In this document: positions 1-64,000 of the stretch, piece after piece
Numbering within the stretch: position 1 is the first letter of the stretch
How the letters are laid out: every line of letters starts with the position of its first letter
NCBI GenBank assembly: GCA_000961695.1
Contig: LADW01000089.1
Span: 62,001 to 126,000, forward strand
DNA length: 64,000 nt
Origin: Hyphomonadaceae bacterium BRH_c29
Lineage (GTDB): Bacteria > Pseudomonadota > Alphaproteobacteria > Caulobacterales > Hyphomonadaceae
Direction: 5' to 3'
Made by a program: the position numbers and the translations under genes
The notes under the pieces: model-generated
Database searches by the model: none
What the model was told of the DNA's origin: nothing
Seen by the model: only the letters and a program-made list of their open reading frames with translations

Positions 1-882
1 CGTGATGCCAGCCGCCGCGCCATACCGGAAGGCGAGCGCCATGCCGATCGAGACGGCTTCGCCGTGCAAAAGATCAGGCCGGTAATCATTCGCCGCTTCC
101 AGCGCATGACCGAATGTGTGGCCAAGGTTCAGCAGTGCGCGCACACCCTTTTCGGTCTCGTCCTCTGCGACGATGGCCGCTTTTGCCCGGCAGCTGACGG
201 CGACCGCGTAAGTGATCGCATCGGCCTCAAGCGCCAGCACACGCGGGCCGTTCGCTTCCAGCCAGTCAAAGAAGGCCGGGTCATTGATCAGGCCGTATTT
301 GACGATCTCGGCATAGCCTGCCCGCAATTCGCGCGCTGGCAGTGTCTCAAGCAGTTCGGTGTCAGCGATGACCAGACGCGGCTGATAAAATGCCCCGATC
401 AGGTTCTTGCCGCGCGGACTGTTCACCGCCGTCTTGCCGCCAACAGAAGAATCAACCTGCGCCAGCAGCGTCGTCGGCACCTGCACAAAGCCCATGCCGC
501 GCTTCATCAGGCTGGCCGACAGGCCGGCAATATCCCCGATCACGCCGCCGCCAAGGGCGACCAGTATGTCAGACCGGTCGGCCCCGCCTTCCAGAAGCCA
601 GTCCAGAATGGCTTCGAGATTGGTGAAGCTCTTGGTCTTCTCGCCGGGCGTGAGGGCGAGCCAGCTGGACGAGACGCCGGAGGCTGTCAGCGCCGCTTCG
701 ACACGCGCACGGTGGGCGGCCTGAACATTTTCATCGGTCAGCACGAAGACGCGCTTCTGCTTCAGCATCGCCGCGAGGCGCGGGCCAAGTTCTGCGAGGG
801 CGCCGTGGCCGACAAGAATATCGTAAGACCGCGTACCAAGATCGACGGGCACGGTTTCCAGTTCGGGAGACGTCAGGCTCAT
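1..882 (-). CDS. aroB: 3-dehydroquinate synthase, C-terminus off window
   Basis: Second step of the shikimate pathway (DAHP to 3-dehydroquinate), cytosolic, NAD- and metal-dependent. The first 294 codons are present and the gene runs off the left edge. The N-terminus reads [16 protein letters not shown], followed by a VFVLTDENV nucleotide-fold segment; near the window edge the metal-site motifs [11 protein letters not shown] and [12 protein letters not shown] are clear. Its ATG overlaps the aroK stop in an ATGA junction, so aroK and aroB are translationally coupled in the usual proteobacterial order. No defect is visible in the part seen. Confidence 0.96.
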
Positions 883-1451
883 TTTGGGGTCCAGGTGTTC
901 AGGGCCTTGAGGATGGCATTCACCGTGTTCGAGTGCGGACCATCCTTGGAATGCACGACAAGATCGGCCTGCGAATAGATCGGCTCACGCTCGGCCAGAA
1001 GGTTGGTCAGCACGCTTTTGGCGTCGCCGCGCTTCAACAGGGGCCGCGTATCGCGCTTCTGCACCCGCTTCCACAGGGTTTCGAGATCAGCATTCAGCCA
1101 GACCGTCACCGCATGTTCCCGCATCAGTTCGCGCGTCTCTGCATTGAGATAGGCCCCGCCCCCCGTCGCCAGCACGTGTGGCGGCATGGCCAGCAGGCGT
1201 TTCAGCACCTGTTGCTCCCCGCGCCGGAAGTCTTCTTCCCCGTGCAGGGCAAAAATGTCCGAGATCGACAGGTTGGCCGCCTTCTCGATCTCCGAATCGC
1301 TGTCATAAAAGACCCGGCCCAGCTTTTCAGCCAGCCGCCGGCCAACCGTGGACTTGCCCGCGCCCATCAGGCCGACAAGCGCAATTGTCCGCGACTCAAA
1401 GGGAAGAGCCGCAGATTGTTCCTCCGCTGGACTGTCGGTGTCAGAAGGCAT
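879..1451 (-). CDS. aroK: Shikimate kinase
   Basis: Phosphorylates shikimate at the 3-position with ATP. The 190-residue protein has a Walker A loop GLMGAGKST at residues 27-35, a DSDSEIE substrate-binding segment shortly after, the GGGAY loop and the RPLL lid region, all typical of the family. An N-terminal extension of about 20 residues precedes the kinase fold, which is common in alphaproteobacteria. It is the first gene of an aroK-aroB operon (4-nt overlap). The 5' side faces the divergent small gene at 1561 across about 110 bp, which should hold both promoters. Confidence 0.96.
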
Positions 1452-1560
1452 TCTGGACTTTCATGGCCGGTTCAGTTCATTTCCTATAGAGACGGTGAGG
1501 CCTTCGCAATTGGTGAAGGTGGACCGAAAAGCAACCTACACAACCCAAAGGTGTGATCCC

Positions 1561-1695
1561 ATGCGCAAATTCCTTATTCTGCTTGGCATCGTGGCGGTGG
1601 TTGGGCTGGCCGGCCTGTGGTGGCTGGGGACCAAAGCCGAACAGGGCAAGCCGGGCCCCGGCGAAATCCGGATCGAGGTCCAAGATGTGGTCTAA
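1561..1695 (+). CDS. 44-residue single-pass membrane protein
   Basis: A short open frame starts with MRKFLILLGIVAVVGLAGL, giving one strongly hydrophobic N-terminal segment (about residues 3-20), followed by a polar tail ending EIRIEVQDVV. An AAGG Shine-Dalgarno-like run lies about 9 nt upstream of the ATG. The last 11 nt overlap the start of the next gene in another frame, suggesting coupled translation. Function unknown; it could be a membrane anchor or partner for the secreted protein encoded next. Confidence 0.6.
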   Translation: MRKFLILLGIVAVVGLAGLWWLGTKAEQGKPGPGEIRIEVQDVV

Positions 1696-3493
1696 ACAGG
1701 CCCTTGCTGGCGCAGCATTTGCGGCGCTGCTGACATTTCCGGCACACGCACAGATCGAAGACAGCTGGCTCGAACAGGTCGATCCCTGGGGAATAAGCTA
1801 TCTTGCCGAGAGTGAACCGGCCCTGCCCACGGGCATGTGGCGCGGCGCGCGGGGCGAAGACCTGCTGGCCCTGATGCAGACTGCCCGCACCAGAGGGCTG
1901 ACCCCGGCAGAACAAATGCTCATGCGGCGGCTGGTCCTTTCTGCAGGGCGCGCCCCAGCAGGCGAAGACCGCGACGCCCTCCTGGCCGAACGCGCCCGCA
2001 TCGCCTTTGAGCTGGGTGAAGCCGCCGCCGCTGCCGGGCAACTCTCCCGGCTGGATATGCCCCCCTCCGGCATGGACCCGGCTGCCATGGCTGCCGATCT
2101 CAATCTCGCACTCGGCAACGAGGCGACCGCCTGCGAGTCTCTGACCGCGCCGGACCTGGCAGGCGATTACTGGGCGAAGCTGCGCGCCGTCTGTGCTGCG
2201 CTGTCGGGAAATACGTCAGGCGCCGAACTCGCCATGGAAATGGCCCAGACCCAGGGCGTGAAAGACAGTTGGCTCGCCAGCGCCATCTTCGCCATGTCCG
2301 GCGTTACCCCCAATCCGCCCAAAGCCAAGTTCGACACCGGGCTGGACTTTGCCATGTCCACCCGCGCCGTCCTGGAAGTCACCCCCGAAGCCGTGCCCGA
2401 AGACCGGCCGGACATCGCCGCTGCCATGGCCCGGCGCAAACTGATGCCGCCCGCCGTGCGCGTGAAAGCGGCCCAGCTTGCCGCAGAAGCAGGCCTGATC
2501 AGTGCGGATGAGTTCCGCATCGCGTATAATTCTGCCCTGTCCGCAGACGGGTTTGAACCCGCGACCCTTCTGGGCCATGCCGTGTTCATCTCCGCAGACG
2601 GCATGACGAGCGAAGCTGAAAAGTCCGACGCCATTGCCGCCGCCCTGGAGGAAGCCTCCGACAGTCCGGCACGCTTTGTTGCCGCATCCGGCCTGCTCAA
2701 AGGCGCCATGGCACGCCTGTCGCGCGATGATGCGAGCGAAGAGACCGCCTTCCTCTTCGCCCGGGCGAACATCGCCGCCGGTGAACTCGCCGAAGCTATC
2801 CGCTGGATGACCCCGCCCACCCCGGAGCCTGTGCCAGAACCCGCACCCGAAATTGCCCCAACCGACGATGCCGTCGATCTTGCGGCAGATGAGACCGCCG
2901 ACACTCCGGAAACGGATGTCGCAGAAGATATTGTCGAGGCGGAGGCTGACACGCCGGTCGCAGACGCCACTGAAGACCTTGCAGATCCGGCAACAGAAAA
3001 CCTGTTCTCCGAACCGGAACCTGCGCCTGAGCCCGAACCCATCCCGCCCACATTCGAAATGGCATGGATCAGCGCGCTGGCCGTCTTGTCCGATTCAAAA
3101 GCTGACAAGGACACGATCAACGACACCGCGCAGATGCTGATGGATGCGGCCCGGACTGAAGAGGAAATGCAGGAAGCCGCCCGCATGTTTGCGCTGTGGA
3201 CGGCGGCCGGCACCGCGCCGCCATCTGACGCACGCGCATTCCTTTCCTCCGAAAGCCCTACGGATGACAGCTCATCCGCGCCCGGCGACGCAATCGCTGT
3301 CTGGGCAGCGGAGCGATCCGGCACCGCTGCCGAAGTCGTGCTGCGTGCGCTGACTCTGACGAATGGTGACCCGTCGGAACTGGGTCTAACCGACCTCACC
3401 CTCGTGCTCGGCGCCCTGCAGGACATTGGCGCAAAGGACGCCGCCCGTCTCCTCGCGCTGGAAGCAACAGGCTACTGGAAATCCGGGCGCTGA
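1685..3493 (+). CDS. Secreted 602-residue protein of unknown function
   Basis: The start ATG at 1685 has a GAGG ribosome site 7 nt upstream and gives MWSKQALAGAAFAALLTFPAHAQ, a good signal peptide with a likely AHA cleavage site, so the protein is periplasmic or exported. The rest is Ala-rich and mostly helical, with a Pro/Glu/Asp-rich low-complexity linker around residues 370-450 separating two helical halves. I recognise no enzyme motif. Similar proteins are often found between aroK and xerD in Caulobacterales, sometimes under misleading names such as antifreeze protein; I assign no function. It overlaps the preceding 44-codon gene by 11 nt. Confidence 0.8.
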   Translation: MWSKQALAGAAFAALLTFPAHAQIEDSWLEQVDPWGISYLAESEPALPTGMWRGARGEDLLALMQTARTRGLTPAEQMLMRRLVLSAGRAPAGEDRDALLAERARIAFELGEAAAAAGQLSRLDMPPSGMDPAAMAADLNLALGNEATACESLTAPDLAGDYWAKLRAVCAALSGNTSGAELAMEMAQTQGVKDSWLASAIFAMSGVTPNPPKAKFDTGLDFAMSTRAVLEVTPEAVPEDRPDIAAAMARRKLMPPAVRVKAAQLAAEAGLISADEFRIAYNSALSADGFEPATLLGHAVFISADGMTSEAEKSDAIAAALEEASDSPARFVAASGLLKGAMARLSRDDASEETAFLFARANIAAGELAEAIRWMTPPTPEPVPEPAPEIAPTDDAVDLAADETADTPETDVAEDIVEAEADTPVADATEDLADPATENLFSEPEPAPEPEPIPPTFEMAWISALAVLSDSKADKDTINDTAQMLMDAARTEEEMQEAARMFALWTAAGTAPPSDARAFLSSESPTDDSSSAPGDAIAVWAAERSGTAAEVVLRALTLTNGDPSELGLTDLTLVLGALQDIGAKDAARLLALEATGYWKSGR

Positions 3494-3584
3494 CCTTGCG
3501 TCCATCTTGATCTCTTCCGCAAAAGGCAGATGCTGGCGGGCAGGAGTTCAAGTGACCCGTCCAAGAGGTCCGAGGGAGGAAACC

Positions 3585-5549
3585 ATGAGATATCTGGCAC
3601 AGGCCAGCCTGGCCGCGCTATTGCTGGCGGGGGCCTGCAAGGCACCGCAGGATACGGTCACCGCACCTGACACAATAGACACCACCGCCAGTCTGGTGGA
3701 AACCGGCGGGGATCTTCCGCTCGCAGCTGCCCCCTCAGACCGCGTCGCCCTGTTCGGCGACCTCCACGTGCATACCGGCCAATCCTTCGACGCGTTCATC
3801 TCAAATGTCCGCGCAACGCCGGAAGACGCGTATCGCTTCGCAAAGGGTGAGAAGCTTCGCATCGACGCCGGATACGAGATCCAGCTCACCAGCCCGCTCG
3901 ACTTTCTGGCCGTCACCGATCATGGCGAATACATGGGCATCATGCCGTCCATGGCGACGCCCGGCTCCGCCCTGTCGCAAACAGCCTTCGCAAAGACCGT
4001 GTTCGGACCTGAGGCAGAGAACCCGGCCCAGTCCTTCCAGAATGTCGGTCTCACCATCGTCTCTGGCGAAGAAATTGAAGAGATCTACGATCGCGACGTG
4101 ATCGACTCTGCCTGGCACCGGGCGATCGAAGCCGCCGAGCGCAACTACGAGCCCGGCAAGTTCACGACCTTCTCAGGCTATGAATTCACCGCCATGACGC
4201 AGGTGATGGACTCGAAAATCCCCGCCGCCGCCAACCTGCACCGCAATGTCATCTTTCGCGGCGCCGCGCCGGACCGGCTGTTCTCCACGCTCGACTCGAC
4301 CAATCCGGAAGACCTCTGGGCCTGGATGGATGCCCAGCGCATTGATGGCCTGGATGTCATGTCCATCCCGCACAATTCCAATGCCTCGAACGGAGAGATG
4401 TTCGCCGCCGAGACCTATGAGGGCGGCGCTCTGACGGCGGACTATGCCGTCACCCGGATGCGCAACGAGCCTGTGATGGAGATCACCCAGATCAAGGGCA
4501 CATCAGAGACCCACCCATCCCTTTCGCCGAATGACGAATGGTCGAATTTCGAACTCTACGACACGTTCATCGGCAGCGCGGCGAAGTCCTCTCCGCATAT
4601 CGGAGACTATGCCCGCACGGCGCTCGCCCGCGGCCTGGGCCTCGCCGACACGGAAGGGTTCAACCCCTACAAATTCGGCTTCATCGGCTCCAGCGATACG
4701 CATATCGGCGCCGGCCCGTTCATCGAGGAAAAATTCTGGGGCAAGTTCCCGGCAGACGGCGCAAACCCTGAGGCACGCCATTCCATTCCGCCGGATGGTG
4801 CGAAGACCTGGGACGCCACTGAGGCAGAAGCTTCCATTCCGGCTGACGGTGTCATGCAACCAAACATGCGCCGCCTGCTGGCGGCCAGCCAGTACAGCGC
4901 GTCCGGTCTTGCCGGTGTGTGGGCGGATGAAAACACGCGCGAAGCCATCTTCGATGCCATCCGCCGCAAGGAAACGTTCGGGACGTCCGGCCCGCGCCTG
5001 AAGGCCCGCATGTTTGCGAGCTTTGACTTTGACGAAACCATCCTGAGTGATCCAAACCTTGTCGCCACGGCCTATGCGACCGGCGTGCCGCAAGGCGGCG
5101 AGCTTTCCGGAACGGGCGCTGCGCCCTCGATCCTCGCCTGGGCAATGCGCGATCCGGATTCCTATCCGCTGCAGCGCCTGCAAGTGGTGAAAGTCTGGAC
5201 CGATGCCGACGGCACCGCGCATGAGGCGCTCTATGATGCGGCCTGTTCAGGCGGCGCCCTGCCCGACCCGGAAACCCACCTGTGCGCGGACAATGGCGCC
5301 AGCGTCGACATCTCCGACTGCTCCACGAATGACGGAACCGGCGTGGGAGAGATCAAGGCCCTGTGGACCGATCCGGATTTCGATCCGGCCCGGCGCTCGG
5401 CCTATTATGTCCGCGTGCTGGAGAACCCGTCCTGCCGCTGGTCAACCTGGGATGCTGCCCGCAATGGCACGCCGCCCAATCCGGACATGCCGGTCCTGAT
5501 CCAGGAACGCGCCTGGACCAGTCCCGTCTGGTACAATCCGCAGGACTGA
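3585..5549 (+). CDS. DUF3604 domain lipoprotein (PHP-like putative metallohydrolase)
   Basis: A strong AGGGAGGA site precedes ATG 3585, making this start better than any upstream codon. The N-terminus MRYLAQASLAALLLAGAC is a lipoprotein signal with Cys at residue 18. The mature part opens with GDLHVHTGQSFDAF, a His-rich motif like that of PHP/DUF3604 proteins, and later contains FLAVTDHGEYMG, SIPHNSN and GFIGSSDTH, all candidate metal ligands. At 654 residues it is a full-length DUF3604 protein. Members are exported and of unproven activity; the motifs suggest a metal-dependent hydrolase. It stands alone and is followed by a terminator hairpin. Confidence 0.85.
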   Translation: MRYLAQASLAALLLAGACKAPQDTVTAPDTIDTTASLVETGGDLPLAAAPSDRVALFGDLHVHTGQSFDAFISNVRATPEDAYRFAKGEKLRIDAGYEIQLTSPLDFLAVTDHGEYMGIMPSMATPGSALSQTAFAKTVFGPEAENPAQSFQNVGLTIVSGEEIEEIYDRDVIDSAWHRAIEAAERNYEPGKFTTFSGYEFTAMTQVMDSKIPAAANLHRNVIFRGAAPDRLFSTLDSTNPEDLWAWMDAQRIDGLDVMSIPHNSNASNGEMFAAETYEGGALTADYAVTRMRNEPVMEITQIKGTSETHPSLSPNDEWSNFELYDTFIGSAAKSSPHIGDYARTALARGLGLADTEGFNPYKFGFIGSSDTHIGAGPFIEEKFWGKFPADGANPEARHSIPPDGAKTWDATEAEASIPADGVMQPNMRRLLAASQYSASGLAGVWADENTREAIFDAIRRKETFGTSGPRLKARMFASFDFDETILSDPNLVATAYATGVPQGGELSGTGAAPSILAWAMRDPDSYPLQRLQVVKVWTDADGTAHEALYDAACSGGALPDPETHLCADNGASVDISDCSTNDGTGVGEIKALWTDPDFDPARRSAYYVRVLENPSCRWSTWDAARNGTPPNPDMPVLIQERAWTSPVWYNPQD

Positions 5550-5579
5550 CACAATTTCGCCAGACCGGCGGGACATGAG

Positions 5580-5609
5580 ACCGGTCCTGCGTCAGGCAGG
5601 TCCGGTTTT
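5580..5609 (+). terminator. Intrinsic terminator after DUF3604 gene
   Basis: The arms ACCGGTCCTGC and GCAGGTCCGGT pair over 10 of 11 positions around a 5-nt loop, and the right arm runs into TTTT. It lies 30 bp after the DUF3604 stop and before the next start at 5632. Confidence 0.65.
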
Positions 5610-5631
5610 CCGTCCGCATTTCAGGTGTTCC

Positions 5632-6090
5632 ATGCCAGAGTTTTCCATCACCGGCGATATCGCCCACGTCATCCAGATCGCCATCGCGCCGGTTTTCCTG
5701 TTGGCCGGCATTGGCGCACTGCTGAACGTGATGACCAACAGGCTGGGCCGCGTCGTCGATCGCTGGCGCGCGCTGGAAGAGGCTCTGCCAAGCAGTGACG
5801 AGGACATCCGGCGCCTCCTGTTCGCGGAACTCAAATTGCTCGACCGCCGCATGGCGCACAGCAACCGGGCCATCGCGCTATGCGTGTTGGCCGCCCTGCT
5901 CGTCTGCGTCGTGATCATGTTCCTGTTCACCGGGTTGCTGCTGCACTTCCCGGTCACGCAGGCCGTCGCAATCCTGTTCGTGGCGACCATGGGCCTGCTG
6001 GTAGCCGGATTGTTATCCTTTCTTCTGGAGATCCGCATTTCCAGCAAAACACTGCGCGTGGCCCGTGAGGTTCTGAAGCGCGAGCTGTAA
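5632..6090 (+). CDS. DUF2721 family inner-membrane protein
   Basis: The 152-residue protein starts MPEFSITGDIAHVIQIAIAPVFLLAGIGALLNVMTNRLGRVVDR, the typical opening of DUF2721: a hydrophobic helix, then an N-R-L-x-R-V-D-R stretch. Two further long hydrophobic helices follow (about residues 80-105 and 108-130) before a basic tail. The function of the family is unknown. The start at 5632 is chosen because upstream in-frame sequence lies inside the terminator hairpin and is not conserved in character. It is followed by xerD on the same strand after 56 bp. Confidence 0.8.
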   Translation: MPEFSITGDIAHVIQIAIAPVFLLAGIGALLNVMTNRLGRVVDRWRALEEALPSSDEDIRRLLFAELKLLDRRMAHSNRAIALCVLAALLVCVVIMFLFTGLLLHFPVTQAVAILFVATMGLLVAGLLSFLLEIRISSKTLRVAREVLKREL

Positions 6091-6146
6091 GACAGCTCCG
6101 CGCCGTCATTCACATCCTTTCAACCCGCTTGTGTCAGTCTGGTGAA

Positions 6147-7061
6147 ATGTCAGATCGCGCGCGTATTGAAGCCTTCCTTGAAATGATGTCCGCCGAGCGG
6201 GGCGCAGCCGTCAACACGCTCGACGCCTATGGCCGTGACCTGTTGGACGCATCCGAGTTCTGCGCGGGCGGGCTGGAAACCGCTTCGGCGCGAGACCTTG
6301 CCGGCTGGCTGGCAGACCTGTCCGCGCGCGGCATGGCGCCGTCTTCTCAGGCAAGGAAACTGTCCGCCGCCCGGCGCTTCTTCCGCTTCCTGTTCGAGGA
6401 AGGCGACCGCAAGGACGACCCGACCGCAAAGCTGGACGGGCCAAAGCCCGGCCGTGACGTTCCGGATGTGCTCTCCCGCGAAGAAATGAAGCGTCTGATC
6501 GATGCCTGCGGCGAAGACCTCCGCCTGAAGGCCCTCGTGGAACTGCTCTACGGCGCGGGCCTGCGCGTAACGGAACTCGTCTCCCTGACGCTCGGCTCCC
6601 TGCCCCGCCGCAAGGGCGAGCGCTGGGTCACCCGCGACGTGATCATCCGGGGCAAAGGCGGCAAGGAACGGCTCTGCCCTCTCGGCGGTCCGGCGCTGGA
6701 TGCCCTTTCAGACTGGCTGGCCGTACGCGAACAACACTTGCCCAAAGGTAGCCTCGCCCGGACCCGCGCAGAGAAGTTCGTCTTCCCCTCGCGTGGCAAG
6801 GAAGGTCACCTGACCCGCCGCCGCCTTGGCCAGCTTCTGGAAGAGCTCGCCATGATGGCCGGTATCCGGACAGACCGGGTCCACCCGCACGCCCTGCGCC
6901 ATGCCTATGCCACGCATCTCCTCATGGGCGGTGCGGACCTGCGCAGTGTACAGACCCTGCTTGGCCACGCCGACATCGCCACAACCCAGATCTACACCCA
7001 CGTCATCACAGACGAACTGGCCGAGCTCCTCGAAACCGCCCACCCGCTGGCCCGCAGCTAA
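6147..7061 (+). CDS. xerD: Tyrosine recombinase XerD
   Basis: Site-specific recombinase that, with XerC, resolves chromosome dimers at dif under FtsK control. The 304-residue length is normal. The N-terminal SAM-like core-binding domain spans about residues 1-90; the catalytic domain has Arg140 (GAGLRVTEL), Lys170/173 in RGKGGKER, His248 and Arg251 in HPHALRH, His274 in LLGHADIATT and the nucleophile Tyr283. XerD rather than XerC is inferred from the position next to aroK/aroB, as in Caulobacter. The ftsK gene that would activate it lies about 23 kb to the right. Confidence 0.92.
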   Translation: MSDRARIEAFLEMMSAERGAAVNTLDAYGRDLLDASEFCAGGLETASARDLAGWLADLSARGMAPSSQARKLSAARRFFRFLFEEGDRKDDPTAKLDGPKPGRDVPDVLSREEMKRLIDACGEDLRLKALVELLYGAGLRVTELVSLTLGSLPRRKGERWVTRDVIIRGKGGKERLCPLGGPALDALSDWLAVREQHLPKGSLARTRAEKFVFPSRGKEGHLTRRRLGQLLEELAMMAGIRTDRVHPHALRHAYATHLLMGGADLRSVQTLLGHADIATTQIYTHVITDELAELLETAHPLARS

Positions 7062-7122
7062 AGGCGCTTGCGATCAGGCGTCGCTGGGACAATATAGCTC
7101 GCATCAGACTTGGAGTGTCCCC

Positions 7123-7356
7123 ATGGGTCCCACGATCAAAGCGCTCATCCCGGCCGTTCTCCTGACCGAAATTGCAGCCATTGTGTTCTTTACCGCCACC
7201 TGGGCAATCCTGGCGGAAATGCATTTTGGCAAGTCGGTCATTCTCGGCGGCGAAGCTGTGACCGCGATTGGCGTTGCCGCCATCGCCGTGGCCGTGTTCC
7301 GCCGCGCCATCCGCTCCGAAAAGCAGATGGCCACCGTCAATATCACCGACAACTAA
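7123..7356 (+). CDS. 77-residue two-helix membrane protein
   Basis: A GGAG site sits 7 nt before ATG 7123. The product MGPTIKALIPAVLLTEIAAIVFF has one hydrophobic helix at about residues 8-30 and a second at about 38-57, with a short charged tail ending in NITDN. No family recognised. It lies between xerD and a convergent Pmp3-type gene, with 21 bp between the two stops. Confidence 0.7.
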   Translation: MGPTIKALIPAVLLTEIAAIVFFTATWAILAEMHFGKSVILGGEAVTAIGVAAIAVAVFRRAIRSEKQMATVNITDN

Positions 7357-7377
7357 GCCTTTTCCCGGCCCTTCAGA

Positions 7378-7554
7378 TCAGATGTCCAGACCACCCGATC
7401 CGCGGGTCTGGATCCAGAAGGCGTGGATGACACCCGGCAGCCAGCCAATCAGCGTCAGCAGGATGTTCAGCAGAAGCTGAAGCCCGATTCCCTCCTTGAG
7501 GGCGACTGGGAGAGGCGGCAACAGAATGGTGAGCAGGATCATCAAAATCGACAT
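7378..7554 (-). CDS. YqaE/Pmp3 family membrane protein
   Basis: A 58-residue frame starts MSILMILLTILLPPLPVALK and continues through LLNILLTLIGWLPGVIHAFW. This is the classic two-helix Pmp3/UPF0057 pattern, with the proline-rich PPLPV motif in helix 1 and the GWLPGVIHA motif in helix 2. Proteins of this family are small stress-associated membrane proteins in bacteria, yeast and plants; the molecular role is not settled. An AAGGA sequence lies about 10 nt upstream of the ATG. It is easily missed because of its size. Confidence 0.85.
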   Translation of the reverse strand: MSILMILLTILLPPLPVALKEGIGLQLLLNILLTLIGWLPGVIHAFWIQTRGSGGLDI

Positions 7555-7592
7555 GGCGCGTCATTTCCTTTGAGCTTCTTAAGGGACTGAAC

Positions 7593-7675
7593 GTGCCGTT
7601 ACGGCACTTGTTCCCTCTACGGTGTCGCGGCCAATTGGCGGTTTGACGCGTTGCAACATTGGCCGTAGGCCTTGG
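7593..7675. promoter_or_regulatory. Hairpin and inverted repeat upstream of mcl
   Basis: Two structures lie in the 144-bp gap before the malyl-CoA lyase gene. At 7593-7607 GTGCCG-TTA-CGGCAC is a perfect 6-bp hairpin. At 7628-7635 and 7668-7675 CGGCCAAT and ATTGGCCG form an 8-bp inverted repeat with centres 40 bp (about four helical turns) apart, 24 bp before the mcl ATG. The spacing suggests a regulator binding site, but no regulator is identified. Confidence 0.4.
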
Positions 7676-7698
7676 CCCGCAAGTCAGGGGTAGTAAAC

Positions 7699-8754
7699 AT
7701 GTCGCAGAAAACACCGCGCAACTTCTTCAAATCGCTCGCCATCGGCGCACCCGAACCAATGCGGGAGCTGCCGGTCAAGCTGGAGCGGATGATCCATTTC
7801 GTGCCGCCGCACCTCGACAAGGTACGCGCCAAGGTGCCGGACATGGCCCCCGGCGTCGACGTGATCCTCGCCAACCTGGAAGACGCGATCCCGGCCGATG
7901 CCAAGGATGCCGCTCGCGCTGGCGCCATCGAAATGGCCAACATGTATGACTGGCAGGGCAAAGGCACCGGCTTCTGGAGCCGCGTGAACTGCCTGAACTC
8001 CCCCTGGTTCCAGGAAGACGTTTCGCAGCTTGTCCTGAACGCCGGTCACCAGCTGGACGTGATCATGCTGCCCAAGGTCGAAGGCCCGTGGGACATCCAC
8101 TTCGCTGACCAGTATGTCGCCCAGCTTGAAGCAAAAGCGGGCCTCACCCGCCCGATCCTGTTCCACGCCATTCTCGAAACCGCCGAAGGCATGGCCCGCG
8201 TCGAAGAGATCGCCCTCGCCTCCCCGCGCATGCAGGGCATCTCGCTTGGCCCGGCAGACCTGGCTGCGAACCGCAAGATGAAGACGACCCGCGTCGGCGG
8301 CGGCCACCCTTTCTACCGCGTGATCGATGACCCGACCGAAGATGGCAGCCCTCGCGCCAGCGCCCAGCAGGATCCATGGCACTACACGATCGCCCGCATG
8401 GTCGACGCTTGCCGCATGGCTGGCATCAACGCCTTCTACGGCCCGTTCGGCGACATTGCCGACCTCGACGCCTGCGAACAGCAGTTCCGCAATGCCTTCC
8501 TGCTCGGCTGCGCCGGCACGTGGAGCCTGCACCCGAGCCAGATTGCCATCGCCAAGCGCGTGTTCAGCCCGGATCCCGGCGAAGTGAAGTTCGCCCGCAA
8601 GATTCTCGCCGCCATGCCGGACGGCACAGGCGTCGCCATGATTGACGGCAAGATGCAGGACGATGCGACCTGGAAACAGGCCAAGGTGATTTCCGACCTC
8701 GCCGATCTCGTCGCCTCGAAGGACCCTGACCTTGCGGCTGCCTACGAGGCATAA
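7699..8754 (+). CDS. mcl: L-malyl-CoA/beta-methylmalyl-CoA lyase, Chloroflexus-like
   Basis: HpcH/HpaI-CitE superfamily lyase of 351 residues that should cleave or form (S)-malyl-CoA and beta-methylmalyl-CoA using Mg2+. Characteristic stretches are [60 protein letters not shown] and [20 protein letters not shown]. From memory these closely match the Mcl of the Chloroflexus 3-hydroxypropionate bi-cycle, more than the shorter Rhodobacter Mcl1; no alignment was run. In a heterotroph it could serve glyoxylate or propionyl-CoA assimilation. Start 7699 is the first Met fitting the family; an upstream in-frame start would add nine residues. No pathway partners are adjacent. Confidence 0.85.
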
Positions 8755-8817
8755 TCAGGCCCTTTTCCTGCCCTCACCGCGTGCTAGGCTGTCAGAAATG
8801 AAAGCCGGAGCAGACTC

Positions 8818-9375
8818 TTGAGCGCCAGAACCACACTATTTGCCGCCGCCCTGTTTTTCGCAGCAGGGTGTGCAGCACCTGCTCCGGGCGTATCCGACAA
8901 TGCAGGAGAGCCATCCATGGCGTCGCAGTTCGACAAGTCCGCCTCGTCCGAAGCGGTAGAGAAGGCAGCTTCCAATGCGACCCGCACCGGCCAGAACACG
9001 TATGGTGAAGGCTGCGCGGCGCTGCGAAAGCAACTGGATGCAACGCCGCTGCCCGATGACATGCTGGCGCGCGTGAATGAAAGCGATGTCGCCAAGCTGG
9101 ATGGCCTGGCGCACCCGCCGATCCTCTCCGCCGAATCGATCCCGCTGCCGTCAGACCTCAAGGCCCTGCGCAAGAGCGCCGTGTGCGATCTTGTCTTCGA
9201 CATCGACGAAACCGGTATGGCGCGCACACCGCAAGCCCGTTGTTCCGACCCCGCCTTCGAAGCCCACGCCCTGGCCACGCTCGCCGGGATTCGTTTTGAC
9301 CCCTACATTTGGAACGGTCGGGCACTGCCCGTGTCCGGCGTCCTGATGCCCATGGAGTTTTGTACCGTTGCATAA
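8818..9375 (+). CDS. Lipoprotein with TonB C-terminal-like domain
   Basis: The start appears to be TTG 8818, with GGAG 7 nt upstream. The N-terminus MSARTTLFAAALFFAAGC is a lipoprotein signal with Cys18. The C-terminal third (DLVFDIDETGMARTPQARCSD, then a pattern like ALATLAGIRFDPYIWNGRALP) matches the energy-transducer TonB C-terminal fold, here without a transmembrane anchor or Pro-rich spacer. The domain presumably mediates protein contacts in the periplasm. 185 residues. The following gene begins at or before its stop, suggesting a short operon. Confidence 0.7.
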   Translation: MSARTTLFAAALFFAAGCAAPAPGVSDNAGEPSMASQFDKSASSEAVEKAASNATRTGQNTYGEGCAALRKQLDATPLPDDMLARVNESDVAKLDGLAHPPILSAESIPLPSDLKALRKSAVCDLVFDIDETGMARTPQARCSDPAFEAHALATLAGIRFDPYIWNGRALPVSGVLMPMEFCTVA

Positions 9376-9388
9376 GCACCTGATCCCG

Positions 9389-9796
9389 ATGACCGGACAC
9401 TCACCCAACCTGCAACGCTGGTTTGACTGGATGGACCGCGACCACTCGCCGGGCGGCCTGTCGCCCCTGCTCGCCGATGAGGTCGTGTTCAAAAGCCCCG
9501 TCGTGCACACGCCGCAGGAAGGCAAGATGATCACCATGGGCTATCTGCTGGCTGCGGGTGAGACGCTCGGAAATGACAGCTTTCGCTATACCCGCGTGTT
9601 CGATTGCGGCGACAAGGCCGTGCTGGAATTCGAAACCGAGATGGACGGCATCCTCGTCAACGGCGTCGACATGATCGAATGGAACGATGACGGTCAGATC
9701 ACGGACTTCAAGGTCATGGTGCGCCCCCTGAAAGCAATCCAGACAGTTCATGCCGCCATGGGCGCCATGCTTGCAAAGATGAAGGCCGGCGCGTGA
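9389..9796 (+). CDS. NTF2/SnoaL-like protein
   Basis: Small alpha+beta protein of 135 residues with the NTF2-like layout: helices in HSPNLQRWFDWMDRD, then LLADEVVFKSPVV, and later the strand pair FETEMDGILVNGVDMIEWNDDGQITDFKVMVRP, which is the SnoaL signature (substrate cone with a conserved Asp-Gly turn). The specific substrate is unknown. The start is uncertain: ATG 9389 is chosen, but an in-frame TTG at 9368 would overlap the preceding lipoprotein gene by 8 nt. Its stop overlaps the GTG start of the next gene (GTGA). Confidence 0.75.
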   Translation: MTGHSPNLQRWFDWMDRDHSPGGLSPLLADEVVFKSPVVHTPQEGKMITMGYLLAAGETLGNDSFRYTRVFDCGDKAVLEFETEMDGILVNGVDMIEWNDDGQITDFKVMVRPLKAIQTVHAAMGAMLAKMKAGA

Positions 9797-10311
9797 GCCC
9801 ACAGACATTGATGACCGACCGCCTGATCCTCCGCCCGTTCGAGGAAGGTGACTTTCCGCACGCAGCTGCCATGTGGGGCGATGAAGACGTTGTCCGCTTT
9901 ATCGGCGGCGTCATCCGCAGCCCGCAGGACGTCTGGTTCGCGTCCGTCCGCGGGCGGGGCATGTGGGAGGTCAAGGGCTTTGGCTACTGGACCGTGATCG
10001 ACCGCAAAACCGGCATTTTCCTGGGCGAGGCCGGCTTTGCCGATTTCAAGCGCGGGATAGACCCTGACCTGTCGCAATGGCCGGAAGCAGGCTGGGCCTT
10101 CGGGCGTGCCTCGTGGGGCCGCGGCATTGCCAGCGAAGCCGTGGGCGCCATGCATACCTGGCTGGACGACGCAATGCCGGGGCAAAGCGTTTGCATCATA
10201 GACAATGACAATCGCGCGTCAGGACGAGTTGCCGAAAAGTCCGGGTACGAATTCTGGACACATGCCGACATGCGCGGCAAGCCAGTCAACGTCTACCGGC
10301 GCGGCGCCTAG
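9793..10311 (+). CDS. GNAT family N-acetyltransferase (RimJ/RimL type)
   Basis: The protein opens with TDRLILRPFEEGDFPHAAAMW, the typical RimJ/RimL-type start, and has the acetyl-CoA-binding motif A region FGRASWGRGIASEAVGAM (R-x-x-G-x-A-like), followed by NDNRASGRVAEKSGYEF. 172 residues is usual. Substrate unknown. It starts with GTG in a 4-nt overlap with the NTF2-like gene, and its stop interlocks (CTAG) with that of the convergent EAL gene. Confidence 0.85.
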   Translation: MSPQTLMTDRLILRPFEEGDFPHAAAMWGDEDVVRFIGGVIRSPQDVWFASVRGRGMWEVKGFGYWTVIDRKTGIFLGEAGFADFKRGIDPDLSQWPEAGWAFGRASWGRGIASEAVGAMHTWLDDAMPGQSVCIIDNDNRASGRVAEKSGYEFWTHADMRGKPVNVYRRGA

Positions 10312-12107
10312 CTGGCCTTGCGGGAGGCGTCCACCCGGGCATCCCACCCGCGCAGCAGCTCCAGAAAGCCCTCCTGCGGCAGACCCGGCGAATACAGGAA
10401 GCCCTGCGCCATGGTACAGCCACGGCGGAGCAGGAAGTCGGCCTGGCGTTCGGTCTCGATGCCCTCGGCCACAGTCTTCAGACCGAGCGTTTCAGCCATC
10501 GCCAGGATCATCTCGACAATGGCCGGGGCCTGACGATCTGCGTCCAGCGCCGAGACAAACTGGCGGTCGATCTTGAACACATCGAATGGTAGCTGCGTCA
10601 GCATGGACAGGTTCGAGTGGCCGGTTCCGAAATCGTCGAGCGCGAGCTTCACGCCGAGGGCGCGCAGCGGCCGCATCACACGATCCACCTTCGCCGGATC
10701 GGACACGGCCATGCTCTCGGTGATCTCAAGCTCAAGACGGGCCGGCGGCAGGCCCGTGCGCTTGAGAACTTCGAGAACCAGATTGGTCAGATCCACCGTC
10801 ATGAACTGACGCGGCGAGACGTTCACAGCGACCGACACGTCGAATCCCTGATCCATCCAGACCTTCGCGCATTCGCAGGAGGATTCGAGGATCTGTTCAC
10901 CGATCTGGTTGACCAGGCCCGTTTCCTCCGCCAGCGGAATGAAAGCTGCCGGGGAAATGATCTTGCCATTCGCGCGCTGCCAGCGGGCGAGGGCCTCGGC
11001 GCCAACGATCTTGCCGGTGGCGAAGTCCACTTTCGGCTGGAACACGGCCTTGAATTCCCGCGCGGCGACGGCTTCGCGCAATTCGGCTTCCAGCATGTAC
11101 TTGCCGCGCGCCACACGGTTGAGGCGCGGCGAGAAGTAACGGAAGCCCGAGGCCGATTCCTGACGCACCTGCTGAAGCGCAAGATCGGCGTGGCGGAAAA
11201 GTTTCTGTGCAGAATCGGCGTCTTCCGGCGCCATCACGATCCCACCCGACATGCCGATCCCGACAGCCTGCCCGTTGATCTCGAACGGCTGCGCAAACGC
11301 CACACGAATAGCGCGCGCGATGTTCGAAACGTATTCCCGCGTGATCGCCTGTGGCAGGAAGATCGCGAACTGATCATTGTGCAGGGCCGCAATCATGGCC
11401 CCGTCGAGACTGGTGGACACCGGCGCGTCGAGACGGTCGAGGCAGTTCTTGAGGCGGTCCCCTGCTGCGGTCAGCAGCGCATTGGTGGCGAGACTGCCGA
11501 GGCGTTCGGCCGCGCGGCCGAACTGATCAAGGTCGAGCAGGAAAAAGGCCGCCGGCGATTCAAACGACGCGAAGGGCAGTTTTCTGTCGATCACAGCTTC
11601 CAGCGCAATCATGTTCGGCAGGCCGGTCCGCTGATCGACATAGGCGATCTTCTGCAGGCGTTCGTTTTCACGGCGCAGCCGGCTGACACGGCGGGTGACA
11701 GCAACGCGCAGGCGCCGCAATTCCTTGAACATCACCGAGTCAACGCTGCCCAGACTGACCGAGGTCGTATCGTCGAGATAGGCGAGAAACTTCTGCAGCA
11801 CACGCTGGAACGAGCGGGCCAGCAGGAAGGAAGCCGCTGCGGCGCTTGCAGCCGCCAGAAACACAAGCCCGAACATCACTCCAATCGGGGCGGTCAGATC
11901 AGCCCAGTGAAGCCCTTCGAAAAGAACGCGATAGGCCTGCTCGAGGATCGTAACGATGAAATACACGACAATAGCCGCAATCGCGCCCACACAGGCGGCA
12001 AACGCCGGAAGCGTCATCGTGCCGAACAAACGGCGGATTTGCGACGGCTTGCGCAAAGTAATCCTCGCCTCGGCGCACCAGCAAGGCGCGCTTTCCCAAC
12101 TGCACAT
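10308..12107 (-). CDS. Membrane GGDEF-EAL protein, predicted c-di-GMP phosphodiesterase
   Basis: Two N-terminal transmembrane helices (about residues 32-55 and 73-97) are followed by a coiled segment, a GGDEF domain (about 155-320) and an EAL domain (about 335-590). The GGDEF signature is degenerate (HNDQF), so cyclase activity is unlikely. The EAL domain keeps GAEALARW, NVSPRQF, ELEITES, DDFGTGHSNL, KIDRQFV and AEGIE, so it should hydrolyse c-di-GMP. The 5' end is unsure: ATG 12107 has GGAGG almost touching it, while an in-frame TTG at 12056 has a better spaced GAGG. Divergent from hisB. Confidence 0.88.
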   Translation of the reverse strand: MCSWESAPCWCAEARITLRKPSQIRRLFGTMTLPAFAACVGAIAAIVVYFIVTILEQAYRVLFEGLHWADLTAPIGVMFGLVFLAAASAAAASFLLARSFQRVLQKFLAYLDDTTSVSLGSVDSVMFKELRRLRVAVTRRVSRLRRENERLQKIAYVDQRTGLPNMIALEAVIDRKLPFASFESPAAFFLLDLDQFGRAAERLGSLATNALLTAAGDRLKNCLDRLDAPVSTSLDGAMIAALHNDQFAIFLPQAITREYVSNIARAIRVAFAQPFEINGQAVGIGMSGGIVMAPEDADSAQKLFRHADLALQQVRQESASGFRYFSPRLNRVARGKYMLEAELREAVAAREFKAVFQPKVDFATGKIVGAEALARWQRANGKIISPAAFIPLAEETGLVNQIGEQILESSCECAKVWMDQGFDVSVAVNVSPRQFMTVDLTNLVLEVLKRTGLPPARLELEITESMAVSDPAKVDRVMRPLRALGVKLALDDFGTGHSNLSMLTQLPFDVFKIDRQFVSALDADRQAPAIVEMILAMAETLGLKTVAEGIETERQADFLLRRGCTMAQGFLYSPGLPQEGFLELLRGWDARVDASRKAS

Positions 12108-12148
12108 TCCTCCAATATGTTTAGAAATCAGTGAACAAGATGCGCTAG

Positions 12149-12181
12149 CTGTCGCGGCAACTACACACTATATCGGCACCC
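12149..12181 (+). promoter_or_regulatory. Predicted leaderless promoter of hisB
   Basis: ACTATATC (12167-12174) matches 7 of 8 positions of the Caulobacter housekeeping -10 element GCTANAWC, and CTGTCGC (12149-12155) matches 5 of 7 of TTGACGS with an 11-bp spacer. The -10 ends 7 nt before the hisB ATG and there is no Shine-Dalgarno sequence, so transcription probably begins at or next to the ATG. Confidence 0.5.
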
Positions 12182-12778
12182 ATGACCCAGAACCGCACCG
12201 CAACCATCAGCCGCAAGACGAAGGAAACGGACATCACCGTGACCGTCGACCTCGACGGCACCGGCAAATCCGACATCCAGACCGGAATCGGCTTCTTCGA
12301 CCACATGCTGGAAAGCTTTTCCAAGCATTCGGCCATCGACCTGACCCTGCGCTGCGAGGGCGACCTGCACATCGACATGCACCACAGCGTGGAAGATACC
12401 GGGATTGTTATCGGCCAGGCCGTCCTGAAGGCGTTGGGCGATTTCGCCGGGATCACCCGGTTCGGACACGCCTATATCCCGATGGACGAGACGCTGAGCC
12501 GGGCAACGCTCGATCTCTGCAATCGGCCCTATCTGGTGTGGCATGTACAGTTCACGCGCGACAAGATCGGCGAGATGGATACCGAACTCTTCAAGGAGTT
12601 CTTCCATGCCCTCGCCGGCAATGGCGGCATGTGCCTGCACGTGGGGAACCTCTACGGTGAGAATTGCCACCATATCGCGGAGAGCTGCTTCAAGGCCACC
12701 GCCCGCGCCCTCCGCGTAGCCATCACGGTCGACCCCAAGCTCGGCGGCAAGCCTGCCAGCACCAAGGGCAGCCTCTAG
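12182..12778 (+). CDS. hisB: Imidazoleglycerol-phosphate dehydratase
   Basis: Dehydrates imidazoleglycerol phosphate to imidazole-acetol phosphate in histidine synthesis. This is the monofunctional 198-residue form with no phosphatase domain. The Mn-binding motifs are present: [29 protein letters not shown] (an HHxxED-type motif), and [16 protein letters not shown] near the C-terminus. There is no ribosome site before the ATG, consistent with the leaderless promoter. Separated from hisH by 2.4 kb of unrelated genes, which is unusual because hisB-hisH-hisA-hisF-hisE tend to be adjacent in relatives. Confidence 0.97.
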
Positions 12779-12969
12779 GCCTCACCCGTAACAAGCCATG
12801 TATTCGTCCGGCTGGAACAATGGCCGGATGTAAATTCTGCATTCGTGCTTATATGTCAGGAACGGAATACTTCTTCGGCACGACCGAAAGAACCGGTTGC
12901 GGCGCTTCATTGCCGCTCGATTCCTGCCACCATTCCGGCGCGGGACACTCTCAACAATGAGGACCGGTG

Positions 12970-13266
12970 ATGCACAATCGTGTTTCAAAGCATCTCGTGA
13001 CGTTCAGAAGCGCCTTCTATCTCGACAGTCTTGAAGACGAATGGCCCGCAGGCGACTACACAATCGAAACCGAGGAAGAGCTGATTGATGGCAGCACGTT
13101 CCAGGCCTTTCGGAATGTCCACACCACGATGATCATCTATCCGAAGCCCGGCAGGCGCAACGGCACGAAATTCATCAGCATAGACCCGGCAGAGCTGGCC
13201 GCCGCCCTCGCCCGCGATCAGATCCCCCTGACCCGGGCTGAAAACGAGGGCATGTCCGCGCCCTGA
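12970..13266 (+). CDS. Conserved 98-residue hypothetical protein
   Basis: ATG 12970 (directly after an in-frame GTG) is preceded by GAGG. The sequence has the look VTFRSAFYLDSLEDEWPAGDYTIETEEELIDG, a short beta-rich pattern seen in small alphaproteobacterial proteins of unknown function. No signal peptide or membrane helix. The 190 bp upstream, after hisB, contain a weak hairpin (TCCGGC...GCCGGA near 12809-12830) and no other coding signal. Confidence 0.65.
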   Translation: MHNRVSKHLVTFRSAFYLDSLEDEWPAGDYTIETEEELIDGSTFQAFRNVHTTMIIYPKPGRRNGTKFISIDPAELAAALARDQIPLTRAENEGMSAP

Positions 13267-13286
13267 GCCCTGCGCGCTTTCGGGCC

Positions 13287-14723
13287 CTATTTCCGGTAAT
13301 CGAGCGGCGGATCACGGTCGCCGAGCAGCGACTTGTATTCATAGTCCGCCCCGCGCGCCGCCTCGAACTCTTCGCGTGCAGCCTTGCGCAGCTTTTCATT
13401 CGTGAACAATTCAATCGCCGCCAATGTCAGCGTCTTGGCTGCCACCTGCGTGCCCTTGTGGCCGATCGAGGTGCCGGATGCCGCCACGGCCTGCCACGAG
13501 TGCGCGGGTGTCCCCGGCACCCAGGTTGCCGTGCTGAGGCCCACGGTGGGCACCGCGTAAGACACATCGCCCACATCCGTTGAGCCATAGCCGAGGGACA
13601 CCTTGAACGGCTGAACGTCAGATTCCGAACCAAGCGGCAGTTCCGGCGTCGTCAGCGTCGCGTAGATTTTCTCCGCGAAGTCTTCCTCTTCCGCATTGTA
13701 GGTAATCCCGCCGACTTCGCGCAGCTTGGAATCCATCATCTTCGCCAGTGTCTCGTTGACCAGAAGCGGGTTGTTGCCGTGGATGATTTCCCAATCGACC
13801 GTTGTGCCCGTGCCGAGCGCGGCGCCGCGGGCCGCATCTTCCAGCCGGGTCCAGATCGCCTCAACCCCGCCAGCGGAGGGATGGCGGACATAATAGAAGA
13901 CTTCCGCAAAGTCCGGCACCACGTTCGGCGCAGAGCCCCCAGACGTGATGACGTAATGGATGCGCGCATCCTGTGGCACGTGCTCGCGCATCATGTTGAC
14001 CATCATGTCAAACGCTTCGACGCCATCGAGAGCCGAGCGCCCCTTCTCCGGCGCGCCTGCGGCATGCGCAGACAGGCCATGAAAGCGGAACTTGGCCGAC
14101 CGGTTGGCCAGCGAGGTCTCTGCGGCAGCCGAATTCGAGTCGCCCGGATGCCAGTGCAGCGCGATGTCGACATCCTCGAACAAGCCGGCGCGCACCATAT
14201 AGACCTTGCCGCTGCCGCCCTCTTCTGCGGGCGTGCCATACAGCCGAATCGTGCCCGGCGTGCCGGTCTCTTCCAGCCAGTTCCTGATCGCGATGGCGGC
14301 CTCGGTTGAGCCTGCGCCGAACAGGTTGTGCCCGCAGGCATGGCCCGCGCCTTTGCCGTCCCGCTCTTCCCGGTCAGCGGTGGCGGCCTGGTTGATGCCC
14401 GGCAGGGCGTCGAACTCGGCGAGGATGGCGATCACTGGCCCGCCGGTGCCATATTCCGCAACGAAAGCCGTCGGGATGCCGGCCACGCCCGCCGTGACGT
14501 CAAAGCCTTCGACTTTCAGCGTCTGCTGCAGCAGGGCGGAGGACTTCTCCTCCTGATAGCCGACCTCAGCCCAGTCCCAGATCTGATCAGACAGGTTCGC
14601 CGCCTGCTCTGCCCGCTCGTCCACTTGCTTGATCAGCTTCGCATCGCGGCTTTCCGGCCAGGCCGGGCCGGTGATGCAGGCGGCCAGAAGGCAGGTGGAG
14701 AGCAAAGGCATAATGGGACGCAT
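13287..14723 (-). CDS. Exported M20-family amidohydrolase (AbgB-like)
   Basis: Start 14723 has GGAG 6 nt upstream and gives MRPIMPLLSTCLLAACITG, a lipoprotein-type signal with lipobox LAAC. The catalytic domain shows AILAEFDALPG, then GHACGHNLFGAG (metal-binding), TPAEEGGSGK (the Glu pair) and LHWHPG, matching M20 peptidases of the AbgB/amidohydrolase branch, with the dimerisation domain inserted around residues 210-325. 478 residues fits p-aminobenzoyl-glutamate hydrolase subunit B-like enzymes, although an exported form is less common. Likely substrates are N-acylated amino acids or dipeptides. A cupin gene lies just upstream on the same strand. Confidence 0.85.
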   Translation of the reverse strand: MRPIMPLLSTCLLAACITGPAWPESRDAKLIKQVDERAEQAANLSDQIWDWAEVGYQEEKSSALLQQTLKVEGFDVTAGVAGIPTAFVAEYGTGGPVIAILAEFDALPGINQAATADREERDGKGAGHACGHNLFGAGSTEAAIAIRNWLEETGTPGTIRLYGTPAEEGGSGKVYMVRAGLFEDVDIALHWHPGDSNSAAAETSLANRSAKFRFHGLSAHAAGAPEKGRSALDGVEAFDMMVNMMREHVPQDARIHYVITSGGSAPNVVPDFAEVFYYVRHPSAGGVEAIWTRLEDAARGAALGTGTTVDWEIIHGNNPLLVNETLAKMMDSKLREVGGITYNAEEEDFAEKIYATLTTPELPLGSESDVQPFKVSLGYGSTDVGDVSYAVPTVGLSTATWVPGTPAHSWQAVAASGTSIGHKGTQVAAKTLTLAAIELFTNEKLRKAAREEFEAARGADYEYKSLLGDRDPPLDYRK

Positions 14724-14782
14724 GGGGGGCTCCGTCAGCAAGGTCGATCTGCTGAAGATACTGGGGCGCCAGGCCCTGCGCG

Positions 14783-15100
14783 TCAAACGGAGCCTTCGCG
14801 CTCGATCACCAATACCCGCGCTTCGCCCACCGGATGGGCGACATGCGAGTCCCCCTCTTCCGCAATGAACAGGTCGCCCGGTTTCAGCTGCACGATCTTC
14901 TCCTGCCCGCGCTCGCGATAGTGCATGTCGACCAGGCCCTGCAGCACGACGAACACTTCTGTCCCGTCATTGACGTGCCATTTGTAGGGCGCATCGGTCC
15001 AGTGCAGGCGGACGCTGGCCCCGTTGATGAGGGCGAGATCGCGCGCGCCCCAGGCTTTTTCGGCGCGGAAAGTCTGCGCATCCTGAATGATTACGGGCAT
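14783..15100 (-). CDS. Cupin-domain protein
   Basis: A single cupin barrel of 105 residues. Motif 1 region is YKWHVNDGTEVFVVLQGLVDMHY and motif 2 is LKPGDLFIAEEGDSHVAHPVGEARVLVIE, with His and Glu residues at the usual metal-ligand positions. The start at 15100 is chosen over a GTG one codon upstream because GGAGG lies 8 nt before it. 59 bp upstream of the M20 hydrolase gene on the same strand, so probably co-transcribed; function unknown. Confidence 0.8.
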   Translation of the reverse strand: MPVIIQDAQTFRAEKAWGARDLALINGASVRLHWTDAPYKWHVNDGTEVFVVLQGLVDMHYRERGQEKIVQLKPGDLFIAEEGDSHVAHPVGEARVLVIEREGSV

Positions 15101-15138
15101 CACGCACCCCTCCGGCTGAACCTGTAGACCCTATTTCA

Positions 15139-15150
15139 GGTGACGTCACC
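15139..15150. promoter_or_regulatory. Perfect 12-bp palindrome between cupin gene and hisH
   Basis: GGTGACGTCACC is a perfect palindrome located 38 bp upstream of the cupin start and 82 bp upstream of hisH, in a divergent intergenic region. It has the symmetry of a dimeric regulator operator; no regulator is assigned. Confidence 0.4.
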
Positions 15151-15217
15151 GAACCAAGCCCCCCGCAGCCAAAACCCGCCCGTGACATGAAATCTCTTTT
15201 CCTGTTGCACCGGCCCG

Positions 15218-15232
15218 GCTAACACGGCGCGC
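15218..15232 (+). promoter_or_regulatory. Predicted -10 element, leaderless hisH
   Basis: GCTAACAC (15218-15225) matches 7 of 8 positions of GCTANAWC and ends exactly 7 nt before the hisH ATG. No Shine-Dalgarno is seen. No convincing -35 box is found at the expected distance, so this is a moderate call. Confidence 0.42.
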
Positions 15233-15874
15233 ATGACACAGGTCGCTCTGATCGATTACGGCTCCGGCAATCTCCACTCCGCCGCGCGGGCGCTGCGGGA
15301 GGCGGCGAGCCTTGCGGGCACCGGGCACGAAATCCTCGTGACCGACACGCCGGAGGACATTCTCGCAGCCGACCGCATCGTGCTGCCGGGCGTTGGCCAC
15401 TTTGCCGAGTGTGCACGGGGCCTGCGCGCCCGCCACGGGGTGGAGGACGCCCTCAACGAGGCGGTGCTGAAGCATCAGAAGCCCTTCTTCGGCATCTGCG
15501 TCGGCATGCAGCTGATGGCGACAGCGGGCATGGAAGACGGCCAGACACCGGGCCTCGCCTGGATCAAGGGCCTCGTCGACCGGATCGAGCCCGGCGAGGG
15601 CTATCGCATCCCGCACATGGGCTGGAACGGGCTGGACATTCTCCGCCCCCACCCGGTGCTGGCAGACCTGGGCGACGACCCGCACGTCTATTTCACCCAT
15701 TCCTACGCCATGTCGCCGGACAATCCGGCCGACATTGCCGCCACGGCGGACTATGGCCGCCCGCTGGTGGCTGCGGTCGCCCGGCGCAACATGTTCGGCA
15801 CCCAGTTCCACCCGGAAAAGAGCCAGCGCGTCGGCCTGCAGATTCTCTCGAACTTCCTGAAATGGGCCCCATGA
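15233..15874 (+). CDS. hisH: Imidazole glycerol phosphate synthase, glutaminase subunit
   Basis: Class I glutamine amidotransferase that supplies ammonia to HisF. 213 residues. The catalytic triad is visible: Cys89 in FFGICVGMQ, His193 and Glu195 in QFHPEKS; the oxyanion region is LPGVGHF. Its stop overlaps the hisA start (ATGA), so hisH and hisA form one unit. HisF, its partner, is encoded about 3.9 kb downstream after unrelated genes. Confidence 0.97.
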
Positions 15875-16596
15875 CCTTCACCCTCTACCCCGCCATCGAC
15901 CTGAAAGACGGCCAGTGCGTGCGTCTCCTGCGCGGCGAGATGGACCAGGCGACCGTCTTTTCAGACAGCCCGGCAGACCAGGCCCGCGCCTTCCGCGAGG
16001 CCGGCTTCACCCATCTCCACGTGGTGGACCTGAACGGCGCCTTCGAGGGCAAGGCGGTGAACCGCGCGGCGGTTGAGGCGATCCTGAAAGCCACCGATGC
16101 GCCGGTCCAGCTCGGCGGGGGCATCCGCACGCGGGCACAGATCGACGCCTGGCTGGAAGCGGGCATTTTCCGCGTCATCCTCGGCACCGTGGCCCTGCGT
16201 GATCCGGACCTTGTCAAAGCCGCCGCCCGCGCCCTGCCCGGCCGCGTGGTCGTCGGCATCGACGCGAAAGACGGCAGGGTGGCCGTCGAAGGCTGGGCCG
16301 AGACCAGCGACATGAAAGCGACGGAACTCGCCAAGGCTTTTGAAGGCTGCGGCGTCGCCGCCATCGTCGCGACAGACATCGGCCGCGACGGCCTGAAGAC
16401 CGGGGTCAACGTTCCGTTCACGGCAGAGCTCGCCAACACCGTCTCCATCCCCATCATCGCCAGCGGCGGCGTCGCCAGCGTCGACGACATCCGTGCCCTG
16501 ATCGCAGCGAACGCCCCGATTGCCGGCAGCATTCTGGGGCGCGCACTTTACGATGGGGACATTGTGGCGGCAGAGGCGCTACTTGTAGCGGACTGA
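15871..16596 (+). CDS. hisA: Phosphoribosylformimino-AICAR phosphate isomerase
   Basis: TIM-barrel isomerase of histidine synthesis, 241 residues. It opens [24 protein letters not shown] with catalytic Asp in AIDLKDG; the phosphate-binding loops QLGGGIRT and IASGGVAS and the second catalytic Asp in ATDIGRDG are present. Its start overlaps hisH by 4 nt. Its stop lies only 4 bp from the stop of a convergent low-GC gene, marking the left edge of the islet inserted into the his region. Confidence 0.97.
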
Positions 16597-16600
16597 GCCG

Positions 16601-16807
16601 TCACGACGTGTGACAAGAATAGGCGCAATAGTAACAACCGTTGGACTGAGAATAGTATTTCTTAGCCTCGCGGACCGCAGGTCCACACGAGTCGAAATCT
16701 CCCAAATAGATTCGATTTTCTTCTTTGGGCATGTAGCTGCATCCGTACTTATGCACCTCATGATCGCCATTGCTCTGCGAATTTTTGTTAACGTAGTACT
16801 TGCTCAT
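16601..16807 (-). CDS. Cys-rich 68-residue protein, putative zinc-binding
   Basis: The protein begins MSKYYVNKNSQSNGDHEVH and has Cys at 23, 41, 58, 61 and 65 plus His16, His19 and His66. The C-x2-C-x3-CH tail suggests a zinc ribbon-like site. Similar small proteins of unknown role are scattered in bacteria and often sit near DUF2188 genes (recollection, not searched). It follows the DUF2188 gene by 3 bp with an AAGGG ribosome site overlapping that gene's end. Base composition is clearly AT-richer than the his genes. Confidence 0.65.
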   Translation of the reverse strand: MSKYYVNKNSQSNGDHEVHKYGCSYMPKEENRIYLGDFDSCGPAVREAKKYYSQSNGCYYCAYSCHTS

Positions 16808-16810
16808 CTC

Positions 16811-17035
16811 TTACCCTTTCGGTGGATACGGATCCGATCCGTACGAATTGCGTTCACGGATCTGTCCATTGCGACCATGGATCAGCATCTCTGACTTGTG
16901 TTCTATCGCCGACTGGCGCGCCGCACGGACAGCTTCAGCTTGGGTGGCATGCACTGACGCAGCCTTTGTTGCCCCGGCTGATTTTACGGCCCATCCATTG
17001 GAGTGCGGGACCACATGCTGGTTCTTCTTTGGCAT
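16811..17035 (-). CDS. DUF2188 family protein
   Basis: A 74-residue protein with the full DUF2188 pattern: MPKKNQHVVPHSNGWAVK, then ATQAEAVRAARQSA, then the terminal IHGRNGQIRERNSYGSDPYP. The family is small, soluble and of unknown function, frequent on mobile or accessory DNA. It is the first gene of a two-gene minus-strand operon and is divergent from the XRE gene across about 100 bp, which should contain both promoters. Confidence 0.8.
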   Translation of the reverse strand: MPKKNQHVVPHSNGWAVKSAGATKAASVHATQAEAVRAARQSAIEHKSEMLIHGRNGQIRERNSYGSDPYPPKG

Positions 17036-17139
17036 GATTGAGTTGCCTTTCGTTCTACAATTGAATTAGATTGCGAATCTGCAATCGCCCCCTCATCGCA
17101 CCGATCCAACGTAATTGCAAGAGTGAAACGGAGACTCAC

Positions 17140-17511
17140 TTGTCGAACAGTCGATTCAATGTCGAGAAGTTCTTTGCCGCGCTAGACGAAATCAGAAAGG
17201 CGAAAAAACTTTCGTGGAAACAAGTCGCTGCCCAGGCGGGGGTGTCTGCTTCGACACTCACCAGAATAGGGCAAGGAAAACGTCCTGACGTCGATGGAAT
17301 GGCCGCTCTATTTGCGTGGGCAAATCTAGACGCCAACGGATTCATCGTTAAATTGACTGACGCCCCCTTGAAGAGGGAAACAATATCAGAGATTGGCGCA
17401 CTGTTGCGAGCCGATCCGAAGCTAAAGGGAAGAGACGCAGAGATGCTTGAAGCGATGTTGCGATCAGCATACCAATCGATGAGGGCAGATGATGGTGAAG
17501 TTCCGTCATAG
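17140..17511 (+). CDS. XRE-family transcriptional regulator
   Basis: The preferred start is TTG 17140, with GGAG 6 nt upstream, giving 123 residues. The helix-turn-helix is LSWKQVAAQAGVSASTLTRIGQGKRPDVDGMAALFAWANL, a Cro/C1-type DNA-binding domain. A short charged C-terminus (LLRADPKLKGRDAEMLEAML) may dimerise or contact the protease. It overlaps the ImmA/IrrE gene by 23 nt, so the two are co-expressed, as in ImmR/ImmA and Xre-COG2856 pairs. GC content of the gene is near 45% in sampled lines, far below the neighbours. Confidence 0.85.
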   Translation: MSNSRFNVEKFFAALDEIRKAKKLSWKQVAAQAGVSASTLTRIGQGKRPDVDGMAALFAWANLDANGFIVKLTDAPLKRETISEIGALLRADPKLKGRDAEMLEAMLRSAYQSMRADDGEVPS

Positions 17512-18088
17512 GCACGGATTCGTCAAAGAAGCAGAAGACTACGCCGCAGAATTTAGGCTGGAACTTGGAATCTCCGCAGTCGGCCCAATTTGCCCTTTCG
17601 GCCTTTGTGAGCACTTAGACGTAGTTGTTCGACCACTTTCTTCAGATCCCGGAATTTCAGAGGAGGTAAAGCACCACTTCCGAAATGAAGGTCGAAATCG
17701 GTTTTCTGCGACCACACTTTTTAATGGTCCGTACGCTGAAATCGTTTACAATGATTGGCACCCTCAGGTGCGAGTCCACTCTAGCGTCATGCACGAGCTC
17801 GCGCACGTCCTGTTGATGCACCCACCGCGTCCACCATTGCTTGAAACCGGTTGCCGCCACTTCGATGCAAGAATGGAAAAAGAAGCCAATGACCTAGGGT
17901 GGATCATATTAGTGCCGAAGCCTGCCGCTCTACATGCTCTTGAAAATTTCGCTGACATACCAAAAGCAGCAGAGTTCTATGGGGTCAGTACGCAGCTTCT
18001 CGAATACAGAGTTCGCAAAAGCGATGCACGCAGGTGGAAGGCTAATCGCGAAGCGAAAGGTCTTGGTCCGTCTCCGCGGATTATTTAA
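17489..18088 (+). CDS. ImmA/IrrE-family metallopeptidase
   Basis: A 199-residue protein with the zinc-protease motif HELAH at residues 102-106 (MHELAHVLLMHP) and a downstream Glu-rich segment KEANDLGWIILVPK that provides the third ligand in the family (EA...A pattern). A C-terminal region (FADIPKAAEFYGVSTQLLEYRVR) resembles the helical tail of COG2856 proteins. Known relatives cleave or inactivate their XRE partner in response to stress or in mobile-element induction; that role is inferred here. Start could be 17489 or the next Met at 17492, which has better spacing from GAGGG. Confidence 0.87.
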   Translation: MMVKFRHRHGFVKEAEDYAAEFRLELGISAVGPICPFGLCEHLDVVVRPLSSDPGISEEVKHHFRNEGRNRFSATTLFNGPYAEIVYNDWHPQVRVHSSVMHELAHVLLMHPPRPPLLETGCRHFDARMEKEANDLGWIILVPKPAALHALENFADIPKAAEFYGVSTQLLEYRVRKSDARRWKANREAKGLGPSPRII

Positions 18089-18135
18089 CTACCCCAGCGA
18101 CAACCGCTCACAAATCCGTCCGGCGGCCGCCTGCT

Positions 18136-18723
18136 TCAGTCGAACTCCACGCCTTTTGCCTTGAGGGCCTGTTCCAGCGCGTCCATTTCGGCGCGGGCGC
18201 TCGCTTCGGCGCTGTCAAAGTCTTCCGGGGCGAGGCCGCTGCGGCGGATGAGCAGGGCGTAGCAGGTCTCGTTGGCGGTGCCGATTCCCCAGGCCGTCAT
18301 GCTGATCCAGGCAGAGAGCACACCCTTGTCGCGGTCTGCTGACAGCTGGCGCTGCGTCTTGCCCACATCGAACACGTCGTAACGCATCAGTTTCGAGTAA
18401 TGGCCGCCGAACGTCTTCACATTATTGTTCACCCGAACCCTGTCAGGAAGGAACTCGCACTTCTCGCGCGTGGAAAAGATGCGCTTGAACGGCCCATCAT
18501 CGTCGGCATCGTAAGTGGCCGCTGCCAACACGTCATCGGGCATCAGCTGTCTGGGGGGCGCTTGCGGGGCCGCGGCGGCCTGTGCCGCGCACATCGCCTC
18601 CACCTCTGCCTTGTCATAGCCGGCCTTGGCCAGTTCGATCCGCTGGTCCACCGTGCACGGCTCTGCCGATGCAGCCAACGCCCCCACCATCAGGGCTGCG
18701 CCCAGGAACAGAACCTGTCTCAT
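18136..18723 (-). CDS. Secreted hypothetical protein
   Basis: The N-terminus MRQVLFLGAALMVGALAASAEPC is a signal peptide with likely cleavage at ASA, so the 195-residue product is periplasmic. It contains an Ala/Pro-rich stretch (AAQAAAAPQAPPRQ) around residues 45-60 and then a compact domain with Cys residues in REKCEFLP and NETCYALL that could form a disulphide. No known family recognised. It lies just right of the low-GC islet and has normal high GC. Confidence 0.65.
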   Translation of the reverse strand: MRQVLFLGAALMVGALAASAEPCTVDQRIELAKAGYDKAEVEAMCAAQAAAAPQAPPRQLMPDDVLAAATYDADDDGPFKRIFSTREKCEFLPDRVRVNNNVKTFGGHYSKLMRYDVFDVGKTQRQLSADRDKGVLSAWISMTAWGIGTANETCYALLIRRSGLAPEDFDSAEASARAEMDALEQALKAKGVEFD

Positions 18724-18812
18724 CTTTCCCCCCTCATCTCATGGCCTGCCAGCTAATAATGCGCCGCGGCATGCCGCAACCCACTTTTTGATGCCGGTCG
18801 AAAAACCGGCCC

Positions 18813-19574
18813 TCAGGCGACCGAGACAATCCGCACCACGTCGCCCCTGGCCTTCACCGCGCGGTTCTTGCCGGCATATTTGGCTTCGTAGAGGGCGTGG
18901 TCGGCGCGGCTGAGCTGGGTGGAGAGGTTTTCCCCGCTCTGGCCGACGCACCAGCCGAGGCTGATCGTGACGTCGAGACTGGCCGGGCGGCGGCGCGCCG
19001 TCTCGCGCACCAGCGCTTCGAACCAGATGCGCGCAGCCGTTTCGCTGGCGAACAGGCCGGCCAGCGCAAACTCTTCCCCGCCAAGGCGCGCGACGGTCAC
19101 GCCTTCGGGCGCAAAGTCCTGCAGCGCGCTCGACAGGCTTTTCAGGACCAGATCGCCTGTCTCATGGCCCAGCGTGTCGTTGATACGCTTGAAATTGTCG
19201 ATGTCGGCAATTGCGCAGACAAATACATCGGTGCTGCAGCGCGGCCTGGCCAGCAACTCCCCGGCGCGGGCGAAGAAGGCGCGCCGGTTGGGCAGGCCCG
19301 TCAGCTCGTCATGATTTGCCAGATATTCGTTCCGGTCAGCCAGGCGCCGTACTTTCAGGTGCGCACGCTGAATGCCGATGCTGCACGCGGGCGAGATCAG
19401 CAAAGGCAGGCCGATGGCGCTGATATAGATATCCCGAACGGTGATGACCGGATCGACTTGCAACCAGATCCAGACCGGCAGAAATGCCAGCACGGTTGCG
19501 GCAAGGGTCACCGTCGACGTCGTCCGGACGGCCTTCCAGGCATGTTTGGATAGTTGCAATTTGATATTCCCCAT
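18813..19574 (-). CDS. Membrane diguanylate cyclase
   Basis: Two transmembrane helices (about residues 20-40 and 48-68) precede a GGDEF domain starting at [13 protein letters not shown]. The signature GGEEF is intact at residues 165-169, with [20 protein letters not shown] upstream, so it should make c-di-GMP from GTP. No RxxD inhibitory site is visible at the usual position. 253 residues from Met 19574; an in-frame TTG at 19619 would add 15 residues. It separates hisA and the islet from hisF, and is divergent from hisF. Confidence 0.85.
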
Positions 19575-19657
19575 CTCCGCCCCGTATGCCGGATCGTCCT
19601 TAAATCGAGACGCACGCAATCGGTGAAATTTGATCGATCCGGGGAATTGGGCCGATT

Positions 19658-19700
19658 TATACGGTGCTTACACGGTGTTTATATGGTGTTTTATACGGTG
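19658..19700. repeat. Phased 11-bp tandem repeat upstream of hisF
   Basis: Four near-copies of TATACGGTGTT occur in a row: TATACGGTGCT, TACACGGTGTT, TATATGGTGTT and TATACGGTG, with GGTG cores at 19663, 19674, 19685 and 19697 (steps of 11, 11 and 12 bp). The period is close to one helical turn, so the cores face one side of the DNA. It lies 84 bp after the start of the divergent diguanylate cyclase gene and about 58 bp before the hisF -10 box. Confidence 0.6.
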
Positions 19701-19757
19701 CGCGGGGCCGGGTGCGGGCGCTGGAGCGGCGGCTGCTTCCCCTCTCCCGCTTTCCCC

Positions 19758-19772
19758 GCTAAAGCCAGTCCC
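19758..19772 (+). promoter_or_regulatory. Predicted -10 element, leaderless hisF
   Basis: GCTAAAGC (19758-19765) matches 7 of 8 positions of GCTANAWC and ends exactly 7 nt before the hisF ATG, the same geometry as at hisB and hisH. No Shine-Dalgarno and no clear -35 box. Confidence 0.42.
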
Positions 19773-20534
19773 ATGACCCTCAAGACCCGCATCATCCCCT
19801 GCCTCGACGTGAAAGACGGACGCACCGTGAAAGGTGTGAACTTCGTCGACCTGAAAGACGCAGGCGACCCCGTCGCGCTCGCAAAAGCCTATGACTTACA
19901 AGGCGCTGACGAGCTCTGCTTCCTCGACATCACCGCCAGCCATGAAGGCCGGGGCACCCTGCTGGACATCGTCTCGGCCACCGCAGAACAATGCTTCATG
20001 CCCCTCACCGTCGGCGGCGGCGTGCGCAGCGCAGACGATCTCGTCGCCCTCCTCCGGGCCGGCGCCGACAAGGTCGCGATCAATTCCGCCGCGGTCGCAG
20101 ACCCCTCAGTCATTGCGAATTGCGCCGCAAAAGCGGGCCGTCAGGCGGTTGTCGTTGCGATAGACGCGCGCCGCGTGGGCGACCACTGGGAGATCTTCAC
20201 CCATGGCGGCCGCCAGGAAACCGGCATCAACGCGGTCGCCTTCGCGAAAGAAGCCGAGGCCCGCGGCGCCGGGGAAATCCTGCTGACCAGCATGGACCGG
20301 GACGGCACAAAATCCGGCTACGACATTAAATTACTCAAGGCTGTCACCTCAGCAGTGAACATCCCCGTCGTCGCCAGCGGCGGCGCAGGCAGCGTGAACG
20401 ATATGCCCGCCGCCGTTCTGGAAGGCGGCGCGACAGCCGTGCTGGCCGCCTCCATCTTCCATTTCGGCGAAGCCACCGTCGCCGACGCGCGCAAGGCCCT
20501 GGCAGACGCCGGCGCGCCCGTCCGTCCGTTCTAA
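19773..20534 (+). CDS. hisF: Imidazole glycerol phosphate synthase, cyclase subunit
   Basis: TIM-barrel synthase of 253 residues that closes the imidazole ring using ammonia from HisH. It opens [21 protein letters not shown] with the first catalytic Asp in [17 protein letters not shown] and VVASGGAGS are the phosphate loops and [14 protein letters not shown] carries the second catalytic Asp. ATG 19773 fits the family start exactly. It is alone in its transcription unit, followed by a palindromic element. Confidence 0.97.
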
Positions 20535-20535
20535 A

Positions 20536-20590
20536 CCCCTCTCCCTCTGGGAGAGGAGGGACCCGCGCCCATAGGGCGTGGGAGGTGAGG
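20536..20590. repeat. REP-like double palindrome / bidirectional terminator
   Basis: CCTCTCCC-TCT-GGGAGAGG (20538-20556) is a perfect 8-bp hairpin, followed by CGCCC-ATA-GGGCG and a GGGAGGTGAGGG end that resembles the start in reverse. This looks like a repeated extragenic palindrome placed between convergent genes hisF and the enoyl-CoA hydratase. There is no T-tract, so it is not a textbook terminator. Confidence 0.5.
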
Positions 20591-20592
20591 GC

Positions 20593-21408
20593 CTACTCCG
20601 CAAACACCGGCTTGCGCTTCTGCATCGAGGCCATCACCGCTTCCATCTGGTTCGGTGTGCGGATGACTTTCAGCTGTTCGGTGCTTTCCAACATCAACAG
20701 GTCTGTGTCGTTGAGGTCCGCCATCGCATTGCAGAGGCGCTTGGACCCGCGCACCGCCGCCGGATGCTTGTCGGCGATGATCCGCGCCAGCGCCAGCGCA
20801 TCCGCATGCGGCGTGTCGGAAAGGTGTGTCGCAAAGCCCATCGCGTGGGCCTCACGGCCGTTGAACTCCCGGTTCGTATAGGTCAGCTCCCGGATCACAT
20901 CGTCACGCGCATTGCCGCGCCACAGCGGGAAGCCGGCCATGTCCGGCACCAGTCCCCATTTCATCTCCATGATCGCACAGCGCGTGTCCGGGTGGATGAA
21001 GCGTACGTCCGCGCCGGAGAGAATCTGGAAACCGCCGCCAAACGCCACGCCGTGGGCTGCAGCAATCACGGGCACTTCCAGCTTGCGCCAGCCCCAGGCG
21101 ACGTATTGGGCGAGGTTCGCTTCCCCGTGGGTTCGCGTGCCCAGATCCCCGGTCACGCCGCCCTTCTTTTCCCCGTCTCCAGCCGCAGCATTGGCCGCCA
21201 TGGCGGTCAGGTCCAGCCCCGCACAGAAGGCCCGGCCCTCGCCGGACAACACGACGACGCGCAGGCCTTTCGTGGCGCCCAGTTCCTCGATCGTGTCGGC
21301 AAGCGCCTTGAACATGGCATTGTCCAGCGCGTTCATCTTGTCGGTCCGCACCATGCGCACATCGGCGATACCGTCTTCGAGATGCGTAATCGTCACCCGG
21401 TCGTTCAT
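20593..21408 (-). CDS. Crotonase/enoyl-CoA hydratase family protein
   Basis: 271 residues with the crotonase fold: KMNALDNAMF, GRAFCAGLDL (first oxyanion loop) and VAFGGGFQILSGADVRF (second oxyanion loop). The acidic residues in AIMEMKWGLVPDMAG correspond to the Glu and Asp positions of this superfamily, so it is probably an active hydratase or isomerase. The exact acyl-CoA substrate cannot be read from the sequence. It is a single gene between hisF and hisE, further splitting the his group. Confidence 0.87.
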   Translation of the reverse strand: MNDRVTITHLEDGIADVRMVRTDKMNALDNAMFKALADTIEELGATKGLRVVVLSGEGRAFCAGLDLTAMAANAAAGDGEKKGGVTGDLGTRTHGEANLAQYVAWGWRKLEVPVIAAAHGVAFGGGFQILSGADVRFIHPDTRCAIMEMKWGLVPDMAGFPLWRGNARDDVIRELTYTNREFNGREAHAMGFATHLSDTPHADALALARIIADKHPAAVRGSKRLCNAMADLNDTDLLMLESTEQLKVIRTPNQMEAVMASMQKRKPVFAE

Positions 21409-21505
21409 CAGGAATCCTCCTCGTTTGAGGTAAAAGTGACGCGCCCCGCGCCCGCGTCAAGCTGGCAGGCTTCCTCCCCTCGCGGAAGGAGGCTATGGAG
21501 GCGGC

Positions 21506-21853
21506 ATGTCTATTCTAGGATCTGCCGACCGCCTCGCCGAAGCCCTCGCCCATCTGGGCATGACCATTGATACGCGCGCCGAAACGGGCGATGCGAGCTC
21601 GTCCTGGACGGCGAAACTGCTCTCCAAAGGCGTCGATGCCTGCGCCGACAAGGCAGAAGAAGAGGCCGGCGAGTTCATCCAGGCCCTGCGCGAAGAAAGC
21701 AATGACCGCGTCGCCAGCGAAGCCGCAGACATGCTCTACCATGCCCTCGTGGCCCTCCGCGTGCGCGGCGTCAGCCTCGACGATGTGGCCATGGCACTGG
21801 AGAAGCGGCAAGGCACGAGCGGGATTGCCGAGAAAGCCAGCCGGAAGAGCTGA
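21506..21853 (+). CDS. hisE: Phosphoribosyl-ATP pyrophosphatase
   Basis: Hydrolyses PR-ATP to PR-AMP, second step of histidine synthesis. This is the stand-alone HisE of 115 residues. The MazG-like metal motif is AEEEAGEFIQAL followed by EAADMLYHALVALRVRGVSL, as in HisE proteins. A GGAGG site lies 6 nt upstream. Convergent with the GNAT gene at 21857, with only 3 bp between stops. Confidence 0.95.
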   Translation: MSILGSADRLAEALAHLGMTIDTRAETGDASSSWTAKLLSKGVDACADKAEEEAGEFIQALREESNDRVASEAADMLYHALVALRVRGVSLDDVAMALEKRQGTSGIAEKASRKS

Positions 21854-21856
21854 GCC

Positions 21857-22345
21857 CTACAGCGCCCGCTCCAGATAGATCACTTCCTTCTCGCCCGGCA
21901 CAAAAGCCCGGCTACCGACCTCAACAAAGCCGAGCCGCTTGTGAAAGCGCAGCGAGCCCGGATTGGGCGGTAGGCGGTTCACTTCGCAGCCTATGGAGGC
22001 ATAGCGCCCGGCGCAGGCCGCGAAGGCGGCTTCGTAAAGCGCCTCGCCCACGCGCTGCCCGCGCGCCCGGTCACATACGGCGATCCGGTCGACATAGTTG
22101 AGGTTGCCGCCCCTCGCCTCGAACCAGCGCAGGTTCCCACTCGGATAGGCCGCTGTACCGGGCGGAACGAGCGTCAGGAAGCCAACCGGCTGGCTGTCTT
22201 CATCCGCGGCCACGAAACATTGCGAGAGGCTGATCCAGCGCTCCAGCGACTCTATCGTTTCCGTGCTGACGCCCGGCACGCCCTGCTGGTTGATCGCGTG
22301 AAGCCACATCAGGTCATCGCGCGCATAGGCACGAATGGAAATCAC
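21857..22345 (-). CDS. GNAT family N-acetyltransferase
   Basis: 162 residues, opening ISIRAYARDDLMWLHAINQQ, with central strand NYVDRIAVCDRARGQRVGEALY containing the acetyl-CoA-binding Q/R-x-x-G-x-A-like loop RARGQRVG, and the terminal RFHKRLGFVEVGSR segment. Substrate unknown. Its start overlaps the stop of the DUF6065 gene by 4 nt, so the two form an operon. Confidence 0.83.
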   Translation of the reverse strand: MISIRAYARDDLMWLHAINQQGVPGVSTETIESLERWISLSQCFVAADEDSQPVGFLTLVPPGTAAYPSGNLRWFEARGGNLNYVDRIAVCDRARGQRVGEALYEAAFAACAGRYASIGCEVNRLPPNPGSLRFHKRLGFVEVGSRAFVPGEKEVIYLERAL

Positions 22346-23079
22346 GAGACCTCTTTCGGCGGCTGCAGCCGGCGCTTGGTCTGATGGCTTTCGGCCTTGT
22401 CGCCTGTCGGCTTCTCGCCGCGCATATAGTGGCGCTGCCAGCGTTCCTTCATGGCGCTCTCTTCTCCGCCCGCGAGGCGTTTGTTGAAGTCAGCCCGGCT
22501 CTCGGTCCAGGCATTGTATTCCTTCACCAGCGCCTCGTTGGAACGCAGCAATTTGCGCTCCGGCTGGATCTCTTCCAGCTTCTTGTGCTCCATCAAAGTG
22601 ATGAAGGCGAAGGGTTCCCCCTTCTCGAAGACCACGCTGCCCTTGCGGGTCATCTGCCAGTTCATCGTGAACGGGAATGGCAGCCAGTCTGTCTCGACAA
22701 GGCCCGTCAGCGGATAGATGCCATCCTTCGGCCAATTCGGCGGCCCGGTGACCCAGACGCCCCAGCCGGGCGGGGTGCGAAACAGGTGGCCGGTATGGAA
22801 GGTGACGATACCGCGCGCGAAATGCGCCCCGGCAAAGCTTTCAATGGCCTTCGGATCCCCGCGGGTGAGCAGGCGGATGTCCTCGTTGCGGGGGCCACCA
22901 TTCCACTCGATCTTGATGTCCATCGGGGCCAGCAATTCCCACCCCGTGGAATTGGCCATGGTCAGCGGGAGGCAGCGATAGGGATGCCGGTCTGTGAAGG
23001 CATCCATCCAGTCGCGGTTTGAGCGCGCCGGCACCAGATCGGGCGCGACATCATAGATCTTGTAACAATCAAGGAACAT
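22342..23079 (-). CDS. DUF6065-like protein
   Basis: 245 residues from MFLDCYKIYDVAPDLVPA. The segment PYRCLPLTMANSTGWELLAPMDIKIEWNGG is characteristic of DUF6065-type proteins (family name from memory). Other marked features are the motif TFHTGHLFRTPPGWGVWVTGPPN and a basic C-terminus. Function unknown; relatives turn up near natural-product and oxygenase genes. No membrane segment or signal. Downstream GNAT is translationally coupled. Confidence 0.65.
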   Translation of the reverse strand: MFLDCYKIYDVAPDLVPARSNRDWMDAFTDRHPYRCLPLTMANSTGWELLAPMDIKIEWNGGPRNEDIRLLTRGDPKAIESFAGAHFARGIVTFHTGHLFRTPPGWGVWVTGPPNWPKDGIYPLTGLVETDWLPFPFTMNWQMTRKGSVVFEKGEPFAFITLMEHKKLEEIQPERKLLRSNEALVKEYNAWTESRADFNKRLAGGEESAMKERWQRHYMRGEKPTGDKAESHQTKRRLQPPKEVS

Positions 23080-23129
23080 GGAAGGCTCGCGGCTTGACGA
23101 AGAGCTCAAGTCTTGGCCCAAAGGGGCCC

Positions 23130-23636
23130 ATGACGGCAACCCCCGACGATCTGTTCGCTTATCTTGATGCGCTGGGCATTGCCTACCAGACCCGCTGGCA
23201 TGAGGCCGTCTTCACGGTTGACCAGGGCACAGAGCTGAAGGCCGCAATGCCCGGCGGGCATACCAAGAATTTATTCCTGAGGGACAAGGACGACACGATC
23301 ATTCTGATCGCTGCCGAGGCCCATTCCCGGCTTAGGCTGAACCATCTGCACCGCCTGATAGATACCAAGCGCCTGTCATTCGGATCGCCAGACCTGATGG
23401 AAGAGATTCTCGGCGTGACGCCCGGCTCGGTGACGGCATTCGCCCTGATGAATGACACACAGGGGCGCGTCCGTTTTCTGGTCGATGCAGCACTGATGGA
23501 ACACAACCCCGTCAACTTCCATCCGCTGACCAATACCGGCACGACCGCGATATCCCGCGCAGATTTCGAGGCTTTCGTCCGCGCCACGGGGCATGGGTTC
23601 GAAGTCATCGACTTCACGCAACTGCTGACCGAATGA
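23130..23636 (+). CDS. Prolyl-tRNA editing protein (YbaK/ProX-type deacylase)
   Basis: A free-standing INS-superfamily domain of 168 residues that probably clears Ala-tRNAPro or another mischarged tRNA. It opens TPDDLFAYLDALGIAYQTRWHEAVFTV and carries GGHTKNLFLRDKDD (the conserved Lys loop), then GVTPGSVTAFALMND, all typical of PrdX/ProXp-ala. An AAGGGG ribosome site precedes ATG 23130. Single gene followed by a strong hairpin. Confidence 0.87.
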   Translation: MTATPDDLFAYLDALGIAYQTRWHEAVFTVDQGTELKAAMPGGHTKNLFLRDKDDTIILIAAEAHSRLRLNHLHRLIDTKRLSFGSPDLMEEILGVTPGSVTAFALMNDTQGRVRFLVDAALMEHNPVNFHPLTNTGTTAISRADFEAFVRATGHGFEVIDFTQLLTE

Positions 23637-23638
23637 AA

Positions 23639-23664
23639 AAGGGCCACCCCGAAGAGCGGCCCTT
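23639..23664. terminator. Bidirectional terminator
   Basis: AAGGGCC and GGCCCTT form a perfect 7-bp stem around a 12-nt loop, between the convergent ProX and TonB-dependent receptor genes. An A-run on the left and TTCC on the right suit termination in both directions. Confidence 0.7.
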
Positions 23665-23688
23665 CCCTGTTCTGTCGCGCTCTAACCC

Positions 23689-26202
23689 CTATTCAAAGGC
23701 ATAGGTGAAGCGCACACCAGTCGTGCGCGGCGCGCCGACATAGGTGTAGTAGGTGCGCTCATAGACCGGGCCGCCATCATCATCGGTGAGGACCTGGTTG
23801 AACAGCGACGTGCCGACAACGCCGGTCTCGTAGTATTCGTCGAACAGGTTGTTGACGTAGAGCGTCGCCTGCCACTTGCCCGCATCATAGACTGCCGACG
23901 CATTGGCCACGCCGTAAGAGTCCAGTGTCAGCCCGTCGCCGCGGCCACCCGTGCGGGACAGGACATCCCCCTGCCAGGCATAGCCGCCATTGAAGGTCAG
24001 CTCATTGCCATTTGCGAGGCCCATGACATAGGTGCCGAAGATCGAGAACTGGTCTTCCGGCGAACCCGGCAAGCGGTCGCCATCCTGACCGTCCAGAAGG
24101 ACGCTGCCAAAGCCCGGCGGCGAAATCGTGCCGACAAGACCCGGCGCCAGCGCCGTCAGCGAGGCCTCGGAATGGCTGTAGCTGCCGCGCACCGAGAAGG
24201 CATCGTTCACCAGCCAGTTGCCGTTGATTTCGATCCCTTTGGACTCGGCGCCGTCCGCATTCACCCTGATCGGGAGAGACGCGTTGATGGTGGCCGAAGA
24301 GAGCTGCGGATCCGTCCACTCGATATAGTAGATCGCCGCATTCAGCGTAATCCGGCCATCGTTCAGCGTCGATTTGAAACCAAGCTCGTAGTTCTTGGTC
24401 TTGTCCGGCAGGTATTGGGTTTCATCCCGCGTTGAGATGTCACCCGCATTAGGTCCGTACTGCTGACCGGGCACAAGGGCACAAGCGCCCTGTTGATTGT
24501 CGGCCGGATCATAGGCCGGACACACGCCAATGCCGTTTGAGTTACCGATCCGGTAGCCCTCAGACACCGTGAAATAGGTCAGAAGATCGTCGGAGACCTT
24601 GTAGGATGTATTGAACTTGAACAGCGTACCATTGTCGGACTGCGATGTGCGTTCAGTGCCATTCGGGCTGCCGGCGGCAAAGTCCGATTTCAGGCTGTCT
24701 TCCATCGCACTGATGCCAACCGTCTGGAGATAGTCCGGGAAGGCATCAAACAGCGGGAAGTCGACATCGCTAAAGGATTCAAGATCGTACTTGTAGTAGC
24801 GCCCACCGACCGTGACGCTCCACTTGTCGGTGATATCGTAGCCGATCTCACCATAGAGGGCCGATTCCTTCAGCTTGGAATAGAACTGGGAATAGTATTC
24901 CAGATCATCCGGTCGGTCGAAACCGACATAGGCGGCATAGCCCGGCGTGTATTCCGCTGAAGAGGATGTCACGTCCTGGTCATTGTAGAATGCACCAACG
25001 ATCCAGTTGAGCGGACCCTCTGTCTGCGACACCAGCCGCAGTTCTTCATTGAACGTGTTCGCCCGGGTTTTCTCGTGCGTATAGGCCGTGAAAGTCGGGA
25101 AGGCCTCATAGCTGTATTCCAGCGAAATCAGCAGATCCGTCTGGTCACGCTGACCATTGTCGTCGAACCGGGAATAGCCGGTCGCAGACGTCAGTTCCGC
25201 AAAGCCGAGGTCTGCCGTCAGCTCCAACGCGAGCAGCTGGTTCGTGATCTCGTTCGGCTCTTCGACCCGCTTGGCCAGCTCATAGTCTCCGGCTGGCACG
25301 GTGGACCGCCGGCTGGAGCCCTGACGGCCCCCGATCTTGGCCTTCTGATAATAATACGTCGCCGTACCATCGAGCCAGGACATCGGCTCCCAACGTGCGG
25401 CCAGGCGGCCCGACGTAGTTTTCTCACTGTTGGCGTCGGAGATGCGGTGAACGTTCGCTTTCACATCCGCCGGATCCGAAAAGTCCGGATCTGCGTCCGT
25501 CACACCGATTTCATTGACGACATAGGGATAGTCGATGAAGCCGGAATCATCGTCCAGATCGAGCGACCCGCGGATCGCCAGATTGGACAGGATGGTCTTG
25601 TTGAAGGTGAAACCGCCCTTGTAGCTGAGGCTGTCGGCCTCCGAATACTGATAGGCCTCCGCGCGCACATCGAGCGTGTCCCCATCGAATTTGGGTTTCG
25701 CGGGGATGTAGCGGATCGCGCCGCCCAGCGTGCCGGCACCGTAAAGCGTGCCCTGCGGCCCGAGCAGGACCTCAACACGCTCAAGGTCGTTCAGCTTCAG
25801 GTCCACATAAAGCGGAATCTCGCCAACGTAGGTGGCAACCGTGCCACCCCCATCATTGTTGCCATCGCCCGAGCCGAGCCCGTCGGCATTGAGGCCGCGC
25901 ACGATGATCGGGTTGCCCTGACGGCCGCCGCGATCGACGACGTTGATGCCCGGCACATAGGCCAGCACGTCGGAAAGCTCGTCAAAGCCCTGCTCCTCGA
26001 TCTGGGAGCCGCCGACGGCAGCAATGTTCAAAGGAATGTCCTGAACACTTTCGGCCCGGCGCGTGGCGGTCACGGTGATGGTTTGTGCACGCAGCTCATC
26101 GCTGGCTGGCGTGGTGGTATCGGAATCCTGCGCGGCAGCGGCAAAGGCAAGGCTGCCTGCCAGCGCAACCAGGCTCACATGTTTCTTGAGTGAATTTTTC
26201 AT
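23689..26202 (-). CDS. TonB-dependent outer-membrane receptor
   Basis: 837 residues. The signal peptide is MKNSLKKHVSLVALAGSLAF with cleavage after AAA. The plug domain follows, with QTITVTATRRAESVQDIPLNIAAVGG as TonB-box region and ELSDVLAYVPGINVVDRGGRQGNPIIVRGL, then a long beta-barrel of alternating aromatic strands. The C-terminus ends VRFTYAFE, close to the usual terminal Phe pattern. Substrate unknown; the divergent TPR-sulfotransferase gene suggests a sulphated or carbohydrate ligand, but that is weak inference. GGAG lies 8 nt before the ATG. Confidence 0.9.
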   Translation of the reverse strand: MKNSLKKHVSLVALAGSLAFAAAAQDSDTTTPASDELRAQTITVTATRRAESVQDIPLNIAAVGGSQIEEQGFDELSDVLAYVPGINVVDRGGRQGNPIIVRGLNADGLGSGDGNNDGGGTVATYVGEIPLYVDLKLNDLERVEVLLGPQGTLYGAGTLGGAIRYIPAKPKFDGDTLDVRAEAYQYSEADSLSYKGGFTFNKTILSNLAIRGSLDLDDDSGFIDYPYVVNEIGVTDADPDFSDPADVKANVHRISDANSEKTTSGRLAARWEPMSWLDGTATYYYQKAKIGGRQGSSRRSTVPAGDYELAKRVEEPNEITNQLLALELTADLGFAELTSATGYSRFDDNGQRDQTDLLISLEYSYEAFPTFTAYTHEKTRANTFNEELRLVSQTEGPLNWIVGAFYNDQDVTSSSAEYTPGYAAYVGFDRPDDLEYYSQFYSKLKESALYGEIGYDITDKWSVTVGGRYYKYDLESFSDVDFPLFDAFPDYLQTVGISAMEDSLKSDFAAGSPNGTERTSQSDNGTLFKFNTSYKVSDDLLTYFTVSEGYRIGNSNGIGVCPAYDPADNQQGACALVPGQQYGPNAGDISTRDETQYLPDKTKNYELGFKSTLNDGRITLNAAIYYIEWTDPQLSSATINASLPIRVNADGAESKGIEINGNWLVNDAFSVRGSYSHSEASLTALAPGLVGTISPPGFGSVLLDGQDGDRLPGSPEDQFSIFGTYVMGLANGNELTFNGGYAWQGDVLSRTGGRGDGLTLDSYGVANASAVYDAGKWQATLYVNNLFDEYYETGVVGTSLFNQVLTDDDGGPVYERTYYTYVGAPRTTGVRFTYAFE

Positions 26203-26228
26203 TATATGACTCCAGTTGTCCCACCTGA

Positions 26229-26251
26229 AGCGTTCAATAGGCTGGAACGCT
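26229..26251. promoter_or_regulatory. Inverted repeat upstream of the TonB receptor gene
   Basis: AGCGTTC and GAACGCT are a perfect 7-bp inverted repeat with a 9-nt centre, 27 bp before the receptor start. Arm and spacer lengths suit a dimeric repressor or an mRNA leader hairpin. Confidence 0.4.
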
Positions 26252-26375
26252 CCGCCTGCTGCAAGAGGTGTGATGCAACCGCTATTATTTTGAGCAAAGG
26301 CGGGGCAAAATGGTCACAGCAGTGCCTAATTAGCAGGCAGGCCGTGCTTCTTATTCAGGCAGGACTCCAATCGCT

Positions 26376-27968
26376 TTGATCAACGAACCAGACCTCATCG
26401 CAGACGCGTCGAGCAAGCTTGCAGCAGGCGACTATCGCGGTGCGCATGCCATCTGCCTGGAGGTCCTGCGCGCCAATCCGTCCTCGGCGGATGCATACGA
26501 TTTACTGGGAATACTGACTGCCGACCATGGCAATCACCGCAAGGCGGTGGACCTGTTCGACCGCGCCATCGCAGCGGATGGCAGGCATGCCGGCGCGCTT
26601 GCACACAAAGCCCGCAGCCTGATTGCTCTGCTCGAACGCGACAGGGCGGTTGAAGCCGCCGAGGCCGCGGCAGCGCTGAAACCACAGGACGCGCACAGTC
26701 TCGATACGCTCGGAGTGGTGTTCAGCCGGGCGGGGCTTCATGCGCGCGCGGCATCCTTCTACGAAGCCGCCATTCAGGCGGATCCCGGACCGGCAAATTA
26801 CCAGTACAATCTGGGGGCCGCCCTTCAGTTCATTGGCCGGATGGAGGAGGCTTGCGCAGCATACGAAGCATGCCTTGAGCGGTCCCCGAACGATACCCGC
26901 GCACTTTCGGCCATTGTACAGATAACCAAGCAGAGTGAATCGACGAACGATCTGCCCAGGCTGGAGGCGGCCTTTTCCGCAACCGCTTCAGTTCCCGATG
27001 ATGCCTTGCGGATGGGCCATGCCCTGGCAAAGGCCCACGAAGATATGGGGCATGCAAAAGAAGCCCTCGCATGGCTGGGCCGAGCGAAAGCCGCTAAGTG
27101 GGCCACTATATCTTATGACCCGAAAGTCGACGCCTCTCTCTTCGATGCCGCCATTTCGTTGGCCCGCGAGCTTGATAGCCGTCCCAGCTGCGAAGACGGG
27201 CAGCCAATTTTCATTGTCGGAATGCCGCGCACTGGGACAACTCTTATCGACCGGATATTATCCGGACACAGCCTTGTCACGTCTGCGGGCGAGCTTGCCG
27301 ATTTCGGCCTGGCGCTGAAACGCCGCGTGCGCACACCTTCGAGTTTCGTGCTCGATGCCGAAACACTCGCCGCAGCGTCCCGCACCGATCCCGCCACTCT
27401 TGGAAAGACTTATCTTGAGAGCGTCCGCGCGACGCTCGGTTTGACCGGGCGGTTCATCGACAAGCTTCCACTCAACGCCGTTTATGCCCCAGCTATTCTT
27501 GCCGCCCTGCCAAATGCCCGTGTCATCTGTCTTCGACGCCATCCCGCCGACACGGTGCTGAGCAACTACCGGCAGCTGTTTGCGACTCAGTTCCCCTACT
27601 ACAACTATGCCTACGATCTGGCGGCCTGCGCCCAGTATTATGTCGGGTTCGACCGAATGATCCGGCATTTCCGCGAGACCCTGCCGGCAGACCGGTTCCG
27701 CGAAGTCCACTATGAGGATGTCGTCGCCAACATCGAAGGCGAAACGCGCAGCCTCCTCGACTTCTGTGGCCTCGATTTCGAGCCCGCCTGCATCGCATTC
27801 CACGAGAACAAAGCGCCGGTCGCCACGGCAAGCTCCGCTCAGGTACGCGAGCCGCTCTACACCCGCTCGATGGGGCGGTGGAAGCGATACGAGGCCGGGC
27901 TCGGCCCCGCGCTCGATGTCCTGGAAGCTGCCGGCTGCATCGATCCTTCTGAGCGCGCCCCGAAATAG
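26376..27968 (+). CDS. TPR-repeat sulfotransferase
   Basis: About 230 N-terminal residues form TPR repeats (AYDLLGILTADHGNHRKAVDLFDRA, SLDTLGVVFSRAGLHARAASFYEAA and others). The C-terminal part is a PAPS-dependent sulfotransferase domain: the 5'-phosphosulphate loop is IFIVGMPRTGTTLIDRILSGH and the 3'-phosphate region is ICLRRHPADTVLSNYRQLF. The product is probably cytosolic. Such TPR-sulfotransferases accompany TonB-dependent receptors in sphingomonads and caulobacters. The TTG start at 26376 is a weak choice, with AGGA about 13 nt upstream. Confidence 0.85.
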   Translation: MINEPDLIADASSKLAAGDYRGAHAICLEVLRANPSSADAYDLLGILTADHGNHRKAVDLFDRAIAADGRHAGALAHKARSLIALLERDRAVEAAEAAAALKPQDAHSLDTLGVVFSRAGLHARAASFYEAAIQADPGPANYQYNLGAALQFIGRMEEACAAYEACLERSPNDTRALSAIVQITKQSESTNDLPRLEAAFSATASVPDDALRMGHALAKAHEDMGHAKEALAWLGRAKAAKWATISYDPKVDASLFDAAISLARELDSRPSCEDGQPIFIVGMPRTGTTLIDRILSGHSLVTSAGELADFGLALKRRVRTPSSFVLDAETLAAASRTDPATLGKTYLESVRATLGLTGRFIDKLPLNAVYAPAILAALPNARVICLRRHPADTVLSNYRQLFATQFPYYNYAYDLAACAQYYVGFDRMIRHFRETLPADRFREVHYEDVVANIEGETRSLLDFCGLDFEPACIAFHENKAPVATASSAQVREPLYTRSMGRWKRYEAGLGPALDVLEAAGCIDPSERAPK

Positions 27969-28039
27969 TTCGGCTTGCCGTCTGGTATTGACGCGGCGGG
28001 CCGTTAGTCTCCCGCTCAACGAGACAAGGGAGACTCGAC

Positions 28040-29056
28040 ATGCAACATCGCCGCCTCGGCCGAAGCGCCATTTATGTGTCAGACATCTGCATGGGGACCA
28101 TGACGTTCGGGTCCCAGACCGACGAAGCCGAATCGTTTCGTATCCTCGACGCGAGCCTTGACGCCGGCATCAATTTCTTCGACACGGCCGAAAATTACCC
28201 TGTGCCACCCGACACCAAATGGGCCGGGCGGACAGAGGAAATCGTCGGCAAATGGCTGAAGACCAAGGACCGGGATTCCATCATCCTTGCCACCAAAGTC
28301 TGCGGTCCCTCGCATGGCTGGATCAAGGGCAGCCAGCGCGCCGGCATGACCGCGCTTGACCGGCACAATATCACCCGCGCCATTGAGGCCAGCCTCACGC
28401 GTCTTGGTACGGATTATGTCGACCTCTACCAAACTCACTGGCCAGACCACGGCATCGCCTATGACGAGACGATGGAAGTGCTGGACGATCTGGTGCGCGA
28501 AGGCAAAGTGCGCATCGCGGGCTGTTCCAATGAAGACGCCTGGGGTCTGATGAAAAGCCTCGAAACCTCCAGCCGTCTTGGTACGGTGCGCTACGAGACG
28601 ATCCAGAACAATTTCAGCCTGAACAATCGCCGCTTCGAGGACGCCCTGTCAAAAGTCTGCCGTCAGGAAAATGTCAGCCTGATCCCCTACTCCCCCATCG
28701 GAGGCGGAGTTCTCTCCGGCAAGTATCAGGACGGCGCCCGGCCAGACGGTGCGCGTTTCTCCAGATATCTTGAAATCGGCGGTCGTCAGGCCGCGATGGC
28801 CCAGCGTTTTGTCAACGACAAGTCACTGGCCTCGACGGCCCGTTTCATGGAGATCGCGAAAGAAGCCGGCATCAGCCCGGTCACGATGGCGACCGCCTGG
28901 TCGAAACAGCACGATTTCGTTGCATCCACGATTGTCGGCGTGTCGAAGTTCGATCAGCTGGCTGACATCTTCGCCGCCGCAGACCTCACCCTCTCCGATG
29001 AGGTGATGAAGGCCTGCAATGCCGTGACGAAGGATATCCAATACCCGATGGGCTAA
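28040..29056 (+). CDS. Aldo/keto reductase
   Basis: 338-residue NADPH-dependent oxidoreductase. The N-terminus MQHRRLGRSAIYVSDICMGTMTFG and the GINFFDTAENYPVPP motif carry the catalytic Asp and Tyr; the Lys is in ATKVCG and the His in LYQTHWPDHG. The sequence PYSPIGGGVLSGKY is also typical. It resembles the Tas/YghZ-like branch. GGGAG lies 7 nt upstream of ATG. A strong hairpin follows the stop. Confidence 0.92.
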   Translation: MQHRRLGRSAIYVSDICMGTMTFGSQTDEAESFRILDASLDAGINFFDTAENYPVPPDTKWAGRTEEIVGKWLKTKDRDSIILATKVCGPSHGWIKGSQRAGMTALDRHNITRAIEASLTRLGTDYVDLYQTHWPDHGIAYDETMEVLDDLVREGKVRIAGCSNEDAWGLMKSLETSSRLGTVRYETIQNNFSLNNRRFEDALSKVCRQENVSLIPYSPIGGGVLSGKYQDGARPDGARFSRYLEIGGRQAAMAQRFVNDKSLASTARFMEIAKEAGISPVTMATAWSKQHDFVASTIVGVSKFDQLADIFAAADLTLSDEVMKACNAVTKDIQYPMG

Positions 29057-29070
29057 GGCCTGAAATGTAG

Positions 29071-29104
29071 AACCCCCGTTCGCTTTTCACGGCGAACGGG
29101 GGTT
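29071..29104. terminator. 13-bp stem terminator between AKR and ftsK
   Basis: AACCCCCGTTCGC and GCGAACGGGGGTT are perfectly complementary over 13 bp around an 8-nt loop. It sits between the convergent aldo/keto reductase and ftsK genes and can serve both. Confidence 0.75.
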
Positions 29105-29134
29105 GCCCCTACTGCCCCACTTAGCTCGCGGGTA

Positions 29135-31642
29135 TTATTCCGGTGACGGACGGCCGTTTGCGAGAACCTCACGTTTGCCGGCATGGTTCGGCGCGGAAAT
29201 GATGCCTTCTTCTTCCAGCCGGTCGATCACGCCTGCCGCCTTGTTGTAACCGATCTTCAGACGCCGCTGGAGATAGGAGGTCGAGGCGCGCTGGTCGCGC
29301 ACGACGATGGCGATGGCCTGCGAGAAAAGATCGTCGTCTTCGTCGCCAGTGGACGTCCCGAGCATGGCATCCATCACGGCCGAGCCGGTGGAGCCGTCAT
29401 CCGGCGCTTCCAGAATATCCATCACATAGTCCGGCTCGCCCTGATCGCGCAGCCAGTCTGTGACGGCGCCGACATCCTCATCCGACACGAACGGGCCGTG
29501 CAGGCGCTGCGATTTCTGGCCAGGTGCCTGATAAAGCAGGTCGCCCATGCCGAGCAGTTGTTCGGCGCCCTGCTCATTCAGGATGGTGCGTGAGTCAATC
29601 TTCGTGGTGACCATGTAGGAAATACGGGTCGGGAAGTTCGCCTTGATTGTGCCGGTGATGACGTCCACGGACGGACGCTGTGTGGCGGTGATCAGGTGAA
29701 TACCGGCCGCACGTGCCATCTGGGCGAGGCGCTGGACGCAACCTTCCACTTCCTTGCCGGCCACCAGCATCAGGTCTGCCATCTCGTCGATCACGACCAC
29801 GATGTTCGGGATGTGCTCGACCGGCAGGATTTCCGTCTCGTAGACCGGCTTGCCGCGATCATCGAACCCGGTCTGCACCTTGCGGACAAGGTTTTCACCG
29901 GAATTGCGGTACTTCGCGGCCTTGTCATTGAAGCCGGCCAGGTTACGCACGCCCGCCTTGGACATCAGCTCGTAGCGGCCTTCCATTTCGCGCACGGTCC
30001 ACTGAAGGGCGTTCACGGCCTTTTTCGGGTCGGTCACAACCGGCGCCAGCAGGTGCGGGATGCCCTCATAGATCGAGAGTTCCAGCATTTTCGGGTCGAT
30101 CATGATGAAGCGGCACTGTTCCGGCGTGTGGCGGTAGAGCAGCGACAGGATCATCGCGTTCACACCGACAGACTTACCGGAGCCCGTGGTGCCGGCGATC
30201 AGGAGGTGAGGCATCTTCGCGAGGTCGACCACGGTCGGCACGCCGCCAATATCTTCGCCCAGCGCCATGGGCAGGCTGGCGCGCGTGCCGGAATAGGCAT
30301 CCGACTGAAGCAGCGTGCGCAGATAGACCGTGTCCCGATTGTCGTTCGGCAGCTCGATGCCGATGGCGTTCTTGCCCGGCACGACCGCGACACGTGCCGA
30401 CTTGGCGCTCATCGAACGGGCAATGTCGTCAGCCAGCGAGATCACGCGGGAAGATTTGACGCCCGGTGCCGGCTCCATTTCGAACAGGGTGATCACAGGA
30501 CCCGGGCGCACTTCCTTGACGCGGCCGCGAACGCCGAATTCCTTCAGGACGTCTGACAGCTTGGCTGCCTTGGCGAGCAAGGCTTCCTCGTCAATGGAAT
30601 CTGCGCGCTCGACGGTCTGCTCAAGGAGTTCGATCGACGGCAGGCGGCCAGCCTTGCGACGGCGTTCGGCGGGCTTGGCGACACGGGGCTCAGGTGCCTT
30701 CGGCGAAGGCTTGGGCGTTGGCAGGCTGAAGATGGGCTTGCGCGCCGGCGCCTCATCGTCGTCCTCTTCATCCGCATCATAGTCGTCGTCTTCATAGTCT
30801 TCGTATTCGTCGTCAGCGTCGTCGAGGTATTCTTCTTCCTCATCGTCATAGTCGTCGTCTTCGACTTCGATGACCGTCTTGCCGCGCTTGCGCAGGAAGC
30901 CCGGCGTATCATCGTCATCCGTCAGAACCACGCGGGCGCGGTCTTCGCGTTCGGCGACCAGCTCATCTGCAACGGCCCGCTTCGGCGTCAGGGCGCGAAC
31001 GATGCCAAGCAGGAAGCCGCCAACCCCACTCGCCTGCCGGGCGGCGCGGACACCCGATGTCGTCGCAGCCTGCTTGAGAAGGTGCGCATCACTGCGGCGG
31101 AAGCCCAGCGCAGACAGCCCGGCCCAGAGGGCGAGCATGCCGAGCAGAAAGCCAGCCCAGCTTTCCGGAGCAGGCAGCATCAACGCGCGGAAGGGCATCG
31201 CAGCGAAGTGGAACATGCCGTCACCGACCACACCGCCCAACCCGGCGCTCAGCGGCCAGGACTGCGGAACCGGCCAGGCCGCGAAAAAGGCTGCGGAGAG
31301 AGGCACGAACAGGAAACCCTGGACCCAGCGGCGCACGCGCGGCGCGCCGATCAGGACGGTGCGCATGGCGCCACCGATCATCAGGGCGAGGCCTGCCGTC
31401 CAGGCTGACCAGCCAAGCGACTGGCGGGCAAGATCTGCGAACACGGCGCCGGACCGGCCAAACAGGTTCTGGACGTCCGAATCAGTCGCGGCATTCCAGG
31501 ACGGGTCGGTCGCCACATAGGACCCGACGCTCCCGCAGATGAAGACGCCCAACGCGAACGCGGCAGCACCCGTCAGGATGCGCCAGACTGGATCGCTCAC
31601 GCTGAAATGGGGTGCGTCGTCATCATAGGCATAGTCGGTCAT
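29135..31642 (-). CDS. ftsK: DNA translocase FtsK
   Basis: Septal DNA pump that sorts chromosome ends and activates XerCD. Four transmembrane helices lie in about the first 175 residues; then a very acidic linker (about residues 245-300 with runs such as EYEDYEDDDYDADEEDDDE), the motor with Walker A GTTGSGKSVGVN and Walker B IVVVIDEMADLM, and the C-terminal winged-helix gamma domain ending DRLEEEGIISAPNHAGKREVL. The Met at 31642 (MTDYAYDD) gives 835 residues; a TTG at 31681 would add 13. Ribosome site support is weak for both. Confidence 0.93.
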   Translation of the reverse strand: MTDYAYDDDAPHFSVSDPVWRILTGAAAFALGVFICGSVGSYVATDPSWNAATDSDVQNLFGRSGAVFADLARQSLGWSAWTAGLALMIGGAMRTVLIGAPRVRRWVQGFLFVPLSAAFFAAWPVPQSWPLSAGLGGVVGDGMFHFAAMPFRALMLPAPESWAGFLLGMLALWAGLSALGFRRSDAHLLKQAATTSGVRAARQASGVGGFLLGIVRALTPKRAVADELVAEREDRARVVLTDDDDTPGFLRKRGKTVIEVEDDDYDDEEEEYLDDADDEYEDYEDDDYDADEEDDDEAPARKPIFSLPTPKPSPKAPEPRVAKPAERRRKAGRLPSIELLEQTVERADSIDEEALLAKAAKLSDVLKEFGVRGRVKEVRPGPVITLFEMEPAPGVKSSRVISLADDIARSMSAKSARVAVVPGKNAIGIELPNDNRDTVYLRTLLQSDAYSGTRASLPMALGEDIGGVPTVVDLAKMPHLLIAGTTGSGKSVGVNAMILSLLYRHTPEQCRFIMIDPKMLELSIYEGIPHLLAPVVTDPKKAVNALQWTVREMEGRYELMSKAGVRNLAGFNDKAAKYRNSGENLVRKVQTGFDDRGKPVYETEILPVEHIPNIVVVIDEMADLMLVAGKEVEGCVQRLAQMARAAGIHLITATQRPSVDVITGTIKANFPTRISYMVTTKIDSRTILNEQGAEQLLGMGDLLYQAPGQKSQRLHGPFVSDEDVGAVTDWLRDQGEPDYVMDILEAPDDGSTGSAVMDAMLGTSTGDEDDDLFSQAIAIVVRDQRASTSYLQRRLKIGYNKAAGVIDRLEEEGIISAPNHAGKREVLANGRPSPE

Positions 31643-32109
31643 GAAGGGTGCCGGCTCCGTCTTTGTCGGTGGAGAGGCCAATCTGACCCATCAACCTTAA
31701 CTCTGGGCAAATGAGCTGAAGACTTTTTCAGTGCCGGATTAACGGATTCAGCGCGGTCGATTTCGCGCCGGATGGCCTGTTTTCAAAACCTTCCCTCCGC
31801 GAGCGCCGACCCGTCCGGAGAGGGTTCGAACGGCCACTATTCCCCGTAATGCTTGAGCTTTCGAGCCCTCTCAGGACGGTTCCAACAGGCACAGACACGC
31901 GGGGAAAAGGCCATTCAGAAGCGGCGTAAGAACCGCTCCGGCGACCCTTGCGTCGTTAACTTTTATGTCAGCGACTGCACAAGAAATGAATGAAGATGCC
32001 TCTGCAGTTAACGCCCCCGTGAAACTAATTTTCCGAACGGCGTGCGGCCCTGAATCACGGGTCGGCCGCTGCATCGAAACAGAAATACCCCCTCCCCTTC
32101 GGAACAGAA
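31643..32109. other. 467-bp intergenic region upstream of ftsK
   Basis: No convincing coding sequence. It holds a long hairpin at 31813-31877 (listed separately), a small GCGG...CCGC stem near 31920, and a pair GTTAAC ... GTTAAC about 55 bp apart near 31953 and 32007 flanking ACTGCA and TGCAGT. Several TTAA half-sites near ftsK (31699, 31739) could be CtrA half-sites but have no second half at 7-nt spacing. The ftsK promoter must lie here. Confidence 0.5.
31813..31877. other. Long imperfect hairpin, possible structured RNA
   Basis: The arms 31813-31830 and 31860-31877 pair over 16 of 18 positions; read on the plus strand one of the two mismatches is a U-G wobble, and two C-G pairs extend the base. 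The loop is 29 nt. It lies about 170 nt upstream of the ftsK start in a region without coding signal, so it may be an mRNA leader structure or a small RNA gene; no known RNA family recognised. Confidence 0.4.
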
Positions 32110-32139
32110 AAAACCCCGGCAGTTGCCTGCCGGGGTTTT
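32110..32139 (-). terminator. Intrinsic terminator of amt
   Basis: AAAACCCCGGCAG and CTGCCGGGGTTTT form a perfect 13-bp stem with a TTGC loop; on the minus strand it ends in six T residues, 20 bp after the amt stop. A textbook rho-independent terminator. Confidence 0.9.
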
Positions 32140-32159
32140 CGTATTGGAGCGCCGGAACC

Positions 32160-33566
32160 TTAGGCGTTGGTGAAGTCCGGATAGGCTTCGAGACCAACTT
32201 CCGAGATGTCCATGCCGGCCATTTCCTCTTCCACGCTGGCGCGGACGCCAATCGTGAACTTGAGGGCAAACCAGACAGCCAGCGATGCGACCGAGACAAA
32301 CACGGCGGTCAGCAGCACACCGACCAGCTGGCCGACATAGCTCACGTCACCATCGGGGGTCGGCATGATGTGGTTGCCGTAGGACGCGGCCACGATGATC
32401 GTGCCCCAGATACCGCAGACAAGGTGCACCGGGATGGCGCCGACCACGTCGTCGATCTTGAGCTTGTCGAGCAGCGGAACCGTCAGCACGGCGAGAACAC
32501 CGCCAACGCCGCCGATCAGGACAGCTGCACCCATCGAAGGCGCAAGCGGCTCAGCCGTGATCGAAACGAGGCCACCCAGAGCGCCGTTGAAGACCATGGT
32601 TGCGTCGACTTTGCCTTTGTAGAGGATCGCCGTGGCGACCATGGCGAACAGTGTGCCGCCGACAGCGCCCATGTTCGTGTTGGCGAAGATCTGAGCCACC
32701 GAGTTGATGTCGGTAATGGTGCCGGCAGCAAGCTGCGAAGCGCCGTTGAAGCCGAACCAGCCGAACCACAGGATGAACGTACCAAGACCGGCCAGCGGGA
32801 TGTTGGAACCCGGCATCGGGTTCACCTGCTTGCCGAAATACTTGCCGGTACGCGGACCGATGACCAGAGCGCCCATAAGAGCTGCCCAGCCGCCAACCGA
32901 GTGAACCAGCGTCGAACCGGCGAAGTCGGAGAAGGCCCACTTGCTGTCGAGGTAGCCGCCGCCCCACTCCCAGGACACGACAACCGGATAGATCACTGAC
33001 GTCAGGATCGCCGTGAAGATCAGGAATGGCCAAAGCTTGACGCGCTCAGCGACCGTACCGGAAACGATGGAAGCTGCCGTGGCAACGAACACCATCTGGA
33101 AGTACCAGTCAGAGGACGGCGCATAGCCAGCTTCGTTTGCGACATCGAGGCTACCACCCGACCAGAAGAAGGCGGATGCTGCAGGCATGCCGAACAGTTT
33201 CAGACCTTCATCGCCGCCCATCCAGGCGCCCGGATAGGCCACGTTGTAACCGATGATCCAGAACATCAGACCAGAGACGGCGTAGAGCACGACGTTCTTC
33301 ATGGACTGCATGGCAGCGTTCTTCGAGCGCACCAGACCCACTTCAAGGCACATGAAGCCGGCTGCCATGAACATCACGATCAGGCCGCCGATGAGGAACA
33401 GGTAGGAGTTGTCGACGTACGAGCTTGCGCTGCCGTTAACCGATTCCTCCAGCGCCGAGAGGCGCGCTTCCAGATCTGCGTCCTGTGCGTATGCGAGCGC
33501 CCCCGTGAACGCGAGGGCTGGCAGCAAGGCCACCCCGCGCGTCAATTTTTTGAATATCTGGCCCAT
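32160..33566 (-). CDS. amt: Ammonium transporter
   Basis: 468 residues with a cleavable signal peptide (cleavage near AYAQDAD), a short coiled segment ARLSALEESVNG, and eleven predicted membrane helices. Family hallmarks are FMCLEVGLVRSKNA, DFAGSTLVHSVGGWAALMGA with the first pore His, and VHLVCGIWGTI with the second pore His, so ammonium/ammonia transport is expected. No glnK (PII) gene is adjacent, although amt is usually paired with one. GGAGG precedes the ATG. It has its own strong terminator. Confidence 0.94.
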   Translation of the reverse strand: MGQIFKKLTRGVALLPALAFTGALAYAQDADLEARLSALEESVNGSASSYVDNSYLFLIGGLIVMFMAAGFMCLEVGLVRSKNAAMQSMKNVVLYAVSGLMFWIIGYNVAYPGAWMGGDEGLKLFGMPAASAFFWSGGSLDVANEAGYAPSSDWYFQMVFVATAASIVSGTVAERVKLWPFLIFTAILTSVIYPVVVSWEWGGGYLDSKWAFSDFAGSTLVHSVGGWAALMGALVIGPRTGKYFGKQVNPMPGSNIPLAGLGTFILWFGWFGFNGASQLAAGTITDINSVAQIFANTNMGAVGGTLFAMVATAILYKGKVDATMVFNGALGGLVSITAEPLAPSMGAAVLIGGVGGVLAVLTVPLLDKLKIDDVVGAIPVHLVCGIWGTIIVAASYGNHIMPTPDGDVSYVGQLVGVLLTAVFVSVASLAVWFALKFTIGVRASVEEEMAGMDISEVGLEAYPDFTNA

Positions 33567-33779
33567 TCGGCCCCTCCATGTCGCAGGTTTCGGAGCTCGG
33601 GACCCCCCGGCGCTCTCCCACTCCCGATATGATTTGGGGTGCCCAAGAAAGTCGCTTGGCGGACTTATTCAGAGGCCCATTCTTCGGACTCGTGGTTAAA
33701 TGGTGGGCAGCGTTGCGGCTAATCGCCCAAAACGGCGCCACCGCTAGACGAGGGAGAGGCCCAGCGCTACCTAGTCATC

Positions 33780-35030
33780 ATGTCGAAACCAAACTCCGCT
33801 CCTAACGAAATCGTCGACCTCGTGATCATCGGAGCCGGTCCTGTCGGTACGTCGCTGGCAGTCCTGGCGGTGCAGCGTGGTTTCTCAACAATCCTTGTAG
33901 ATGCACGCGATCCGTCTGCTGTTCCTGCAACGGATACACGCACTTTCGCGATCGTCCGTGGCAGCTGGAGATTGCTCGGCGCCACCGGCGTGCACCCGCT
34001 TCTGGAAGGGGTGACCGAGCCTCTCAACGGCCTCGAAGCGGTGGATGGCGGAACGCACGCGTTCGGCGCACCGGGTATAATCTTCGGAAATGACGACCTT
34101 CCGGCCGATGATGACGGCCAACCTCTGGGACAAATGGTCCCTTCTGCGGACCTCCAGGTCGCCCTGGACAAGGTCACTGGTCAGATAACAGGCACTGAAG
34201 GCGGTCTGACCTGGCTGAAAAACACACGCTTCGAAGCGCTGGAAGACGGCGCCGCGGCGACCACTGTCGTGCTCTCAGACGGCTCCCGCATCCGCACGCG
34301 GCTGGTTGCGGCCTGTGACGGCGTGAACTCTTCCGTCCGGTCGGCGCTCGGCATCAACACGGATGACCATGATTATGGTAAATCGGTTTTCGCTGCGAAT
34401 GTGAAACTGGAACGCCCCCATGGCGGCATCGCGCGCCAGCTGTTCATGCCGGAAGGTCCGTTCGCGACCCTTCCCATGCCGGACAATCGGGCCAACCTCG
34501 CCTGGTACATGAAGCGCGGCGCCGCCGAGACGCTGGCCCAGATGCCGGTCGAAGACATCGAAGCCGAGCTGAACGCCAGATTCGAGCATTTTGCCGGCCC
34601 GATGAAGATTGACGGGCCGGTCATCTCCTATCCGCTCAAGATGCGGCTTGCGCAGAAGATCATCGGCCCGCGTGTCGTCCTGCTTGGCGATGCCGCCCAC
34701 CGGATCAACCCGCTGGCCGGACAAGGCCTGAACCTCGGCTTCAAGGATCTCGCCGCGCTGATCGACATCATGGTGGAGGCCCGCGAAGTGGGTCTGGACC
34801 ATGGCGCGGCCGCCGCGACGGAGCGCTACCAGCAAGCGCGCCGCTTCGACATGACGACCGTGGCGCTGTTCATGGATGCGATCGACCGGGCGTTCTCGAA
34901 CGACAATGCGATCCTGAAACCGCTGCGGGGCCTCGCCATGACGGCGGCCAACAAGATTGGTCCGCTGCGCCGGGCCATGGCCCGTCAGGCCAGCGCAGAT
35001 CAGGCTCATCTGCCGAGCCTGATGCGCTAG
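33780..35030 (+). CDS. UbiH/Coq6-family FAD monooxygenase
   Basis: Flavin hydroxylase of 416 residues, probably acting on the ubiquinone ring. The dinucleotide fold is VDLVIIGAGPVGTSLAVLA, the DG motif is VAACDGVNSSVRSALG, and the FAD-ribityl motif is VVLLGDAAHRINPLAGQGLNLGFKD. Which ring position is hydroxylated (UbiH, UbiF, UbiI or UbiL type) cannot be told. No good ribosome site is visible before ATG 33780; a GCTA-containing box lies just upstream, so a short leader is possible. Divergent from amt across 213 bp. Confidence 0.87.
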   Translation: MSKPNSAPNEIVDLVIIGAGPVGTSLAVLAVQRGFSTILVDARDPSAVPATDTRTFAIVRGSWRLLGATGVHPLLEGVTEPLNGLEAVDGGTHAFGAPGIIFGNDDLPADDDGQPLGQMVPSADLQVALDKVTGQITGTEGGLTWLKNTRFEALEDGAAATTVVLSDGSRIRTRLVAACDGVNSSVRSALGINTDDHDYGKSVFAANVKLERPHGGIARQLFMPEGPFATLPMPDNRANLAWYMKRGAAETLAQMPVEDIEAELNARFEHFAGPMKIDGPVISYPLKMRLAQKIIGPRVVLLGDAAHRINPLAGQGLNLGFKDLAALIDIMVEAREVGLDHGAAAATERYQQARRFDMTTVALFMDAIDRAFSNDNAILKPLRGLAMTAANKIGPLRRAMARQASADQAHLPSLMR

Positions 35031-35033
35031 AGG

Positions 35034-35342
35034 CTAATCGCCAACCGTCAGCTTGCGGATCTGGTCCCAGTTATAAAGACCGCTGTCGTGGCCATCGGAG
35101 AACACGATCCGCAAGGCGTAGCGCCCAACCGGATCTGCCCGCAGCACACTGATATCTTCCGGAACAGGCGCTTGCGGGGGTGGCGGGCCGCCGCCATGTC
35201 CCCGCACAGCAGCCGACGGTGAGTTCTCGCGCAGGCGCTTGTAGGCGACCGAGCCGGACTTTCCGTCATCGAATTCGGCAAACAACTCCCCTGCCGTTCT
35301 CCGGAAGGACAATTTCACCGGCCAGGCCATGACAGCGCTCAT
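35034..35342 (-). CDS. DUF971 (gamma-butyrobetaine hydroxylase-like N-terminal) protein
   Basis: 102 residues carrying the GBBH-like N-terminal fold: [21 protein letters not shown], then [29 protein letters not shown], the signature [11 protein letters not shown]-type end. A Pro/Gly-rich insert ([13 protein letters not shown]) separates the halves. Stand-alone DUF971 proteins are linked to iron-sulphur cluster assembly in some bacteria; that role is not proven here. It overlaps the Trm112-like gene by 4 nt (ATGA), which supports the start at 35342. Confidence 0.82.
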
Positions 35343-35563
35343 ACGGCAGGCCCCTGCTCGTCCAGATCGCGCGCTTCTTCCGGCAACATGATCGGAATGC
35401 CGCCCCGGATCGGATAGGCCAGCCGCGCTTTTGCCGAGATCAGCTCGCCTGCGGCGGCATCATAGCTCAGCGGCTGACGCGTCTGCGGACAGATCAGGAT
35501 TTCGAGAAGACGCGGATCGACGCCGGAATGGGCGGGGCGCGGGCTGGAAGTGTCGTCAGTCAT
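35339..35563 (-). CDS. Trm112-family protein
   Basis: 74 residues with the family pattern [45 protein letters not shown]. One Cys remains of the zinc pair usually seen in archaeal and eukaryotic Trm112; bacterial YcaR-type members often lack zinc. Such proteins stabilise methyltransferases. It is part of the four-gene cnoX-lonN-trm112-DUF971 operon, 8 bp after the Lon-N gene. Confidence 0.85.
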
Positions 35564-35571
35564 GGGCCGTC

Positions 35572-36222
35572 CTATTGCAGCGTTCCGCCTTCGGGGCCAG
35601 CGGAATCCATTTTCAGAAGCGTGATCAGCATGTCCGCGCGATCCTTCAGAGTCGCCGCTTCGAGGAGAGCCTGTTTCTCCATGACCGAAAAAGGACTGCC
35701 CGCCGCGAGCGCATGAATGAGCGCATGAAAAGGCGCGACTTCAACAGCGCTCCAGTCGGCGTCCATGTCCTGTCCTGCCGCATATTCGCGAAGCGTCGCG
35801 ATCAGCAAAGCGCGCGCGGGAAGTCCCTCATCCATCTCGGGCCGCAGGTCATCGGCATAAGCCGACCAGTCCGGGCGCACCTGCCGGTAGGGTGTGGTCA
35901 CGTCCAGTTCCTGAACGATCCGGAACCGGGCGATGCCGGCCAGCGTAATCAGGTAACGCCCGTCATCGGTCTCCGAATAAGACGTGATACGCCCCGCACA
36001 GCCAATTCCGGCAAGGTCCGGCTTCTGCGGGTTCCCTCCGGTGCTCTGCACCATGCCGATCAGCCGGTTTCCCGCCATCGCATCGTCCACCATGTTCAGG
36101 TAGCGCGGCTCAAAGATGTTCAGCGGCAGCTGGTAGTGCGGAAACAAGACAACACCCGGCAGCGGGAACACGGTGAGCGTTCCCGGCAGCTGGTCCAATG
36201 AATGATAGGCTTGTGCGCTCAT
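35572..36222 (-). CDS. Lon N-terminal (substrate-binding) domain protein
   Basis: 216 residues with only the Lon N-domain: [44 protein letters not shown], followed by [29 protein letters not shown] and a helical bundle. There is no AAA+ or protease domain, so it is not a protease itself; it may be an adaptor or chaperone-like factor. A GGAG site precedes the ATG. Follows cnoX by 42 bp in the same operon. Confidence 0.9.
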
Positions 36223-36264
36223 ACGGCTCTCCGGGCTGATGGGACTATGCCGGAGGGAGCCGCC

Positions 36265-37152
36265 TCAGGCAAACATCAGGGAGGCAAGCCGCCGGCGGCC
36301 TTCCACCGTTGCGGCATCCGTCGGACCCGCCGCTTCGAAGACCTGCAGCAGTTTCTCCTTCGCCTTGCCCTCTTCCCAGTCCATCTTGGCGCCGAGAATG
36401 ATCAGAAGGTGGTCGACTGCATCGCCATAGCGCTGCGCGGCGGCGTATGCCTCAGCAAGCTCGAAGCGCTTGGCATGATCGTCCGGCGCCGCCATGACCG
36501 CATCCAGAAGCGCGTCGAATTCGTCAGCGGCCGGGGCGTCGTCCATCATCTCGATGGCCATGCGCACGCCTTTGACGGCCGTGTCATGCTTCTGGCTTTC
36601 CGGCACCATGTCGAGTGTCGCGCTTGCGCGTTCCTTGTCGCCATTGGCGAGGTAGCAGCGGGCAAGACCGGCAATCGCGGTGACATTCTCCGGGTCATGC
36701 TGGATCACAGCCGCATAGATCTGCGCGGCGGTGGCAATATCACCGGCCTGGCTGGCAGCTTCCGCCTGGACCAGCGCATCGGCGATCTCCTTGGCGGAAT
36801 CGGTTCCGGAGACGAGCTTCTCGATAAAGCTGCGCACCTGGCCTTCCGGCAGGGCGCCCATGAAGGCATCGACCGGGCGGCCCTTGTCGAACGCGTAGAT
36901 CGCCGGGATGGAGCGCACGCCCAGCTGTCCGGCATATGCCGGGTTCTCGTCAATATTGATCTTTACCAGCCTCACAGCGCCCTTGTGGCTGTCGACCACC
37001 TTCTCGATCACCGGGCCAAGCTGGCGGCACGGGCCGCACCATGGCGCCCAGAAGTCGACAATCACGGGCTGGTCATTCGACGCCTCGACGACGTCTGCGA
37101 TGAAGTCCTGGTCGGTGCTGTCTTTGGTGTACAGCGCGGCGGCATCAGCCAT
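36265..37152 (-). CDS. cnoX: Thioredoxin-TPR co-chaperone CnoX (YbbN)
   Basis: 295 residues: an N-terminal thioredoxin domain with intact WCGPC (Cys39, Cys42) in VIVDFWAPWCGPCRQ, then TPR-like helical repeats. CnoX proteins protect substrates from over-oxidation and hand them to GroEL or DnaK. E. coli CnoX lacks the first Cys, whereas this one keeps both, as in Caulobacter, so it may be redox active. AAAGGA precedes the ATG. First gene of the operon; 230 bp separates it from divergent lolA. Confidence 0.9.
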   Translation of the reverse strand: MADAAALYTKDSTDQDFIADVVEASNDQPVIVDFWAPWCGPCRQLGPVIEKVVDSHKGAVRLVKINIDENPAYAGQLGVRSIPAIYAFDKGRPVDAFMGALPEGQVRSFIEKLVSGTDSAKEIADALVQAEAASQAGDIATAAQIYAAVIQHDPENVTAIAGLARCYLANGDKERASATLDMVPESQKHDTAVKGVRMAIEMMDDAPAADEFDALLDAVMAAPDDHAKRFELAEAYAAAQRYGDAVDHLLIILGAKMDWEEGKAKEKLLQVFEAAGPTDAATVEGRRRLASLMFA

Positions 37153-37382
37153 GGCAATAATCCTTTAAAAGCTGGCCGAAAGATGGGCGTTCACGGGCTG
37201 CTTCGCAAGCGGAACCGCAGCATCACGTGCCTGTTCATATGCCAAGCGGCTTTCGGCGCATTTCCGCCCCAAGCTGAACGGAGGCCAACGAAAAGCGGCC
37301 AAAATACCTTGATCCCGCCCTGTTTAGCCGGGGTTCAGGCGTCTAGATGTAAGCCTAAGGTCACAACAAGGAGACCCGTTCG

Positions 37383-38042
37383 ATGAAGACCAAACTCGCT
37401 GCCCTGGTTGCTGCTGTCGCCCTCGCCGGCGCGCCCCTTGCGCTGGCACGTCAGGGTTCACCCGAAGCGGCCCCGATGAAGATCACCGCGGCCCCGGCAA
37501 CCCTGACGGCGGCCCAGCGCACCACCCTGCTGAAAGAAGTCGCCGCCTCCATGGAGAAGGTGAAGACAGCCTCAGGCCGGTTCGACCAGCTTTCGCCCGA
37601 CTTCACGGCGACCACCGGCACGTTCGCCATTTCCCGGCCCGGCAAGGTTCGCTTCGACTATGACGACCCCACGCCGCTGCTGATCGTGTCCAATGGCACG
37701 ACCGTCGCGATGCAGGATTCCGAACTGGAAACCACCGACCGCGTCCCGCTCAGCTCGACACCGCTCTCGCTATTGCTGGACGACAATCTCGATTTCGCCT
37801 CCGAAGCCGAAATCCTCGATGTCAGCAATGAGGGCGACAATGTCTCCATCACGCTCAGCGACCCGGACGGTGAAATGGACGGAACGCTGACCCTGCTGTT
37901 CGCAGGCGCCGACCACGACCTCACCGGCTGGCGCACGACAGACAGTGCCGGCAATGTCACCGACGTCAAACTGCACGATGTCGTCACCGGCAAGAAACTC
38001 AATCCGCGCCTCTTCATCGTGAAGGACTTCGACGACGAATAG
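37383..38042 (+). CDS. lolA: LolA-like outer-membrane lipoprotein carrier
   Basis: 219 residues. Signal peptide MKTKLAALVAAVALAGAPLALA, with the LolA core (MEKVKTASGRFDQLSPDFTATTGTFAISRPGKVRFDYDDPTPLLIVSNG) clear: F-x-Q ... G-x-F-x-x-x-R-P-G-x-x-R-F-x-Y. The protein shuttles lipoproteins across the periplasm from LolCDE to the outer membrane. AAGGAG lies 9 nt upstream. The ftsK-lolA-xthA order is usual in relatives; here amt and the cnoX operon have come between ftsK and lolA. Confidence 0.9.
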   Translation: MKTKLAALVAAVALAGAPLALARQGSPEAAPMKITAAPATLTAAQRTTLLKEVAASMEKVKTASGRFDQLSPDFTATTGTFAISRPGKVRFDYDDPTPLLIVSNGTTVAMQDSELETTDRVPLSSTPLSLLLDDNLDFASEAEILDVSNEGDNVSITLSDPDGEMDGTLTLLFAGADHDLTGWRTTDSAGNVTDVKLHDVVTGKKLNPRLFIVKDFDDE

Positions 38043-38349
38043 GCCGCGTCACTACAGATCACCCTTTGTACCGCCCCGGTGGAATTCCCCTCCGGGGCGA
38101 GTACTGCGCCGACACAGCCAAGCAGATAACACATAATTTACTTGAAAATTTTCCCCGTAGTGACATCTTTGCAACTGTAGACACACGGCCTACCCCGCGC
38201 AGCACCCCGACCCCCCCGCTGTGAAACACCGTGATGTCACCGCCGGAGCCTTCCCCTACCGGCGAGACGTTGGAAACCGCGTCAGGCGCGTCCGAACCCC
38301 CCGCGTTCGGGCGCGTTGACGTTTTCGGGAACGGTGCTAGGCAGCGCGG
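38043..38349. other. Intergenic region lolA-xthA with terminator hairpin
   Basis: CGCCCCGG (38072-38079) and CCGGGGCG (38092-38099) form an 8-bp hairpin 30 bp after the lolA stop, a likely terminator without a T-run. An AT-rich stretch near 38130-38165 containing TTGAAAATTTTCC could be promoter DNA. The rest is GC-rich with no reading frame of coding character. Confidence 0.55.
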
Positions 38350-39156
38350 ATGTCAAAATCCCTCAAGATCGTCAGCTGGAACATCAACTCGGTCCGCCTG
38401 CGCGCGCCGAACGTTGAAGCCTTCGTCACCGCGGAAAAGCCGGACGTGGTCTGCCTGCAGGAGACCAAGTGCCAGGACGGGGAGTTCCCCGAGAAGATCT
38501 TCCGCGAGATGGGCCTGAAGCACCTTGTGCTGAACGGGCAGAAGGGCGGCCATCACGGCGTCGCCATCGCCTCGCGCCTTCCGCTGGAGCGGATTGAGGC
38601 ACCGGAGCTTTGCCGCGAAGGCCATTCCCGCGCCATTGCCGCGCGGGTTGCCGGGATCGAAGTGCACAATATCTACCTGCCCGCAGGCGGCGATGAGCCG
38701 GACCCGGTCAAGAACGAGAAGTTCGCCCACAAGCTCGATTTCCTTGAGCGCCTCGGCCCGGCCTACAAGAAGCAGACGTCAACGCCGCGCGTCCTGGTGG
38801 GTGACCTCAACGTCGCCCCGCACGAGAACGATGTCTGGTCGCACAAGCAGCTACTGAAGATCGTCTCGCACACGCCGGAAGAGGTCGAGCTTCTGGAAGC
38901 GTCCCGCAAGCAGGCCAAGTTCGCTGACATTGCCCGCCTCGCCGTGCCGGACGAGCAGAAGCTCTATTCCTGGTGGAGCTACCGGGCGAAAGACTGGGCC
39001 GCCTCCAACAAGGGACGGCGCCTCGATCATATCTGGATGAACCCGGCAGCCCTGGCAGAGACAAAAGTGGACTCCTACCAGGTCCACCTCGCCTGGCGCG
39101 GCGGCTGGAAACCTTCCGACCACGCCCCGATCAGCGTAAAGATCAAAGCCGGCTAA
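38350..39156 (+). CDS. xthA: Exodeoxyribonuclease III
   Basis: AP endonuclease / 3'-5' exonuclease of base excision repair, 268 residues. Catalytic features are LKIVSWNINSVRLR (Asn), VVCLQETKCQD (metal Glu), VHNIYLPAGGD (Tyr), RVLVGDLNVAP (Asp, Asn) and the terminal GGWKPSDHAPISV with Asp-His. Start 38350 fits the family. The stop codons of xthA and the convergent GNAT gene interlock within 4 nt. Confidence 0.95.
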   Translation: MSKSLKIVSWNINSVRLRAPNVEAFVTAEKPDVVCLQETKCQDGEFPEKIFREMGLKHLVLNGQKGGHHGVAIASRLPLERIEAPELCREGHSRAIAARVAGIEVHNIYLPAGGDEPDPVKNEKFAHKLDFLERLGPAYKKQTSTPRVLVGDLNVAPHENDVWSHKQLLKIVSHTPEEVELLEASRKQAKFADIARLAVPDEQKLYSWWSYRAKDWAASNKGRRLDHIWMNPAALAETKVDSYQVHLAWRGGWKPSDHAPISVKIKAG

Positions 39157-39599
39157 ACCGCTGGTCGCCAGGCATAGTGACACTTTGCGCGCCGGTGATA
39201 CGCATCCGGCTCAATGCTTGTCAGCACAAAGCCCTCGCGCTCATAAAACGCCCGCGCCCGCTGATTGGTTTCATGCGTGGTCAGGACGATACCCTCCGGC
39301 ATCAGACCTTTCGCATGGTTCAGAAGCGCCAGACCGGCACCCGCGCCTTTGGAAGCCGGGTCCACGAAGAGCTGGTCAATCCGGGACTCTTCCGGAACCA
39401 GTGCCAGGAAGCCCGCAGGTTTGCTGTCGCGCTCCGCAACATACAGCGCCCAGCGTGATGCTGCCTCCTGATGGAAGCGCGCCCGGACACCCTCGCGGGA
39501 AAGATCTGTTTCGTTCGAAATGCCGATCGACTGCCAGCTGTCATACCAGAGATCGGCCAATGCCGGATAATCCGCAGGCGTCGCAGGCCGGATGATCAC
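39153..39599 (-). CDS. GNAT family N-acetyltransferase
   Basis: 148 residues. MIIRPATPADYPALADLWYDSW at the start, IDQLFVDPASKGAGAGLALLNHA (acetyl-CoA site, with Q/R-x-x-G-x-A degenerate to KGAGAG) and NQRARAFYEREGFVLTS at the end. Substrate unknown. It overlaps the cenR-like response-regulator gene by 4 nt (ATGA), so it is translated together with that regulator. Confidence 0.85.
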   Translation of the reverse strand: MIIRPATPADYPALADLWYDSWQSIGISNETDLSREGVRARFHQEAASRWALYVAERDSKPAGFLALVPEESRIDQLFVDPASKGAGAGLALLNHAKGLMPEGIVLTTHETNQRARAFYEREGFVLTSIEPDAYHRRAKCHYAWRPAV

Positions 39600-40282
39600 G
39601 GCTGCAGGCGATAGCCACCCGCATCGGTCAGCAACAGGCGGGCATGCGCCGGGTCCGGCTCGACCTTCTGGCGCAGGCGATAGATGTGCGTTTCCAGCGT
39701 GTGCGTCGTAACGGCGGCGTTATAGCCCCAGACCTCTGCCAGCAACTCATCCCGCGCAACCGGCTTGCCGCCGGCGCGGTAGAGGTATTTCAGGATGTTG
39801 GTTTCTTTCTCGGTCAGCCGGATTTTCTTCTCGTCCTCTGTGACGAGCAGTTTCATCGCGGGACGGAATTCATACGGCCCGATCTTGAAGGTCGCGTCTT
39901 CCGATTGTTCGAAACTGCGCAGATGCGCGCGAACACGCGCCAGAAGAACCGAGAACTTGAACGGCTTGGTCACATAGTCATTGGCGCCGGATTCGAGGCC
40001 GAGGATCGTGTCGGCGTCGCCATCCTGACCGGTCAGCATGATGACCGGCGCGCGTACGCCCTTCTGCCGCATGATCTTGCAGGCCTCCCGGCCATCCATG
40101 TCCGGCATGTCCACGTCGAGCAGGATCAGGTCGATCCGCTGGCTGGTCGCCATTGCGATGCCTTCATTGGCATTCACGGCCTGCAGGGTTTCGAAACTGT
40201 CGTGCAGCTCGAACTGTTCGGCGAGTGCTTCGCGCAGGTCTTCATCATCGTCGACCAGCAGGATCGTTTTCTTGGCAGCCAT
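39596..40282 (-). CDS. cenR: OmpR-type response regulator, CenR-like
   Basis: 228 residues from MAAKKTILLVDDDED. Receiver domain with acidic pocket Asp11-Asp13, phospho-acceptor Asp56 in LILLDVDMP and Lys in DYVTKPFKF; C-terminal winged helix with IRLTEKETNILKYLYRAGG and VTTHTLETHIYRLRQKVE. This matches the Caulobacter envelope regulator CenR as I remember it, including a downstream L,D-transpeptidase neighbour; CenK, its kinase, is not here. GGAG lies 7 nt upstream. Start 40282 is preferred over an upstream in-frame Met that would add 24 residues. Confidence 0.78.
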   Translation of the reverse strand: MAAKKTILLVDDDEDLREALAEQFELHDSFETLQAVNANEGIAMATSQRIDLILLDVDMPDMDGREACKIMRQKGVRAPVIMLTGQDGDADTILGLESGANDYVTKPFKFSVLLARVRAHLRSFEQSEDATFKIGPYEFRPAMKLLVTEDEKKIRLTEKETNILKYLYRAGGKPVARDELLAEVWGYNAAVTTHTLETHIYRLRQKVEPDPAHARLLLTDAGGYRLQP

Positions 40283-40381
40283 GCGACTCTCCGGTTCAAA
40301 GTGAGTGCTGCTTCTATCCTTATCGGATTGCGATGCCATAAGAATGTAACGCACGTGAGTTCACAAGAGCGGGAGGATTCC

Positions 40382-40891
40382 GTGAGCGCAGATTTTGTGG
40401 CCCATGCCGATGGGCGTTTCCTTCTGGCCGGACGCACAACGCGGTGTTCGGTCGGGCGCAGCGGTGTGATTGCCGCAGACGAGAAGCGGGAAGGCGACGG
40501 CGCCTCGCCGATTGGAACCTGGCCGATGCGGCGCGTCTTCTACCGGCCAGACCGGACCCGGCCGCCGAAAACGCTGCTGCCGCTGGTGGCGCTGGTCCCG
40601 GAAGACGGCTGGTGCGATGCGCCGGAAGATCCGCTCTACAATCGCTGGGTCAAACTGCCTTACGCCGCCAGCCATGAGAATCTCTGGCGGGAAGACCATG
40701 TCTACGACGTGATCGTGGAGCTGGGTTACAATGACGATCCGCCCGCGCCCTTCCATGGCAGCGCCATCTTCCTGCACCTTGCCCAGCCGGACTGGGGGCC
40801 GACCGCTGGGTGCGTGGCGGTGACGATGGAGGATATGCTTGAGATACTCAGACTATCCGCGCGCGGGTCTGAGATCGAAATCCAAACCTAG
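40382..40891 (+). CDS. L,D-transpeptidase family (YkuD domain) protein
   Basis: 169 residues starting at GTG 40382, with GGGAGG 6 nt upstream. The catalytic motif is HGSAIFLHLAQPDWGPTAGCVAVT (His and Cys as in H-x(n)-GC-[VIL]-A/R). No signal peptide is visible, which is unusual for a peptidoglycan cross-linking enzyme and also typical of the ErfK-like short family. Divergent from cenR across 99 bp, suggesting a link to envelope control. Its stop interlocks (CTAG) with that of PLPBP. Confidence 0.83.
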   Translation: MSADFVAHADGRFLLAGRTTRCSVGRSGVIAADEKREGDGASPIGTWPMRRVFYRPDRTRPPKTLLPLVALVPEDGWCDAPEDPLYNRWVKLPYAASHENLWREDHVYDVIVELGYNDDPPAPFHGSAIFLHLAQPDWGPTAGCVAVTMEDMLEILRLSARGSEIEIQT

Positions 40892-41547
40892 ATACGCGCC
40901 CCGAACAGGGCAGAGCCGACCCGGACATGCGTCGAGCCAAAACGCGCCGCCGTCACATAGTCCGAACTCATACCCATGGAGAGCACGCTCAGGCCGAGGG
41001 ATTTGGCGAGATCAGCGAGCAGGGCAAAGTGCGGACCCGCAGGTTCGTCCACCGGCGGGATGCACATCAGGCCCTGAACCTCGAGGCCCCTGCTCCGTGC
41101 ATACTGTAGCAGCTCCTGCACATCGGACGGCACGACCCCGGCCTTTTGCGGCTCCTCACCCGTGTTCACCTGGATCAGGACGGGCAGGGCGCGGCCCACT
41201 TTCGCCATCGCCTTGACCAGCGCATCGACGAGCTTTGGCCGGTCCACTGTCTCGATCACGTCGAACAGACGGACGGCATCTTCCGCCTTGTTGGTCTGCA
41301 AGGGGCCGATCAGATGCAATTCAAGATCCGGGTAAGCGCCCCGGCAGCCAGCCCACCGGGCTTCTGCCTCCTGCACCCGGTTTTCGCCGAACACACGCTG
41401 CCCGGTGGCGAGGATGTCCGCGATCGCCGCTTCAGGCTGTGTCTTGGTCACCGCCACCAGCACAGGTGGCGGCGTGGCTGCGTCAGAAAGTTCGGCCAGA
41501 ACGGCCTCGCGGCGCTTGGCAATGGAGAGCGTGTCGGTATCAGTCAT
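40888..41547 (-). CDS. Pyridoxal-phosphate homeostasis protein (YggS/PLPBP)
   Basis: 219 residues. Fold-type III PLP protein: VLVAVTKTQPEAAI holds the PLP-binding Lys, FGENRVQEAEARW and LHLIGPLQTNKAE follow, and the C-terminus has LSMGMSSDYVTAARFGSTHVRVGSALFG. Members control vitamin B6 pools and have no known catalytic reaction. The start codon shares the tetranucleotide CATG with the divergent ThiE-like gene, so the two begin face to face. Confidence 0.92.
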   Translation of the reverse strand: MTDTDTLSIAKRREAVLAELSDAATPPPVLVAVTKTQPEAAIADILATGQRVFGENRVQEAEARWAGCRGAYPDLELHLIGPLQTNKAEDAVRLFDVIETVDRPKLVDALVKAMAKVGRALPVLIQVNTGEEPQKAGVVPSDVQELLQYARSRGLEVQGLMCIPPVDEPAGPHFALLADLAKSLGLSVLSMGMSSDYVTAARFGSTHVRVGSALFGARI

Positions 41548-42181
41548 GATGATGACGCAGGAAGACCGAAACCGCGCCGAACGCAAGCTCCGCGCAGCCG
41601 GGCGGATCGCCGCGCGGCATTTGCCAGCTGGTCTGCCGCCGGTCCTCTACCTGACAGATGTTGACCGCACACCCGACCCGGTGACCACGGCGAGCCGCCT
41701 GCCAGCCGGTTGGGGCGTCGTTTACCGGCACTACGATCACGGTAACCGACACATCACGGCCTTACGGCTCGCCCATGTCTGCAGGAAGCGGCACCTTAAA
41801 CTCCTCATCGCGGGCGATCCGGTCACGGCAATTGCGGTCGGGGCAGACGGCGTGCACTGGCCCTTCGCAATGCGCCGCCAGGCCCGGCGCTGGCACGGCC
41901 GGTTCGCCATCATGACGGCCAGCGCCCACACGCCGGATCAGCTGCGGCAGCTACAGGATACGGGTTTTGATGCAGCGCTTCTATCGACCGCTTTCCCGTC
42001 CGCCAGCCCCAGCGCGCGCACGCCCCTCGGGGCCGCGCGTCTGCGCACACTGGCACGCGCCTCCAACCTCCCGGTCTACGCGCTCGGCGGCCTGAATGCA
42101 GATACGGCCCAATTGGCTACATCTGTTGCAGGCATTGCAGGAATCGAAGGAATTGAGGCCGTGTTCGGGCCTAGAACTTGA
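41546..42181 (+). CDS. ThiE/TenI-like thiamine phosphate synthase superfamily protein
   Basis: 211 residues if started at ATG 41546 (two more Met codons follow at once). It has LPPVLYLTDVDRTPDPV, LLIAGDPVTAIAVGADGVHWP and LPVYALGGLNADTAQLA, corresponding to the GADGVH-x and phosphate-loop GG regions of ThiE/TenI barrels. Several thiamine-phosphate-binding residues are not evident, so it may be TenI-like or have another role. The 3' end overlaps the convergent NtrZ-like gene by 11 bp. Confidence 0.7.
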   Translation: MMMTQEDRNRAERKLRAAGRIAARHLPAGLPPVLYLTDVDRTPDPVTTASRLPAGWGVVYRHYDHGNRHITALRLAHVCRKRHLKLLIAGDPVTAIAVGADGVHWPFAMRRQARRWHGRFAIMTASAHTPDQLRQLQDTGFDAALLSTAFPSASPSARTPLGAARLRTLARASNLPVYALGGLNADTAQLATSVAGIAGIEGIEAVFGPRT

Positions 42182-42629
42182 AGGCCGACTTCAGGCGAAT
42201 GCCGGTCTCGATCGCACGATCTTCCCACTGGGACACCGCATTCAGGTCATCCGCGCCAACGCTGACTTCACCACCGACCGAGAAGCGCGGCGTGATCTTG
42301 AACGTGGCACCAGCCTGCATTTCCTCGCGCGGCAGCGGCGAGATCGCAGCCGACGGGCGGGACAGTTTGTCGATGTTGAATTCCCAACGGTCAGAGCCGC
42401 TGAACTGCATCGAAATGTCTTCGGAAGGCGCCGCCTGCCAGACAGGGCGCGTGTCGGCGGGCTTGGTCACCGCGAACTGGCGATACCAGTCCACCTTGCC
42501 GGACTGGGTTTCGGACAGCTGAGGCGCTTCCATCGGCACGGTAGCGATGCGCGAATCTTCCTGCGCGGCAGCTGGCATAGCCAACACCGTCACCGTAATC
42601 GCACAAGAGAGCAAAAGCCCAAGCCGCAT
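42171..42629 (-). CDS. NtrZ-like periplasmic regulatory protein
   Basis: 152 residues from MRLGLLLSCAITVTVLAMPAAAQ, a clear signal peptide. The mature protein has DRWEFNIDKLSRPSAA, LPREEMQAGATFKITPRFSVGGEVSVGADDLN and ends IETGIRLKSAFKF, resembling NtrZ, which in Caulobacter restrains the NtrY kinase from the periplasm (family assigned from memory). The terminal Phe is also seen in beta-barrel proteins, so a small outer-membrane role is an alternative. AAAGG lies 10 nt upstream. Confidence 0.58.
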   Translation of the reverse strand: MRLGLLLSCAITVTVLAMPAAAQEDSRIATVPMEAPQLSETQSGKVDWYRQFAVTKPADTRPVWQAAPSEDISMQFSGSDRWEFNIDKLSRPSAAISPLPREEMQAGATFKITPRFSVGGEVSVGADDLNAVSQWEDRAIETGIRLKSAFKF

Positions 42630-42707
42630 AGTCCGCACCTTTCCCTGACACACATTAGGGGCCGGACTCTGTAAACAGAAGATTAATATTCCGACATGGG
42701 TGCAATT

Positions 42708-43874
42708 CTAACGCGATAGTGTGATTTCTAACACAATCCCGCGGCCCCCAAGTGCTCTGGGCGTCGCAATAGTTCCCGAATTCAGGCTATCATAGCGATA
42801 CCCGAGCGCGAGGCGTGCATTTTCATTAACCTTCCTGGCGATACCGGTGCGCCACGATTCGCCTTTAACTCCCGCCGAATCGTCGGTCGCTTCGCCATAT
42901 TCCGCGCCCCAGTCGAGCCCGAACGCCGTGTGCGTTACGCCCGCAGTCCAGGCCGAATAGTCGCCCGGCCGGCCATCCAGACCATTGTCACTGTTAAGCC
43001 AGCTCGCCCCAAACACTGTGTCCTTCCATTCGGCATTGGCCCCGGCAGACCATGTCTGCACCGTGCCAAAGGCCACGGGGGACGTCGGCGCCGCATCAAC
43101 ATCGGCCCGGCTATAGGCCGTGGCAGCCCGAACACGCACGCCGCTTTCCCGGAAGCGATGATTGAAGCTGACACTCGCTTCAGCCGCATTGCTCAGGCTG
43201 AATGCCGGCGTTCCCGGCAGGATCCTCACCGGATCACGGTCAAGTCCGCGCACATCCGCCTCAGGCGCGAAGGAAATCCCGCCTTTGAGGCCAATGATGC
43301 GCGGCGTGGTGAAAGACACCTTGGCGGCCGGTCCGGTCAGGTCGTGATCGGTTCGCACGATCGCGCCGCCATCCGGGTCGAGCCTCGGCGCATGCAGCGA
43401 CAGAGTGGAGAACAGCGACGGCGCACCTTCGGAAAAGCGCTTCGCCACGCCCTCATCCCGGCCGATGCGGACCTCGCCATAGCCGCCCTCTGCATAGACA
43501 TAGGCCGTTTGCAGCACACCGCGCGCACCATCGTCTTCCAGGCCGTCCGCCTGTGCGAGCCCGCTGAACGCCCCAGAGAGAACCGGAGAGCCGCTCGCAG
43601 GGTCGGCCACGATGCCCGAGAAGCCGGACCGCGCACCGTTATCCAGCTCTGCGTCCAGTTTCATCACGAGGCCCAGCTCCAGCCCGTTGTCGAGCACGCG
43701 ATTGGTATCGAACCCGAGGCCCAGCCGGTAGAGTGCCATCTCTTCAGCACCCGGCGCCAGAACAGCTGTCGCGTCTCCGGTCCACTTGGTTTCCCAGACA
43801 TCCCAGGCCTCCTGCGACAGCGCCGGCAGACACACACCGGCAGACAGGAAAGCCAGAAGGGTCAGACGTTGCAT
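42708..43874 (-). CDS. Outer-membrane porin
   Basis: 388 residues. Signal peptide MQRLTLLAFLSAGVCLPALS followed by beta-barrel strands: ALYRLGLGFDTNRVLDNGLELGLVMKLDAELDNG and VYAEGGYGEVRIGRDEGVAKRF, typical of alphaproteobacterial porins with the loop-3 region after RIGRD. The C-terminus ends VLEITLSR rather than the usual Phe. AGGAG lies 7 nt before the ATG. Single gene, with the DUF3576-leuS operon divergent from it. Confidence 0.85.
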   Translation of the reverse strand: MQRLTLLAFLSAGVCLPALSQEAWDVWETKWTGDATAVLAPGAEEMALYRLGLGFDTNRVLDNGLELGLVMKLDAELDNGARSGFSGIVADPASGSPVLSGAFSGLAQADGLEDDGARGVLQTAYVYAEGGYGEVRIGRDEGVAKRFSEGAPSLFSTLSLHAPRLDPDGGAIVRTDHDLTGPAAKVSFTTPRIIGLKGGISFAPEADVRGLDRDPVRILPGTPAFSLSNAAEASVSFNHRFRESGVRVRAATAYSRADVDAAPTSPVAFGTVQTWSAGANAEWKDTVFGASWLNSDNGLDGRPGDYSAWTAGVTHTAFGLDWGAEYGEATDDSAGVKGESWRTGIARKVNENARLALGYRYDSLNSGTIATPRALGGRGIVLEITLSR

Positions 43875-43978
43875 TTCGTACTCCTGCGGGTCCCAGCACA
43901 CATCAGTACTGGCGAGCCCAGACTCGTGTTGTTATACAAACGCCGGTCAACAAGATATTGCGCTCGGGAACTGTCCTC

Positions 43979-44407
43979 ATGAACAAATATGTCTTCTCCG
44001 CGGCAGCCGCTGCCCTGTTTGCGCTGGCCGGGTGCCAGTCCGGTGGCAAGCACGTCAACACAGACGCCCAGGTCGCCGCGAAGAATGTCGGCACGGTGAA
44101 CCCGTTCCTCTGGCGCGCTTCCCTCGACACTTTCGCCAACATGCCGGTTCAGAGCACCGATCCGATCGGCGGCCTGATCGTGTATGACTGGCAAAGTTTC
44201 CCGGGCTCCGCAAACGAGCGGATCAAGGTGACCGTCTACATCCTCGACACACGCCTTCGCGCCGACGGCATCAAGGTCTCCGTGTTCCGGCAGGTGAACG
44301 AGGACGGCACCTGGGTCGACGCAACTGTCGATCCGGAAACCGCGACCCAGCTTGAAAATGCGATCCTTGACCGCGCGCGGACCCTCAAGAATTCGCAACT
44401 CGGCTAG
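43979..44407 (+). CDS. DUF3576 lipoprotein
   Basis: 142 residues. [19 protein letters not shown] is a lipoprotein signal with Cys19. The mature part [35 protein letters not shown] and the tail [15 protein letters not shown] are the standard DUF3576 pattern. Function unknown; in most alphaproteobacteria this gene is placed directly before leuS, as here (38 bp), so it may share the leuS transcript. Confidence 0.88.
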
Positions 44408-44445
44408 AAGCCGGTCTAATCAGACGACAATCAGGGGAGAGGCCA

Positions 44446-47013
44446 ATGGCCACCCGGTACGATCCGCAAACCGCGGAACAAAAATGGCGTGACGCCTGGG
44501 ATCAGGCAGAGCTGTTCAAGGCCAAGTCCCCCAAAGAGGCCGGCGATGCGCCGAAGGCCTACGTGCTGGAGATGTTCCCGTACCCGTCCGGACGCCTGCA
44601 CATGGGCCATGTCCGCAACTATGCGATGGGCGATGTCGTGGCCCGTCACCGCCGCGCCAATGGCTACAACGTGCTGCACCCGATGGGTTGGGACGCGTTC
44701 GGCATGCCGGCCGAGAATGCTGCGATGGAAAAGAAGGTCCATCCCGGCAAGTGGACCTATCAGAACATCGCCGCAATGAAGGCCCAGTTCGCCAAGCTCG
44801 GCCTGTCGCTGGACTGGAGCCGGGAATTTGCGACCTGCGACCCGGAATATTACGGCGCCCAGCAGGCCCTGTTCCTGAAGATGCTCGCCAAGGGCCTTGT
44901 CTATCGCAAGGCCTCCAAGGTGAACTGGGACCCGGTGGACAACACGGTCCTGGCCAATGAGCAGGTGATCGACGGGCGCGGCTGGCGCTCTGGTGCATTG
45001 GTGGAACAGCGCGAGCTGACCCAGTGGTTCTTCAGGATCACGCAATATGCCGAAGACTTGCTGGAAGAAGTCCAAAAGCTGGAACGCTGGCCTGAAAAGG
45101 TCCGCACCATGCAGGCGAACTGGATCGGCCGGTCAGAAGGCCTGCAGATGCGCTTCGAATGGGACAGCGCTGCCCCTGCCGGCTTCGATGACGGCATCGA
45201 GATCTTCACCACTCGGCCCGACACGCTGTTCGGCGCGAGCTTCATCGCCCTGTCCCCCGACCACCCGCTGACGATCCAGCTGGCCAGGGACTCCAACCAT
45301 CTGCAGCTGTTCCGTGCGAAATGCGCGCAGGTCGGCACCAGCGAAGAAGCCATCGAGAAAGCCGAGAAGCTGGGCTTCGACACCGGCCTGACCGTGAAGC
45401 ACCCGTTTGTGGACGGAAAAACCCTGCCGGTCTGGGTCGCGAACTTCGTGCTGATGGGATACGGCACCGGCGCCATTTTCGGCTGCCCGGCGCATGACCA
45501 GCGCGACATCGACTTTGCTCGCAAGTTCGATCTGGACGTCACGCCCGTCGTGCTGCCGCCAGACGGCGACGCCACCAGCTTTACTGTAAAAAACGAGGCC
45601 TATACCGGGCCGGGATCGATCTTCAATTCTGACTTCCTGAATGGTCTCAGCATCGTGGATGCCAAGCGCACCGCCATCGAGCGGATCGAAGCTATGGGCC
45701 TCGGTGCAGGCACGGTGAATTATCGCCTGCGCGACTGGGGCGTTTCCCGTCAGCGCTATTGGGGCTGCCCGATCCCGGTGATCCATTGCGACAGCTGCGG
45801 CGTCGTGCCAGTGCCGCTGGACCAGCTGCCTGTGCGCCTGCCGGAGGACGTGACCTTCGACCAGCCGGGCAACCCGCTGGACCGTCACCCGACCTGGAAA
45901 CATGTCGATTGCCCGGCCTGCGGCAAGCCCGCCCGGCGCGAGACCGACACGCTGGATACGTTCGCGGACTCGTCCTGGTATTATGCCCGCTTTGCCAGCG
46001 CGACGGATATGGAAGAGCGCGCCTATTGGCTGCCGGTTGACCAGTATGTCGGCGGCGTCGAGCATGCTGTTCTGCACCTGCTCTATGCCCGCTTCTTCGC
46101 TCGTGCGATGCGCGATGTCGGTGAGCTGGACCTGCCGAGCGGCGAACCTTTCGCAGGCCTCTTCACGCAAGGCATGGTGACCCACGAGACCTATAAATCT
46201 GCGTCAGGACAATGGCTGGAACCCTCAGCTGTTACACAAGACGGCGACACCTGGATCGAAACGGCGACCGGCGGCATCGTCACGCCCGGCCCGATCGAGA
46301 AGATGTCGAAGTCCAAGAAGAACACGGTCGATCCGGATGCGATCATCGCCCAGTTCGGCGCCGATGTTGCCCGCTGGTTCGTCCTGTCGGACTCCCCGCC
46401 AGAGCGGGATGTTGAGTGGACGCAGTCCGGCGTCGAAGGCGCGGCCCGCTTTGCCCAGCGCCTGTGGAGCGTGTTCGACGCCCTCGCTGACACTGCGAAG
46501 GCTGAGCCCGGCACGGATGCCGACTCACTCGCCGTGCGCAAGGCGAGCCACAAGGCCGTTGCCGGCATCGACAAGGCCATCGAGGAATTCCGCTTCAATT
46601 CCGCCGTTGCCAGCATCCATGAATGGGTGACCGCGCTGAAGAAAGCTGAAGCCGCTGGCGAAGCCGTCACCGGCGCCCGCCTCGAAGGCGCCTCCATGCT
46701 GGCGCGCTGCCTGACGCCGTTCATGCCGCACCTGGCCGAGACCTGCTGGGAACGGATCGGCGGCGAAGGCTTCGTGTCTGCTGCGCCCTGGCCTGTCGTG
46801 GACAAAGCGCTGACCGAAGACGATTCCGTCACCATGGCGGTGCAGATCAATGGCAAGCGCCGCGGTGAAATCACCGTGCCCAAAGGCGAAGCCAATGACA
46901 TCGTAGAGGCTGCAGCCCACGCCCTGCCGGAGGTGATCTCTTTCATCGAAGGCAAGAGCGTGAAGAAAACGATTGTTGTGCCCGGCCGCATTGTGAATAT
47001 CGTGGTCGCATGA
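44446..47013 (+). CDS. leuS: Leucyl-tRNA synthetase
   Basis: 855-residue class I synthetase. The HIGH motif is [14 protein letters not shown], the CP1 editing domain has [15 protein letters not shown], the KMSKS motif is [15 protein letters not shown], and the anticodon-binding alpha-helical domain is at the C-terminus. The bacterial C-terminal domain is complete ([13 protein letters not shown]...). GGGGAGAGG precedes the ATG. Overlaps lptE by 4 nt, forming leuS-lptE-holA. Confidence 0.98.
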
Positions 47014-47483
47014 AACGCTTCCTGATCGCGCTCGCTCTCGTCCTGCCCGCCTGCGGCTTCCAGCCCGTCTACGCGCCGGGCGGCAGCGCGACCTTTGCCT
47101 CTGGCAATATCACAATTGAGCAGATTCCCGGCCGGTCGGGCTATAAGCTGCGCCGCGCGCTTCAGCAGGAGCTGGCCGCCGGTTTGCCGAACCTGAACGA
47201 GACAGCCCGGCTGGAAGTGAAGCTGAAGGAGAATCTGATCCGCCTGGCGATCAAGCCGGACGGAGCCGCTGCGCGCTCATCCGTCTCGGCAGAGGCCGTC
47301 TATGTCCTCTCGACCGAGTCGAAATCGTTTCGGGGTAATTCTGATACAGAGATCAGCTTCTCTGTTCCGGATGCGCCCTATGGCGACATCTCCGCCCAGA
47401 CCAGCGCATCCGACCGGGCCATGCGCCAGCTCGCCAGCCGCATTGTAGACGATTTGCGGCTGCAACTCTCCACAGCGGACTGA
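47010..47483 (+). CDS. lptE: LPS-assembly lipoprotein LptE
   Basis: 157 residues. Signal [23 protein letters not shown] has Cys15 as lipidation site and the CGFQPVY start that marks LptE. The rest is the alpha/beta fold with [19 protein letters not shown] and [14 protein letters not shown]. It plugs LptD to put LPS in the outer membrane. Its start overlaps leuS by 4 nt and its stop overlaps the holA start (TGATG). Confidence 0.92.
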
Positions 47484-48517
47484 TGCTGCTTCAGGGCAAA
47501 CAAGCTGCCGCCTTTGCCCGCAAGCCGGACCCCAAGGTCTGGGCCGTCCTCGCCTTCAGCGATGATGAAGGTCTGGCCAGCGACAACGGCCAGCAGATCA
47601 TCGCCGCCTGGACCGGCAAGAACGCCCATGCCGATGTCACCCTGCTGGATGACGATGCCATCCGGAAAGATCCGGCCCTCCTGTTCGATGCACTGGAAGC
47701 GGCTTCCCTGCTCGGAGATCCTCGCTTTGTGCGGGTGCGCACCGGGGGCGACAAGATTGCCGGCCTGCTGATCGAAGCCATCACCGCAGGCGACAAGACC
47801 GAAGACCGCTACAGCGCCCGCTTGCTGATCGAGGCCGGCAGCCTCGCCAAGAAGTCCAAACTGCGCAGCGCCGCAGAAGCCGCGAGCCGGACCGCCTGCC
47901 TTCAATTCTTCGCCGATGAGGGCGTCGATATCGAGCACAAGGTGAAACAGGCACTCAAGGAATTCAGCATCGAGATCGATCCGGAAGCCCTGCGCGTGTT
48001 CGTCGGTGATCTGCCAGGCCACCGGCTGGCCGCTAATTCCGAAATTGAGAAACTCGCGCTCTACGCCCGCGGCCTCGGGCGACCCGTCTCTGTCAGTGAC
48101 ATCCGCGCGCTGTGCGCCACCGAATTCGAACAGACCCTGTCGACCGCAATCTCCGCCACCCTCGACGGCCATCCGGGCGCAGCCAATGCCGCATTCGAGA
48201 AGCTGGCCATGGCGGGCACTGCCGGGATCAGCGTGTTGCGCTCCCTTCAGTTCGAAGTCCGCCGCATGCTGGATGCACATGTCCGGATCGAGGAAGGACA
48301 GCCCGGCGCAAACATGAAACTGCGCCCGCCCGTCTGGCAAAGCGAATGGCCAGCCTATCGGGCGCGTCTCAACAAATGGCCGGTGAAGCGCCTGACGCGC
48401 GTGCTGGAACGGATCTACGATGCTGAGGCGCAAGCCAAGCGCGCTGGCGGAAGCACCGACGCTGTTGTGCGTGTACTGATGAATGATCTCGCCCGGGCAG
48501 CCGAAGCGGCCCGCTGA
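47483..48517 (+). CDS. holA: DNA polymerase III delta subunit
   Basis: Clamp-loader delta subunit, 344 residues. The N-terminal AAA-like domain lacks a Walker A, as expected: WAVLAFSDDEGLASDNGQQII and ALEAASLLGDPRFVRVRTG. The central lid AEAASRTACLQFFADEGVDIEHKVKQALKEFSIEIDPEALRVFVGDLPGHR is characteristic. Overlaps lptE by 1 nt. The stop is just 3 bp from the convergent parB stop, so no terminator fits in between. Confidence 0.95.
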   Translation: MLLQGKQAAAFARKPDPKVWAVLAFSDDEGLASDNGQQIIAAWTGKNAHADVTLLDDDAIRKDPALLFDALEAASLLGDPRFVRVRTGGDKIAGLLIEAITAGDKTEDRYSARLLIEAGSLAKKSKLRSAAEAASRTACLQFFADEGVDIEHKVKQALKEFSIEIDPEALRVFVGDLPGHRLAANSEIEKLALYARGLGRPVSVSDIRALCATEFEQTLSTAISATLDGHPGAANAAFEKLAMAGTAGISVLRSLQFEVRRMLDAHVRIEEGQPGANMKLRPPVWQSEWPAYRARLNKWPVKRLTRVLERIYDAEAQAKRAGGSTDAVVRVLMNDLARAAEAAR

Positions 48518-48520
48518 TCG

Positions 48521-49432
48521 TCAGCCTTTGCGGCGCGTCAGCCGGCTGCAAACATCATCCAGCTGTTCCAGGTCGCGATACTTGATGCGCAGCTCGCCGC
48601 CATTCTTGCCGTGCCGGATATCCACCTGCAGGCCAAGCCGGCGGGTCAGGTCCGCTTCCAGCGCTTCAGTGTCGACATCTTTCTCGACCGGCGGGGCTTT
48701 GCCGGATTTGACTTCCAGATCGCCGCCATCGCGAGCGCCCTTGGCCAGAGCCTCAACCTCACGAACGCTGAGGCCTTTCTCAGCCGCCAGTTCGATCAGA
48801 GCTTCCGGGTCCGGTGCGCCAAGCGCGGCGCGGGCATGCCCGGCGCTCACCTTGCCGGCACGAACAAAGTCTCGCGCCGCTTCCGGCAGCTGCAGCAGAC
48901 GAAGCGTGTTGGTGATGTGGACCCGGCTCTTGCCGACGCTGGTCGCGAGGCTGTCCTGCGTCCGGCCGAACCGCTTCATCAGCGCCTCATAGGCCTCCGC
49001 CTCTTCAATCGGGTTGAGGTCAGCCCGCTGGACGTTCTCGATAATGCCGACTTCCAGCAGCTCAAGCTCATCGACATTGCGGACAACCGCCGGGATCGCC
49101 GTCAGGCCGGCGAGCTTGGCGGCACGCCAGCGGCGCTCCCCGGCGATCACCTGATACTTGCCAGCTTCCTTCGGATCGGGCCGGACCAGGATGGCCTGCA
49201 GCACGCCCTTGGTGCGGATCGACTCGGCGAGTTCGCGCAGTGCGGCCTCGTCAAAGGTGCGGCGCGGCTGGGCCGGGTTGCGGCGGATATGGTCGATCGG
49301 GATCTCGTTCACGCCGGTCGCGACGGGCGCGTCCTTCTCCGGCTTGGACGGAGTGGAGGCTTCGACCTCACCCATCAGGGCCGAAAGACCCCGGCCGAGA
49401 CGCTTCTGCTTGTGCTTGGAATCGTCGGCCAT
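48521..49432 (-). CDS. parB: Chromosome-partitioning protein ParB
   Basis: 303 residues. The N-terminal CTPase/arginine-patch region reads IPIDHIRRNPAQPRRTFDEAALRELAESIRTKGVLQAILVRP and VIAGERRWRAAKLAGL; the helix-turn-helix follows at DSLATSVGKSRVHITNTLRLLQLPEAA; a short dimerisation domain ends the protein. It clamps DNA at parS and moves the origin with ParA. It follows parA by 5 bp in the operon mnmG-rsmG-parA-parB. Confidence 0.97.
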   Translation of the reverse strand: MADDSKHKQKRLGRGLSALMGEVEASTPSKPEKDAPVATGVNEIPIDHIRRNPAQPRRTFDEAALRELAESIRTKGVLQAILVRPDPKEAGKYQVIAGERRWRAAKLAGLTAIPAVVRNVDELELLEVGIIENVQRADLNPIEEAEAYEALMKRFGRTQDSLATSVGKSRVHITNTLRLLQLPEAARDFVRAGKVSAGHARAALGAPDPEALIELAAEKGLSVREVEALAKGARDGGDLEVKSGKAPPVEKDVDTEALEADLTRRLGLQVDIRHGKNGGELRIKYRDLEQLDDVCSRLTRRKG

Positions 49433-49437
49433 TCTGA

Positions 49438-50253
49438 TCAGGCCGCCCGTGCCTTCTCGCGCTGAAGGACTTCCGACGCGAGCCGGATATAGGCTTCACT
49501 GCCCGGACAGCGATAATCATACAGCAGGGCCGGCTTGCCGAATGACGGCGCTTCCGACAGGCGCACATTGCGCGGGATCACCGTGTTGTAGACCTTATTG
49601 CCGAAGAACGAGCGCACCTCGTCCGCCACCTGGTCGGAGAGATTGTTGCGGCGGTCATACATGGTCAGCACGACGCCCTGGATTTCCAGGTTCGGGTTCA
49701 GGCCCTGCCGCACGACATCCACGGTGCGCAACAGCTGGCTGAGACCCTCGAGCGCGAGGAACTCGCACTGGAGCGGAACCAGAAGCGCATCCGCTGCTGT
49801 CATGGCGTTGAGTGTCAGAGACGACAGCGAAGGCGGGCAGTCGATCAGGATATAATCGTAGCGCGGCAGGCCTTCGGCCTCGGCGCGATCGATATAATTG
49901 TGCAGCGACTCGCGCAGCCGGTAGGACCGGTGCGGGTCGGCCGCGAGTTCAGTTTCCACGCCGGACAGGTTCTCGTCGCCCGGAATGATGTCGAGCCGGG
50001 GCACGATGGTCGAAAGAACGGCCTGTTCCAGCGGCGTCCGGTCCACGACGAGATCATATGAGGTCGTCACGCGATCGGTGCGCTCGATGCCGAGACCGGT
50101 GGAAGCGTTACCCTGCGCGTCGAAGTCGACGATCAGAACGCGGCGCCCAACGGCGGCGAGGGCTGTGCCGAGATTGATAGACGTCGTTGTTTTGCCAACG
50201 CCGCCCTTCTGGTTCACCACAGCAAAGATTCTGGGCCTAAGACCTGTCACCAC
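49438..50253 (-). CDS. parA: Chromosome-partitioning ATPase ParA (Soj)
   Basis: 271 residues. Deviant Walker A KGGVGKTTTSINLG with the signature Lys, Walker B-like VLIVDFDAQGNAST, and the PRNVRLSEAPSFGKPALLYD segment. It forms the gradient that pulls the ParB-parS origin complex. Start is GTG 50253 (a second GTG follows), within a 17-nt overlap with rsmG and with AGGGAG upstream. Confidence 0.97.
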   Translation of the reverse strand: MVTGLRPRIFAVVNQKGGVGKTTTSINLGTALAAVGRRVLIVDFDAQGNASTGLGIERTDRVTTSYDLVVDRTPLEQAVLSTIVPRLDIIPGDENLSGVETELAADPHRSYRLRESLHNYIDRAEAEGLPRYDYILIDCPPSLSSLTLNAMTAADALLVPLQCEFLALEGLSQLLRTVDVVRQGLNPNLEIQGVVLTMYDRRNNLSDQVADEVRSFFGNKVYNTVIPRNVRLSEAPSFGKPALLYDYRCPGSEAYIRLASEVLQREKARAA

Positions 50254-50857
50254 GTAGCTCCCTGATAATCAGAATTGTTCCTGACCCACCAACCCGGCTT
50301 GGAATCGCCTCATGAGCGAAATTCCACGTTTGGCTGGCGTCCGTCAATTCTTCTTTCCAGCGTTCGCCCTTGAAGAATAGCCCTGATGCGCCGCGTTTGA
50401 GCCATGGCGCGGCATAGTCGAGCAATTTCGGAAGCGGCGCAAAGGCCCGCGCCGTGACGAAATCGGCAGGCATTGGCTCCACCGATTCCACCCGTTCCTG
50501 TCTCACCGTGGCATTCAGACCCGCCGCTTCAATGGCTGCGCGAAGGAAGGCGCACTTCTTTCCCACGCTTTCGATCATGGTGACATGCCCCGCGGGACGC
50601 GCCGCCCCGATGATCAGGCCCGGGAAGCCGGCGCCGGACCCGAGATCCACGACCTTCGCGTCTTCCGGAATGAGATCCAGGATCTGGAAACAGTCGGCCA
50701 CGTGCCGGGTCCAGATCACAGGCCATTCGCGCGGACCGATCAGATTGCTCCGCGTCCGCCAGTCATCGAGCGTGTCGATGACCCGGTCGAGACGGTCCAG
50801 TGTTTCACGTGAAACATCGTTCGCGGCCAGAAAGGCCGCGCGATCATCATTTACCAT
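50237..50857 (-). CDS. rsmG: 16S rRNA m7G527 methyltransferase
   Basis: 206 residues. SAM-binding motif VVDLGSGAGFPGLIIGAA and the downstream MIESVGKKCAFLRAAIEA; N-terminal DVSRETLDRLDRVIDTLDDWRTRSNLIGP. The coding sequence contains a perfect parS site at 50801-50816, which encodes parts of DVSRET. It lies 3 bp after mnmG and overlaps parA by 17 nt, giving a compact operon. Confidence 0.95.
   Translation of the reverse strand: MVNDDRAAFLAANDVSRETLDRLDRVIDTLDDWRTRSNLIGPREWPVIWTRHVADCFQILDLIPEDAKVVDLGSGAGFPGLIIGAARPAGHVTMIESVGKKCAFLRAAIEAAGLNATVRQERVESVEPMPADFVTARAFAPLPKLLDYAAPWLKRGASGLFFKGERWKEELTDASQTWNFAHEAIPSRVGGSGTILIIRELRGDRS
50801..50816. other. parS site 1 (inside rsmG)
   Basis: TGTTTCACGTGAAACA is a perfect 16-bp palindrome and identical to the parS consensus used by bacterial ParB. 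It lies within the rsmG coding sequence about 7.5 kb from the presumed oriC. Confidence 0.95.
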
Positions 50858-50860
50858 GGT

Positions 50861-52726
50861 TTATCCCGCTTTCCGGCGGCGTTTGACGTGACCGAGGAGC
50901 GCCGTAAGGGCTCCGGGCGTCACGCCTTCGATACGACTGGCCTGTCCGAGGGTGGCTGGCCGGATGGTTTCAAGTTTCTGGCGGACCTCATTCGAGAGAC
51001 CGCCAATGGCGGAATAGTCGATCTCGTCCGGAATTTGGAGCGCTTCATCCCGGCGAAGGGCTTCCACGTCTCCGGCCTGGCGTTCGATGTATCCGGAATA
51101 GAGGGCTTCGATTTCCAATTGGACCGCGATGGCCGGATCGATCTCCGAAAGCTCCGGCCAGACCCCGGCGAGCGTTTCGAGCGTGATGTCCTTGTATCCG
51201 AGATACTCCCACGCCGTCCGGATCTTGCCATCCTGATTAACGTTCCACCCCGCCTCACGGGCCTTCGCGGGGGACAAAGACAGGATTTGGAGCGCTTTTC
51301 GCGATTCCGAGAGGGCCAAATGTTTCACGTGAAACATCGCCGCCCGGTCCGGACCGACGCATCCGGCCTCGATGCCTCTCTGCGTCAGACGCTGATCGGC
51401 ATTGTCGGCGCGGAGGGCCAGTCGGTATTCGGCCCGCGATGTGAACATCCGATAGGGCTCGGTCACGCCGCGCGTAATGAGATCGTCGATCAGAACGCCG
51501 ATATAGGCTTCGGCCCGGTCCATGATGACCGGATCTTTGCCGTCGGTGGCGCGGGCCGCATTGAGACCCGCCATCAGACCCTGGGCGCCAGCTTCTTCAT
51601 AGCCGGTCGTGCCATTGATCTGTCCGGCCAGATAAAGACCGGGCAGGACTTTCACTTCCAGCGCAGCATTCAGGGCGCGCGGATCGACATAGTCATATTC
51701 GATGGCATAGGCGTGCTGGAGGATTTTGACGTTCTCCAGACCGGGGATCGTCCGGACAAACCGCTCCTGAACGTCTTCCGGAAGCGAGGTCGATATGCCG
51801 TTCGGATAGACCGTGTGATCGTCGAGACCTTCCGGCTCCAGGAACACCTGATGGCGGTCCCGGTCGGCAAAGCGGTTCACCTTGTCTTCGATCGAGGGAC
51901 AGTAACGCGGGCCGCGCCCGGCAATCGCGCCCGAATAGACGGCAGACTGTTCGATATTCTCTTCAATGATCGCGTGGGTTTCCCGCGTGGTCCACGTGAT
52001 GCCGCAAGCGATCTGAGGCACCTCGATCCGGTCGGTCAAGTAGGAGAAGGGCACCGGTTCATCGTCGGCCGGCTGCATTTCCAATTGGTCCCAGGCGATG
52101 GTCCGGCCGTCGAGCCGGGCAGGCGTGCCCGTCTTCAGCCGTCCCATCGGCAGGTCCAGACTATAGAGCCGGTCAGACAGGCCAATCGCAGGGGCTTCAC
52201 CCACGCGGCCAGCCGGAATACGCTTCGCCCCGATATGGATCTCGCCCTTCAGGAAGGTGCCCGTCGTGATCACAACGCAGGACGCGTGATATTTATCGCC
52301 CGTCAGGCCAATCACACCCGCAACATGGCCGTCCTCAACAATCAGGTCTTCTGCGCCATCTTCAATGACAGTCAGGTTCTCGTGATTCAGGATCGCGTCC
52401 TGCATGGCCTGGCGATAGAGCTTGCGGTCGATCTGCGCGCGTGGGCCCCAGACGGCGGGGCCTTTGGACCGGTTCAGCATGCGGAACTGGATGCCCGCCT
52501 TGTCGGCGAGGCGGCCCATCAGACCGTCCAGCGCATCGATCTCGCGCACGAGATGACCTTTGCCGAGGCCGCCAATCGCAGGATTGCAGCTCATCTCGCC
52601 AATGGTCGACAACTTGTGCGTGACCAGCGCCGTCCTTGCGCCATAGCGCGCAGCCGCAGACGCGGCTTCGCATCCGGCATGGCCGCCGCCGACTACAATG
52701 ACATCAAAGCGGGTTTCACCCGGCAT
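50861..52726 (-). CDS. mnmG: tRNA uridine-5-carboxymethylaminomethyl modification enzyme MnmG (GidA)
   Basis: 621 residues. N-terminal FAD motif [24 protein letters not shown]; the second FAD motif [21 protein letters not shown] carries the catalytic Cys, and [17 protein letters not shown] is typical. With MnmE it makes the nm5/cmnm5 group at U34 of tRNAs. The C-terminal helical domain is complete. A second parS site lies within the gene. mnmE lies 64 bp upstream on the same strand. Confidence 0.97.
51321..51336. other. parS site 2 (inside mnmG)
   Basis: A second perfect TGTTTCACGTGAAACA, encoding part of MFHVKHLA in mnmG, 520 bp from site 1 and about 7 kb from oriC. Confidence 0.95.
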
Positions 52727-52790
52727 GGCTGATACGTCCTGTGGATAGTGAGCGGGCTATATAACGCCGGGTGGGTCTAAACCCTAGGGG

Positions 52791-54116
52791 TCATTTGCCG
52801 ATGCAGAACTGGGAAAAGACCGCGCCCAGCACATCTTCGACCCCGACCACGCCAATCACAGCGCCCAGCTGGCGCAGCGCCATGCGCACATCTTCCGCAG
52901 CCAGCTCGGCGCCGATATCATCGTCCAGCAACTGACGTGCAGCCGCCAGGCTCGCGAGCCCAGCGCTCAGCTTCTCACGGTGACGCGCGCGCGTGATCAC
53001 GGGCGCCTCAACAGAAGCCGCGCGCTGGGACACGAAACTCGCAATCCAGCTCTCCAGCTTGTCGACGCCTTCGCCGGTCTCAGCCGAAACGGGCAGGGCG
53101 CCATCGGGCGCAAGCGCAGCCGGACGATGATCGGCCTTGTTGAAGACGACAATATCCTGAGGCTCGATCGGACCCTTTGGAGGTTCCGGACGATCACCGT
53201 CGATCACATGAACGCGCATATCAGCCTCACGTGCCGCCCGCTCGGCGCGCCTGACACCCTCGGCTTCGACCACATCAGACGTCTCTCGAAGGCCTGCCGT
53301 ATCCGCCAGCCAGACAACCTGCCCCCCGAGCACAAGGCGCACTTCGACGACATCCCGCGTCGTTCCGGCGATATCTGTCACGATGGCCGCATCGCGCCGC
53401 GCGATCCGGTTCAGCAGGGAAGACTTGCCGGCATTGGGCGGGCCGACGATCGCCACACGGAACCCGTCCCGGATCTTCTCGCCAATACCCCGGTCTCCCA
53501 GCGCTTCCTTCAGTTCGTCGATCAACAGGTCCAGCTTGCCGAGGATCGGTCGCAGAGTGTCGTCCGGCGTATCGCCTTCGTCCGGGAAGTCCACCATCAC
53601 TTCGATCAGCGCCAGTACGCCCGTCAGCTCTGTACGCCAGCGATCATACGTCTCGGTCAGGCCACCGGTCAGCTGCCTCAGGGCCTGGGCCTTTTGGGCC
53701 TCGGTCTCGGCTTCGATAATGTCGGCAACACCTTCAGCTTCGGTGAGATCGAGCTTTCCAGCTTCAAACGCGCGGCGGGTGAACTCACCCGGCTCGGCCA
53801 GGCGAACGCCCGGCATGCGTACCAATGTATCCAGTGAGTGTTTGATCACAGCGGGACCACCATGGAGATAGAGCTCCAGCGTGTCTTCGCCTGTGTAGGA
53901 ATGCGGCCCCGGCATAAAGACGACGAGGCCTTCATCGATCAGGTTCCCGTCCTCATCCCTGAACCGGGTGAGGGTGGCGTGACGGGGTTCCGGCAGCCCA
54001 CATTCCAGCAAGGCTCCCGCAATCTGCCAGACCTTGTCGCCCGACAGGCGGAGAATGCAGATCGCTGCCGGTGGCTGGCCCGAAGCGAGGGCGCAGATCG
54101 TGTCGCGCTCGCTCAT
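52791..54116 (-). CDS. mnmE: tRNA modification GTPase MnmE (TrmE)
   Basis: 441 residues from ATG 54116 (GGAGG 9 nt upstream; an in-frame TTG two codons earlier is less well placed). N-terminal tetrahydrofolate-binding domain with TICALASGQPPAAICILRLSG; G domain with G1 GPPNAGKSSLLNRIARRD, TDIAGTTRD, and G3 ADTAGLRET; the C-terminus ends with the FCIGK Cys motif needed for tRNA modification. All residues needed for activity are present. Confidence 0.97.
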   Translation of the reverse strand: MSERDTICALASGQPPAAICILRLSGDKVWQIAGALLECGLPEPRHATLTRFRDEDGNLIDEGLVVFMPGPHSYTGEDTLELYLHGGPAVIKHSLDTLVRMPGVRLAEPGEFTRRAFEAGKLDLTEAEGVADIIEAETEAQKAQALRQLTGGLTETYDRWRTELTGVLALIEVMVDFPDEGDTPDDTLRPILGKLDLLIDELKEALGDRGIGEKIRDGFRVAIVGPPNAGKSSLLNRIARRDAAIVTDIAGTTRDVVEVRLVLGGQVVWLADTAGLRETSDVVEAEGVRRAERAAREADMRVHVIDGDRPEPPKGPIEPQDIVVFNKADHRPAALAPDGALPVSAETGEGVDKLESWIASFVSQRAASVEAPVITRARHREKLSAGLASLAAARQLLDDDIGAELAAEDVRMALRQLGAVIGVVGVEDVLGAVFSQFCIGK

Positions 54117-54132
54117 CCCCAAACGCCTCCGA

Positions 54133-55422
54133 TCAGTTCTTCATCGCTTCGAAGAACTCGTCGTTCGTCTTCGTCTGGCGCAGCTTGTCGATCAGGAAGT
54201 CGATCGCATCGTTGGTGCCCATCGGGCCAAGGATGCGGCGAAGAATATAGATCTTCGACAGCTGATCATGCGGCGTGATGAGTTCTTCTTTCCGCGTGCC
54301 GGACTTCATGATGTCGATGGCCGGGAAGGTCCGCTTGTCGGCGATCTTGCGATCCAGCACGACTTCGCTGTTACCCGTACCTTTGAATTCCTCGAAGATC
54401 ACTTCGTCCATCCGGCTGCCGGTATCGATCAGCGCGGTGGCAACGATGGTGAGCGAGCCGCCATTTTCCACGTTCCGCGCCGCACCGAAGAAACGCTTCG
54501 GACGTTGCAGAGCGTTGGCGTCAACACCGCCGGTCAGCACCTTGCCGGAAGAGGGGACCGTCGTGTTGTAGGCGCGGCCGAGACGCGTGATGGAGTCGAG
54601 CAGGATGACGACATCGCGCTTGTGCTCAACGAGGCGCTTGGCTTTCTCGATCACCATTTCTGCGACCTGGACGTGGCGCGTTGCTGGCTCGTCGAAAGTC
54701 GAGGCGACGACTTCGCCTTTCACCGTGCGGCGCATATCGGTCACTTCTTCCGGGCGCTCATCGATCAGAAGAACGATCAGATAGCATTCCGGGTGGTTCT
54801 CTTCGATGGCCGCTGCAATGTTCTGAAGCAGCACGGTTTTACCCGTCCGCGGCGGCGCAACGATCAGGGCGCGCTGGCCCTTGCCGATTGGCGCGACGAT
54901 ATCAATGACGCGGCCTGAGCGGTCTTTCTTGGTCGGGTCGCGGCTTTCCATCTTCATCCGCTCTTCGGGATAAAGTGGTGTCAGGTTGTCGAAGTGGACT
55001 TTCTTGTTGGCCTTGTCCGGATCCTCGAAGTTGATCCGCGACACGCCGGTCAGCGCGAAGTAGCGCTCGCTGTCTTGCGGCGCAACGATGGCACCTTCGA
55101 CCGTATCACCTGTACGAATATTGGCCTTCTTCAGCACTTCCGGGCTCACATAGATGTCGTCCGGGCCAGGCAGGTAGTTGGATTCCGGCGAGCGCAGGAA
55201 GCCGAAGCCATCGGTCAGAACTTCCAGCACACCCTGGCCGGTAATCTCGACTTCACCGTCGGCAAGCTCCTTCAGGATCGCGAACAGCATGTCCTGCGTC
55301 CGCATCGAGGAGGCGTTCTCGACCTCAAGCTCTTCTGCATAGGCGAGCAGTTCTTCCGGCGACTTCGCCTTCAGTTCGCGCAGAGTCACGCTGGTGAGGT
55401 TGTCGAGCATCGAAGAGGCCAT
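54133..55422 (-). CDS. rho: Transcription termination factor Rho
   Basis: 429 residues. N-terminal helical domain; cold-shock RNA-binding domain with [22 protein letters not shown]; ATPase with P-loop [15 protein letters not shown], Walker [19 protein letters not shown]-loop and R-loop regions. No insert in the N-terminal domain. Upstream sequence holds a CTTATATTC box about 11 nt before the ATG, so the leader may be very short. Confidence 0.98.
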
Positions 55423-55578
55423 GCAGATGGATTCCGAATATAAGGGTCTGTGAGAGACTGGTTTTGGGAGGACCGGGCGGCAAAATAGGGGCCGCGAGGC
55501 ACAAGGACTGTGCGCCGGATTGACGGCATATGGCCGAAAGCCCCCTGATACGTCAAGCTTTTAGCGCAAGTGGCCCCG

Positions 55579-56007
55579 TTAGAACGGCTTCACGATCACC
55601 ATGATGACGACCACGATCATCATCAGGAACGGCACTTCGTTCAGCATTCTGAGCGTGCGCCCGGTCACTTTGGATGCGCCCCGGTCAATGCGCTTGCCAA
55701 CATAGACATAGTAGCCGTGCATTGCAGTGATCAACGTCACGAATAGAAGCTTCACATGCATCCAGTGCTCAGACAGCAGGGCCGGATTCATCCACAGCAT
55801 CAGTCCGCCGAACACCCAGATCAGGATGATGCTCGGGTTCATCACGATGAGACGCAGCCTGTTGGCGGCACTCTTCATGGTTTCGAACAGGGGCTCTCCC
55901 GGCTGGCTCGACAGCTGGTGGATCTTGTAGCGCGGATAGATCATCAGGCTCGCCATTGTCGCGATCACGAAAATCAAATGCCCAGCCTTGATCCAGTTAT
56001 AGAGCAT
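55579..56007 (-). CDS. hemJ: Protoporphyrinogen IX oxidase, HemJ type
   Basis: 142 residues from MLYNWIKAGHLIFVIATMASLMIYPRYKIHQ, with four hydrophobic helices and the conserved His in KAGHLIF plus the IMNPSIILIWVFGGLM segment. HemJ oxidises protoporphyrinogen IX using haem in bacteria lacking HemG or HemY. Start 56007 lies 1 bp after the hemH stop, so the genes are in the order hemE-hemH-hemJ. A longer upstream frame of 36 codons lies within hemH and is not a likely start. Confidence 0.87.
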   Translation of the reverse strand: MLYNWIKAGHLIFVIATMASLMIYPRYKIHQLSSQPGEPLFETMKSAANRLRLIVMNPSIILIWVFGGLMLWMNPALLSEHWMHVKLLFVTLITAMHGYYVYVGKRIDRGASKVTGRTLRMLNEVPFLMMIVVVIMVIVKPF

Positions 56008-56008
56008 G

Positions 56009-57091
56009 TCAGTGCGCCTTAAGGGTCTGTGGGTTGATGGCCTGGCCGGGTTTACGCGCCGTCTGCTTGTGCGGACAGCCGCTCCACTCGTGCGGGCAGA
56101 GGCGATCTCCGGCACAAGAGCGCATGGGTGTTTTCATGCGGAGAGCTTCTACGGTTTCACCGGCCAGCATGGAAATAAATTCCGGATGCGTGCCGAGGGC
56201 TTCGACCCGCGTATAGCTCGCGGCGCCGTGCTGTTCGGCAACAAGGCGGTACTCCTCGCCCAGCTCGACCAGTGTTTCTATATGCTCGGACACGAAAGCA
56301 ATCGGCGCGATCAGGATGTTCTTTCCCGCTTTTGCCTTCTCCTCGATAACGTGCTCGGTCGGCGGGCCAATCCATTTCAACGGACCCACACGGGACTGGT
56401 AACAGGCGGTCACCTCCCATTCGAGCGGCACCCGCCCAGCGATCATGTCCGCCATGGTTTCGCATTGCCACTGATAGGGGTCGCCATCCTTGACGATCTT
56501 TTCCGGCAGGCCATGCGCTGACAGCAACAAAGAGACATTCTCCGGTTTGCCCGCCTTTTCCCAGGCCTGCATGATCCGCCCAACATGAGCTGTGACGAAG
56601 GATTCCTCGAACGGATAGCAACAGATCGTGTGGGTCGCGCCTTTGTAAGCCTTGTTCCAGGCGGTCAGCGAGGAGCCGGTCGTCGTGGTTGAGAACTGCG
56701 GGTAGAGCGGCAGCAGGATCACTTCATCGGCGCCCCAGGCTTTCACATCCCTGGCGGCCTGCTCTGTAAACGGGTGCCAGTACCGCATGGCGATGAAGCA
56801 ACGCACTTCATCATCCGGAAGCCGCTTGGCCAGTTCGGCCTGAAGCGCTTCTGACTGCTTCTCGGTTTCCGGCAGAAGGGGAGACCCACCGCCAGCATCC
56901 ATCATCGCATAGTTCTTGATCACGCTCGGCGCACGGGTCCGGGAGATAAGCCGCGCCAGGAACCAGCGGATCGGCAGCGGCGCCGTGATGATCGCCGGGT
57001 CGCGGAACAGGTTCTTCAGGAACGGCCGGACAGAAGCAGGCTTGTCCGGGCCCCCCAGATTGAACAGGACGACAGCGATTTTCCGGCCCAT
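56009..57091 (-). CDS. hemH: Ferrochelatase
   Basis: 360 residues from ATG 57091 (AAGG 7 nt upstream, inside the hemE 3' end). Inserts Fe2+ into protoporphyrin IX. VVLFNLGGPDKPASVRPFL, the HGLPEK motif with the catalytic His in LLLSAHGLPEKIV, and ACYQSRVGPLKWIGP are conserved. The C-terminal SCAGDRLCPHEWSGCPHK contains three Cys and probably ligates a [2Fe-2S] cluster, as in the Caulobacter enzyme. Confidence 0.95.
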   Translation of the reverse strand: MGRKIAVVLFNLGGPDKPASVRPFLKNLFRDPAIITAPLPIRWFLARLISRTRAPSVIKNYAMMDAGGGSPLLPETEKQSEALQAELAKRLPDDEVRCFIAMRYWHPFTEQAARDVKAWGADEVILLPLYPQFSTTTTGSSLTAWNKAYKGATHTICCYPFEESFVTAHVGRIMQAWEKAGKPENVSLLLSAHGLPEKIVKDGDPYQWQCETMADMIAGRVPLEWEVTACYQSRVGPLKWIGPPTEHVIEEKAKAGKNILIAPIAFVSEHIETLVELGEEYRLVAEQHGAASYTRVEALGTHPEFISMLAGETVEALRMKTPMRSCAGDRLCPHEWSGCPHKQTARKPGQAINPQTLKAH

Positions 57092-57093
57092 GA

Positions 57094-58131
57094 TCAACCT
57101 TCCCGCAGAATCTTCAGAACGCGCTCGACGTTTACGATCGGCGTCTCAGGACGGACGCCATGGCCGAGATTGAAGATATGGGGTCGACCGGAATAGGCTG
57201 CCATCAATTCCCGGACGCGGGCATCGAGGCGCTCACCGCCTTCGATCAGCAGCAGGGGATCAAGATGCCCCTGAACCGGCATGTCAGCAGGAAGCGCAGC
57301 ATTTACGAATGACGGAACAGCAGCCGTATCCAGCCCGACAGCCGTGACACCTGTTTCCTTTGCATAGGGTTCCAGCATCACGCCGGCGCCGCGCGGAAAA
57401 CCGATGATCGGCACGGTAATGCCTTTCTCGCGCAGGCGTGAAACAAGCTTCGTCGTCGGCGTGATGATGACTTCCCGGAAGATATTGTCCGGCAGGCCCT
57501 CAGCCCAGCTATCAAACAGCATCAGCGCATCGGCGCCGGCCTCAACCTGACGAGCGAGATATTCAGCTGTCGCCTCAATCACCTTATCCATGACCGCTGC
57601 CAGATCACCCGGCCGTCCATGGGCCCAGCGCCAGGCATCGGACTTGTCCGTCTTGCCGCGTCCCTCGATGGCATAGAGGCTGACCGTCCAGGGCGAGCCC
57701 GCAAAGCCGATGAGCGTGGTTTCAGCTGGAAGCGCCGCGCGCACACGCAACACAGTTTCGTAGACCGGGGACAGCCTGTCCGCCGCCTTGATGGCCGGCA
57801 CACGGTCCAGATCAGCCGGCCCGGAAATCTGCTCGACCAGAGGGCCGACACCTTTTTCGAATTCTACACTGAGGCCCATCGCATCCAGGATCAGCAGGAT
57901 GTCAGCGAAGAGGATCGCGCCATCCATGCCATAGCGCCGAACTGGCTGCAGTGTCGCTTCAGCTGCCATTGAAGGCGTATAGCAGAAATCGAGAAAGTCT
58001 TTTGCCCGGACACGAAGCTCAAGATACTCAGGCAGATGCCGCCCCGCCTGGCGCATCATCCATACCGGTGGCCTTTCAAAGCGCTCTCCGCTGAGAACCC
58101 GGAGTAGTTTTTTCGTTCCATCGGTGCCCAT
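57094..58131 (-). CDS. hemE: Uroporphyrinogen decarboxylase
   Basis: 345 residues from MGTDGTKKLLRVLSGERFERPPVWMMRQAGRHLPEY; the PVWMMRQAGR-x-x-PEY signature carries the active-site Arg and later FAGSPWTV, with HGVRPETPIVNV near the end. An in-frame ATG 36 codons upstream would add residues (ISALTGFVLGIWKNA...) unlike the family and overlapping origin DNA, so ATG 58131 is chosen. The first gene of hemE-hemH-hemJ, transcribed away from oriC. Confidence 0.96.
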   Translation of the reverse strand: MGTDGTKKLLRVLSGERFERPPVWMMRQAGRHLPEYLELRVRAKDFLDFCYTPSMAAEATLQPVRRYGMDGAILFADILLILDAMGLSVEFEKGVGPLVEQISGPADLDRVPAIKAADRLSPVYETVLRVRAALPAETTLIGFAGSPWTVSLYAIEGRGKTDKSDAWRWAHGRPGDLAAVMDKVIEATAEYLARQVEAGADALMLFDSWAEGLPDNIFREVIITPTTKLVSRLREKGITVPIIGFPRGAGVMLEPYAKETGVTAVGLDTAAVPSFVNAALPADMPVQGHLDPLLLIEGGERLDARVRELMAAYSGRPHIFNLGHGVRPETPIVNVERVLKILREG

Positions 58132-58185
58132 GGCGTTTTTCCAAATTCCTAAAACAAAGCCCGTCAGGGCACTTATGACTATTAG

Positions 58186-58433
58186 ACGGTGAGTCCGTGG
58201 GAAAAAGGGTGATGCGCGGATTTGTCCAGCGAATTCCACATGAGACTCACAGGCTGACGGACAGGGTTAACACTTCCTTTAAGCCCGGGATTCAATGGTT
58301 AACCAAACGTAAACACCCCAATGGGACTCACAGCCCGGAACGGAAGGTGATTCCTCGGAGTCGGATTCTGCTGCCTGTGAGTCCTTTGTGAGTCCCGGCG
58401 GACAAATTGCTCCATCCACAGGCGACTCACAGG
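58186..58433. repeat. Dispersed GACTCACAGG-type origin repeats
   Basis: Copies: ACGGTGAGTC at 58186-58195 (minus, imperfect), GACTCACAGG at 58244-58253, GACTCACAGC at 58325-58334, CCTGTGAGTC at 58374-58383 (minus), TTTGTGAGTC at 58385-58394 (minus) and GACTCACAGG at 58424-58433. Each holds a GANTC methylation site fused to a CACA end like that of DnaA boxes. Confidence 0.8.
58299..58313 (+). promoter_or_regulatory. CtrA-like binding site in oriC
   Basis: TTAACCAAACGTAAA reads TTAA-N7-TAAA, one mismatch from the CtrA full site TTAA-N7-TTAA, in the middle of the origin gap, where Caulobacter CtrA sites repress initiation. Confidence 0.55.
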
Positions 58434-58473
58434 CCTTGTGAAATCCGGAAACCTCGGCAAGACAGGAATGGTC

Positions 58474-59316
58474 ATGACCCGGCCCCTACGTCCCAGCATC
58501 TATTTCAACGTTCACCTCGTCTCGGACTCAACCGGCGAGACCCTGAACGCGATTCAACGTGCCGCCTGTGCCCAGTTCGAAAACGTTCAGGCGCTTGAGC
58601 ACAATTATTACCTCGTTCGCTCCGAACGCCAGCTCGAACGTGTGATCCGCGAGATCGAAGCGGCGCCGGGCGTCGTCTGGTACACAATCTCGGACGAGGG
58701 TCTGCGCGGTCGGCTGGAATCCTTTTGCCGTGAGCGCGGTGTTCCGACCTTGCCCGTGCTGGATGCGTCCATCGCCATGCTTGGCCGACACCTCGGCATC
58801 TCGGCGAACCAGAAAGTGGCGGGTCAGCACGCGCTCGACGAAGAGTATTTCGAGCGGATGGAAGCGATCAACTTTACGCTCGCCCATGATGACGGGCAGA
58901 ATGTCGAAAGCCTGACCGGCGCAGATGTGATCCTTCTGGGCGTCAGCCGCACCTCCAAGACGCCGACCTGTGTGTATCTCGCCAACAGGAAAGTCCGGGC
59001 GGGCAATATCCCGCTGGTGCCCGGCGTGCCGCTGCCGCCGCATATCGAGAAAATGGGGGAGAACGGCCCGATGGTCGTCGGCCTGAAGATCAGCGCCGAG
59101 CGGCTCGTCCAGATCCGCCGCGCGCGCCTTATTTCTCTCAATGAAGACGAGCACACAATCTATGCTGACGAAGGTGCTGTGCGCGAAGAGGTAACCCAGG
59201 CCAACCGGCTGTTCCAGCGCAACAAGTGGAAGACAATCGATGTCTCCCGCCGCTCCGTTGAAGAAACTGCTGCGGCGATCCTGAACCTGCTCAATGAACG
59301 CCGGGGGCACCTGTGA
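58474..59316 (+). CDS. ppsR: Pyruvate, phosphate dikinase / PEP synthase regulatory protein (DUF299)
   Basis: 280 residues. Bifunctional kinase/pyrophosphorylase that controls PPDK or PEP synthase. It begins MTRPLRPSIYFNVHLVSDSTGETLNAIQRAA; the nucleotide-binding loop is LLGVSRTSKTPTCVYLANRKVRAGNIPLVPGV; the end has IDVSRRSVEETAAAIL. Start 58474 has AGGA 6 nt upstream; earlier in-frame starts (GTG 58438, ATG 58468) fall in the origin region. This gene flanks the origin in Caulobacter and Rickettsia as well. First of a tight operon. Confidence 0.93.
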   Translation: MTRPLRPSIYFNVHLVSDSTGETLNAIQRAACAQFENVQALEHNYYLVRSERQLERVIREIEAAPGVVWYTISDEGLRGRLESFCRERGVPTLPVLDASIAMLGRHLGISANQKVAGQHALDEEYFERMEAINFTLAHDDGQNVESLTGADVILLGVSRTSKTPTCVYLANRKVRAGNIPLVPGVPLPPHIEKMGENGPMVVGLKISAERLVQIRRARLISLNEDEHTIYADEGAVREEVTQANRLFQRNKWKTIDVSRRSVEETAAAILNLLNERRGHL

Positions 59317-59909
59317 GCCTGACTGTGACGCTTGCTTCCGGCAGCGAAAGCCGCCGCCGCTTGCTGACGGCCGCTGGCATCGACGCAGCTTCCGTCAAAC
59401 CGAATGTCGATGAGGACGCCATGAAGGCGGGCCTCCGCGCTGAAGGCATGTCCGTCCGCGATCAGGCCATGCGTCTGGCCGAGATGAAAGCGGTCAAGAT
59501 TTCACAGCGCGTGCCCGGCTTGGTCATTGGCGGCGACCAGATGCTGGCGCTGGACAATGAGGCTTTCGACAAGCCGAAGGACCTGTCGGCGGCGGCGGAT
59601 CACCTGCGCAAACTGTCCGGCAAGGCGCACACTTTGGAGACGGCAATCGTGGTCTGCGAGAATGGCGAGCCTGTCTGGCGTCATCTTGCCCGCCCACGTC
59701 TGACCATGCGGCCGCTGACGGAAGAGTTTATTGAAGATTATGTTGAACGCGTGGGGGAGCCACTGCTCTCAACCGTCGGTGCCTATCAGCTGGAAGGTCT
59801 CGGCGCGCAACTCTTCAACAAGATCGAAGGCGATTACTTCTCCATCCTCGGCCTGCCTTTGCTGCCGCTGCTCGACTATCTTCGTATACGGGGCGTGATC
59901 ACAACATGA
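59313..59909 (+). CDS. maf: Maf-family nucleoside triphosphate pyrophosphatase
   Basis: 198 residues from GTG 59313, overlapping ppsR by 4 nt. The Maf signature is VTLASGSESRRRLLTAAGI, with GLVIGGDQMLALDNEAFDKP carrying the catalytic Asp. Members hydrolyse dTTP, UTP or 7-methyl-GTP; the class cannot be fixed. A Maf in this position is typical of the origin operon of Caulobacterales. Confidence 0.92.
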   Translation: MSLTVTLASGSESRRRLLTAAGIDAASVKPNVDEDAMKAGLRAEGMSVRDQAMRLAEMKAVKISQRVPGLVIGGDQMLALDNEAFDKPKDLSAAADHLRKLSGKAHTLETAIVVCENGEPVWRHLARPRLTMRPLTEEFIEDYVERVGEPLLSTVGAYQLEGLGAQLFNKIEGDYFSILGLPLLPLLDYLRIRGVITT

Positions 59910-60721
59910 CCTGGCTGCTTGGCGTCATCGGCGATCCAGTATCGCATTCGCTCTCTCCGGTGATCCACAATATGTGGATCCGTGAGCATGATCTTGACGC
60001 GTCCTATGAAGCGTTGCGCGTAGAGCGGGGCCATTTGGGTGATGCGCTCGACACTCTGACCAAGCGCGAGGCGCTGGGCTTCAACGTCACGCTGCCCCAC
60101 AAGGAAGCCGCGCTGGAACTGGCCGCAGATGCGAGTGATGTGGCGCGCCGGATAGGTGCTGCGAATACGCTGATCCGGCGGGAAGAGGGCGGCTGGCGCG
60201 CGGAGAACACAGACGCGCCGGGCTTCATGCGCAGTCTGACGGATGCCGGGATCGATGTTGCCGGCAAGCGCGTGACGCTGCTTGGCGCTGGGGGATCGGC
60301 CCGTGCGGTGGCGATCACCCTGACAGACCTCCGCGCAGATCTGATCATTGCCAACCGCACGCTTGAACGCGCCGAAACACTGGTCAAGGAAACGGGGATC
60401 ACGGCGGAGGTTGTTTCGCTGGAACAAGGTCTTGCGGACGCAGGGACGAGCGCGCTGGTTGTGAACACGCTCAGCCTCGGACATTCCGGCGGCACGCTCA
60501 ATCTTCCGGAAGGACAGGATCAGTTCTTCTACGACATTTCCTATGGCCGGGCCGCAGCAGGTCTTGCTGCAGAGGCGCGGGCGAAAAACTGGCGGCCAAT
60601 GGATGGCCTCGCCATGTTGGTCTCACAGGCCGCCTATAGTTTCGAGCACTGGTTCGGCATCCTGCCAGAGACTGAAGCGGTTCTGGCGCATTGCCGCAAA
60701 CTCGTTGAGGCGACGTCATGA
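59906..60721 (+). CDS. aroE: Shikimate dehydrogenase
   Basis: 271 residues. Reduces 3-dehydroshikimate with NADPH. The substrate domain has [14 protein letters not shown] and [13 protein letters not shown] (catalytic Lys), AANTLIRR and ENTDAPGF; the NADP fold has [14 protein letters not shown] and ANRTLERAE. Start overlaps maf by 4 nt. A second aromatic-pathway gene set (aroK, aroB) is at the far left of the window. Confidence 0.95.
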
Positions 60722-61326
60722 TCATTCTTGGTCTCACCGGCTCCATCGGTATGGGAAAGTCCGCCACCGCGACCCTGTTCCGGGATGAGGGCGTTCCCGT
60801 CTATGACGCCGATGCCGAAGTACATGCGCTGTATCAGGCAGACGGCGCAGCGGTTGATCCGGTGGAGGCGGCGTTTCCGGGCGTGAAGGTCGATGGCGCG
60901 ATCGACCGTAACCTGCTGCGCGCGCGTGTGCTGAACGATGCCGCCGCGATGAAACAGCTGGAAGGTATCGTCCATCCACTGGCCGGGCAGGCGCAGCAAA
61001 AGTTCCGCGAAGCCGCAAAGCAAGCCGGCGCCGCGTTCGTAGTGCTGGACATCCCGCTGCTCTACGAGACGGGCGGCTTTGCCTATTGCGATCATGTTCT
61101 TGTTGTCAGTGCACCGGCCGAAGTTCAGCGCGAGCGTGTGCTGTCCCGTCCGGGCATGACCGAAGAAACGTTCAACGCGATCCTCGCCCGTCAGGTGCCG
61201 GATGCAGAAAAGCGTGCAAAAGCCGACTTCATCCTGTCGACAGCGCATGGGTTCGAGTTTGCACGCGACCATGTTCGCGCCATAGTGGCCCTGATGAATC
61301 GCATGTCAGATGAGGCCGGCGCATGA
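60718..61326 (+). CDS. coaE: Dephospho-CoA kinase
   Basis: 202 residues. Last step of CoA synthesis. Walker [18 protein letters not shown], then [14 protein letters not shown], and [22 protein letters not shown] with the lid [22 protein letters not shown]. Overlaps aroE and dnaQ by 4 nt at either end. Confidence 0.95.
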
Positions 61327-62024
61327 GCCAGATCCGCGAAATTGCTTTCGATACCGAGACAACGGGCCTGCGCCCGGAAGAGGGCGACCGGATCATCGAG
61401 CTGGGCGCCGTCGAGATGATCAATCACATCCCGACGGGACGCACCTTCCGCACGCTGATCCACCCTGGCCGGGAAGTGTCCGCCGATACAGTTCGCATCA
61501 CCGGCATTACCGATGAGCACCTGAAAGACGCGCCGCCTTTCGAAGCGCCGGAAGTCGTCGATGCCTTCCTGGAGTTTATCGGCGATGCCGTTCTGGTGGC
61601 CCACAATGCCGGATTTGACCGCGGCTTCCTGAATATGGAACTGGCGCGCTGCAAGCGGGACCCCATCCCGGACGACCGCTGGATCGATACGGCGGCAATG
61701 GCGCGCCGGAAATTTCCTGGTGCCCCGGCCAGTCTCGATGCGCTTTGCAAACGGTTTGAAATCTCCCTTGAAAGCCGGACGTTCCACGGCGCTCTGCTCG
61801 ACAGTCAGCTACTCGCGTCCGTTTACCTGGAACTGATGGGCGGTCGCGCGCGGGCGTTTTCGTTCGAGACATCTTCGGAAACGGAAATGGTTGGCGAGTC
61901 CCAGCCGGCCCGCCAGCGCGCGAAACCGCTGGGAGACCGTATCAGCGCAGACGAAAAAGCCGCCCACGAAGCCTTCGTGAGCGGCCTTGGCGATGAGGCA
62001 ATCTGGAAGCGCTACGCTTCCTGA
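61323..62024 (+). CDS. dnaQ: DNA polymerase III epsilon subunit
   Basis: 233 residues. 3'-5' proofreading exonuclease. Exo[28 protein letters not shown], Exo[19 protein letters not shown], and ExoIII with the catalytic His-Asp in [20 protein letters not shown] are all present; the C-terminus is the short segment that binds the alpha subunit. Overlaps coaE by 4 nt; its 3' end overlaps the convergent secB by 13 bp. Confidence 0.96.
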
Positions 62025-62518
62025 GTTGGCGGCTGGCCGTTTGCGGCAGCTTCCTGTGCGCGGCGATACTGTTGTTGGTACAGCTGCACGAAGTCCACCG
62101 GATCGATAAGCAGCGGCGGGAAGCCGCCTTCGCGCGTGATTTCTGCCACGATGCGGCGCGCAAACGGGAACAGAAGACGCGGGCACTCGATCAGCAGAAG
62201 CGCTTCGAGCTGGTTCTGCGGTACGTTCGAAATCTGGAAAAGGCCAGCATAATCGAGCTCGGTGATGAACAGCACGGTCCCGTCGGCAGCCGCTTTGGCT
62301 GAAAGCTTCAGCGAGACTTCGTAGAGGCCGTTACCATCTGCGTGGGGCGTCGCGCCGACATCAATGCCGAGATCGATATTTGGCTGCGTCTGCACCGGCG
62401 GATGGCCCGGATTCTCGAAGGACAGGTCCTTCACATACTGGCCGAGAACGCGAAGACCGGCTGGCGTTGAGCCACTCTGGCCATTGTTCGGGGCCTGTGG
62501 TGCACTGGTATCTGTCAT
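62012..62518 (-). CDS. secB: Protein-export chaperone SecB
   Basis: 168 residues. The SecB core is QYVKDLSFENPGHPPVQ ... VSLKLSAKAAADGTVLFITELDYAGLFQI and LLLIECPRLLFPFARRIVAEITREGGFPPLLIDPVDFVQLYQQQ. The Asn/Gln-rich N-terminal tail is usual in this group. GGGAGG lies 6 nt before the ATG. Convergent with dnaQ. Confidence 0.96.
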   Translation of the reverse strand: MTDTSAPQAPNNGQSGSTPAGLRVLGQYVKDLSFENPGHPPVQTQPNIDLGIDVGATPHADGNGLYEVSLKLSAKAAADGTVLFITELDYAGLFQISNVPQNQLEALLLIECPRLLFPFARRIVAEITREGGFPPLLIDPVDFVQLYQQQYRRAQEAAANGQPPTQEA

Positions 62519-62651
62519 GTATTCCTCCCAACTCTACCCGGCGGGCGGGTAACATGCGGCCCCTTGAAGCGCAATGTATCACTGGCACTGTAGGCCCGTC
62601 GGCCCTATCTTGGGGGCTGATTGAACCGAAACGCAAGGACAAGCCCCACTG

Positions 62652-63260
62652 ATGGACCCCGTGATGGAAGTCATGATCCTCGCAGCTGTTGCGCTGTTTG
62701 TCCTGTCGCGCCTCTATCTGGCGCTGGGCAAAGGCGACAATAATCGCCCCGTCAGCCGCACGACTCCGGCGTCTGCAAACGACGATGCGCCCGGACAGGC
62801 GAAGCCGCTGGATCTGCCACCCTCCGCCGCAGACCGCCCGATCTTTACCGGTCCGGCCGCTGCGGGCCTGGAAGACATCTATAATGCTGATCAGAGTTTC
62901 AGCACGCCTGCCTTCATGAGAGGCGCGCGCGCAGCTTACGAAATCATCGTTTCGGCCTTTGCCCACGGGGATCGCGACAAGCTGCGACCCATGCTGGATG
63001 ACGATGTCTACGAGGCCTGGGACGCTGCGATTGCGACCCGTGACGCAGACCATGCCCCGTTCGAACTGCTTCGCATCAAGAAAGCAGAAATCGAAAGCGC
63101 AGAGCTGGATGGCACAATGGCGCGTGTTGCTGTTCGCTACGAAGCCGAGCTTGGTGATGGCGAGCTGGTGCGCACCGCGAAGGAAATCTGGACCTTTATG
63201 CGCAATGTCAGCGGAGGTGATCCGAACTGGATTCTCGATGATGTTGAGGTCGCAAACTAG
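62652..63260 (+). CDS. Tim44/TimA-like domain protein
   Basis: 202 residues with one N-terminal transmembrane helix (MEVMILAAVALFVLSRLYLALG), a low-complexity linker, then a Tim44-type domain: FMRGARAAYEIIVSAFAHGDRDKLRPMLDDDVYEAW and VRYEAELGDGELVRTAKEIWTFMRNVSGGDPNWILDDV. Bacterial homologues of the mitochondrial translocase part Tim44 have unproven roles at the inner membrane. The position between secB and mltA is conserved in Caulobacterales. Confidence 0.9.
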   Translation: MDPVMEVMILAAVALFVLSRLYLALGKGDNNRPVSRTTPASANDDAPGQAKPLDLPPSAADRPIFTGPAAAGLEDIYNADQSFSTPAFMRGARAAYEIIVSAFAHGDRDKLRPMLDDDVYEAWDAAIATRDADHAPFELLRIKKAEIESAELDGTMARVAVRYEAELGDGELVRTAKEIWTFMRNVSGGDPNWILDDVEVAN

Positions 63261-63319
63261 GCGCACCGTCTGAAATCTTTCGGGTGACACCCGCGCCGGA
63301 AGCACGCCATAAAGCGTGA

Positions 63320-64000
63320 ATGTGGTCGCGTTTCCGTTCGTTTGCTGTCCTGCTTGCTCTGGCTGCGTGCCAGACCCAGCCTGCGCCTATCACCATCATC
63401 ACGCCGGAGCCTCTGCCGGGGCCGGCTCCTGTTGTGCAGCGGCCGCTTCCAGCCTGGGAATCGCCGACCGAATTTGCCGACCTTCCGAACTGGACCAATG
63501 TTGGCCTTGAGCCGGCGGTCAGCGCATTCAAACGGTCTTGTGAGAAGTTCGCTGACAAGAGTCTGAACGCGGGCCTGTCGTCTTCCGCGCCCTGGGCCGG
63601 GCGGGTGGAAGACTGGGCGGCGCCGTGCGGCTCTCTGGCGGCGGCCCGCAGTGATGATGAGGCCCGCGCCCTGATCGAGCAGGCGTTTGTGCCGATTGAA
63701 GTGCTCTCGCCCGATGGGGCCAGCCGGTTCACTGGCTATTTCGAGCCAACGTATGAAGCCCGGCGCACGCCGACGCCGCCTTTCACAGAACCGGTTCCCG
63801 CAATTCCCGCAGACCTGATCCCGAATGGCGGCCATCCGTTGCAGCGCCTGCCGAACGGCAAGACCCGCGCCTATCCAGCCCGGGCGCAGATCACGACCTC
63901 TGGCGTGCAGGCGATTGCCTACGCCCATCCGGCGGATGTGTTCTTCCTGCAGATCCAGGGATCGGGCCGCCTGAAATTTCCGGACGGCTCCACCATGAGA
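63320..64000 (+). CDS. mltA: Membrane-bound lytic murein transglycosylase A, C-terminus off window
   Basis: The first 227 codons are present. The signal MWSRFRSFAVLLALAAC is a lipoprotein signal. Then PWAGRVEDWAAPCGSL, RFTGYFEPTYEARRTP and DVFFLQIQGSGRLKFPDGST match the MltA barrel; FTGYFEP and LQIQGSGRL are the strongest marks. It cleaves the glycan strands of peptidoglycan. The gene continues beyond the right edge. Start ATG 63320 leaves a 59-bp gap from the Tim44-like gene; no clear ribosome site. Confidence 0.9.
   Translation, partial: MWSRFRSFAVLLALAACQTQPAPITIITPEPLPGPAPVVQRPLPAWESPTEFADLPNWTNVGLEPAVSAFKRSCEKFADKSLNAGLSSSAPWAGRVEDWAAPCGSLAAARSDDEARALIEQAFVPIEVLSPDGASRFTGYFEPTYEARRTPTPPFTEPVPAIPADLIPNGGHPLQRLPNGKTRAYPARAQITTSGVQAIAYAHPADVFFLQIQGSGRLKFPDGSTMR

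Follow-up and report, generated by a model that had tools for sequence, protein, structure and literature searches.

The gap between hemE and ppsR in this genome, which is a Hyphomonas, is a chromosomal origin homologous to Caulobacter Cori, and it carries an array of sites in which GANTC, the target of the methylase CcrM, runs directly into CACA, the end of a DnaA box. We regard it as probable, if well short of assured, that this Cori-type origin is built of weak, CACA-ended DnaA boxes that contain the CcrM site; methylation may gate the refilling of these boxes. Placed there, GANTC could let the methylation state directly control the time of chromosome copying.

A Cori-type origin between hemE and ppsR

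The origin region covers 342 bp (58132..58473, no strand) of the 64-kb stretch of DNA analyzed here (the window). Its left neighbor is hemE (57097..58131, minus strand; ORF 57094..58239, with the ATG at 58131 and a translation that begins MGTDGTKKLLRVL), which we take, as in an earlier note on this DNA, to encode uroporphyrinogen decarboxylase; its right neighbor is ppsR (58474..59316, plus strand; ORF 58438..59316), presumably, on the same grounds, the gene of a PEP synthase regulatory protein of the DUF299 type. A ppsR relative is present in 103 of the 105 genomes of the family, and hemE on the minus strand diverges from ppsR on the plus strand in the 99 gaps examined, which leave out G001 and G097 (no PpsR match), G071 and G090 (hemE missing in the stretch), G042 (contig end; read separately), and G013. 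The position between a divergent hemE and a ppsR-type gene is that of a Cori-type origin. Hyphomonas gaps are 338 to 347 bp long with a single exception, the 754-bp gap of G066 (locus L050), which exceeds the other 39 by ~410 bp and still has two of the TCCACA-N3-GANTCACA modules described below; the excess implies an insertion into, or a duplication within, its origin. G066 was excluded from alignments, spacing counts, and change counts, and one of the identical gaps G052 and G070 from the Hyphomonas alignment and change counts.

Along 108.6 kb of contig (the window plus neighboring sequence), the cumulative GC skew has both its minimum and its change point at 58,635, where the mean skew turns from negative on the left-hand side to positive on the right-hand side. 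About 7 kb from the origin lie two perfect parS sites (TGTTTCACGTGAAACA, at 50801-50816 and 51321-51336). In Hyphomonas neptunium, marker-frequency sequencing maps the origin near hemE, with parAB ~7 kb off (PMC6650430). The assignment of the origin to the hemE-ppsR gap, already made in the earlier note, therefore rests on synteny, on the two parS sites, and on a replication start that is indicated by skew in this contig and by published marker frequency in H. neptunium; GC skew, which the note had named as a check, supports the assignment.

Several stretches of the gap outside the array are also strongly conserved in Hyphomonas. Among the most conserved is GCCCGTCAGGGC (58159-58170), a possible hairpin in the region upstream of hemE; further blocks are TTGTCCA (58222-58229), CTTGTG (58434-58439), whose minus strand reads CACAAG, and CGGCAAGA (58455-58462).

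The fused repeat and its arrangement

Ten GANTC sites lie between 58191 and 58428, just as had been claimed (ten in 238 bp). The word is strongly avoided elsewhere in the window, which holds 124 copies where dinucleotide shuffles predict 312. At the density outside the gap (1.75/kb over the 108.6 kb of contig), 0.6 sites are expected per 342-bp gap, giving a Poisson probability of 9e-10 for at least ten; in the count per 250 bp that the earlier note had proposed, made here on the 108.6 kb of contig, no stretch outside the origin exceeds four.

The repeat was originally described as six copies of a 10-mer, GACTCACAGG, three in each orientation. We find exactly three copies in the gap, at 58244 (plus), 58374 (minus), and 58424 (plus); 58325 reads GACTCACAGC, 58385 (minus) reads GACTCACAAA, and 58186 (minus) reads GACTCACCGT, without CACA. 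GACTCAC occurs six times and GANTCACA five times in the window's gap. We rejected the 10-mer as the unit: the conservation in relatives that the earlier note asked for fails, with exact copies in 6 of the 40 gaps of Hyphomonas, and its own genome holds four copies (three of them at the origin) against four matches to a reversed control. The same conservation check is passed strongly by the 8-mer GANTCACA, which is found in 40/40 Hyphomonas gaps at three to five copies each; the fusion of a CcrM site with CACA thus stands, with GANTCACA as its unit in place of the 10-mer. The gap of G042 likewise holds five copies of GANTCACA and nine GANTC. When GANTC is read in a given orientation, ACA follows in 166 of 639 cases in Hyphomonas gaps; for the background of the contig the figure is 1 of 378. 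Over the 3.7-Mb genome GANTCACA is not enriched (84 copies versus 81 for the reversed control), with five copies at the origin where 0.007 are expected.

Fitch counts on a hemE/ppsR tree of 38 distinct Hyphomonas gaps place, for the three sites S1, S2, and S4 (coordinates below), 13 inferred changes in the three N columns and three in the remaining 21; averaged over the gap, a column has 3.4. At S4, N takes all four letters and the rest is invariant in 38/38 gaps. This would be expected if a free-centered palindrome, GANTC, and an ACA tail were both under selection. Two other assignments were rejected. As a motif of wider distribution GANTCACA is not supported, being present in three (with one, one, and two copies) of 36 gaps from other families of the order (39 fetched, three dropped without hemE in the stretch). 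TCACA is also half of a CRP/FNR-like site, TGTGA-N6-TCACA; by eye the five sites form no such palindrome, and a site of this kind would not require the GA before N to be frozen.

We compared the sites one by one across 39 aligned Hyphomonas gaps and 28 gaps of a sister genus (g3, Henriciella-type). The array begins with box A (58235..58240, plus strand; context ATTCCACA), a candidate half DnaA box that reads TCCACA in 39/39 Hyphomonas and 23/28 g3 gaps. S1 (58244..58251, plus strand) follows at 11 bp and, like S2 to S5 in the window, reads GACTCACA; it matches GANTCACA in 37/39 Hyphomonas gaps, and its place in g3 is taken by TCCCCA (13), TCCATA (7), or other sequences (8 of 28). S2 (58325..58332, plus strand) matches GANTCACA in 38/39 gaps, with A, C, or G as N. 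On the minus strand, 11 bp apart, lie S3 (58376..58383) and S4 (58387..58394). S3 is the variable box: CACA is present in 39/39 Hyphomonas gaps, within GANTCACA in 15, TCCACA in 13, and other sequences in 11, and in 28/28 g3 gaps, 14 of which have TCCACA. No site is better conserved than S4 (GANTCACA in 39/39, with all four letters as N). Box B (58415..58420, plus strand; context CATCCACA), a second candidate TCCACA half-box, keeps CACA in 39/39 and TCCACA in 32/39 Hyphomonas gaps (28/28 and 22, respectively, in g3). S5 (58424..58431, plus strand), 11 bp after box B, matches GANTCACA in 33/39 Hyphomonas gaps; its place reads TCCACA in 28/28 g3 gaps, CACA being kept in 67/67 gaps of the two genera, and in one genome of genus g9 (G088) it reads GATCCACA, the core of the Caulobacter G-box TGATCCACA.

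S1, S3, and S5 therefore align with DnaA-box-like sequences of the TCCACA/TCCCCA type in the sister genus; the places of S2 and S4 have CACA in 0/28 g3 gaps. Of three gaps from g9, two have GANTCACA at S4 and all have an S2 that ends in CACA; the single g6 gap has S1 and S4, and Hyphomonas has more sites. With few genomes and a tree without support values, we do not press a stepwise order of appearance. GANTC is absent at S5 in 6/39 Hyphomonas gaps, which form one clade, and at S3 in 24/39, so not every box needs it. The remaining five GANTC sites of the gap are not fused to CACA. The one at 58191..58195, palindromic and part of GACTCACC on the minus strand, lies in columns whose number of changes is close to the mean of the gap or exceeds it, and the one at 58289..58293 (no strand) is poorly conserved in the Hyphomonas alignment; three more start at 58349, 58358, and 58364 (58349..58368, no strand), of which GAGTC at 58358 is well conserved.

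The two TCCACA half-boxes at 58235 and 58415, which the earlier note did not include, each stand exactly 11 bp before GACTCACA. The array thus consists of three same-strand pairs 11 bp apart (A-S1, B-S5, and S4-S3) and the single S2, that is, of CACA-ended same-strand sites one helical turn from each other, as in an array of weak boxes. A same-strand CACA-CACA spacing of 11 bp occurs on 78/78 strands of the 39 Hyphomonas gaps (3/78 for the control word ACAC), and GANTCACA comes 11 bp after TCCACA on 39/78 strands, one in each gap; the g3 gaps have TCCACA or TCCATA at this distance after TCCACA on 23/56 strands. The period is about that of the weak sites in Escherichia coli, whose 9-mers are separated by 2 bp (PMC6727663) or 2 to 4 bp (PMC5742627). 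All 42 Hyphomonas genomes have the module TCCACA-N3-GANTCACA, 29 in two copies and 13 in one, and all 71 copies lie at the origin locus, at most 652 bp from the ppsR match, with no match to the reversed pattern. The module can thus serve as a sequence tag of the Hyphomonas origin. Across the class it was found in 11 of 387 genomes, three of them Hyphomonas with two copies each and eight others with one copy each (three for the reversed control); in the seven of these eight other than G415, the 3-kb locus contains neither hemE nor ppsR. Two of the genomes, G351 and G436, belong to one genus and have an identical module sequence.

These arrangements bear on a reading in which the sites have nothing to do with the initiator: methylated GANTC would allow GcrA and sigma-70 to control the promoters of hemE and ppsR, which diverge, and CACA would belong to a promoter or to a regulator site. 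The genome does encode GcrA as well as a CcrM ortholog (E 5.6e-161 to the CcrM structure 6pbd), and GcrA acts preferentially at promoters with methylated GANTC (PMC8116508). Nevertheless, five sites of mixed orientation over 188 bp, with CACA partners at 11 bp, are unlike one or two promoters, boxes of the TCCACA/TCCCCA type correspond to S1, S3, and S5 in the alignment, and the module is confined to the origin locus in 42 genomes; we consider promoter control rather unlikely as the explanation of the array.

Putative DnaA boxes and the initiator

DnaA boxes follow the consensus TTWTNCACA. Allowing one mismatch, this pattern has 24 matches in the window and two in the gap, neither of which ends in CACA; the gap indeed has no perfect DnaA box, as noted earlier, nor even a one-mismatch match with the CACA end. 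The Caulobacter origin uses G-boxes (TGATCCACA) and W-boxes (TCCCCA) (PMC4285127), and the window's gap contains neither of these, nor other near-consensus boxes. In a register taken from TTATCCACA, GANTCACA covers box positions 2 to 9, with G2 as in the G-box, position 4 free, and T5, which TTWTNCACA allows. It departs from the consensus at T4, where it accepts any base, inside the TnCACA part that is read by the recognition helix; because of this departure, binding of DnaA to GANTCACA may be very weak. The GANTCACA sites are likely to be weak DnaA boxes; for S2 and S4, which have no counterpart in g3 (CACA in 0/28), descent from DnaA boxes is putative. In H. neptunium, GC skew, the dnaA gene, and searches for DnaA sites had given no clear origin before the mapping described above (PMC6650430), and we infer that an array of GANTCACA would explain why the prediction of DnaA sites failed.

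The genome encodes DnaA, whose recognition helix keeps DHTTV. In E. coli, two parts of the protein share the box: Arg399 recognizes the 5' TTA from the minor groove, and TnCACA is left to the helix (PMC5742627). According to alignment and residue count, the Arg399 position is a lysine in the 11 Hyphomonas and two g3 DnaA proteins examined, which may agree with boxes that have lost their 5' half, although this is only suggestive. The same lysine lends something to the view that Hyphomonas DnaA just happens to prefer GANTCACA among drifting low-affinity boxes, which coincide with the CcrM site by accident: DnaA may read the 5' half in another way, and what stays invariant at S3 and S5 is CACA. 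What speaks against this view is that N is free (four letters at S4) while the flanking G, A, T, and C are nearly frozen, a pattern that better fits a GANTC palindrome than a half-site; moreover, the five other GANTC of the gap are not fused to CACA, and GANTC is otherwise scarce in the window. An incidental match is quite improbable in our judgment.

A second peculiarity of DnaA was considered and rejected as a Hyphomonas-specific partner of the unusual origin. A residue other than arginine occupies the arginine-finger position (E. coli Arg285) at 58 of the 60 best-scoring loci, which come from four families of the order (L149-L178 and L220-L249, that of the present genome, G000, being L178; the sampled fifth family, f5, is not among them). 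The residue is glutamate or aspartate in the Hyphomonas family, and the three remaining families have H, V, L, I, or Y. The two copies that bear arginine, L150 (G069) and L159 (G013), come from genomes with three matches each and may be contaminants. The model of ATP-dependent oligomerization based on E. coli Arg285 may therefore not apply unchanged to these proteins.

Methylation and comparison with known origins

The earlier note suggested that the methylation state could tune initiator binding, and the alignment of three of the sites with TCCACA/TCCCCA boxes of the sister genus is consistent with this idea. In the scheme that we infer, from DnaA binding to GANTCACA and the direction of change at S1, S3, and S5 to the effect of methylation and its sign, boxes of the TCCACA/TCCCCA type would have changed to GANTCACA in Hyphomonas at S1, at S5, and repeatedly at S3, S2 and S4 carrying GANTCACA as well. 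This would put GANTC inside the 9-base recognition sequence of the initiator; one methyl group would sit on A3 of the box and one across from position 5, beside the bases that the helix recognizes. The origin would fire when its boxes are fully methylated, and replication would leave them hemimethylated. CcrM is reported to be active only late in the cell cycle, and DnaA, or a competing reader, would refill the boxes only after this late methylation, which would create a refractory period. To this, the CtrA-like sites interspersed with the boxes would add a block of the Caulobacter type.

One such site, TTAA-N7-TTAA with one mismatch, lies at 58267..58281 (plus strand), and another, TTAACCAAACGTAAA, also with one mismatch, at 58299..58313 (plus strand); the TTAA half of the latter is invariant in the Hyphomonas alignment. 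We take TTAA-N7-TTAA to be the CtrA motif. By number alone these sites are unremarkable, as the window has no exact match and three one-mismatch matches where 2.1 are expected. At least one exact match is present in 31 of 40 Hyphomonas gaps, and CtrA ChIP-seq finds binding that adjoins the origin of H. neptunium (PMC7200025).

Methylation sites that overlap weak DnaA sites are already known from E. coli oriC, where GATC overlaps R5, I2, I3, tau1, and tau2, and hemimethylation together with SeqA prevents these sites from being filled (PMC4285127, PMC6727663). In Hyphomonas the methylase target likewise overlaps putative weak initiator sites (S1, S2, S4, and S5, in 33 to 39 of 39 gaps), packed about one helical turn apart; here, however, the methylase is CcrM and the target GANTC, and the methylation site stands in the same register in each box. 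The Hyphomonas array may thus be a convergent parallel to Dam/SeqA. The parallel could extend to a protein that specifically reads hemimethylated DNA and, with the role of SeqA, would bind GANTCACA after replication and exclude DnaA. We find such a reader unlikely, as no SeqA-like protein is known in Alphaproteobacteria and a protein that reads GANTC alone would not need the frozen ACA tail. In its favor, a cluster of GANTC at the origin that overlaps box-like elements is the counterpart of the SeqA block in E. coli (PMC4285127). Returning to weak boxes gated by methylation, a more specific form of this proposal, which we entertain only tentatively, is that the initiator itself reads the mark: hemimethylation would directly weaken the loading of DnaA, and initiation could be limited to once per cycle without a SeqA-like protein.

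The role of CcrM in initiation in Alphaproteobacteria is unsettled. In Caulobacter crescentus, CcrM is reported not to be needed for the control of initiation, which persists in cells that lack it and speaks against our scheme; overexpression of CcrM leads to extra chromosomes (PMC3973325). At ori2 of Agrobacterium tumefaciens, overexpression causes over-initiation, and the authors propose that hemimethylation of ori2 blocks re-firing (PMC11514494). From these two overexpression effects we derive the expected sign in Hyphomonas, with full methylation permissive and hemimethylation causing delay. The origin described here resembles C. crescentus Cori in being intergenic and flanked by hemE and in its weak DnaA-box-like elements, its candidate CtrA-like TTAA-N7-TTAA sites (one mismatch each), and its CcrM, GcrA, and DnaA; the C. 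crescentus origin also has several GANTC (PMC3973325). It differs in that five box-like sites contain GANTC, whereas the G- and W-boxes of Caulobacter contain none, and for this reason Hyphomonas may differ from C. crescentus, where CcrM is reported to be dispensable for initiation control (PMC3973325). The repABC origin ori2 is likewise an alphaproteobacterial origin at which GANTC methylation is proposed to restrain re-initiation, but it depends on RepC, not DnaA, and GANTC within initiator boxes is not described in the excerpts of PMC11514494; as a further point against the scheme, RepC binding at repABC origins is reported to be independent of methylation (PMC6090056). Another close case is the H. 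neptunium origin, which belongs to the same genus, was mapped near hemE, and has CtrA binding adjoining it (PMC6650430, PMC7200025). The open-access literature, among the matches listed, holds no account of GANTC-containing DnaA boxes or of the Hyphomonas array. H. neptunium is a genetically tractable budding bacterium. Because a single sequence serves as methylation site and as putative initiator box, the question of CcrM becomes directly testable there.

A gap rich in GANTC, without the fusion to CACA, is more widespread than the array. Five of ten genera, Hyphomonas among them, have 13 to 32 GANTC/kb in the gap and 0.9 to 2.8/kb in the flanking coding DNA; the other five have 4 to 11/kb in the gap. 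Genera g10 and g5 are enriched without the CACA fusion, so the density of GANTC may serve a separate purpose. Origins with 9 to 14 GANTC are found in 11 of 13 g10 genomes (L124, L129, L131, L132, L134, L137, L138, L140, and L142-L144) and in the single g5 genome (L135). Judged by their alignment, these 12 are a second form of GANTC-rich origin: they have a tandem GAGTCGAGTC that never varies and a TTGTCCACA that is nearly as constant (11/12), in place of the Hyphomonas array of GANTCACA.
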